Assembly: GCA_021731025.1 (NCBI GenBank)
Contig: JAKFYD010000049.1
Span: 1 to 33,080, forward strand
DNA length: 33,080 nt
From: Pseudobdellovibrionaceae bacterium
Lineage (GTDB): Bacteria; Bdellovibrionota; Bdellovibrionia; Bdellovibrionales; Bdellovibrionaceae
Reading direction: 5' to 3'
This document shows positions 1 through 33,080 of this stretch, piece after piece. The position numbers and the translations under genes were made by a program. Each line of letters opens with the position of its first letter. Positions within the stretch are counted from its first letter, which is position 1. The notes beneath the pieces were generated by a model, which saw only the letters and a list, made by a program, of their open reading frames with translations, was not told the DNA's origin and did no database searches.

Positions 1-92
1 ACTCTTTTGTCTTCTATTCAAATTTAATAGAATTATAAATGGCATACTCTCTGCTTTAAAATCAATTTGAAAAATCTGTTCCGGTGTCATAA

Positions 93-160
93 CGGGGAAT
101 TCACCCCAACAACTTTGGAACGGTATCGGGGAATTCACCCCAACAACTTTGGAACGGTAT
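93..160. repeat. Perfect 34-bp tandem duplication
   Basis: Positions 93-126 and 127-160 are identical, and the next base (161) also matches the first base of the unit. The unit contains GGGGAATTC followed by CACCCC. The length is not a multiple of three, so any reading frame crossing it is shifted by one base. It lies exactly at the 5' end of the 149-658 ORF. Seen directly; the frameshift consequence is arithmetic. Confidence 0.95.
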
Positions 161-658
161 CTTTTGATTAAGGCTTTTGAGGAGAGTGAAGGACGGGTAC
201 CTGAGATTAAATGGTATAAAACTCGTGTTGAAAATGGTTATCGAATTCAGCATGGTAAGATCCTTGATAAAGTCGAGGCGGATGGAGGGGTTGAATATAA
301 TTTCCCCGATATCGGAGTTAAGAGACTCAGCGTATTGAAAATTATGTTTACAAAACAAACCTTAACTTTAGGTCCACTTTTATCTGAACCGGAAAGCGAG
401 ATGTATGGTTGGGTAGGAAGTGATCGTGACGCATATAAATTAAATCATTCAAAAACTGGCTTAGTTTTGTCTGCCGATGACTCATCGTCAAGAAACATAC
501 GTTTAGAACTACGTGCGTATAGTCCTAATATTATCATTTTTGCTACGAAGCCTTATATAGGAAATAGCGGCACATATTGTAATACTGTAAGGTACGACGA
601 AAGACCTGCCCTAAAGAAAATCAGTTATTGCTCGGTCGGCTACTTCTGGATTGATTAA
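149..658 (+). CDS. Unrecognised protein, 5' end uncertain
   Basis: This is an open frame of 169 codons from a TTG inside the second copy of the 34-bp tandem repeat to TAA at 656-658. I do not recognise the family. The predicted protein has mixed charge, no signal peptide, no membrane segment, and ends in a Cys/Tyr-rich stretch. No convincing ribosome binding site precedes the TTG, and the frame is open only back to about position 71, without an ATG. If one copy of the repeat is removed, the frame stays open back to position 31, so the duplication may have cut off the true N-terminus. The stop overlaps the next start (TAATG), suggesting translational coupling with the downstream protease. It could be a live gene with an unusual start or a 5'-truncated remnant. 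Confidence 0.5.
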   Translation: MERYLLIKAFEESEGRVPEIKWYKTRVENGYRIQHGKILDKVEADGGVEYNFPDIGVKRLSVLKIMFTKQTLTLGPLLSEPESEMYGWVGSDRDAYKLNHSKTGLVLSADDSSSRNIRLELRAYSPNIIIFATKPYIGNSGTYCNTVRYDERPALKKISYCSVGYFWID

Positions 659-1590
659 TGAAATTAAAGTTTCAAGCCTTCTTTGTAGCTATAACCATAG
701 TGGCCTCATTCGAGGCCACTGCCATTAATGATCATAGGGAAATTCTAAAATATTTTGAAAAGACAAAAAAATTTCTTTGCGGACGCGGTATATGCCTGCA
801 GAAAATCCCCACAATTTATTTAGAAGAAAAAGAGGGCTACCGCGGTTTTGTTGATCACAACAACACCCGGATTTCAATCTCACCCCACTCAGACGCTATT
901 GAAACGCAATTGAATTTCGTTCACGAACTTGTTCACACTTATCGCAAACAATTTAATCTCGATGAAGAAGAATGGTTAGAGGAAGGCTTGGCAAAACTGA
1001 TCGAACATCAATACTCAACAGTATGGCCAGTCAGTTATATGGAAAGATTAAGGCAAAGGCCCATGATTAATTTGGATTCTTTCGCTGAGGACGGTAAAAG
1101 CAAGAACTATGCGCCTAAAGGTGAGGGCTATCTTGCTTCATTCTTTTTAATGCAGTATCTTTACACCCACTTCGGCCAAGAGGAATTGTTGCAAAAACTA
1201 CTGACCTCTAACAAATCTGGTTGGGATAATGTCATCAATGCCATTCATGAACTTACTCAAAGTGGTCCCATCGCTATTCCGACAAATCTCATCAGCAAAG
1301 AAAATATTTTACGGCATTTCGCAGTTTCATTATGGATGAATGATATGTTCGCTGCAAAGTATGCACTTTTTTATTTGGATCAAAAGTATGAACCTTTGTC
1401 CAAGCTCAACATCTTAAAATTTCCACGCATAATTGGCCCAAGCAAGGGTGCAGTCAAAATTCAATTCAGTAAAGAATTCCAAAACTCCACAGCTCAAAAT
1501 GTCTATTCGATTATCAATTATGACCCCTTCGTGATCAAAGAAGCCGATCCCCAAGACAAAGCCCTGATCTTCATCTATTTATTCTATTAA
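658..1590 (+). CDS. Secreted HExxH zinc metalloprotease
   Basis: The 310-residue protein begins with a signal peptide (about residues 1-22). The central motif HELVH at 89-93, followed 16 residues later by the Glu of EEGLAK (E109), is the gluzincin pattern: two His zinc ligands, a catalytic Glu and a third Glu ligand. This resembles the small peptidase MA-like family, which is known to act outside the cytoplasm. The C-terminal half (about 150-310) has no motif I can name. The ATG overlaps the TAA of the preceding ORF by one base, so the two are probably co-translated. A role in degrading prey or envelope protein is inference only. The frame ends in a TTAA that also provides a stop for a remnant on the other strand. 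Confidence 0.8.
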   Translation: MKLKFQAFFVAITIVASFEATAINDHREILKYFEKTKKFLCGRGICLQKIPTIYLEEKEGYRGFVDHNNTRISISPHSDAIETQLNFVHELVHTYRKQFNLDEEEWLEEGLAKLIEHQYSTVWPVSYMERLRQRPMINLDSFAEDGKSKNYAPKGEGYLASFFLMQYLYTHFGQEELLQKLLTSNKSGWDNVINAIHELTQSGPIAIPTNLISKENILRHFAVSLWMNDMFAAKYALFYLDQKYEPLSKLNILKFPRIIGPSKGAVKIQFSKEFQNSTAQNVYSIINYDPFVIKEADPQDKALIFIYLFY

Positions 1591-1658
1591 CTCACAAAAT
1601 CCACCGCCACCGTGGCAGTAAAATTCGCAGTCGCCCCGCCAGCATCCCACCCAAAACT
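1587..1658 (-). pseudogene. Possible 3' remnant of a convergent gene
   Basis: On the minus strand, the codons before the TAA at 1587-1589 read as a compact alternating Ala/Thr/Val peptide (GWDAGGATANF, then VAVDFVS) typical of the last beta strand of a soluble domain. An in-frame stop lies just upstream, so only about 23 codons remain. The stop shares TTAA with the end of the metalloprotease gene, the same arrangement as at two intact convergent gene pairs in this window. The identity is unknown and chance cannot be excluded. Confidence 0.25.
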
Positions 1659-1762
1659 CTATAATTTTTGCGAAAACCTCGACCTATTCCGAAGAAATCC
1701 CCACGAAAAGCCCATTTTAAACGCCGGGCGGCAAATACCTATGTCGACTCGCATAAAAGACT

Positions 1763-1792
1763 TTGACATCAGAAAGCGACGAACATTACAAC
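1763..1792 (+). promoter_or_regulatory. Candidate sigma-70-type promoter of rpsA
   Basis: A perfect TTGACA (1763-1768) is followed 18 bases later by TACAAC (1787-1792, four of six matches to the -10 consensus). Transcription would start near 1799, giving an untranslated leader of about 60 nt before the rpsA ATG. Based on pattern matching only. Confidence 0.55.
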
Positions 1793-1858
1793 AGACCTTC
1801 ATTTACAAGGTTACAGATCCATCGAGGTCGTTTCCTTCGGGAGGTATATATTATTCTT

Positions 1859-3652
1859 ATGGCTAAAAATTTAAACAAGGCCGAACTTGAAAAACAGAAG
1901 GTCCTCGCGTTCTTAGACGCTGAAGACTCGAAAATTCCTGCCAATCCGGGCATGAATAACGAAGCACGTGGAAGCGATTTCGATCAACTTTTTGAAGCTT
2001 CCGTAAAAGAGCAAGACTTCAAGGTTGGCGATGTTGTGACAGGATCCGTAGTCGAAGTTCAATCTGACTATGTCCTTGTTGATATTAACTACAAATCCGA
2101 AGGCCTGATCGACATCAATGAATTCCGAATGGTTGATGGCGTACGCGATGTAAAACCCGGCGATAAAGTCGAAGTTCTCATCGATCGTATTGAAAATGAA
2201 AACGGCATGATCGTTCTTTCTAAAGACAAAGCAGATATGCTTCGTGCTTGGACAGACATCTCTAAAGCCGCTGAAAATGAAGAAGTTATCGAAGGAACAG
2301 TTGTGGCGAAAGTTAAAGGCGGACTCAGCGTCGATATCGGCGTTAAGGCTTTCTTACCTGGTTCACAAATTGATCTTCGTCCTGTGCGCAACATGGACGT
2401 CTACATCGGTAAAAAATATAAATTCAAAGTTATTAAGTTTAACAAAAAACGTGGCAACATTGTTTTGAGCCGTCGTGCACTTCTCGAAGAAGAACGTGAA
2501 AATCTGAAAACTCAAACTTTGGATGCGATGAAAGAAGGCTCTATCGTTACGGGCGTTGTGAAAAACATCACCGACTACGGAGCATTCATTGATTTGGGTG
2601 GCATGGACGGTCTTCTGCATATCACTGATATGAGCTGGGGCCGCGTAAAACATCCATCTGAAATCCTGAACGTGGGCGACGAGATTCAAGTGAAAGTCTT
2701 AAAATACGATCACGAAAAAGAACGCGTCAGCCTAGGTATGAAACAACTGCAAACTGATCCATGGGAATCTGTTAAATTGCAGTATCCTTCTGGCAAAAAA
2801 CTCAGTGGCAAAGTTGTTTCCGTTGCTGAATATGGAGCATTTGTTGAATTGGGCGAAGGCATCGAAGGTTTGATCCACGTTTCAGAAATGAGCTGGACAA
2901 AACGAGTGAAGCACGCGAACCAAATCGTGAACGTTGGCGACAATGTTGACGTTGTGGTTCTGGAAGTGGATTCAGAAAATCGTCGTATCAGCTTAGGTAT
3001 GAAACAGCTTCAAACGAATCCTTGGGTGGAGATGAAAGAGTCTTATCCTCCAGGAACTATCATTGAAGGCGAAGTGAAATCTGTGACTGACTTTGGTATC
3101 TTTGTTGGTATCGAAGAAGGCATTGACGGACTTGTTCATATCTCTGACTTCTCTTGGACAAAACGCGTGAATCATCCTTCGGAAATGTTCACTAAAGGAA
3201 CAAAAATCCGTGTGGTTGTTTTAGGTGTTGATATCGAGAATGAAAGATTCAGCTTAGGTATTAAACAACTTGAATCTGATCCTTGGTCAAATATCGAAAA
3301 CAAATACGCTATCGGCACTCAACACGAAGTTAAAGTCACTAAAACGGCTGACTTTGGAGCTTTCGTTGAGTTGGAGAGCGACATTGAAGGTTTGATCCAT
3401 ATTTCAGAATTAACAACTGAGAAAATCAATCACCCAGAAGATTTCGTCAAAGTGGGCGGAACATTGCGCGCTGAAGTTATCACTATTGATAAAGATGCTC
3501 GTAAAATCGGCTTGTCTTCAAAACTTGTGAAACTTCGTGATCAAAAAGCAGACGTTGAAGATTACGTTAAAAAAGCAACGGCAACTTCAAAAACAAGCTT
3601 TGGTGATATCTTCGGAGATCAACTTAAAAATATGAAGTCGGACAGAGAATAA
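1859..3652 (+). CDS. rpsA: 30S ribosomal protein S1
   Basis: This 597-residue protein has six S1 (OB-fold) repeats at about residues 55-122, 140-206, 226-296, 312-383, 398-470 and 485-556. The last four carry the typical DYGAF/EYGAF, GLIHVSEMSW and SLGMKQL signatures. S1 binds mRNA and docks it on the 30S subunit for initiation. The length and six-domain layout match the full-length proteobacterial-type protein. The open frame extends upstream, but ATG 1859 is chosen because MAKN follows a GGGAGG (1839-1844), the upstream codons are not protein-like, and the candidate promoter lies inside the extension. The spacing of about 14 nt is long. A strong terminator follows. Identification is firm. 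Confidence 0.97.
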   Translation: MAKNLNKAELEKQKVLAFLDAEDSKIPANPGMNNEARGSDFDQLFEASVKEQDFKVGDVVTGSVVEVQSDYVLVDINYKSEGLIDINEFRMVDGVRDVKPGDKVEVLIDRIENENGMIVLSKDKADMLRAWTDISKAAENEEVIEGTVVAKVKGGLSVDIGVKAFLPGSQIDLRPVRNMDVYIGKKYKFKVIKFNKKRGNIVLSRRALLEEERENLKTQTLDAMKEGSIVTGVVKNITDYGAFIDLGGMDGLLHITDMSWGRVKHPSEILNVGDEIQVKVLKYDHEKERVSLGMKQLQTDPWESVKLQYPSGKKLSGKVVSVAEYGAFVELGEGIEGLIHVSEMSWTKRVKHANQIVNVGDNVDVVVLEVDSENRRISLGMKQLQTNPWVEMKESYPPGTIIEGEVKSVTDFGIFVGIEEGIDGLVHISDFSWTKRVNHPSEMFTKGTKIRVVVLGVDIENERFSLGIKQLESDPWSNIENKYAIGTQHEVKVTKTADFGAFVELESDIEGLIHISELTTEKINHPEDFVKVGGTLRAEVITIDKDARKIGLSSKLVKLRDQKADVEDYVKKATATSKTSFGDIFGDQLKNMKSDRE

Positions 3653-3701
3653 CCTGAAAGGGTTCATTCCCACCGCGTAAATCAGTGACAGTAGGTCATA
3701 G

Positions 3702-3731
3702 AAAAGGGAGTCTTGAAGACTCCCTTTTTTT
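3702..3731 (+). terminator. Rho-independent terminator after rpsA
   Basis: The inverted repeat GGGAGTC (3706-3712) / GACTCCC (3718-3724), with a TTGAA loop and flanking A and T runs, is followed by seven T residues. It ends about 30 nt before the sppA start, so sppA probably has its own promoter or relies on readthrough. Confidence 0.9.
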
Positions 3732-3760
3732 ATTCCGTGAGCGCAACTGAGGAGTCACAA

Positions 3761-4726
3761 ATGAAACGTAGTTTTTTTCGCAAATGGTTGGTCATCATCT
3801 TAGTCGTTATTGGTATTATCAGCCTTCTGAAGTGGGGCTTGGGACTTGTTCGCGACGAGGAAGAGGGTCACATCACGGCTAAGAACACCATTTTGCAATT
3901 GGACCTTGTTGGCGTTATTTATAACGGCAAAAAATTTATTAAAAATTTAAAAAAATATGAAGACGATGCTCACGTTAAAGCTGTCGTTATCAATATCAAC
4001 TCACCGGGCGGAGCTGTTGGTCCTTCGCAGGAAGTTTTCACCGAGATTAAAAGATTTCGTGAGCAAAGTAAAAAGCCAGTAATTTGTGTTTCCACAGGAA
4101 TCATGGCCAGCGGCGCTTATTATTCTGCTGTAGCCTGCGATAAAATTATTGTGGCTCCTGGGGCGCTTGTCGGCTCCATTGGCGTCATTATGGAATTTGC
4201 GAATTTGGAAAAGCTGTATGATTGGGCGAAGGTTTCTCGTTACACCATCACTTCGGGTAAATACAAAGATTCTGGTGCTGAATACCGAACCATGCGTGAT
4301 GACGAGCGCGCTTTATTTCAAAACATGATTGACGAAGTTTACAATCAATTCAAAACGACAGTCATGGAATCGCGAAAGCTTAAAGAAGATGTCATGGCTA
4401 ACTATGCTGATGGCCGCGTGTTCACTGGCGCGAAAGCTGTGGAACTGGGATTTGCGGATGCCGTAGGAACTTTCGAGGATGCTGTAACTTTGGCGGCAGA
4501 GACTGCAGGATTAGGAACTGATTTTGAACTTTACGAGATTCCTAAAAAGAAAAGATCCATCTTTGATTTTGGCGATGGCTCTGATGATGATCCGGTCAAC
4601 TCACTTTTTAATTCTAAAGTGTCTTCAGAAAAAACTATGATGAAAGAGCTGTTGAAAGTGACTTTGCGGAGTGAACTTTTAAATCAGCCGCTGTTTTTAA
4701 TGCCTGGCTTTTGGGGCGAGCAATAA
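3761..4726 (+). CDS. sppA: Signal peptide peptidase SppA, short type
   Basis: This is a 321-residue S49 family serine protease with one N-terminal membrane helix (about residues 9-28) and the rest outside the cytoplasmic membrane. The oxyanion region NSPGGAVG (80-87), the nucleophile S117 in MASGAYY and the general base K169 in GKYKD are all present. The Ser-Lys spacing of 52 fits the Bacillus SppA type. The enzyme cleaves leftover signal peptides and some membrane proteins. ATG 3761 is chosen over earlier in-frame codons because GAGGAG lies 6 nt upstream and the extension would overlap the rpsA terminator. The HIT gene starts 4 nt after the stop, and a rhomboid protease follows, giving a membrane-proteolysis cluster. 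Confidence 0.93.
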   Translation: MKRSFFRKWLVIILVVIGIISLLKWGLGLVRDEEEGHITAKNTILQLDLVGVIYNGKKFIKNLKKYEDDAHVKAVVININSPGGAVGPSQEVFTEIKRFREQSKKPVICVSTGIMASGAYYSAVACDKIIVAPGALVGSIGVIMEFANLEKLYDWAKVSRYTITSGKYKDSGAEYRTMRDDERALFQNMIDEVYNQFKTTVMESRKLKEDVMANYADGRVFTGAKAVELGFADAVGTFEDAVTLAAETAGLGTDFELYEIPKKKRSIFDFGDGSDDDPVNSLFNSKVSSEKTMMKELLKVTLRSELLNQPLFLMPGFWGEQ

Positions 4727-4730
4727 TTTC

Positions 4731-5312
4731 ATGGCAAAGGCGAAGTCGCTGAAGAAGAAAAAACTCAAAAAAGTCGGTGCTAAAAAATCGACTTCGGATT
4801 CTTGGCCTTCAAAGAAAAATATTTTCTTTCGGCCGGATCGTTCTTCTTATGTGCGACGTGAAAATAAAATTAAGGGCTGTGTTTTTTGCGCGGCCAACCA
4901 AAATGAAGAAGCCTTCGAAACTTTGTGCATTTATAAAACTGAATTGTCGATGGTGGTGCTCAATAAGTTTCCCTACAACAGTGGACATCTTTTGATACTA
5001 CCCCGGCGCCATTGTGGGGATCTTTTGAATCTGACTGCGGAAGAGTACGCTGATTTGCATGAAACTTTAAGAATTGGTTTAAAAGCGCAAAAGGAAATTT
5101 ACAATCCAGCGGCAACAAACATCGGTATGAACCATGGCGCTGCGGCGGGAGCTGGGCTGCCTGAACATCTGCATTACCACCTGATTCCACGGTGGGCGGG
5201 GGATTTGAATTTTTTCCCGCTGATTGCAGAGACCAAAGTCGTGATTGAAACTCTAGAGCAGACATACCAAAGATATTTCGAGTATTTTAATTCATTGAGA
5301 GGTTCTTTGTGA
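4731..5312 (+). CDS. HIT-family nucleotide hydrolase/phosphorylase
   Basis: This 193-residue protein has the histidine triad H146-x-H148-x-H150 followed by LIPRW; the middle His is the expected nucleophile. Together with the CxxC pair (C50, C53) and NKFPYNSGHLLILPRRH, it looks like the Ap4A phosphorylase/hydrolase-like branch. Such enzymes cleave dinucleoside polyphosphates or nucleotidyl conjugates in the cytoplasm. Residues 1-30 are an extra Lys-rich, probably disordered tail. The gene sits 4 nt after sppA and overlaps the rhomboid start by 4 nt (GTGA), so it is in the same operon. Exact substrate cannot be told from sequence. Confidence 0.9.
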   Translation: MAKAKSLKKKKLKKVGAKKSTSDSWPSKKNIFFRPDRSSYVRRENKIKGCVFCAANQNEEAFETLCIYKTELSMVVLNKFPYNSGHLLILPRRHCGDLLNLTAEEYADLHETLRIGLKAQKEIYNPAATNIGMNHGAAAGAGLPEHLHYHLIPRWAGDLNFFPLIAETKVVIETLEQTYQRYFEYFNSLRGSL

Positions 5313-6070
5313 ATCGTGGTGGTCAACAAATCCAAATGTCGGTGCCTCCTTTTACCTTTGCGGTGAAGTGGATCATCATTTCTAGCGTTTCAATTTGGTT
5401 TCTTTTTCAGGTGCTTTTAGAAAATGTTATAAAGATTCCCTTCACTCAGTTTTTTAACTTGGTTCCTTCTCAAGTCCTTTTCGAATTTAAAATTTGGCAG
5501 CCTTACACTTACATGTTTCTTCATTCCACTCGGGAGATCTCTCACATTCTGTTTAATCTTTTGATGTTGTGGTTTTTGGGTGCTGAACTCGAGCAAAAGT
5601 GGGGCAGTCGAAGTTTCTTTCTTTTTTACATTATGAATGGGGCCGGGGCCGCTTTAATTTACGTCTTTAGCATTGCTCTGTACTCGGCCATATTTGGATC
5701 CCAAGTGGCGCTGATTATCCCTGTGGTTGGAGCTTCCGGGGCACTTTTTGCGATCATGGTGGCTTATGCCTGGCACTTTGGTGATCGCATGATGTACTTC
5801 TTTATGCTTTTCCCGATCAAGGCCAAATACTTCGTGATGATTCTTGGCTTTATCCAAGTGGCTTCGATGCTGACTTCTGGAATTAGCGGAGGAGAAGTTG
5901 CCTATCTGGCCCATCTTGGAGGAATCATTTCGGGCTTACTTGCGGTTTGGGGGAAAGACCGTTGGGAAAGATACAATTTAACTCGGAAAAACAAGAAAAA
6001 GGGTCGAAATCTACGCCTGGTTGTGGATAACGAGAAAAAAGAATCTAAAGACCCACGATATTGGAATTGA
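5309..6070 (+). CDS. Rhomboid family intramembrane serine protease
   Basis: This 253-residue protein has about six membrane segments. The rhomboid hallmarks are present: H79-x3-N83 in the second-helix region, the catalytic GASG with S143, and H202 in AYLAHLGG; a WQPYTYMFLH stretch before H79 matches the L1/TM2 region. Rhomboids cut transmembrane helices near the outer face of the membrane. The basic tail (about 225-253) is cytoplasmic. GTG 5309 overlaps the HIT stop; an in-frame ATG at 5336 region (residue 10) is an alternative start. All catalytic residues are present, so it is probably active; the substrate is unknown. Confidence 0.92.
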   Translation: MNRGGQQIQMSVPPFTFAVKWIIISSVSIWFLFQVLLENVIKIPFTQFFNLVPSQVLFEFKIWQPYTYMFLHSTREISHILFNLLMLWFLGAELEQKWGSRSFFLFYIMNGAGAALIYVFSIALYSAIFGSQVALIIPVVGASGALFAIMVAYAWHFGDRMMYFFMLFPIKAKYFVMILGFIQVASMLTSGISGGEVAYLAHLGGIISGLLAVWGKDRWERYNLTRKNKKKGRNLRLVVDNEKKESKDPRYWN

Positions 6071-6115
6071 TCCTGTAGGAAATCTATTCTACAACGGTGG
6101 ATCGGAGGTTGAAAT

Positions 6116-6289
6116 ATGTCATTGGCTAAAGCGGTAAACAACTTGAAGTTTGATAAGCGTTTAACTGAATGGTGTATTAACAACGGTCAAATGACCAAAG
6201 AAGAACACAAGAAATACATCGAGACTCTTCCGGATTTGCAAAGCCAAGTGGATCTGGTCCACATGGACGAAGAAACAGACACTCACTAG
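6116..6289 (+). CDS. Small acidic protein of 57 residues, unknown
   Basis: This short frame starts at ATG 6116 with a good GGAGG about 9 nt upstream and ends at TAG 6287-6289. The predicted peptide is soluble and helical in character, with a basic first half (KFDKRL) and an acidic tail (DEETDTH), one Trp and one Cys. The strong ribosome binding site and sensible composition argue that it is translated. It follows the rhomboid gene by 45 nt on the same strand and precedes a large inverted repeat. I do not recognise a family. Confidence 0.7.
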   Translation: MSLAKAVNNLKFDKRLTEWCINNGQMTKEEHKKYIETLPDLQSQVDLVHMDEETDTH

Positions 6290-6409
6290 AAGCTTCTTTT
6301 AAAGCTTCAATCTCTGCGTTCTCCTCCCTCGGTCTCCCTGCGACGTACTGACGTACGCCTCAGTCGCCTCGGTCGTGCGGCCTTGACCTTGAAACTTTAA
6401 AAGAACCTT
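6290..6409. repeat. About 120-bp intergenic inverted-repeat element
   Basis: The left arm 6290-6310 and right arm 6389-6409 are complementary at 19 of 21 positions. Between them lies a GC-rich core (about 6315-6385) unlike the surroundings, with CTCGGT repeated (6328-6333 and 6368-6373) and interleaved ACGTAC words around 6342-6356. The layout resembles a dispersed extragenic repeat able to fold into a long hairpin. No ORF is credible in it. That it is multi-copy in the genome is inference. Confidence 0.65.
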
Positions 6410-6490
6410 AAGTAGATCTTCATATTAGACACCTTCGTGGCACAGGTTAGTCGCAGGCTTATTAGAAGAGTTTCTCAATGCTCTGTTCGG

Positions 6491-6511
6491 AGTCCTTTTT
6501 GGATTTTTTTT
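6491..6511 (+). terminator. Weak terminator-like hairpin
   Basis: AGTCC (6491-6495) and GGATT (6501-6505) can pair across a five-T loop, with one G-T pair, followed by a T run to 6511. It could end the upstream plus-strand operon just before the convergent transpeptidase gene. The stem is short. Confidence 0.35.
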
Positions 6512-6522
6512 AACAATTAGAA

Positions 6523-7536
6523 TTAATTTTTAACGTCTTTTTTTGTGGCTGGTACAGCTGTTAGTTGTTCTGTGCCGGCTGAGAGTCCTTCTTTGATGGT
6601 GCCGTTCTCGGTAGAGGGGGTCCATTCTTCGCTGATGATTTTATATTTTCCGTTAGAGTTTAGGGCGTGAACGGTTTTTACGCCGTAGTCGGTATGGCCA
6701 TCGGATTCGTATTTTTGCAATGTCTTGATGATCAATTGATCTTTATGAAGAAGTAAAAAGGGCTGTGACAAGGTCACTTTGATATATTTGTACTTATCTT
6801 TAAGTCTCTTCTTGTGATTTTTCCAAGTGCGGAAGTTAAAGCCTGCAGATTTAAATTTTTCATCGTAAAAGCCCATGTACCGGTCAAGATCCATGGACTC
6901 CCAAGCTTCTTTCCAACTTTGAATATACTGGCCAAGCTCTTTGCGGCGCACGTCGTGTTCTTCTTTTTTTATGTATTGGAGTTTGTCGTAAATAATAATT
7001 GGAGTTTCTTTGAACTTCACATAGTTCGCAATTTTTTCGAGCACGTCATTGCGGATGACAACGCAACCACGAGAACCCCGAGTCAAGGGAACTGTCTCGG
7101 GAATTGAGTGCAGCCAAATGCCCGAACCGGTTTTACTTTCGCGCAAATCAAAAAGGTTGGGGTAGTTCAAAGTCAAAGCTAACTTTCCGTACTGCTCAAA
7201 AGGAATTTCGGGTGGAGATAATTTCTTTTCAAAGAAATAAATTCCTTCTGGAGTTTTGTGATCGTCGCGTTTTGTTTTATTTCCGCCATTTTTTCCGATG
7301 TCGGCGGGGACCTCATCGATTTTTTTAATGGTTTCACCATTGTGTTCAAAAACGAGAAGTTTTCTTTCGCTTTTATCCACCAGGAAAACATATTTCGAAA
7401 AAGCTTCAGTGTTAGAAATCTGTAATAGATCCGCAGGGAAGAGCTCCGTAGAACTAGCTTCAGCCCACGCCATGTTCTTCGGCGCAAAACTGAGCATAAA
7501 GATAAAAATAATTCCGCAAATATTTTTCCCGAGCAT
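6523..7536 (-). CDS. Exported L,D-transpeptidase with NTF2-like tail
   Basis: This 337-residue protein has a signal peptide (1-25, ending AWA) and a YkuD catalytic domain (about 46-185). The motif includes H143 and SRGC with the nucleophile C158; the usual SHGC has Arg in place of His, a variant known in the family. L,D-transpeptidases make 3-3 peptidoglycan crosslinks, attach proteins to peptidoglycan, or exchange its amino acids. Residues about 195-310 look like an NTF2/SnoaL-like domain (QSWKEAWESMDLDRYMGFY), which may bind substrate. Start ATG 7536 has AGGATGG just upstream. For a predator, a role in modifying self or prey wall is plausible but inferred. It is convergent with the rhomboid operon and divergent from fliL. 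Confidence 0.88.
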   Translation of the reverse strand: MLGKNICGIIFIFMLSFAPKNMAWAEASSTELFPADLLQISNTEAFSKYVFLVDKSERKLLVFEHNGETIKKIDEVPADIGKNGGNKTKRDDHKTPEGIYFFEKKLSPPEIPFEQYGKLALTLNYPNLFDLRESKTGSGIWLHSIPETVPLTRGSRGCVVIRNDVLEKIANYVKFKETPIIIYDKLQYIKKEEHDVRRKELGQYIQSWKEAWESMDLDRYMGFYDEKFKSAGFNFRTWKNHKKRLKDKYKYIKVTLSQPFLLLHKDQLIIKTLQKYESDGHTDYGVKTVHALNSNGKYKIISEEWTPSTENGTIKEGLSAGTEQLTAVPATKKDVKN

Positions 7537-7725
7537 GCCATCCTAACTTCGGTAAAGCTGACCCTAAACTTGATTAAAGCTTTTAAAATTCAAAGGAATT
7601 TAAAAAACAATCTCAATCTGGGACAGAGGCTTATTGTCATTTCACTGAGTGTAAATCATTTTTACAATATTTGAAAGACTAAGGTCGGGTCCAGTTTGCA
7701 CCGATGATTTTAAGGCGAGGGCAAT

Positions 7726-8232
7726 ATGGCTGAAGAAAAAGCACAAGAGAAAAAGAAATCGTTGAATGTGGGCTTGATCCTTAAAATAGGATTTATTGTT
7801 CTGAATGTGGCCGTCACCGGTGGAGGAGGATATTTAGTTTATGCCTCGACTATCGGCTGGAATAGCCCCACGATTACCGAAGAAAGTTTAATGCGTGGTC
7901 TTGCGTCAGTGAAGGAGGAAGATTTAGCTCCTTTCATTTACACCATGGAAAAATTCACGGTGAACTTGGGTGGTGAACCTAAGCGCACAATCCGCGTCGA
8001 GGTCAGTCTAGAAATGCTCAGCAAAGATGGTTTTGAAGAGGTCATTAATACAGAGCACCGCGCTCAGGCTCGCGACAAAATCGTTCGTCTCCTCAATGAC
8101 AGTGGCTTTTCAGAATTAGAATCCATTCAGGGTAAGCTTTTTCTGAAAGACAAAATTGCTTACGAAGTGAATGCCATTTTGAAAAAGGGAATCGTAAAGA
8201 ACGTGTTTTTCAGTGATTTCGTAGTTCAATAA
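7726..8232 (+). CDS. fliL: FliL-family flagellar basal body protein
   Basis: This 168-residue protein has a short basic cytoplasmic tail, one membrane helix (about 17-40) and a periplasmic domain. FTVNLGG at the beginning of the domain and VFFSDFVVQ at the end match FliL, which rings the stator units and affects motor torque. GAGGG lies 4 nt before ATG 7726, with AAGG further up. No other flagellar gene is nearby, so this is an orphan copy that could serve the polar flagellum or another motor. The next gene begins 48 nt downstream on the same strand. The family assignment is good; which paralogue it is cannot be told. Confidence 0.85.
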   Translation: MAEEKAQEKKKSLNVGLILKIGFIVLNVAVTGGGGYLVYASTIGWNSPTITEESLMRGLASVKEEDLAPFIYTMEKFTVNLGGEPKRTIRVEVSLEMLSKDGFEEVINTEHRAQARDKIVRLLNDSGFSELESIQGKLFLKDKIAYEVNAILKKGIVKNVFFSDFVVQ

Positions 8233-8280
8233 GCTTGATCTTGCGACGAAGCCTTTTAAAATAGGATCAACGAGGTTTAT

Positions 8281-9669
8281 ATGCGCTCTTTGATCTTAAA
8301 GTATTTTTTAGGCTTCTTTATTTTTCACGCTGCCGGATTGAGTTCTTGGGCGCAAAACAAAGTGCCAAATGCGGTTCTTGCACCACAGGCTTCCGGCAAT
8401 GCTCTAAAAATTAATTTAAATGTTGTTAAGTACCAATTGAAAAATGGACTTACAGTTTTACTGCATGTGGATTCCAGTGTACCCATGATCAGTTTTCACA
8501 CGTGGTACAAAGTGGGCTCACGTGATGAAACGGAAGGGGCAACGGGAGCTGCTCATATGCTCGAGCATATGATGTTCAAGGGATCAAAAAAATATTCGAA
8601 TAAAGATTTTGATCGCATCCTTCATGAGAATGGAATAACTAACAACGCATTCACAACTTATGACTACACGGGATTTTACGAGAATTTGCCAAGTTCAAAA
8701 TTAGAGTTGATGATGCAATTGGAAGTGGACCGCATGTCAAATTTGCTTTTGCGTCCTGAAGATCTTCTCAGTGAAAGAGAAGTTGTTAAAGAGGAACGGC
8801 GTTGGCGCATTGACAACAATCCCATGGGATTACTGCGGGAGCTAGCCATGTCCACCGTTTTCCATCAGCATCCCTATCGATGGCCCGTCATTGGTACAAT
8901 GAAAGATATTTCTCAGTACGACATAGCGACCTTAAAAAAATTCCATGAAGTTTATTATGTGCCGAACAACGCCGTTCTGGTGCTGGCGGGAGATTTTAAA
9001 ATTAATGAAGCAAAAGCTCTGATCGATAAATATTATGGTCCTTTGCAAGCGCGACCTTTGCCTGAAAGAAATTATAAAAAGGAACCACCGCAAACAGTTC
9101 AGTACAATGCGAATCTCCGCCAAGACGTTCAAGGTTACAGCTTCACAGTGGCTTACCAATCTGTTCCTGCTTCAGATCCTGAAATGTACGCTTTGGATTT
9201 AGCAGCGCAAATATTGGGTTCAGGAAATTCAAGTCGTCTCTACAAGCGTTTAGTCTACACTAAAAAAATTGCGACCAGTGCTTACAGTTGGCATTCAAAT
9301 ATGATCGACCATGGCGTTTTCAGCATTGGAGTTAATTTGAAGCCAGGGATTGAAATGAAAGAGGCCTTAGATATTGCTTACAATGAGATTTACAAACTGC
9401 GTACGGCACCTGTGACGGCCAAAGAACTGCAAAAAGCAAAAACTCAGGCCATAAAATCTTTAGTTGATTCTTTGACCACCATAGATGGGAAAGCCCGAAT
9501 GTTAGCTTCCAGTGAAATTTCAACAGGTTCTTATGAAAATTTATTCACGGATTTAGAAAAATACAATCAGGTGACCGAACAGGATATTCTGAAAGTTTCA
9601 CAAAAATATTTTAATCAAACGCAAAGATCCATTGTTGTCTTAGAGCCAAAGAAAAAGGAAAGTTTATGA
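8281..9669 (+). CDS. M16 zinc peptidase, catalytic subunit
   Basis: This 462-residue protein has a signal peptide (about 1-24) and two pitrilysin-type halves. The inverted zinc motif H92-x-x-E95-H96 is complete, and a third ligand Glu is present in EVVKEERR (about 171-172). The length matches the small two-domain M16B class (processing-peptidase-like), which works as a dimer. GAGG stands 5 nt before ATG 8281. The stop overlaps the ATG of the next M16 gene (ATGA), so the two subunits are almost certainly made together. Probably periplasmic; the substrate is unknown. Confidence 0.93.
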   Translation: MRSLILKYFLGFFIFHAAGLSSWAQNKVPNAVLAPQASGNALKINLNVVKYQLKNGLTVLLHVDSSVPMISFHTWYKVGSRDETEGATGAAHMLEHMMFKGSKKYSNKDFDRILHENGITNNAFTTYDYTGFYENLPSSKLELMMQLEVDRMSNLLLRPEDLLSEREVVKEERRWRIDNNPMGLLRELAMSTVFHQHPYRWPVIGTMKDISQYDIATLKKFHEVYYVPNNAVLVLAGDFKINEAKALIDKYYGPLQARPLPERNYKKEPPQTVQYNANLRQDVQGYSFTVAYQSVPASDPEMYALDLAAQILGSGNSSRLYKRLVYTKKIATSAYSWHSNMIDHGVFSIGVNLKPGIEMKEALDIAYNEIYKLRTAPVTAKELQKAKTQAIKSLVDSLTTIDGKARMLASSEISTGSYENLFTDLEKYNQVTEQDILKVSQKYFNQTQRSIVVLEPKKKESL

Positions 9670-11078
9670 GATTCGGGATTGTATTTTTATTCCTCGTTGC
9701 TTGCTCTTCTCCCGTTAAGAAAGCAGCAGTTCCTGAAAACTCGGCCGTCGTTGTTGCCAAGCCGACGGTTGTCCCCGGAGCCATTCGCTTGAAGCCAGCT
9801 CGGGAAATCACACTTGATAATGGTTTAAAAATCATTTTTATTCGCGATCACAGTCTGCCTCGGGTCAGCATGATGCTTTTAGTGAGAGCGGGAATCCGTG
9901 AAGAAGCTGAAGAAAAAGGCGGAATTAATGCGCTGACCTCTCAGTTGCTTGAACAGGGAACAGCTAGTAAATCGTCTCCGCAGGTTGCAGATGCTTTCGC
10001 TGATCTTGGATCTGAATTTTCTGTTTCTCCGGGTGATGATGCGACGATGATTTCGGCAGATGCGTTATCGACATCTGCCGAAAACCTTCTGGGTTTGTTC
10101 TATGAAGTCATCAGTTCGCCTTCCTTCAAAGATGTCGAAATTAAAAGATTAAAAAGTCAGTTTGTGGCCTCGATGAAGAAACGTTTGGATAATCCCATGG
10201 CCATGGTTGAAGAAAACTTTCAAAACTTTCTATACGAAGGCCATCCTTATGAAAGAGCTCTTATCGGTGATGAGAAATCATTGGCGAAAATTAAAAAGCA
10301 AGACATCGTAAAACACTATCTGAACTGGTATCGTCCTAACAATTCGGCGTTGGCAGTGGTGGGTGCTTTTAATGAAGTCTTTGAGCGCAAAGTGATTGAA
10401 ACATTTAAGAAATGGCCACAGCGACCTTTGAAAAAAATTAATACTCCGCAGTTGGCGGACTTGACGGATTTCAAAATGAAAGTTGTTTCGAAATCGGGAT
10501 TGGCTCAAACTCAAATTCGTATTGGCCAGCGGGGAGTTCCTCGTCAGAACTCTGATTATTTAAAGTTGCGTGTTGCCAATGAAATTTTAGGTGGGGGATT
10601 TGTTTCTCGATTGAATCAAAAAATCAGAGATGATTTAGGCCTTACCTATTCAATCAGTTCATTTGTCGAAGCTCACTCGGATCGGGGCGCGATGGGAATT
10701 TCAACATTCACAAAGAATCAAAGCGTAGGGCAAACGATTTCTGAAGCTTTGAAGGTGTTAGAAGAATATGTCACCAAAGGCGTCAACGAAAATGAATTGC
10801 GAGCTGCTAAAAATCTTTTGATCGGCCAATTTCCCAAAAGTATTGAAACGGCAGATCGCCTTGCTTCGAATTATTTATTTTTAGATTTTTACGGAATACC
10901 ACGAACCTATTTAACAAATTACAATCGCAATGTTGAAGAGATCACTTTGAATGAAGTGAACGAAGTTATAAAAAAATACTACTCACCCCGAAATCTTCGA
11001 GTGGTGGTGTATGGCGATGACAAAGCTATTTCAGAGCAGCTGAAGGATTATTCTCCACAAATAATAAAGATTCATTAG
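9666..11078 (+). CDS. M16-like lipoprotein lacking the zinc motif
   Basis: This 470-residue protein starts with a lipoprotein signal ending LVAC (C13), so it should be membrane-anchored. It follows the M16 fold, but the catalytic motif position reads NALTS (about 88-92) where HxxEH would be, so it is predicted to be inactive. Known M16B pairs combine one catalytic and one inactive subunit that helps grip substrate, for example mitochondrial processing peptidase beta and alpha. The 4-nt overlap with the active gene supports this. The C-terminal half keeps the GGGFVSRLNQKIRDDLGLTYS type of substrate-binding loop. Confidence 0.92.
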   Translation: MRFGIVFLFLVACSSPVKKAAVPENSAVVVAKPTVVPGAIRLKPAREITLDNGLKIIFIRDHSLPRVSMMLLVRAGIREEAEEKGGINALTSQLLEQGTASKSSPQVADAFADLGSEFSVSPGDDATMISADALSTSAENLLGLFYEVISSPSFKDVEIKRLKSQFVASMKKRLDNPMAMVEENFQNFLYEGHPYERALIGDEKSLAKIKKQDIVKHYLNWYRPNNSALAVVGAFNEVFERKVIETFKKWPQRPLKKINTPQLADLTDFKMKVVSKSGLAQTQIRIGQRGVPRQNSDYLKLRVANEILGGGFVSRLNQKIRDDLGLTYSISSFVEAHSDRGAMGISTFTKNQSVGQTISEALKVLEEYVTKGVNENELRAAKNLLIGQFPKSIETADRLASNYLFLDFYGIPRTYLTNYNRNVEEITLNEVNEVIKKYYSPRNLRVVVYGDDKAISEQLKDYSPQIIKIH

Positions 11079-11127
11079 AGCTCGCGTAAAAGCTTAAAGC
11101 TCTGAGCTCTTAACTTAATTATTTTTT
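11077..11127 (+). terminator. Possible terminator between convergent genes
   Basis: AGAGCTC (11077-11083) and GAGCTCT (11104-11110) can pair around an inner AGCTT/AAGCT hairpin, and a T run follows at 11122-11127. The T run is about 12 nt from the stem, so termination strength is doubtful. Confidence 0.35.
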
Positions 11128-11823
11128 CTGTGAGCGATACAGGACGTAGATTCCGATGATGGCCAATAAGAAAGCTAAAGCGTAGTACAGAGTTTTATCT
11201 TTCTTTCGAGGTAAAGCCATTTCGGGGTAAGGCTCGTTTGGCAAAGCGATCTGTTCGCGAGGGAAGAGATAACCCCCTTTATCGCGAATCCCATCTGAGG
11301 GGCTGGAGCCCAAATTTTTAGCTGCGATGACGTTCAAGCTTTGTATCGCTCGAGAAAAATCGGCGCTGTAGCGAGCATAATCATCTTTGTAAGCACTGAA
11401 GGTTACTAAGACAGCGATGCGTTCTTTGATCGTTGCGAGATACCGAGTGAAATAATTTTGCACTTCGCTTTCCAGATGAAAGCCATCAATCCAAGTTTGG
11501 CCTTTGATTTGAACTTTTTCTGGCTTTTTGTAAGGCTTAGAAAAAATACCTCGGCCCCCGGGAAGTTTTAAAGAGATCGGGCTTTGCAAATGAGCTTCGT
11601 ACATCACCATGGTGTCGACGGGACCGACTTCTTTTGCGGTGAGGATAATGATAGCCTCTTTGGATTCCTTCGGATCATCGCTGCGGCAAACCCATTCGGT
11701 TTGCTCGAGGATGCACTTCCACTGATCAGGTATTTCAAAACTGATAAAGGCATTTCGCCATTCTTTAGTTTCGCCCAAGCTTGCAGAAAGGAAAATGAAA
11801 GAAATTAAAAATAATTTTTTCAT
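11119..11823 (-). CDS. Exported single-pass membrane protein, paralogue A
   Basis: This 234-residue protein has a signal peptide (about 1-17), a periplasmic domain (about 20-170), a variable Pro/Gly linker and a C-terminal membrane helix (about 212-229) ending in a basic tail. It is clearly a tandem duplicate of the next upstream gene; both share FEIPD-WKC-LEQTEWVCRS, YFTRYLATIKE-IAVLVTFSA-KD and an AIQSL segment. The two Cys of the first motif probably form a disulfide. The ATG directly follows the stop of the upstream copy with no gap, and no clear ribosome site precedes it, implying coupling. Function is unknown. Confidence 0.85.
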   Translation of the reverse strand: MKKLFLISFIFLSASLGETKEWRNAFISFEIPDQWKCILEQTEWVCRSDDPKESKEAIIILTAKEVGPVDTMVMYEAHLQSPISLKLPGGRGIFSKPYKKPEKVQIKGQTWIDGFHLESEVQNYFTRYLATIKERIAVLVTFSAYKDDYARYSADFSRAIQSLNVIAAKNLGSSPSDGIRDKGGYLFPREQIALPNEPYPEMALPRKKDKTLYYALAFLLAIIGIYVLYRSQKK

Positions 11824-12573
11824 TCAGCGTTTTTTAGCCTTAATAAAAATGTAAGCTCCTACGGCTAAAAGAATTAAGAGAAGACCAATCCACAGGCCAC
11901 CACCTTTTTTCTTCGGGGGAAGCTCGTTGGGTCCTGGTTCCGGGGGAAGAAGGCTTTGGCCAGGTCCAAAAAGAGGATCATTTTGTGATCTCATGCCTGT
12001 GCCGCCGGGACCACCGCCAGCAGCGATCAAACTTTTCGAGGCTATAACTCTTAAACTTTGGATGGCTTTGGTGAAGTCAGAACTGTATTTGGCGTATTCA
12101 TCTTTGTGGGCGCTGAAGGTCACCAAGACAGCAATGGATTCTTTGATTGTCGCCAAATATCTCGTGAAGTAATGAGGAACTTCACTTCCCAAATGAAAGC
12201 CATCCAGCCATCGTTGCGCTTGAATTTGAATGTACTCGGGCTTTTTATAAACTTTAGAAAGTTCGGTGCCCCCACTTCGTAAAGGAACCGTGATGGGATT
12301 GGACAAATGAGCTTCATATTTTGGAAAGCTATCCGTAGTGGGATCAGCTTCTTTTGCGGTTAATATAATCACGGCTTCTTTGGATTCTTTGGTGTCCTCA
12401 CTGCGACAAACCCATTCGGTTTGTTCCAAAACACACTTCCATCGATCGGGGATTTCGAAGTTTAGGTAAGCATTGGCCCAGACTTTAGCCTGGACATTCT
12501 GGCAAAATAGGCCGTTTAATAAAAAAACGGACACGATGTAGAGCCAGAGTTGATAATTTTTGAAAATGTTCAT
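11824..12573 (-). CDS. Exported single-pass membrane protein, paralogue B
   Basis: This is the upstream member of the tandem pair: about 249 residues with a signal peptide (to about residue 29), the shared periplasmic domain with conserved WKC and WVC cysteines, a Gly/Pro-rich linker (about 190-215) and a C-terminal membrane helix followed by KAKKR. ATG 12573 is preferred over the TTG six bases earlier because GAGG lies 6 nt before it. The linker is the most divergent part between the copies, while the folded domain and anchor are conserved. The topology places the domain outside the inner membrane. Function is unknown. Confidence 0.85.
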   Translation of the reverse strand: MNIFKNYQLWLYIVSVFLLNGLFCQNVQAKVWANAYLNFEIPDRWKCVLEQTEWVCRSEDTKESKEAVIILTAKEADPTTDSFPKYEAHLSNPITVPLRSGGTELSKVYKKPEYIQIQAQRWLDGFHLGSEVPHYFTRYLATIKESIAVLVTFSAHKDEYAKYSSDFTKAIQSLRVIASKSLIAAGGGPGGTGMRSQNDPLFGPGQSLLPPEPGPNELPPKKKGGGLWIGLLLILLAVGAYIFIKAKKR

Positions 12574-12645
12574 ACCCAACCTCGTTGTCTAATTCTAATT
12601 TAGTCTAAGGACTTTTGCATTCCTTCACAAGGAGGAAGATGAATC

Positions 12646-13554
12646 GTGATTAATTTGTATCAGTTAACTACTTTTGTGACCGTTATCGGTGAAGGCAGCA
12701 TGACCGCTGCTGCTGATAAACTTTTTCTTACTCAGCCGGCTGTCAGTCAGCAGATCCGAAATCTTGAAGAAGATTTAGGAGTCGAACTTCTAGTGCGAGG
12801 AGTCAGGCAGATCAAAGCGACTCCTCAAGGAGAAGTGCTGTACGAACATGCTCGCCGAATTCTGCAGCTGTCCCAACAGGCCGAGATCGCCATTAAGTCG
12901 ATGGGTGCCGAATTAAAAGGTGAAGTTCGCATCGGAACTTTGAATTCTTTGGGCCTTCACTTGATGAGCCCCATTGTCAGCCGATTGCTTCGTCATAATC
13001 CTGATTTGATGATTAAAGTGGATTATGCCAAAGGTGAAGAGCTTATCCGAAATTTTAAAAGCGGTGTGATTGATATTTTAATTCTCCCGGAAATTGAAAA
13101 GGAATTTTCGACTCCATTAGGAGCGGGCGTAGAATCGAAATTTCTGAATAAAGAAGAAATGTGGCTCGTGGGTTCGGGAAAAGAAACCGAAATTCCTCAG
13201 CAGATCAATTTGCCGGAATTGAAAATGTTTCCGATCGTAAACTTTGTCGATGAGTATCCCAACTTTCATCGCGATCTTGCTTCAAGAATTAAGAGCAACA
13301 GTGTCGCAGTGAATGTTATTTTTGAATCGTCCAACGTGGGAACTTTAAAGCGAGTTATCGAATCAGGATTAGGCTGGGGATTTTTACCAGCTCACTCGAT
13401 TAAGAAACAAGTTCGTTCCGGTCGTTTGTTGCGAACTCATATTCGTGAATTTCAGTATGAAATGGATTTAATGTTTTATTATCACAGCGATTCGGATAAA
13501 AAAGTTTTGTCTGAGGCGATTTACCAATCGTTGGCTGTGCAGGAGAAGACTTAA
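12646..13554 (+). CDS. LysR-family transcriptional regulator
   Basis: This 302-residue protein has an N-terminal winged helix (about 1-60, with AAADKLFLTQPAVSQQIRNLE) and a periplasmic-binding-like effector domain (about 90-295). Such regulators usually bind as tetramers and respond to a small ligand. GTG 12646 is the start: GGAGG lies about 10 nt upstream and the nearby ATG at 12639 is closed after four codons. It is divergent from the tandem membrane proteins with a 72-nt gap, so it could regulate them and itself. Its stop overlaps the stop of ppsR on the other strand through TTAA. Confidence 0.93.
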   Translation: MINLYQLTTFVTVIGEGSMTAAADKLFLTQPAVSQQIRNLEEDLGVELLVRGVRQIKATPQGEVLYEHARRILQLSQQAEIAIKSMGAELKGEVRIGTLNSLGLHLMSPIVSRLLRHNPDLMIKVDYAKGEELIRNFKSGVIDILILPEIEKEFSTPLGAGVESKFLNKEEMWLVGSGKETEIPQQINLPELKMFPIVNFVDEYPNFHRDLASRIKSNSVAVNVIFESSNVGTLKRVIESGLGWGFLPAHSIKKQVRSGRLLRTHIREFQYEMDLMFYYHSDSDKKVLSEAIYQSLAVQEKT

Positions 13555-14405
13555 AACAACACCGACTCCGGCAATCCCAATCGTGCCGCAATCACCCGCA
13601 CGATTTCGCCGGCCGTTTCTTCCAAGGCTCGTTCGGTAACATTAAAGATGGGCCAGCGGCGGTTTTGTTTGAAGATCTTTTCTGAGTATTCGATTTCGCG
13701 AATGATATGGGAAAGGGAAGCGTACTCGCCGCCGGGATCTTGGCCGAATTTTTCTAAACGGTTTTTGCGGATTCGTTGCAAGGAATCGATATCAATAGCA
13801 AGGCCCACGATACGACGTTGATCGACTTTAAAAAGTTCCTCGGGCAAAGGTGTGTCCAAAACCATAGGGACGTTGGCGACCTTCCAGCCTTTGTGACTTA
13901 GAAAAACAGACAGAGGAGTTTTGCTGGTGCGACTGATGCCGACCAAAATAATATCGGCTTTATCGAGATCGGCTAAGGTTTTACCGTCATCATGCTTAAC
14001 GGTGTACTCGATAGCTTCGATGCGTTTGAAATAACTTTCATCGACCGCGCGTAAAAGACCAACATGTGCAGCAGAAGCAGAGCCAAAGTAAATATCCAGT
14101 GTCGCCAATAAAGGCCCCAACAAATCAATGGTGGGAATTCCTCGCTCGGTCGCCATCTCGCGAATTTTATTTCGTAAACTTTGTGAGGCCACCGTGAAAA
14201 CAATCAAGCCTCTCCGTTCAGAACATTCTTCAATTAAGCTCTCAGCTTGCAATTCCGTACGAATGTTTTTACAGCGAATGATATTGATATCTTTGTTCGA
14301 GTACTGCACCAAAGCCGCACGAATCATTGTAGCTGCAGTTTCTCCGGTGCCATCCGAAATAATGTAGATGGTGAAATGTTGAGAATCTGATCCTGTCTCG
14401 GTCAT
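13551..14405 (-). CDS. ppsR: PEP synthase regulatory kinase/pyrophosphorylase
   Basis: This 284-residue protein belongs to the DUF299 family. SDGTGETA (17-24) and the P-loop-like GISRTSKTPLS (156-166) are family hallmarks. Known members inactivate phosphoenolpyruvate synthase or pyruvate phosphate dikinase by ADP-dependent phosphorylation of a Thr and reverse this by a phosphorolysis reaction. It would set the switch between glycolysis and gluconeogenesis. It is the last gene of a tight minus-strand operon, with a 4-nt start overlap (ATGA) with the preceding gene. The target dikinase or synthase is not in this window, so which substrate it regulates is open. Confidence 0.92.
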   Translation of the reverse strand: MTETGSDSQHFTIYIISDGTGETAATMIRAALVQYSNKDINIIRCKNIRTELQAESLIEECSERRGLIVFTVASQSLRNKIREMATERGIPTIDLLGPLLATLDIYFGSASAAHVGLLRAVDESYFKRIEAIEYTVKHDDGKTLADLDKADIILVGISRTSKTPLSVFLSHKGWKVANVPMVLDTPLPEELFKVDQRRIVGLAIDIDSLQRIRKNRLEKFGQDPGGEYASLSHIIREIEYSEKIFKQNRRWPIFNVTERALEETAGEIVRVIAARLGLPESVLF

Positions 14406-14959
14406 ACCTTCAAAATTTCATGATAAATTTTTTCGAAGTGCAACTTCAACCAAGGCTCTGCAAAGCGCGAGAAAACCACAAAAGAATACTGACTGTCCAA
14501 TTGGATTAAAAAACTGGTCAATTTTTCCTGCTTGATCCAGGGGTAAAGAAACAAATCTTTCCACAAATCATCGTTGTGCGAGCGAAGGACACGGGAAGGC
14601 CCAACTTGGGGCAATTGAATCTGATTTTTTTCCGAGATTGTTTTGAACTGCCCATACAAGAAGATAACGATGGCCTGGCTTGGTCCCGGAGTCGGAGTTT
14701 TATTTTCGGGATTTAAACAAAGCATACCGACTTCGAAGAAGGAACTTAAGCGCGAAAAAACAATCAAGGCTCTTTCATCTTCGTCGTTAGGAAGTTCAAC
14801 AGAGAGTCCGCGAATTAAGCCTTCATCCGTAGAAACTGTGAAATTCAATTTTTGCTTGCGAATTTCGGCGTCGGAAGAATCTAAATCCTCTTGGAGAAGA
14901 TTTTCAATTTTAGTTTGTAGTTTTTGAAAGTGATTTGAAATTTTTGGCCAATTAAGCAT
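14402..14959 (-). CDS. Unknown cytoplasmic protein in nrdR-nusB operon
   Basis: This 185-residue protein has no signal peptide or membrane segment. The N-terminus (about 1-30) looks like an amphipathic or coiled helix, followed by an alternating strand-like part with FTVSTDEGLIRGLSVELPNDEDERA and a C-terminal aromatic-rich helix. I do not recognise the family. It overlaps the genes on both sides (TAATG before, ATGA after), so it is translated as part of the nrdR-nusB-ppsR unit. The context suggests a housekeeping or adaptor role rather than an accessory one, but this is inference. Confidence 0.75.
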   Translation of the reverse strand: MLNWPKISNHFQKLQTKIENLLQEDLDSSDAEIRKQKLNFTVSTDEGLIRGLSVELPNDEDERALIVFSRLSSFFEVGMLCLNPENKTPTPGPSQAIVIFLYGQFKTISEKNQIQLPQVGPSRVLRSHNDDLWKDLFLYPWIKQEKLTSFLIQLDSQYSFVVFSRFAEPWLKLHFEKIYHEILKV

Positions 14960-15441
14960 TACTCATTTGAACGAGTTTTAGTCTGGGAATCAAGCACTAG
15001 AGTTAAATCTTCCGAAGCGCTTAACAAATTCCAGGACTCGACGAAAGAATTGGCCACGACTCCGACAGGAAGGAAAACTCTTAAGCTGGGTTCGTTCAGT
15101 TTTGTCCACATTTGATAAAGATACTTCACCCACTGGCGAAAATTTTTTGATCCTGGCACCACAACCACCCATTTGTTAGGCAACTGCCTTCGAGAACTGA
15201 TCATCAAGGGAGTAGTCTCTGCCGAGGTGCTAAAATCTTCCATAGAAAGTTCACAAGCAGTCAGAGTCGTGCGAATTTCCTCTGAAAATGCCAGAGGAGG
15301 CCGCTGAGAATTTTTCTGAATCTGAAAGTTAAGATGCCAATCCACTTTTTGGGTCCACCGAGATTCTTCGAGCTCGGCAAAAATCCACAGATCAGATCCA
15401 GGATTGTAAGCGTTCGCCGGGGACAACACACTGATGGGCAT
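14959..15441 (-). CDS. Unknown cytoplasmic protein downstream of nusB
   Basis: This 160-residue protein has no signal peptide. VVVVPGSKNFRQWVKYLYQMW (split here as a strand then a helix) and LRVFLPVGVVANSF suggest an alpha/beta fold. I do not recognise a family. Its start overlaps the nusB stop by one base (TAATG) and its stop overlaps the next start the same way. This tight packing implies co-translation with the next unknown gene, so the two products may work together. Nothing in the sequence gives a catalytic motif. Confidence 0.72.
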   Translation of the reverse strand: MPISVLSPANAYNPGSDLWIFAELEESRWTQKVDWHLNFQIQKNSQRPPLAFSEEIRTTLTACELSMEDFSTSAETTPLMISSRRQLPNKWVVVVPGSKNFRQWVKYLYQMWTKLNEPSLRVFLPVGVVANSFVESWNLLSASEDLTLVLDSQTKTRSNE

Positions 15442-15833
15442 TAAGACTTACTCACTTGATCAAGCACTCCATTGATAAAGCTGGATGAGTCTTCGGTGCT
15501 GAATTTTTTTGCGATTTCAACGGCTTCGTTGATGGCCATGTGAGGCTTTAGAATTTCATCGGCAAATTTCATTTCGTAAACGGCCAGGCGAAGAATGTTG
15601 CGATCCACTGTTGCCATCCGATCAATCTTCCAGTGACGAGCAGAGGCTTGAATAATAGTATCAATTTTTTCTTTATGAGCTTGCACGCCCTCGGTCAAAA
15701 CCGCGGCATATTTTAAACTGTCATCGTTGACACTGCCATCATAGACATCCAAAAAAGAGGAAATAGATATTTGCGGGGCAAACTCGGATTGAAAAAGAAT
15801 TTGTAAAGCAATTTCGCGGGCAAGTCGTCTCAT
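15441..15833 (-). CDS. nusB: Transcription antitermination factor NusB
   Basis: This 130-residue all-helical protein shows the NusB signatures: RRLAREIALQILFQ at the N-terminus, DRNILRLAVYEM in the middle, and INEAVEIAKKFSTEDSSSFINGVLD near the end. NusB pairs with NusE (S10) to bind boxA RNA in rRNA antitermination. The open frame extends 33 codons upstream into nrdR, but ATG 15833 is chosen because MRRLAREIAL is the normal start and the nrdR stop is only 5 nt before it. Length matches the family. Confidence 0.94.
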   Translation of the reverse strand: MRRLAREIALQILFQSEFAPQISISSFLDVYDGSVNDDSLKYAAVLTEGVQAHKEKIDTIIQASARHWKIDRMATVDRNILRLAVYEMKFADEILKPHMAINEAVEIAKKFSTEDSSSFINGVLDQVSKS

Positions 15834-15838
15834 AGAAC

Positions 15839-16375
15839 TCACTGATTTTTTTCGGTTGAAGGATGTGCGGGCTGAGGAGTGTTCACAATAGGTAAAGTCA
15901 ACTGAGGGCTGGTGTCTACTTGATCCATCCATTCATCTTCTTCGAGCGTTTCGACAAACTCTTGGACATCTTTGAAGGTGCGGTAAACACTGGCGAAGCG
16001 AACATAGGCGACATCATCCAGCTGTTTGAGTTCGGCCATCACTTTACGACCAAGAAGTCGAGCAGCCACTTCGTTTTCTCCACGATTGATCAGCCAAGAC
16101 GAAATTTTTTCGACAACATTTTCAAGCTGACTGAGGCTGACTGGGCGTTTCTGACAAGCGGCTTGAAGGCCTTTGAAGATTTTTTCTTTACTGAAGGGCT
16201 CCCGACGCCCATCTTTTTTAACAATCATCGGGAAGTTCACCATCAGAGTTTCCAGGGTCGTGAAGCGAGCTTTGCACTCCAGACATTCGCGACGACGACG
16301 AATAGAGCCTTCTTTTTGTACTCTTGTGTCGAGAACACGGTCGTCATTATGTCCACAAAAAGGGCATTTCATCAT
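15839..16375 (-). CDS. nrdR: Transcriptional repressor NrdR
   Basis: This 178-residue protein has an N-terminal zinc ribbon (C4, C7, C31, C34) and an ATP-cone domain (about 50-140, with VKKDGRREPFSKEKI). NrdR senses ATP/dATP and represses ribonucleotide reductase genes. Residues after about 150 form an acidic, Pro-rich tail longer than in most NrdR proteins. Two adjacent ATG codons exist (MMKCPFC); the second, at 16372, fits the usual family start and has GGTGGTG at a better distance. It begins the operon nrdR-nusB-two unknowns-ppsR. NrdR boxes were not found in this window. Confidence 0.94.
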   Translation of the reverse strand: MMKCPFCGHNDDRVLDTRVQKEGSIRRRRECLECKARFTTLETLMVNFPMIVKKDGRREPFSKEKIFKGLQAACQKRPVSLSQLENVVEKISSWLINRGENEVAARLLGRKVMAELKQLDDVAYVRFASVYRTFKDVQEFVETLEEDEWMDQVDTSPQLTLPIVNTPQPAHPSTEKNQ

Positions 16376-16506
16376 TCACCACCAAATTCGGCCTAACTGT
16401 ACGGAACTCCCAGAGAGATCGTCAACTTATGCAGGGGGTGATGCGTTGCAAAAGAAGGCATTTGCTGTCTGTGAAGGGCTCTGGTTAAATTTAACCAGGA
16501 GAATCT

Positions 16507-17154
16507 ATGAAACCCACAAAAAATTTAAGTGTCTTCACAGGAATTTTTTATCTGATGTCTGTCTTAGCTTTTCATGAAAAGGCCGTTGCAGAAACTCCTG
16601 TGGTTGGTCGCGATGTCGGCAAAGGCGCTGCTTCTGAATATTTTCAAAAGCGTTCGCCAACAGAAGCGCCTGCTTCGTCGGATCATTATCTGGCTCTTCA
16701 TATTGGGAAAATCACCAATGGAGATGCCTGGGAGTGGGGAACGAATGGTCGGCAAACAGGGTTGAGTGGTTCCACCTTCGGAGTCACTTATCGACTTGAA
16801 GAATGGTCAGGCAGCATGGATATGAATTTGCGAGTCGATTTCAATGAGTATGATGTCGGCGGGGAAAAACCTCTGAAAATGTCTTTGATGCCTTTGTGGG
16901 TTTTTCCAGAAGCCAGTTCGAAGTTCCCGCTTTACTTTGGCTTTGGTGCGGGATTGGGAATTTTTTTCAAACAAATCAGAGACGAGAGTTCGATCTCTTT
17001 GGATTATCAGCTCATCACAGGAGCACGATTTTTTAATATTTACGAAAACACTGGATTCTTTATCGAGGCCGGTCTAAAAAACCATCTCCAACTTTTAACC
17101 AGTGGTCAGTTTAACGGAACTTTTTTCAGTGCCGGGGCGGTTTTTACATTTTGA
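16507..17154 (+). CDS. Predicted outer-membrane beta-barrel protein
   Basis: This 215-residue protein has a signal peptide (about 1-29, ending AVAE), a short polar stretch, then alternating hydrophobic strands from about residue 60 (YLALHIGKI, FGVTYRLEEW, MDMNLRVDF, PLYFGFGAGLGIFF) and a C-terminal Phe (GAVFTF), the signal read by the Bam machinery. This pattern fits a small eight-strand barrel. AGGAGA precedes ATG 16507. It overlaps the methyltransferase start by 4 nt. Function is unknown. Confidence 0.75.
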   Translation: MKPTKNLSVFTGIFYLMSVLAFHEKAVAETPVVGRDVGKGAASEYFQKRSPTEAPASSDHYLALHIGKITNGDAWEWGTNGRQTGLSGSTFGVTYRLEEWSGSMDMNLRVDFNEYDVGGEKPLKMSLMPLWVFPEASSKFPLYFGFGAGLGIFFKQIRDESSISLDYQLITGARFFNIYENTGFFIEAGLKNHLQLLTSGQFNGTFFSAGAVFTF

Positions 17155-18383
17155 AATATCATCGCCATCTTCTCGTAGAAATCATCACAACGCTTGAACG
17201 AATATTTTTGGATTTAGAGCACGCTGACAAGGCCATTGAAAAATCTTTTAAGCAGCATCCCCGTTGGGGAGCTCGGGATCGAAAATTCTTTGCTGAAAAT
17301 GTTTATGATTTTGTTCGTTGGTGGAGAAAAATTTGGTTCTTAACCGGTGAATTTCCTGACGGGCAAGTGGATCCTGAACAGATTTCTCCTGTGCAATGGG
17401 AAATTTTTGTGGCCACAGGTTTATTGATGAAAGATTTAGCCGCTCCCGAATTTCCGGGAATGGACGAAAAGGTTCTTAAAGAAAACTTTTTGCGACAGAA
17501 TAAAAAACTAAAGGAAGCCCCTCGGGCGATCAAACAATCCTTACCAGATGCTTTAGACTCTTACGGTGAAAGTCAGTTGGGCGATATTTGGCCTGCTGTA
17601 ATTTCGGCACTCAATCAAAAAGCAAAAACTTATTTGCGGGTCAACACTCTGAAAACAACCCGAGAAGCTTTGCAAGCTCAGTTGAAAGAAGAAGGGGTCA
17701 ATGCCGAATTTGTCGAGGGCGTACCAACGGCCTTAATGTTGACTGAACGAAAAAATGTTTTCGTCACCAAAGCCTTTCATCAAGGTTTCTTCGAGTTGCA
17801 AGATGCGGCCTCGCAAATGGTAGCTCCACTTTTAGATCCTCAACCGGGCGAAAGAATTTTTGATGCTTGCGCTGGGGGCGGTGGAAAAAGTTTACATCTT
17901 GCCGCTTTAATGAAAAATAAAGGGCGTATTCTTTCCATGGATATCCATGAATGGAAGTTGAAAGAACTCAAACTAAGAGCGCGACGAAATGGCGTCGATG
18001 TTGTTGAAACCCGCTGGATTGATTCAACGAAGGTCGTTAAACGTTTGGAAGGACAAGCTGATGGAGTGCTACTGGATGTGCCTTGCAGTGGTTCAGGGGT
18101 TTTAAAAAGAAATCCAGATGCAAAGTGGAAGTTAAAATCATCTGACATTGAACAGCTGAAAGAGACTCAAAAACAGATTTTAGGAAATTATTCTCGGATG
18201 GTAAAGCCGGGCGGTCGCTTGGTCTATGCAACTTGCAGTGTATTTCCTGAAGAGAATCAAATGCAGGTGCAAAAATTTTTGGAAGAAAATACAGGGAAGT
18301 GGACCGTAAAAAAGGAAATTTCCATTTTGCCTCACATCCAAAACTTTGATGGCTTTTACGCTGCCTTACTTCAAAAAAGCTAA
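17151..18383 (+). CDS. RsmB/F-type rRNA cytosine-C5 methyltransferase
   Basis: This 410-residue protein has an N-terminal helical part (about 1-130) and an S-adenosylmethionine methyltransferase domain. The SAM site is FDACAGGGGKS (238-247). The two catalytic cysteines of RNA m5C enzymes are both present: C312 in DVPCSGSG and C362 in YATCSVFPEEN. The family methylates 16S rRNA, typically C967 for RsmB. The start is TTG 17151, overlapping the barrel gene stop (TTGA); no better ATG exists near. The enzyme family is firm; the exact target nucleotide is not proven. Confidence 0.88.
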   Translation: MKYHRHLLVEIITTLERIFLDLEHADKAIEKSFKQHPRWGARDRKFFAENVYDFVRWWRKIWFLTGEFPDGQVDPEQISPVQWEIFVATGLLMKDLAAPEFPGMDEKVLKENFLRQNKKLKEAPRAIKQSLPDALDSYGESQLGDIWPAVISALNQKAKTYLRVNTLKTTREALQAQLKEEGVNAEFVEGVPTALMLTERKNVFVTKAFHQGFFELQDAASQMVAPLLDPQPGERIFDACAGGGGKSLHLAALMKNKGRILSMDIHEWKLKELKLRARRNGVDVVETRWIDSTKVVKRLEGQADGVLLDVPCSGSGVLKRNPDAKWKLKSSDIEQLKETQKQILGNYSRMVKPGGRLVYATCSVFPEENQMQVQKFLEENTGKWTVKKEISILPHIQNFDGFYAALLQKS

Positions 18384-18406
18384 AGACCCTAAAATCTCTG
18401 TCGTCC

Positions 18407-18436
18407 TTGACGCGCCAACACTTTAGAGAATGTTAT
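18407..18436 (+). promoter_or_regulatory. Candidate promoter for the 18517 gene
   Basis: TTGACG (18407-18412) and TGTTAT (18431-18436) are separated by 18 nt. The predicted leader is about 75 nt. Matches are five and four of six to consensus. Confidence 0.4.
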
Positions 18437-18516
18437 TGGTCTTCCCAAAAAAATTAATTTCGTTTTTAAGAAACTCTATGGGATGAGAGCTCAACTGTTT
18501 TATTGAGGGGGAAATT

Positions 18517-19509
18517 ATGAAGCGTTTTTTTCGAGCAAAAACTGCTCGATCTGTTTTAGTCGTTCTGCTGACATTAAGTTACTCAACCAATTTACTAGCT
18601 ATCGATACCCAGGACCATCGTTCCTTGGAAATCGACAGTTGGACTTTTCGTGAGGTGACTCACGAATATCCTGACGTTCATTCACGTTATCAAGATTCAA
18701 TTTCAATCTGTTCCGAAGGTTTAGATATTTCACAAAATCCAGTGTCCTCTGGGACGCCACCATCAGCGAGTCTTCCTTTTATTCCCGGGGCTGATCCAGG
18801 AGTGGGAACAAATCCCGCAGATCCTTTTGGCCAACAAGCGCGTCCTCCGGCTAACAATCAACCTGGGTATGGAGGTTTCGGAGGATCAGGTGCTTGGAGC
18901 CCTGTCGTAGATCCCAGCATCGGTGGGGGCAGCTTTGGCAATGGAGGCATCGATCCAAATCCAAACCCAGGGCAGGCTCCTTCGGGTGGGGTGACGATCA
19001 GAGATCTCATTGGGCTTGGATATGCCGTCGACGTTATTTCAAACATGGGTCGACGAGTTTGGGACTTAGTCAATTTAGGTAAACCGGCTGCTTGGGTGAG
19101 CACTAACGTGGCTCACGGTTTACCAAAGGGAATTAAATGTTGGACGGATTTGCAAGGTTGGAGTTGGCCACAGTCAAAGATTTACAACGTCAATTACAAA
19201 AATAAATTAGGCGTCACCGTCGTCGATTACACTTACCGCATCAGCTACAATTACGGCGGTAATATCGAAGGTATTGGTAAATTTTTAAGCAATGTGCAAA
19301 TCGTCCCTGTGAATATTAAAGTCTCTTGGGGATACTCTTTGAATTCACGAGCTGAAGTTCCAACGGTCTTTAATGTTGGCAGCAAGCAAGATCCCGTCGC
19401 GGGCATGCAAGTGAATGTGCGCTGGAAAGTCGAATCTTCGCTGAACAGCAATGAACAATCACACATGTTCCACATTGGTGGAAATAATCTCTTTAAAAAA
19501 GTTGAGTAG
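18517..19509 (+). CDS. Secreted Gly/Pro-rich protein, unknown
   Basis: This 330-residue protein has a signal peptide (about 1-29), a short N-terminal acidic region with one Cys, and a long low-complexity linker rich in Gly, Pro, Asn and Ser (about 70-155). A folded C-terminal domain (about 160-330) includes WTDLQGWSWPQ and alternating strands (YTYRISYNYGGNIEG, VQIVPVNIKVSWGYS). GAGGGGG lies just before ATG 18517. It appears monocistronic, with its own candidate promoter and a hairpin after the stop. I do not recognise the family. The layout suggests a surface or periplasmic protein that displays a beta-rich domain on a flexible stalk. Confidence 0.75.
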   Translation: MKRFFRAKTARSVLVVLLTLSYSTNLLAIDTQDHRSLEIDSWTFREVTHEYPDVHSRYQDSISICSEGLDISQNPVSSGTPPSASLPFIPGADPGVGTNPADPFGQQARPPANNQPGYGGFGGSGAWSPVVDPSIGGGSFGNGGIDPNPNPGQAPSGGVTIRDLIGLGYAVDVISNMGRRVWDLVNLGKPAAWVSTNVAHGLPKGIKCWTDLQGWSWPQSKIYNVNYKNKLGVTVVDYTYRISYNYGGNIEGIGKFLSNVQIVPVNIKVSWGYSLNSRAEVPTVFNVGSKQDPVAGMQVNVRWKVESSLNSNEQSHMFHIGGNNLFKKVE

Positions 19510-19528
19510 TAAAGCAATGTCTTCTGAA

Positions 19529-19553
19529 GCCTGTTCTACATCCTAGGACAGGC
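19529..19553. terminator. Symmetric hairpin between convergent genes
   Basis: GCCTGTTCTA (19529-19538) and TAGGACAGGC (19544-19553) form a 10-bp stem with one G-T pair and a CATCC loop. It lies in the 50-nt gap between two convergent stops, as expected of a bidirectional terminator, but lacks a T run on either strand. Confidence 0.5.
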
Positions 19554-19559
19554 GATCAA

Positions 19560-20315
19560 CTAAAAGAAAATTCTCAGGCCTGACTTGATTCCGTTGCGTT
19601 CGATTTTTGTTTCTGTCTGATTCAAATTATTAATTTGCACATCTTGGTACCAACTTCCAAAAATTCGAAGCGCCTTGAAATCAATAAATATTCCAGCTTC
19701 AGAAAGCTGACCCGTGACATCGCCGTAGACGGCGTCTTTTGCGCTCAGGTATTGGCGGTAGCTGCCGTCCAAGCCAAAGTGTTTATTCAAATAAAGTTGC
19801 AGAGAAATTTGTCCAAAATTATTTCTGAGAACTTGGTCGCCGGTTTCCAAATTGATCGTGCGAGTGCGTTGACCAAAGTGAAGAGTTATCGCCGTCGTTT
19901 GAATCGAATTTCCAAAAAGACGTAAATTCAGCATGCCACTTGTATCATTAAAATTTTCTTTTTCATGTTTACTGAACTCAAAAGTTAATCCAATTAAGGT
20001 GGCATAAGCAGAAGCCTGCCCTGACAAGTGGGAATAAGACGTGCCGGTATCTGTGGGTGAAGCTTTTGTCTGATGGTTATGGTGGGCAAGCCCCAACATT
20101 CCCTCGTAAGGGGAAGGTGTGTTTATGGCGAGCCACAAATCCATCATGCGATTTCGCTCTTTTGTTTCCAACCACTCTTGCAGAGTCCATCGCTTGGTCT
20201 CTCTTTGAGACGCTCGTTGAAAAAGCCCGCTCTTGCTGCCTTTGTCCTGAGCTAGGCTTTCTGCAGCATGAAGAATCAGACTTAGGAAAATGATCTTTCT
20301 AAAAAAATTTAACAT
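19560..20315 (-). CDS. Predicted outer-membrane barrel protein
   Basis: This protein of about 251 residues starts with a signal peptide (1-22, ending SLAQ). After a polar, charged segment (RWTLQEWLETKERNRMMDLW) it shows repeated amphipathic strands with alternating hydrophobic residues and a C-terminal Phe (GLRIFF), the usual barrel ending. The open frame extends 27 codons further upstream, but ATG 20315 is chosen since it gives a proper signal peptide. The upstream ribosome site is only a weak AAGG. It is divergent from lgt. No enzyme motif is seen; a transport or structural role is possible but not shown. Confidence 0.72.
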   Translation of the reverse strand: MLNFFRKIIFLSLILHAAESLAQDKGSKSGLFQRASQRETKRWTLQEWLETKERNRMMDLWLAINTPSPYEGMLGLAHHNHQTKASPTDTGTSYSHLSGQASAYATLIGLTFEFSKHEKENFNDTSGMLNLRLFGNSIQTTAITLHFGQRTRTINLETGDQVLRNNFGQISLQLYLNKHFGLDGSYRQYLSAKDAVYGDVTGQLSEAGIFIDFKALRIFGSWYQDVQINNLNQTETKIERNGIKSGLRIFF

Positions 20316-20365
20316 AATACTATTTTGCCTTGGACAAGCCGGGGGGAGAATGAAAAAATCAAGTT

Positions 20366-20387
20366 CTCTCAAAATGAGAGGTTGTTT
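20366..20387 (+). terminator. Terminator-like hairpin upstream of lgt
   Basis: CTCTC (20366-20370) and GAGAG (20376-20380) with an AAAAT loop are followed by GTT and a run of T. No plus-strand gene ends nearby, so it may be an attenuator before lgt, or block antisense transcription. It may also be chance. Confidence 0.35.
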
Positions 20388-20437
20388 TTTTAGCACACAC
20401 AGTTTGAAATGTTGTTTTTTGGATTCAAGGTGGTTCT

Positions 20438-21499
20438 ATGTATGTTCATGATTTAAGTCCATTTGCTATACACTTTTACGATAATTTTGGAATTCGCTGG
20501 TACGGTCTTTCCTATATGTTCGGCTTCATCGCTGCTTACCTCATCATGAAGTGGATGTGTGAAAAACAGAAAGCAGGACTTCGTCCCGAGATGGTCAGTG
20601 ATTTGATCACCTATGTCGCTATTGGAACATTAGCTGGTGGGCGCTTAGGTTATTGTTTGTTTTACAGTCCCGATTTATTTTTCAAATTTAAAGCTGATTT
20701 TCCGTGGTGGGGCGTCCTTGCTGTCAATGAAGGGGGCATGGCCAGTCATGGAGGTATGATTGGGATCGTTCTCGCTATTTGGTTATTTTCAAAAAAATAT
20801 CGGATCAACACTTTGTATCTTTTTGACCTTGCCGCTTTGTCTGGACCTATCGGAGTTTTTGCAGGTCGTTTAGCTAATTTTGTGAATGGAGAATTGGTGG
20901 GGCGGCCGGCTCCAGCTGATCTTCCTTGGGCCGTGCGATTTCCTCAGGATATTTTTCTGTGGCCTAAAAATGAACCTGGCCGATTGAATTCTCTTTCAAC
21001 GGTGGTCGAGAAAATCAATATCACAGCTTCTCAATGGAATGATTGGGTCGAGCAAATCCGCTCGGATGTTGGAGCTCGGGAAAAAGTTTACAATGCCTTA
21101 AATATGATTGTCGAAAAAATCCAAGCTGGGAATATTGAAGTCAAAAATGCAATTGCGCCTTTGTTAACACCTAGACATCCTTCGCAACTTTATGGAGCTC
21201 TCGGTGAAGGCTTGCTGATATTTGTTTTGTTACTATTGCTTTGGAAAAGTCCCCGTAAACCTGGTTTCATCAGCTCTTGCTTCATTGTCTTTTATGCCAT
21301 CGTCAGAATTGTGGATGAATACTTCCGCATGCCCGATGATCATTTGGGATTACAGTGGCTGAATTTATCTCGGGGTCAGTGGCTGAGTGTTTTCATGCTT
21401 ATTTTGGGTTTTGTGTTGATGTTTGTCTGGTCGCGATCTGTTTCGATCACAGTTCCTGGCTGGGGACGCCTTCACAGCATCAAATTGAGTCGGAAATAA
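20438..21499 (+). CDS. lgt: Prolipoprotein diacylglyceryl transferase
   Basis: This 353-residue polytopic membrane protein transfers diacylglycerol from phosphatidylglycerol to the lipobox Cys of prelipoproteins. The Lgt signature is clear: SHGG with H104, GRLANFVNGELVGR with R144, N147 and E152, and PRHPSQLY with R246. It is longer than the E. coli enzyme (291 residues) mainly because of an extra hydrophilic, helical segment at about 180-238, between FPQDIFLWP and PLLTPRHPS. AAGGTGG lies 4 nt before ATG 20438. It is followed by the pilin/lipoprotein region, whose lipoproteins would be its clients. Confidence 0.95.
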   Translation: MYVHDLSPFAIHFYDNFGIRWYGLSYMFGFIAAYLIMKWMCEKQKAGLRPEMVSDLITYVAIGTLAGGRLGYCLFYSPDLFFKFKADFPWWGVLAVNEGGMASHGGMIGIVLAIWLFSKKYRINTLYLFDLAALSGPIGVFAGRLANFVNGELVGRPAPADLPWAVRFPQDIFLWPKNEPGRLNSLSTVVEKINITASQWNDWVEQIRSDVGAREKVYNALNMIVEKIQAGNIEVKNAIAPLLTPRHPSQLYGALGEGLLIFVLLLLLWKSPRKPGFISSCFIVFYAIVRIVDEYFRMPDDHLGLQWLNLSRGQWLSVFMLILGFVLMFVWSRSVSITVPGWGRLHSIKLSRK

Positions 21500-21519
21500 G
21501 AAGATTCCACGGAATAAAA

Positions 21520-21636
21520 TTGAGTGAATTAAAAAAATCACTTCCAGCAAGATTTTTGACGAATGAACCAATTCGAGACTTTGTTAAGTGTCTCGAATTG
21601 AAAGCGTCTAGTATTAAAAATCAAAATCTTTACTAA
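21520..21636 (+). pseudogene. Short gene remnant between lgt and pilin cluster
   Basis: A 38-codon stretch ending at TAA 21634-21636 reads like a real C-terminus: LSELKKSLPARFLTNEPIRDF, then VKCLELKAS. The pattern LSEL--LPARF----IRDF is reminiscent of a segment near the C-terminus of some phosphohexomutases, but the match is from memory and weak. No good start codon or ribosome site exists; a TTG at 21520 is the only option. It may be a leftover of a deleted gene, or a tiny live gene. Confidence 0.3.
21569..21600. promoter_or_regulatory. Perfect 11-bp inverted repeat
   Basis: CAATTCGAGAC (21569-21579) and GTCTCGAATTG (21590-21600) are exact complements around a 10-nt spacer. No T run follows, so it is more like a dimeric operator or an mRNA hairpin than a classical terminator. 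It lies about 65 nt before the first pilin-like gene. Confidence 0.5.
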
Positions 21637-21663
21637 TGCTTTTCATTCCTGTAGTATATAAGC

Positions 21664-22206
21664 ATGGTCAATTTTCTTGTGATGCTGGGATTGATTTCGA
21701 TCTTAGCATCCTTTTTTACGGGGACACTGCTTCAGCAGGGGAAGTTTCAAGGGGCTCAAGATGCTCAATTGGGAGCGCGAGCTATTCGTTATAATTTGAG
21801 CAATCATCTTCAAAATGATGAGGCTTGGTTAAATACCCTCAATGATACTACGAACACTTCTTTGGATTGTTTGCGGGGTGGGACTGCATGTCCTATTGCA
21901 GCTAATCCTATTATTGTTTTTAGAAATGCGGCTAATTCAGAAGTTATTAATAATACCGCGGCGACAAAAGGTTTCAATATTGCGGGAGAGTCTTGCAATA
22001 GTTTTAATGGAGCTTCGGGAGCGGGGGATCCTAATTGTCCTTTTAGGACAGAGATAGCTTGGGAACCAATTTGTACGGGAGCCTGTGTAAATGCATCTAT
22101 GGTTAAGATAGTCGTAAATTTTATTTATTCGACTTCAGGTGAAAAAGGAAATGTTTTTAATGCTGCCAAACACAACATCACGATCGAGCGAAGCAGCTTA
22201 AAGTGA
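21664..22206 (+). CDS. Pilin-like protein without leader peptide
   Basis: This 180-residue protein begins directly with a hydrophobic helix (MVNFLVMLGLISILASFF) that aligns with the N-terminal helix of the next gene's prepilin, but the cleavage site (Gly-Phe-Thr-Leu) and the leader are missing. The rest matches the globular domain of the next gene: SLDCLRGG against SMDCLKDP, a CPFR/CPLR-E-W-P-C segment and several paired Cys. An in-frame TAG at 21652 excludes a longer leader, and no ribosome site is visible. It may be a 5'-truncated copy, or a subunit inserted without prepilin peptidase processing. The next gene starts 10 nt downstream. Confidence 0.65.
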   Translation: MVNFLVMLGLISILASFFTGTLLQQGKFQGAQDAQLGARAIRYNLSNHLQNDEAWLNTLNDTTNTSLDCLRGGTACPIAANPIIVFRNAANSEVINNTAATKGFNIAGESCNSFNGASGAGDPNCPFRTEIAWEPICTGACVNASMVKIVVNFIYSTSGEKGNVFNAAKHNITIERSSLK

Positions 22207-22216
22207 GTAGTATCTT

Positions 22217-24154
22217 ATGGGACGTTGTTTACAGCGCAAATCAGGCGGATTCACGCTTCTTAACTTTATTATAGTTATTGTTTTGACGTCTATCGTGGGT
22301 GCTGTAGTCGGTAGTATTTTTGATGCTTTTTTTGTGCATCAAAAATATTCGACAATTATTAGTAAGCGCCAAGAAATTTTTTACGATGTGATGAGCAGTG
22401 TTTCAGATGATTCAGCTTGGAAGAAGACAGTTGATTCTTTATCAAATACCTCAATGGATTGCCTGAAAGATCCTGTGGATTTTCCATCGCTTCCGACAGC
22501 CGTGCCTTGTGATGACACTTCTGGGGGAAGTTTTAATCTTTTTGATCGCAATGGAAAACTAGTCATTGATACTTTAACGCCAACAGCAGGTTTTCAAGCT
22601 TCAGGCGGAACTTGTAATCAGTTTACATCGGCAGGAAGTGATTTTTGCCCTTTGCGGGCAGAGCTTACTTGGAAACCTTTGTGTACGACGTGCACAAGTA
22701 AACAAATCGAAATCACTTTAATGATTTACTTTACCCCGACGCCAGGCGGTCGTCGCTTTCCTTTTACGAAAAAATTTATTTTGACCAGAAACGTGAGTTT
22801 AACCCCAGATGCGTCGATGGTGGGTGTGGGCTTCAATTTCAGTTGTGCTGTTGTCCGTGGGGGTGTGCAGTGCTGGGGACTAAATAATGAAGGCCAGTTA
22901 GGGAGGCCTGCAGGTTCTCCCGCAGTAAGTAATGTTCCACTGAAGGTCCCAGGGCTAGAAAGTGGAGTGACAGGTTTGTCGGTAGGATATGCGAATGTCT
23001 GTGCGATCCAAAATGGAAATGTGAAGTGTTGGGGGAATAATGCAGGTCAAAAATCGGGGGTAGGACCCGACCCAATTCCACCTACCTTAATTTATCTTCC
23101 CACTTGGGCCCCTTTGGCGAATGTGACTAAGGTAGCAACGGCAGTAAGTCATTCTTGCGCCGTAGCAGGGGGCGCAGCCTATTGTTGGGGCAGCAATCAA
23201 ACGGGGGCGTTGGGATTTAGTGAACCTCCTGGCCTTAGGCATGATGTTGCTAATGGTTCCTTTGGTACCGCACAAGCCGTTTTAGATATGGGAAGTGATG
23301 TTATTTCTATTGCGGCAACTAGTGGTAGTACATGTGCTGTAAAAACTGACGGTAGCGTGATGTGTTGGGGATTAAATGATTATCGCGGAGGAAGCAATGA
23401 TATTTGTGCTGCTCTAACAACCATTGAAATGTTAGGGCAAAGTCGAGTTAATCCAAATGCAAAATTGTGCTATCCCTTTTATGATGAAACAGCAGGTACC
23501 CCGCCACCGCCTGTCGCTTCTCCTCCTGGCCCTGCTAATACATCATCGAATCTAGCCTCCGGTTACGGTGCTTTGTACTCAACTTGTGGACCATTTACAA
23601 TTCTCACTAGAACACTTGCGTGCAATCCACGACCTATTCAACATGAAAGTTTTCCTACAGGTTCTGGAGCAAAAGAAATCGCGGCTTCTTATGGATTCTG
23701 TGTTCTTAAAAATGATAAAACTGTTGCTTGTTGGGGAAGCAATACAGGTTCTCTAGGGCAAGGTCCGTCAAATCCTAATATGGGAAGCAGAGCTGCTCTT
23801 CCTGTCATTAATTTGAATGATGTCACTATGGTCGGTGGATTAGCGAATGCCTACTGTGCCATCCAAGCTGGTAAACTCTATTGTTGGGGTTGGAATGCTT
23901 CGCCGATTAATAATTTGAACATGCCTAATGGAGGAAATCCCTACTGGTTCAGTTCACGGCATACTCCAACTCTAACTCAAGTTCCCGGTAATGTGACCTA
24001 TTTTTCTGGAGGTGGTATTGATCAGACCCTCCATGGTTGTGCAGTCGCAGATAAAAAAGTTTATTGCTGGGGAGACAATACTGTAGGCCAGTTAGGGGAT
24101 GGCACATATACAGGTCGGCAGTACTCTCCGGTCCAAGTGACTCGGTTTCAATAA
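22217..24154 (+). CDS. Prepilin fused to a seven-repeat RCC1 propeller
   Basis: The 645-residue protein starts with a type IV prepilin leader (cleavage after G11, then FTLLN) and a hydrophobic helix to about residue 38. The usual Glu at +5 is Asn. Residues about 45-195 form a Cys-rich pseudopilin domain shared with the upstream gene. Residues about 200-645 contain seven RCC1-type repeats of the form CAV/CAI, then CWG-N-G-LG, each with two Cys about eight to ten residues apart. Seven repeats make a complete beta-propeller. This would place a large propeller at the tip or surface of a pilus-like fibre. Loss of Glu+5 is seen in tip-initiating pseudopilins such as GspK. The role in adhesion is inference. 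Confidence 0.88.
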   Translation: MGRCLQRKSGGFTLLNFIIVIVLTSIVGAVVGSIFDAFFVHQKYSTIISKRQEIFYDVMSSVSDDSAWKKTVDSLSNTSMDCLKDPVDFPSLPTAVPCDDTSGGSFNLFDRNGKLVIDTLTPTAGFQASGGTCNQFTSAGSDFCPLRAELTWKPLCTTCTSKQIEITLMIYFTPTPGGRRFPFTKKFILTRNVSLTPDASMVGVGFNFSCAVVRGGVQCWGLNNEGQLGRPAGSPAVSNVPLKVPGLESGVTGLSVGYANVCAIQNGNVKCWGNNAGQKSGVGPDPIPPTLIYLPTWAPLANVTKVATAVSHSCAVAGGAAYCWGSNQTGALGFSEPPGLRHDVANGSFGTAQAVLDMGSDVISIAATSGSTCAVKTDGSVMCWGLNDYRGGSNDICAALTTIEMLGQSRVNPNAKLCYPFYDETAGTPPPPVASPPGPANTSSNLASGYGALYSTCGPFTILTRTLACNPRPIQHESFPTGSGAKEIAASYGFCVLKNDKTVACWGSNTGSLGQGPSNPNMGSRAALPVINLNDVTMVGGLANAYCAIQAGKLYCWGWNASPINNLNMPNGGNPYWFSSRHTPTLTQVPGNVTYFSGGGIDQTLHGCAVADKKVYCWGDNTVGQLGDGTYTGRQYSPVQVTRFQ

Positions 24155-24250
24155 ATATCTTTGATCTGCGTATCACTTTGAGATCCAGATATTAAATTTC
24201 AGGATTTCAATACTATTTATTGCTATCATATAGATTAAGGGGATTTCTGT

Positions 24251-25384
24251 ATGTTGCGAGCCCAAGTGAACCATTCTGGATTTACATTGCTTGAAACCAT
24301 GGTGGGCGTTGCCATAATGACCGTGGTTGTCTTAGGTGTGCTGCAGATTCTTGGCATGCAGCTAAAAGTTTCAAATACGGCTCGAATAGATGCTGACGTT
24401 TCAAATACTGTTTTCTTAGTCAATGCGGTTTTGAAAAACAGCAACGCTTGTAAAGAAAATATCATTAATTTTGGAAGTAAAAAGATCTCCGTTCCTATCG
24501 TGACGGCAGAAAAGCTCAGTGTTCCTTCGTTAAATTATCCATTAAATGGAGGAAAATTAATTTCTGTTGGTGGTGGTTCAAGTAGTAATGCAGCTCTTTT
24601 AAAAGATATGCATTTGACTAACTTTAAATTACTTTCAAACACGGGTGGCTATAACATTGTTTCGTCGGAACTTAAACTTCAATTTCAAAAACCCAACGCC
24701 GTTGGGGCGCAGGTGACTGAACGCAAAGTGGCCGTGCAACTGCGCGCCGATGCCTCGGGAAATATTTTGGACTGCAGTGGTGAGGGAACTGAGCTTACAG
24801 AATTTCAATTGCAATCCATATGCAAATCCGTAAATGGAACTTTTGATTTTTCAACAAAAGCGTGTAAGCTACCACAGCCTGTTATCCCTCCACCACAGAC
24901 AATTGTGATGCAAATGCCAGTACCGGTCCCTATTGCCGCATCGGGAGCACAACCGGCCTCGGTGAATGGTTCGAACGGCAATGGTGGAATTGGCATTGGT
25001 GGCGGAGGTTCAAATACAGCATCAAATAATGGAACCTCGAACAACAGTGGTGGCGGCGGAAGTTCTTCGCAAACCATTGCAAGTGGAGGAGTTTCTGGGG
25101 GTGGAGGCGGAGTTGGCGCACCGACTGGAACAATATTGTATTTTGAAAATAGAGCTCCCGATGGAGCAGCTTGTATGCGTGCGGGTTCGAACACTTGCCA
25201 AGGCAAGTTAACAACGGCATCAACCTGTGGATTCGATTATGGCTGCTCGAACAACCCCAACGAATCTAACAATGGACATAGCCTTTGCGCAAGCCTGGGA
25301 GGGAGCTCCAGAGAGACAGGCTATTGGACCTGGGAATGTCGGGGTATTCCAAATAAAGACTCAGGCATTCGTGGAACCCCATAG
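24251..25384 (+). CDS. Prepilin with Gly-rich linker and Cys-rich tip
   Basis: This 377-residue protein has a canonical type IV prepilin start: leader to G10, then FTLLE with Glu at +5, and a long hydrophobic helix. A pseudopilin domain (about 45-205) is followed by a Pro-rich then Gly/Ser/Asn-rich linker (about 210-295) and an 80-residue C-terminal domain with six Cys, likely disulfide-bonded (ACMRAGSNTCQGK, TCGFDYGC, WTWECRG). AAGGGGA lies 7 nt before ATG 24251. The architecture is a pilin subunit that holds a small binding domain on a flexible arm. It follows the RCC1 pilin by 96 nt and is likely co-functional. No family name can be given to the tip domain. Confidence 0.85.
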   Translation: MLRAQVNHSGFTLLETMVGVAIMTVVVLGVLQILGMQLKVSNTARIDADVSNTVFLVNAVLKNSNACKENIINFGSKKISVPIVTAEKLSVPSLNYPLNGGKLISVGGGSSSNAALLKDMHLTNFKLLSNTGGYNIVSSELKLQFQKPNAVGAQVTERKVAVQLRADASGNILDCSGEGTELTEFQLQSICKSVNGTFDFSTKACKLPQPVIPPPQTIVMQMPVPVPIAASGAQPASVNGSNGNGGIGIGGGGSNTASNNGTSNNSGGGGSSSQTIASGGVSGGGGGVGAPTGTILYFENRAPDGAACMRAGSNTCQGKLTTASTCGFDYGCSNNPNESNNGHSLCASLGGSSRETGYWTWECRGIPNKDSGIRGTP

Positions 25385-25448
25385 TGTTTCAATGGATTGA
25401 TTATGGCGCAGCTTTCTGCTCGCTAAATAACAAATTTCAATGTGGTTT

Positions 25449-26918
25449 TTATTTTTTTTTCATAATCGAATAACGATTTTGATTAAAGGCAATTTTTCCG
25501 TCTTCAATAAGAGTTTTTAATTTGCGAACAACGGTTCTTAAAGGGATATTAAGATCTTCAGATATTTCTTTAGAAGATAAGTTTTTTCCAACAAGAATTT
25601 TTTCAATTTCGCTTTGAGTGTCATATGAAAAAGTGTCGTCGGTTTGAATTCTCACCTCTAAAATATAAGGATCAATAAAATAAATGCGGTGGCCGTCGTG
25701 TTTAAACCTTATTTTTATCGGAATTGAATTTTCTTTGAGCCAATTCTGCAATCGTTGGATGGCGTTGGCTGTCTTTTTATAAGATGAAACTGGACTGTAA
25801 TGTTCATCCGGAGAAACATAAGTGAATAAGGTTTCGGTTCTAAAAGGAACATAAAAATCAGAGGTCAAAGCTTGCAGTAAGCGGTGAGAAAGTTGTCCCC
25901 TCTTCAGTGAGGCTTCTGAGCGCAAGTCGATTCCCTCGTAAACCTTAAATATTTTTTCCCGCGATGCTTTTTTGAGTGTCGGGTTCCAATGATAAAAGGG
26001 TGGTAATTCGACTGAGATAGGAAATTTTTTTCTTAATTTTTCGCGGTACTTGGAGAAGGGTGTGCCAAAGTAAACTTTGAGAAAAAGATCTTTATCTCCA
26101 TCGATGATCGAGCGGTGAAAGTCGCATTCCCTGACGACGGACCAAAAGCCTTTTTCGACGGAATTTGTTCGAAGTGTTTGTAAATTTGCGATGGCTTTGG
26201 TTTTCGTAGGATCAAATGCATATTGGCAAATGACTTTCCAATACTCCACCATCAATTGGTAATGAGTGGGAAAGGTAGAAAGCATTTTTTCTGCAGAATT
26301 CAAAAGGTTTAAGGCTTGAGAAAATTTATTTTCAGCAAAGAGCAGTTGGGCTCTGAGTTCTAATCCATTCGCCATCAATAAATTATAATCTTGTTTCTTT
26401 GTTTCATTTTCAATTTCATCAAGCAGCGCTTCAGCTTCCCTGTAAAAGACGGAAGAAATATAAGCTTGTGCTAAGTTTGTTTTCGCAACAATTTTTTGGT
26501 AAGGACTTATCTGTTTAAATTCTAAATATCTTTCAAGATAAGGAATTGCATCTTCGTAATCCCATTTGGAAAACAGTGTAAATGCGTAGTAAAGATTTGC
26601 CTCCGGAATAGTTTTAAAATCCAAGCCGCGAAGTATTTTACTAGCTTCAGTATAAGCTCCCAACTGTTGGAGCGTCAGTGCGTATTGGGCAGCAATAGTT
26701 GGTTGGACTGGCTCATTGGTATTAAACATTATGGGGCGTATTAGCTTCGCACTATTTTTAGCCATTCCCGCTCGTACGAGCAGCTGGGAGGCTCGCAAGA
26801 TCAAGCGGTAAGGAACTGCGCTTGGGGTAAATAAACTCAATTGTTTTTTTGCCTGTTGATGATCACCTTTTCGAATGAGTTGTTCGATGGTGTCTATGAG
26901 TTCTTCCGTAATGTTCAT
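25449..26918 (-). CDS. TPR protein with C-terminal winged-helix domain
   Basis: This 489-residue protein consists of helical TPR-like repeats (about 1-310), a middle domain (about 335-430) that resembles the winged helix of OmpR/BTAD-type regulators (ANAIQRLQNWLKEN, then KIRFKHDGHRIYFID), and a C-terminal helix-turn-helix with wing (about 447-489, LSSKEISEDLNIPLRTVVRKL). There is no signal peptide. It is best read as a cytoplasmic transcription regulator with a protein-binding TPR sensor part. It is divergent from the first lipoprotein gene, and the gap of 115 nt contains a copy of the shared 16-nt motif. Regulation of the lipoprotein cluster is inferred. Confidence 0.8.
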   Translation of the reverse strand: MNITEELIDTIEQLIRKGDHQQAKKQLSLFTPSAVPYRLILRASQLLVRAGMAKNSAKLIRPIMFNTNEPVQPTIAAQYALTLQQLGAYTEASKILRGLDFKTIPEANLYYAFTLFSKWDYEDAIPYLERYLEFKQISPYQKIVAKTNLAQAYISSVFYREAEALLDEIENETKKQDYNLLMANGLELRAQLLFAENKFSQALNLLNSAEKMLSTFPTHYQLMVEYWKVICQYAFDPTKTKAIANLQTLRTNSVEKGFWSVVRECDFHRSIIDGDKDLFLKVYFGTPFSKYREKLRKKFPISVELPPFYHWNPTLKKASREKIFKVYEGIDLRSEASLKRGQLSHRLLQALTSDFYVPFRTETLFTYVSPDEHYSPVSSYKKTANAIQRLQNWLKENSIPIKIRFKHDGHRIYFIDPYILEVRIQTDDTFSYDTQSEIEKILVGKNLSSKEISEDLNIPLRTVVRKLKTLIEDGKIAFNQNRYSIMKKK

Positions 26919-26965
26919 AGGGGAATATTAAAGGTAAGTCTCATTTTAGTACAGAATCGCGTATA

Positions 26966-26981
26966 GGCTGCGCCAAAATGT
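26966..26981 (+). promoter_or_regulatory. Shared upstream motif, copy A
   Basis: GGCTGCGCCAAAATGT lies 68 nt before the ATG of the 27034 lipoprotein gene. Copies B and C before the next two paralogues differ only at one position. The distance to the start codon is conserved. Confidence 0.75.
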
Positions 26982-27033
26982 GTATTAAAGTCCTCTAGAT
27001 GCGACTTAAGATTTTGTGTTAGACTAAAGTCTG

Positions 27034-28521
27034 ATGAGTAACTCCTTTAAGAAGTCATTTTGGCTTTTCGCCTTCCTTTTTTTCATTGCATTGCCATTTC
27101 ACAATTGCACTGTTGATAAAAATATTCGCTTTACTGATGCTTCGTTAAGCAAAATCAGCGACTCCCTTCGGTCAGAGTCCAATGGAAGTGGTGGAGCTTA
27201 CCTTGGAAAGCCCATAGAGGGCGAATACATTCGAAAATTTCCGAGTTATTTATGTCAAACATCTCCCGTCGGAGAACAAGGTCAACTTTTAGTTAAGAAT
27301 GATATCAAAATCATCAGCGATAATTGCAACATGAAAGATATCCAATTTAATTTCACTGACGCTGTGGTTAACTTTTCTGATTACAATCAAGATTACCTAG
27401 CAGTGGGTTCGTCCATTTATGAGCTTAAAAAAACCTCATTGAAAGATTTTCCTGTCACTGAAGTTTGGTGTAGCACCAAACAAAAGGATTTCAATTTAGA
27501 TGTCGTAACGAAAGTTGATAATTTGGTCAAATCTGCAAAAGCAAAAATTTATTTATCAATCAATAAGAAAGCAAGACAGACCGAGCTCTTTGAGGTTGAT
27601 CGCTCAGTTGAAGACAAAACTTTGACCTATTTCTCGAAGAGTTTAACCCTTAAGGTAGATAAACCATTGTCTTCGAACCAATTGTCTTCAGGCCACTTCG
27701 AAACGATGGTGGATGACACTTTTTTCAGTGGTGATCTCAACTGCCGTGTTACAAGCTCTGCACCTATCGAAGACATGGGCACGGCTCTGACAACTTTATC
27801 TCCCCTCAATTCATTCATTACTGACCAACAAGAATCACTATGTGGCCATGCCGGTATTATAGCCTGTGACAATCTCGAGGATCGAACCAGTGCTGCAGAT
27901 TTAGGTCGGGCTAAATCTTTCAATTTAGGCTGGCAATGGGAGCCAGGAGGATACAATATTTCTAATGTTAGTTTTGATGGCAGCAAGAGTTTTGAAGCTA
28001 TAAATGCCGTTAATGGCAGTGGCACCGGATCTATTGGTTTTCCTTTTCCTGCGACGTCCGAGATTTATGTTAGATATTATGCTAAATGGTCGGCGAATTT
28101 TGTTTTTTCTCCGCAGTCCACAGGTTTATTTTCAATTAATGGTTCGAATGGCAGTTTAACCATGACATCGGTATTTGATAGAAATCACAAATTGAATTTT
28201 AATATGGGCAGTGGAAGCTACACTTCAAATTTTCAGCCTAACACCAATGAATGGTATTGCCTGGAAGTGCATTTAAAGTCTGCGTCGTCTCAGACAATTC
28301 CAGATGGTGTAGCCGAGATGTGGGTTAATGGAAACAAGATCATTGAATCGCCACCGCTGGCTCTTGTTGACACTATGTATGTTTGGGCCTTCTATGGGAA
28401 TTGGTACTGTGCGGACGCAGACAATAATTCCATTTGTGATAATCCAGCGGACACCCATCCAAAACAATCTATCTTTTACGATAATATCGTCATTGCCAAA
28501 CAGCGAGTGGGCTGTTTTTAA
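27034..28521 (+). CDS. Lipoprotein 1, two-domain, ConA-like C-terminus
   Basis: This 495-residue protein has a lipoprotein signal with an atypical lipobox ending FHNC (C25). Residues about 60-260 form a beta-rich domain with four Cys (YLC, DNC, VWC, LNC) not found in its four neighbours. Residues about 285-495 match the concanavalin-like domain of the cluster, with YVRYYAKWS, EWYCLEVHLK--S, DG-AEMWVNG and a closing SIFYDNIVIAK. The pattern resembles polysaccharide-lyase-like jelly rolls, which bind or cleave glycans; no catalytic residues can be assigned. It is the first gene of the cluster, next to the divergent regulator. Likely located on the cell surface or in the periplasm. Confidence 0.82.
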   Translation: MSNSFKKSFWLFAFLFFIALPFHNCTVDKNIRFTDASLSKISDSLRSESNGSGGAYLGKPIEGEYIRKFPSYLCQTSPVGEQGQLLVKNDIKIISDNCNMKDIQFNFTDAVVNFSDYNQDYLAVGSSIYELKKTSLKDFPVTEVWCSTKQKDFNLDVVTKVDNLVKSAKAKIYLSINKKARQTELFEVDRSVEDKTLTYFSKSLTLKVDKPLSSNQLSSGHFETMVDDTFFSGDLNCRVTSSAPIEDMGTALTTLSPLNSFITDQQESLCGHAGIIACDNLEDRTSAADLGRAKSFNLGWQWEPGGYNISNVSFDGSKSFEAINAVNGSGTGSIGFPFPATSEIYVRYYAKWSANFVFSPQSTGLFSINGSNGSLTMTSVFDRNHKLNFNMGSGSYTSNFQPNTNEWYCLEVHLKSASSQTIPDGVAEMWVNGNKIIESPPLALVDTMYVWAFYGNWYCADADNNSICDNPADTHPKQSIFYDNIVIAKQRVGCF

Positions 28522-28560
28522 AAATACTTTCTAAGTATCAAATTGAAACATCAGAATGAA

Positions 28561-28576
28561 GGCTGCGCCAAATTGT
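28561..28576 (+). promoter_or_regulatory. Shared upstream motif, copy B
   Basis: GGCTGCGCCAAATTGT lies 68 nt before ATG 28629. A second conserved block, GTTA-CATA--TTATGGGG, is shared with copy C further downstream, just before the start codon. Confidence 0.75.
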
Positions 28577-28628
28577 AGGCCTAACCTCATAAGGGTTCTT
28601 GTTAACATACTTTATGGGGGAATCACTT

Positions 28629-29552
28629 ATGAAGTTACGTAATGCTTTATACATTTTTTGCTCGATAATTTTGATTTTCATGTTTAACAACTGCAGCCAA
28701 TTCAAAACGATGACGGATATCAATCCTTCTGAGAATCAGGGCATACAAAACTCTAATAGTGTAAATCAACCTATTCCTGTACCTGCGCCACAAAGTTCGC
28801 CAGTTCCAGCGCCTTCTTCAGGAAGTGTTAACAACACAAAAGCATGGCCCAATGAACCAACGAACTTTAAAGTAATTAATGACTGGGGTTTTGACACACT
28901 CAATGGTGGGGGGTGGACAAGTGAGCCAGGTGATGCACGTATAGTCTTTGACTCTACGGCACCTATGTCAAAAGGCAATGTGTATGAACAGCGATACGCG
29001 ACAGGATTTGTTGGAGGAATTTCTCCTAGCAATTTATGGACAGTATTTTCTCCAAGAAGTGAGCTGTACTTAGGGTTTTGGTGGAAAATGAATAAGGATT
29101 GGCAACAAAGTCCGGCTAATTTAAGCAAGATTATCTTTGTAAGTACAAATGTGAGTAATTCGGTTTTCTTCTATGTGAGAGGGTTACAAGGTGGTCCTTA
29201 CTCAATCGGAATGCAATATCAAAATTCATATATTGATAACGGTGAACTGGCCGGTTTCCCAGGGATTGTAGGTACGATAGATTTAGGTGGAAATCATTCA
29301 ACCCAAGTAACCGCTGGAGAGTGGTATCGTCTTGAAGTTCATATAAAAAAAAGCACGAATCCAAAATCTAAGGATGGTTTCATTCGATTTTGGGTCAATG
29401 GCCAACTCAATGGTGATTATCAAGGAATGAATTTCGAGACCTACGATTTTACCTCGGTTCCGATAGTACCCATTTTTGGAGGTACAGGCGGGGTCAAAGC
29501 TCATACCGATTATTTTTGGTATGATCACATTCACATCAGTTCACCAAATTAA
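28629..29552 (+). CDS. Lipoprotein 2, ConA-like domain
   Basis: This 307-residue protein has a signal ending FNNC (C22), a Pro/Gln/Ser-rich spacer (about 35-75) and a concanavalin-like domain (about 75-307). Shared landmarks are WPNEPTNFK, YLGFWWK, EWYRLEVHIK--S, DGFIRFWVNG and the closing YFWYDHIHIS. ATG 28629 is preferred to earlier in-frame codons because GGGGGA lies 7 nt upstream and the signal begins MKLR. The N-terminal 35 residues are nearly the same as in lipoprotein 3, pointing to a recent tandem duplication that included the promoter region. The extra in-frame leader seen upstream is not protein-like. Function: glycan binding or lysis, inferred. Confidence 0.82.
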   Translation: MKLRNALYIFCSIILIFMFNNCSQFKTMTDINPSENQGIQNSNSVNQPIPVPAPQSSPVPAPSSGSVNNTKAWPNEPTNFKVINDWGFDTLNGGGWTSEPGDARIVFDSTAPMSKGNVYEQRYATGFVGGISPSNLWTVFSPRSELYLGFWWKMNKDWQQSPANLSKIIFVSTNVSNSVFFYVRGLQGGPYSIGMQYQNSYIDNGELAGFPGIVGTIDLGGNHSTQVTAGEWYRLEVHIKKSTNPKSKDGFIRFWVNGQLNGDYQGMNFETYDFTSVPIVPIFGGTGGVKAHTDYFWYDHIHISSPN

Positions 29553-29596
29553 ATTCTGTCTAAACTTGAGACGATCAAACGACAAATTCCCCTCAG

Positions 29597-29612
29597 GGCT
29601 GCGCCAAATTGT
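29597..29612 (+). promoter_or_regulatory. Shared upstream motif, copy C
   Basis: GGCTGCGCCAAATTGT, identical to copy B, lies 67 nt before ATG 29664. Confidence 0.75.
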
Positions 29613-29663
29613 GGGGCAGCTACATGGGGTTTATTGTTAGCATATGTTATGGGGAAATCATTT

Positions 29664-30674
29664 ATGAAACTACGAAGTGTTATATTCATTGTTTGTTCTT
29701 TAGTTCTAGTTTTCATGTTCAATAATTGTGGCCAGTTTAAAACGATGACAGACATCAATCCTTCGGGAAATCAGGCGCTACAAAGTTCAAGTGGTGGAGA
29801 TCAGCCAGGCCCAATGCCGATGCCTCAACTCACTCCTCAGCCGAATCCATCAAATCCTAACCCAGCACCATTGCCGTCTCCTGTTTTACAATCAGGTATT
29901 TCTCCGAATATGCCAAATACTCTTCATGAAATTCTTCATCATGATTTTTCAACAAAAGACGGAAAGGGCAATGGATGTACGGCCTATTACCCTACAGGCA
30001 GTCAAATTCTCAGCGATCCCAATGAGCCTAGCTCGGCTCCCTACTTTATGAGAAATTTAAAGCCCGCTGGAGCCTCTCAAGGTGGAACTATGGTGGATTG
30101 TGTTCATCCTCAAAAAGGAGAAGTCTATTACGCGTTCACTTGGCGCCCGAGCAACCCATTCGGTGGTTATGATAATGGCGCGAACAAAATGGTTTTTTAT
30201 ATCTCGAATATACCGAATTCTTCAGGAGGAGCTTGGGGATCACATTATTTTGGAGCAGAACCAGGTAAAAGAGTCGTTAATTTTTTTCTTCAAGGAGGAG
30301 AAGTGGGCAATTGCCATGTCGATCATATTTACGGCGATTGCGCAGCTTCAACGTCCATGGTTTTCCTCCCCAATGTTGACACCTCACCTGTGCTCGAAGG
30401 TCAATGGCACCGAGTAGAAGTTTATTTTAAAAGAAGCTCAAACGGCTCTTCTAAAGATGGCATCTTAAAAATGTGGGTCGATGGATCACTGCGTATCAGT
30501 CATAATGATGTCAATACTCCTCAGTACGATTGGATGTCCATTCAAACCAATCACACTTGGGACGGTCAGTGTGCGATGAGAAATTCTAACTTGCCGTCAA
30601 CAACCTTTCCTAATGATTGCCGCCCTTATGATGACTACCATGATTTTGGAGATTTCTTTGTTGGAGCAAAATAA
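29664..30674 (+). CDS. Lipoprotein 3, ConA-like domain
   Basis: This 336-residue protein has a signal ending FNNC (C22), the GQFKTMTDINPS stretch also present in lipoprotein 2, a Pro-rich spacer (about 45-75) and a concanavalin-like domain (about 80-336). Landmarks are YYAFTWRPS, QWHRVEVYFKRSS, DGILKMWVDG and a closing YHDFGDFFVG. Cys residues in the domain (for example GNCHVDHIYGDC) may form disulfides. A GGGGA before ATG 29664 fixes the start. The signal and spacer match lipoprotein 2 better than the folded domain does, so the two copies share a display module but may recognise different ligands. Confidence 0.82.
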   Translation: MKLRSVIFIVCSLVLVFMFNNCGQFKTMTDINPSGNQALQSSSGGDQPGPMPMPQLTPQPNPSNPNPAPLPSPVLQSGISPNMPNTLHEILHHDFSTKDGKGNGCTAYYPTGSQILSDPNEPSSAPYFMRNLKPAGASQGGTMVDCVHPQKGEVYYAFTWRPSNPFGGYDNGANKMVFYISNIPNSSGGAWGSHYFGAEPGKRVVNFFLQGGEVGNCHVDHIYGDCAASTSMVFLPNVDTSPVLEGQWHRVEVYFKRSSNGSSKDGILKMWVDGSLRISHNDVNTPQYDWMSIQTNHTWDGQCAMRNSNLPSTTFPNDCRPYDDYHDFGDFFVGAK

Positions 30675-30760
30675 ATTGATTGCGGCTAAGTAATTGATGT
30701 TTTTGAATCTCAGTCTGAGACGGTTTGAATATTTGGATATTCCTATTGCAAGCTTATCTT

Positions 30761-30766
30761 TATAAT
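30761..30766 (+). promoter_or_regulatory. Candidate -10 element (TATAAT)
   Basis: A perfect TATAAT lies 18 nt before the likely GTG start of lipoprotein 4. No convincing -35 is seen at 16-18 nt upstream. The 16-nt motif of copies A-C is absent here. Confidence 0.35.
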
Positions 30767-30783
30767 AAAATATAGGGGTGGCA

Positions 30784-31791
30784 GTGAAGAATCCTTCTTC
30801 AATTTTTATAAAAAATTATTTTATTGTTATCACGCTCGGCATTCTTCTTTTATCTTACAACAATTGCAGCCGCTTTAACACGATGGAAGATCCAAGTTTC
30901 ACTTCTCTTGGTCAATCTGCGCAAAACAGTACGAATAATAATGATCCCTCACAAATGACACCTTCGCCTCAACCGATTCCTCAGCAGCCTCAACCTTCCC
31001 CGCAGCCGTCGCAAACAATAACTAATGTAAACAACATTTCGTTTCGTCCTAACGAACCCGCAGGCCTAACGAAAATCATCGATTGTCCTTTCACTGATTC
31101 TATCTGCGAATTGTGGGATACTTATAAGAGCGCGAAGTTCGCTCCGGTGTCTGTTCCCGGTTCGTCTGGACCACCGGCTATGGCTCTTGATAATTCATTG
31201 GAAGTGGGCGCATCGACGGGTGGTGGGCAAATGGGATATAATTATTCAGCTGGAGTCAAAGAAGTCTATACAGCTTTTTGGTGGAGCACTAACGCTGATT
31301 TCATGGGGATGTGTAATAACGGTAACAAAATGCTTTTTATTAGAAATGCGACGGATAATAATTTTCTTCTTTGGTCAGGTGCTCCTGGAGAAAAGAAAAA
31401 ATACTTCAAGTGGGCCATGCAAGCGTCCTACGATAACTGTGGGCATCCCGGCGAATACGGAATGTGTTTCACGAAAGGTGACGGTACCGGCTGGTTCGAA
31501 CCCAATGGCGAGCACGATGGCGGCGTCGAAGTTAATTCGGGCTGGCATCTTATTGAAATCTATTTAAAATCAAGCACCTCGAAAACCTCTCGGGATGGTG
31601 TCATTCGTTGGGCTGTCGATGGAAAGATTGTTGGTAATTATCCAACGGTGAATGTATCACCTGGCGGCTTTGAAGACTTCAATATCACTCACACCTGGGA
31701 TGGCAGCAGTTGTTTAGTGCCACCTTATCGGGACATGAGCAAAGCTTGGCATCATTACTTTGATCACCTGTACATGTCCGTTCGTAAATAA
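30784..31791 (+). CDS. Lipoprotein 4, ConA-like domain
   Basis: This 335-residue protein has a signal ending YNNC (C28) followed by SRFNTM, a Gln/Pro repeat spacer (about 55-85, PQP/SPQ units) and a concanavalin-like domain (about 90-335). Landmarks are FRPNEPAGLTK, YTAFWWSTN, GWHLIEIYLKSST, DGVIRWAVDG and HHYFDHLYMS. GTG 30784 is preferred over GTG 30778 because AGGGG lies about 5 nt upstream. Lipoprotein 5 follows after 18 nt, so they form an operon. The domain holds a Cys pair (IDCPFTDSIC) in the same place as in lipoprotein 5. Confidence 0.82.
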   Translation: MKNPSSIFIKNYFIVITLGILLLSYNNCSRFNTMEDPSFTSLGQSAQNSTNNNDPSQMTPSPQPIPQQPQPSPQPSQTITNVNNISFRPNEPAGLTKIIDCPFTDSICELWDTYKSAKFAPVSVPGSSGPPAMALDNSLEVGASTGGGQMGYNYSAGVKEVYTAFWWSTNADFMGMCNNGNKMLFIRNATDNNFLLWSGAPGEKKKYFKWAMQASYDNCGHPGEYGMCFTKGDGTGWFEPNGEHDGGVEVNSGWHLIEIYLKSSTSKTSRDGVIRWAVDGKIVGNYPTVNVSPGGFEDFNITHTWDGSSCLVPPYRDMSKAWHHYFDHLYMSVRK

Positions 31792-31809
31792 AGATCTAGG
31801 GTTGGTAAA

Positions 31810-32763
31810 ATGAACTTTAAAAAATATGTTTTAGTTTTCTTTACTTTGCTAGCGATAATTTTTTTTATGAATTGCAGTCGATTTGCTACTGTTGATCAAT
31901 GGAATACAAATTCACTGAATGAGTCTTCTTTAAACAGCCCTGTTGATGATAATCAGTTGGATGAAGTTCCTCTGCCACAGATGAATCCTCAGCCATCTCC
32001 ACAACCGATGCCGGCTCCTTCATCCGTTGAGGCTTGGCCTAATGAGCCTAAAAATTTTAAAGTAAGAATTGATTGCGGTTTTGAAACTCCGACTTGCGAT
32101 GGAAAATTGTTGGATCCCTACAAAACGGCGGGGAATAATTTGACGACACAAATGGATATGACGGCTCCACTTTCTGGACCTCACGTGATGCGCTCGACGG
32201 AGAATTATAAGACTGGTAATGGAGGAACACAACTTCATTACATCGATAAAGATCTTGTTAAGGAAATTTACGTTGGGTTTTGGTGGCGCACAAATCCTGA
32301 GTTTACTGGCAATAGTCCGAACGCAAATAAAACTTTTTTTATTCGTGGAACCCAGGGTGGACAAAATGGAGTATTTTATTTGCGAACTAATCCTGGCGAT
32401 CCCAAAGTGCTGTACTGGTCGACTCAAATGGCAAATAATTTAGATCAGTGTCATGGGGCTCCTGATCAAGATGCTTGCTGGCCCAATGTAAATACAACGC
32501 CGATTGTTCCCGGGAAATGGTACCGGGTCGAAGTCTACATGAAAGCGAGCAGTTGCCCGACTTGCCACGATGGTGCAGTAAAATGGTGGATTACGCCGAA
32601 AGGTGGTGCACCTCTTTTACAAGGCGATTTCCCTAACTTTGCCTATGGTCCACTTGTTAACGAGTGGCTTTGGTCAGAGACTTGGGATGGGGCAGGTAAC
32701 GGAGCCGGCTTTAGCAGTGATCCTGCACATTTTATAGATCATTTGCGCATTAGCATGCCTTAA
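31810..32763 (+). CDS. Lipoprotein 5, ConA-like domain
   Basis: This 317-residue protein has a short signal ending FMNC (C22) followed by SRFAT, a Pro/Gln/Met-rich spacer (about 55-75) and a concanavalin-like domain (about 78-317). Landmarks are WPNEPKNFKVRIDC, YVGFWWRTN, KWYRVEVYMKASS, DGAVKWW and a closing HFIDHLRIS. The segment CPTCHDG adds Cys residues not present in the relatives. ATG 31810 lies 18 nt after the stop of lipoprotein 4. Its TAA overlaps the stop of hisS on the other strand through TTAA. Glycan recognition or cleavage is an inference from fold resemblance. Confidence 0.82.
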   Translation: MNFKKYVLVFFTLLAIIFFMNCSRFATVDQWNTNSLNESSLNSPVDDNQLDEVPLPQMNPQPSPQPMPAPSSVEAWPNEPKNFKVRIDCGFETPTCDGKLLDPYKTAGNNLTTQMDMTAPLSGPHVMRSTENYKTGNGGTQLHYIDKDLVKEIYVGFWWRTNPEFTGNSPNANKTFFIRGTQGGQNGVFYLRTNPGDPKVLYWSTQMANNLDQCHGAPDQDACWPNVNTTPIVPGKWYRVEVYMKASSCPTCHDGAVKWWITPKGGAPLLQGDFPNFAYGPLVNEWLWSETWDGAGNGAGFSSDPAHFIDHLRISMP

Positions 32764-33080
32764 AATTCAAATTTTACTAGTTCGCCCGATGAGATTGTTT
32801 GCTGTTCACCGCTGGCGAAATTTTTAATTGTTACTTTTTTCTGCGAAACCTCATCACTCCCTAAAATTAGCACGTGAGAAGCTCCAAGAGTATTCGCCTT
32901 TTTCATTTTTTTTCCGAAATTCCCATTCCACAAAATTTCGACATTGATTCCGCGCTTGCGTAGCACTTGGGCTATGTTCAGGCTTTCGCTTTCCCCAGCT
33001 TCATCGGCAGGTGCAATGGCCACGAGTTGCTTTTGTTGTTGTGAAGGAGCTACCAGTTGTGCGAGCTCGCTCAATCTTTC
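32760..33080 (-). CDS. hisS: Histidyl-tRNA synthetase, C-terminal part
   Basis: This is the 3' end of a minus-strand gene that continues past the window edge. The visible 106 residues start at ERLSELAQLV, which fits the end of class II motif 3 (GxERL), and run through the HGTP anticodon-binding domain (VAIAPADEAGESESLNIAQV, then LRKRGINVEI, KMKKANTLGASHVLILG and a final beta strand). HisRS charges tRNA-His. No start is visible. It is convergent with lipoprotein 5. Confidence 0.9.
   Translation of the reverse strand, partial: ERLSELAQLVAPSQQQKQLVAIAPADEAGESESLNIAQVLRKRGINVEILWNGNFGKKMKKANTLGASHVLILGSDEVSQKKVTIKNFASGEQQTISSGELVKFEF

Follow-up and report, generated by a model that had tools for sequence, protein, structure and literature searches.

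Five lipoprotein genes, here called A to E, stand in a row in a 33,080-nt stretch of Pseudobdellovibrionaceae DNA (contig JAKFYD010000049.1; the whole stretch is referred to as the window), and the first of them is oriented divergently from the gene of a TPR/winged-helix protein. A 16-nt motif recurs ahead of A, B, and C, which raises the questions of whether it is a regulatory site and which protein would recognize it. The original prediction had read it as either a promoter-linked operator or an alternative sigma factor element. The operator part of this reading stood up, as the motif is intergenic, lies at a fixed distance from the start codons, is conserved in comparison with its flanks, and is confined to this cluster, while the sigma part was not supported by the number of copies, the spacing to the −10 candidates, or the fit to known consensuses. 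On balance, we lean towards the view that the divergent regulator encoded at 25449-26918 uses the 16-mer as its operator and activates A, B, and C.

Motif Copies and Their Spacing

The 16-mer GGCTGCGCCAAA[A/T]TGT has three exact matches in the window, all on the forward strand (Table 1), and a search allowing up to 3 mismatches found no further match in the window. It had been claimed that the copies lie 67-68 nt before the start codons and that the first one falls into the intergenic region of the regulator. Both statements are correct, and copy A is located in the divergent gap 47 nt from the start codon of the regulator. The distances were counted from the ATG codons of A, B, and C as read in the sequence. 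For B and C, the mechanical list of open reading frames gives TTG starts 30 nt further up (28599 for B); the ATG codons were chosen as the starts because of the positions of the mature lipoboxes. The small inverted repeat GGC-TGC-GCC that had been pointed out within the motif is present, but its arms of only 3 bp are unremarkable and carry no weight. No clear palindrome and no second half-site were seen in the motif.

Table 1. Features of the motif-bearing gene cluster, with positions in the window.
Feature	Position	Strand	Details
Motif copy A	26966-26981	+	GGCTGCGCCAAAATGT; 68 nt before the ATG of gene A; in the divergent intergenic region
Motif copy B	28561-28576	+	GGCTGCGCCAAATTGT; 68 nt before the ATG of gene B
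Motif copy C	29597-29612	+	GGCTGCGCCAAATTGT; 67 nt before the ATG of gene C
Divergent regulator	25449-26918	−	Pfam TPR_19 (8e-8) and HTH_11 (0.001); AlphaFold2 model; fold searches
Regulator domains			Predicted TPR superhelix, residues 1-298; OmpR/PhoB-like winged helix, ~332-415; MarR/ArsR/IclR-like winged helix, ~428-489
Gene A	27034-28521	+	Partner lipoprotein; lipobox HNC, SNGSGGAYLGK signature, two conserved Cys
Gene B	28629-29552	+	Lipoprotein, polysaccharide-lyase-like, PF14099 (1.9e-7)
Gene C	29664-30674	+	Paralog and tandem duplicate of B, PF14099 (3.1e-6)
Gene D	30778-31791	+	Paralogous lipoprotein without motif
Gene E	31810-32763	+	Paralogous lipoprotein without motif; 19 nt after D
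Candidate −10, gene A	27007-27025	+	TAAGAT at 27007 (4/6) or TAGACT at 27020 (4/6), weak −35; consensus match only
Candidate −10, gene B	28606-28611	+	CATACT (4/6), −35 2/6; consensus match only
Candidate −10, gene C	29643-29648	+	TATGTT (4/6), −35 3/6; consensus match only
Candidate −10, gene D (motif-less, for contrast)	30761-30766	+	TATAAT (6/6); consensus match only

The Divergent Regulator

The structure of the regulator was modeled by AlphaFold2 using an alignment of 25 relatives, with a mean pLDDT of 91.3, and the C-terminal part modeled alone reached 89.7. In the fold searches, the first winged helix (residues 3-86 of the C-terminal model) matched ArlR, SaeR, and CosR with a Z-score of 9.5 at 2.2-2.5 Å over 77-79 residues, and the second matched proteins of the MarR/ArsR/IclR/Zalpha type with a Z-score of about 10 over 55-62 residues. 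The TPR part matched Rap Phi3T (Z-score 21.8, 5.2 Å, 309 residues), NprR (20.1), and PlcR (15.9); as almost equal scores were obtained for LGN, APC/C subunits, and MalT domain III, this match shows the fold and not kinship. A sequence search of the PDB returned only TPR and generic winged-helix matches. The VIA-align tables cover selected folds only, so the absence of the family from them is uninformative. On these models, the protein is a plausible DNA-binding regulator, and the TPR domain would be its sensory part.

The predicted architecture differs from those of the systems that it resembles. With OmpR/PhoB-type response regulators such as ArlR, SaeR, and CosR the protein shares the OmpR-type winged helix, but their receiver domain with its phosphorylatable Asp is absent here, being replaced by the TPR part, and a second winged helix is added. 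With the RRNPP peptide sensors (Rap, NprR, PlcR, PrgX) it shares the fold of the TPR superhelix and the putative layout of a TPR-gated transcription factor; in RRNPP proteins, however, the HTH is N-terminal and precedes the TPR, whereas the order is reversed here, with the TPR at residues 1-298 and the winged helices after residue 330.

Regulator-Lipoprotein Pairs

A search with the single regulator sequence found no related loci, whereas an alignment query found 36 (L111-L146). Of 60 related genomes, 16 encode relatives with 23-33% identity, and a single genome can carry as many as 12 of them; those in the named collections belong to MAGs labelled Bdellovibrionota, Bdellovibrionales, and Oligoflexia, and in two cases Deltaproteobacteria. 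The regulator matched the family profile with an E-value of 5.8e-185, although its own sequence is a member of that profile; independent single-sequence matches go down to 1e-60. The assignment to the family is based on full-length similarity together with an adjoining GNGxGYxGK lipoprotein, which here is gene A, divergent and about 113-115 nt away.

A striking number of the genes next to the regulator relatives encode lipoproteins with the pattern ...FQNC...GNGxGYxGK...C...C. A profile (A4) of the N-terminal domain of these lipoproteins gave 47 strong matches in 11 genomes, and the regulator is present in all 11. As many as 32 of the 47 lie less than 3 kb from a regulator, compared with 0.7 expected. 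When the lipoproteins tagged as profile members were left out, the count was 27 of 42; five members were tagged, the others coming from outside genomes or possibly being untagged, so some circularity remains in these numbers. The gene order in the 32 pairs was divergent in 13, regulator-first in 9, lipoprotein-first in 9, and convergent in one. Neither the regulator family nor its lipoprotein partner had a match in NCBIfam, and a literature search found no paper describing such a pair. The pairing of a TPR/double-winged-helix family with a lipoprotein carrying a lipobox and then GNGxGYxGK is thus apparently undescribed. In the same genome, a distant second TPR/winged-helix protein of 463 aa is encoded on contig 9 (1458-2849), not beside such a lipoprotein, and contig 11 (698-1798) encodes a second GYxGK-type lipoprotein, without the lyase-like domain, the motif, or an adjoining regulator.

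In gene A, the partner domain is fused to a C-terminal polysaccharide-lyase-like domain related to the domain of B-E. Gene A therefore joins the family of regulator partners to that of the lipoproteins of this cluster, and this link would account for how B and C could have come under the same operator. The likeness to PF14099 polysaccharide lyase lipoproteins is clearest for B, which at 31.7 bits exceeds the Pfam cut-off of 29.9 bits, while C is just under it and A is weak; the domains found here may have a binding rather than a cleaving role. The family of gene B has about 25 matches in its own genome (28629-32763 and 20 further places), and no homolog was detected in a congener (G001, 81% complete). 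Genes D and E are probably co-transcribed.

Distribution of the Motif

The genome-wide search that had been proposed as a check found no scatter of the motif through coding regions. The genome (3.49 Mb in 81 contigs) contains three copies, all in this cluster, and no further copy with one mismatch. There are two copies with two mismatches, both inside coding genes, which by names read from the sequence are BamA-like and transglutaminase-like. The exact motif was absent from the 140 other genomes of the order (141 were compared, including its own), and with one mismatch allowed, the 60 relatives gave isolated single matches at about the level of a reversed-pattern control. The motif was also missing from 13 upstream regions of gene B-family paralogs outside A, B, and C, including those of D and E, where the best matches had 4-8 mismatches. 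Two candidates of this class, GGCTGCTCAAAATTAA located 78 nt before one polysaccharide-lyase-like gene and AGTTACGCCAATATGA located 65 nt before another, were rejected as too weak.

Loci encoding other regulators of this family likewise lacked the motif, as judged by the exact search of the order and a comparison of the divergent gaps, and no shared motif was seen in the divergent regulator/lipoprotein gaps of the relatives. This is expected if the binding specificities differ, the identity being 23-30%; it also means that the link between regulator and motif is drawn from position. The divergent gap between the regulator and lipoprotein genes is 97.7% identical in one species pair, L118/L119, compared with 90% for both genes and 92-94% for other gaps, a modest excess. 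The pair L129/L133 showed no excess intergenic conservation, and in the pair L126/L128 the sequences are too similar for footprinting.

A motif private to the cluster and a predicted DNA-binding regulator encoded divergently next door make this regulator the likely ligand. The arrangement is like that of divergent local regulators in general, which stand head-to-head with their first target and have their site repeated before neighboring units only; what differs here is the N-terminal TPR with two C-terminal winged helices and the lipoprotein partner. A genuine operator of A, B, and C could also be read by another transcription factor encoded elsewhere, as the conservation and position of the motif are independent of the identity of the binding protein, and the TPR/winged-helix protein of contig 9 would be one candidate. 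However, an outside factor usually has sites elsewhere, and none was found within one mismatch in 3.49 Mb, while a site private to the cluster is most simply explained by the neighboring regulator. We therefore regard recognition by another factor as unlikely, though worth keeping in mind.

Conservation Against the Flanks

In ungapped comparisons, the flanks of copies A and B are identical at 10/40 nt upstream and 5/20 nt directly downstream, and those of B and C at 13/40 and 5/20 nt, whereas 15-16 of the 16 positions inside the motif are identical among the copies. The motif is a conservation island between unlike flanks, and the earlier remark that most of the sequence between copy A and its start codon differs proved accurate. 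Genes B and C share a duplication of 184 nt, 74% identical, which begins 11 nt after the motif. When the upstream regions of A and B were dinucleotide-shuffled 20,000 times, a 15/16 match appeared in 3 trials, and no trial placed it at an equal distance (±1) from the start codon. Applied to 1,259 upstream regions from 56 related regulator loci, this test yielded just two matches, both AT-only. Chance is unlikely to be the origin of the recurrence.

Common descent is the other possible origin, in which case the motif would be left over, with no function today, from gene conversion or the duplication of a promoter as the cluster expanded in tandem. B and C are indeed tandem duplicates, and the C-terminal domain of gene A is related to theirs. 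However, with the downstream flanks reduced to 5/20 identical positions between A and B as well as between B and C, an unconstrained segment would not stay at 15-16/16, and D and E belong to the same cluster without having the motif, which argues that it was not simply carried along. A mere remnant is accordingly improbable.

Promoter Candidates

The best −10-like hexamers begin 41 or 54 nt (A), 45 nt (B), and 46 nt (C) after the start of the motif. Promoter prediction listed no good sigma-70 promoter upstream of A, B, and C, and among the terminator and promoter predictions none scored above shuffles. Just before gene A (27020-27034), a Shine-Dalgarno-like sequence is absent and an in-frame stop lies immediately upstream; if its −10 box were TAGACT at 27020, the mRNA would be nearly leaderless.

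The constant distance to the start codon would also suit a −35-type element of a promoter read by an alternative sigma factor. The −10 candidates, at 41-54 nt from the motif start, are nevertheless too far away for a −35/−10 pair, only three copies exist in the genome, and the consensuses of FliA (TTAAG-N16-CCGATA; PMC3627812), sigma-54, and one ECF-like factor gave no consistent fit, which leaves this explanation very improbable. We give hardly any credence to an action of the motif at the RNA level, whether by folding in the 5′ leader or as the target of a protein or sRNA: a short stem GCTGCGCC/GGGGCAGC is possible in copy C and the leaders of B and C have slightly better folds than their shuffled versions (z −1.55 and −1.08), but copy A has no such stem (z 0.01), the complementary strand differs between the copies, no common structure emerges, and the predicted starts are downstream of the motif, which would place it outside the transcript.

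Proposed Mode of Regulation

According to the operator model that we favor, the regulator would bind GGCTGCGCCAAAWTGT in the gap that it shares with gene A and again upstream of B and of C, and would thereby jointly control three genes for surface lipoproteins, none of which has a strong promoter. The binding of the motif by the regulator, the sign of the regulation, the positions of the promoters, and the signal are what we infer here. Activation would be more likely than repression, because the site, measured from the predicted starts, would be centered at about −45 to −58, and because the matches to the −35 consensus are poor. A center at this distance from the start is typical of activator sites. 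The TPR superhelix could serve as the sensor that gates DNA binding, and copy A, because of its place between the two genes, might allow the regulator to control its own gene as well.

A more speculative extension, which we consider quite improbable, is that the protein is an RRNPP-like sensor, in this case of a Gram-negative lineage of predators, whose TPR binds a peptide of the partner lipoprotein, either the signal peptide after its release or the GNGxGYxGK segment. If this were true, each of the up to a dozen paralogous regulator-lipoprotein pairs per genome would sense the export or fate of its own lipoprotein and tune an operator-driven cluster. A cluster-private operator is ordinary in kind, and the one proposed here would give a concrete DNA target to a seemingly undescribed, multi-copy regulator family, seen, within the reach of the search, in Bdellovibrionota and a few MAGs labelled Deltaproteobacteria. 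Should the pairing be functional, it would represent a lineage-specific control of surface lipoproteins in bacteria many of which are predators, and the TPR fold invites the question of peptide sensing.

Locus Context

Between the convergent genes lgt and hisS (21500-32760), 11.2 kb is taken up by three pilin-like genes, the regulator, and the five lipoprotein genes. In the congener G001 (L169), the block is absent, and the lgt-hisS gap is about 2 kb with two unrelated genes, in a record that is partly masked. The block is thus accessory, gained here or lost in G001. Between two of the pilin-like genes, the gene at 22217-24154 encodes a third pilin-like protein of 645 aa, which has no match in NCBIfam. 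RCC1-type repeats (WGxNxxGQLG) can be read from its sequence, and the protein may be a minor pilin bearing a propeller domain at its tip.
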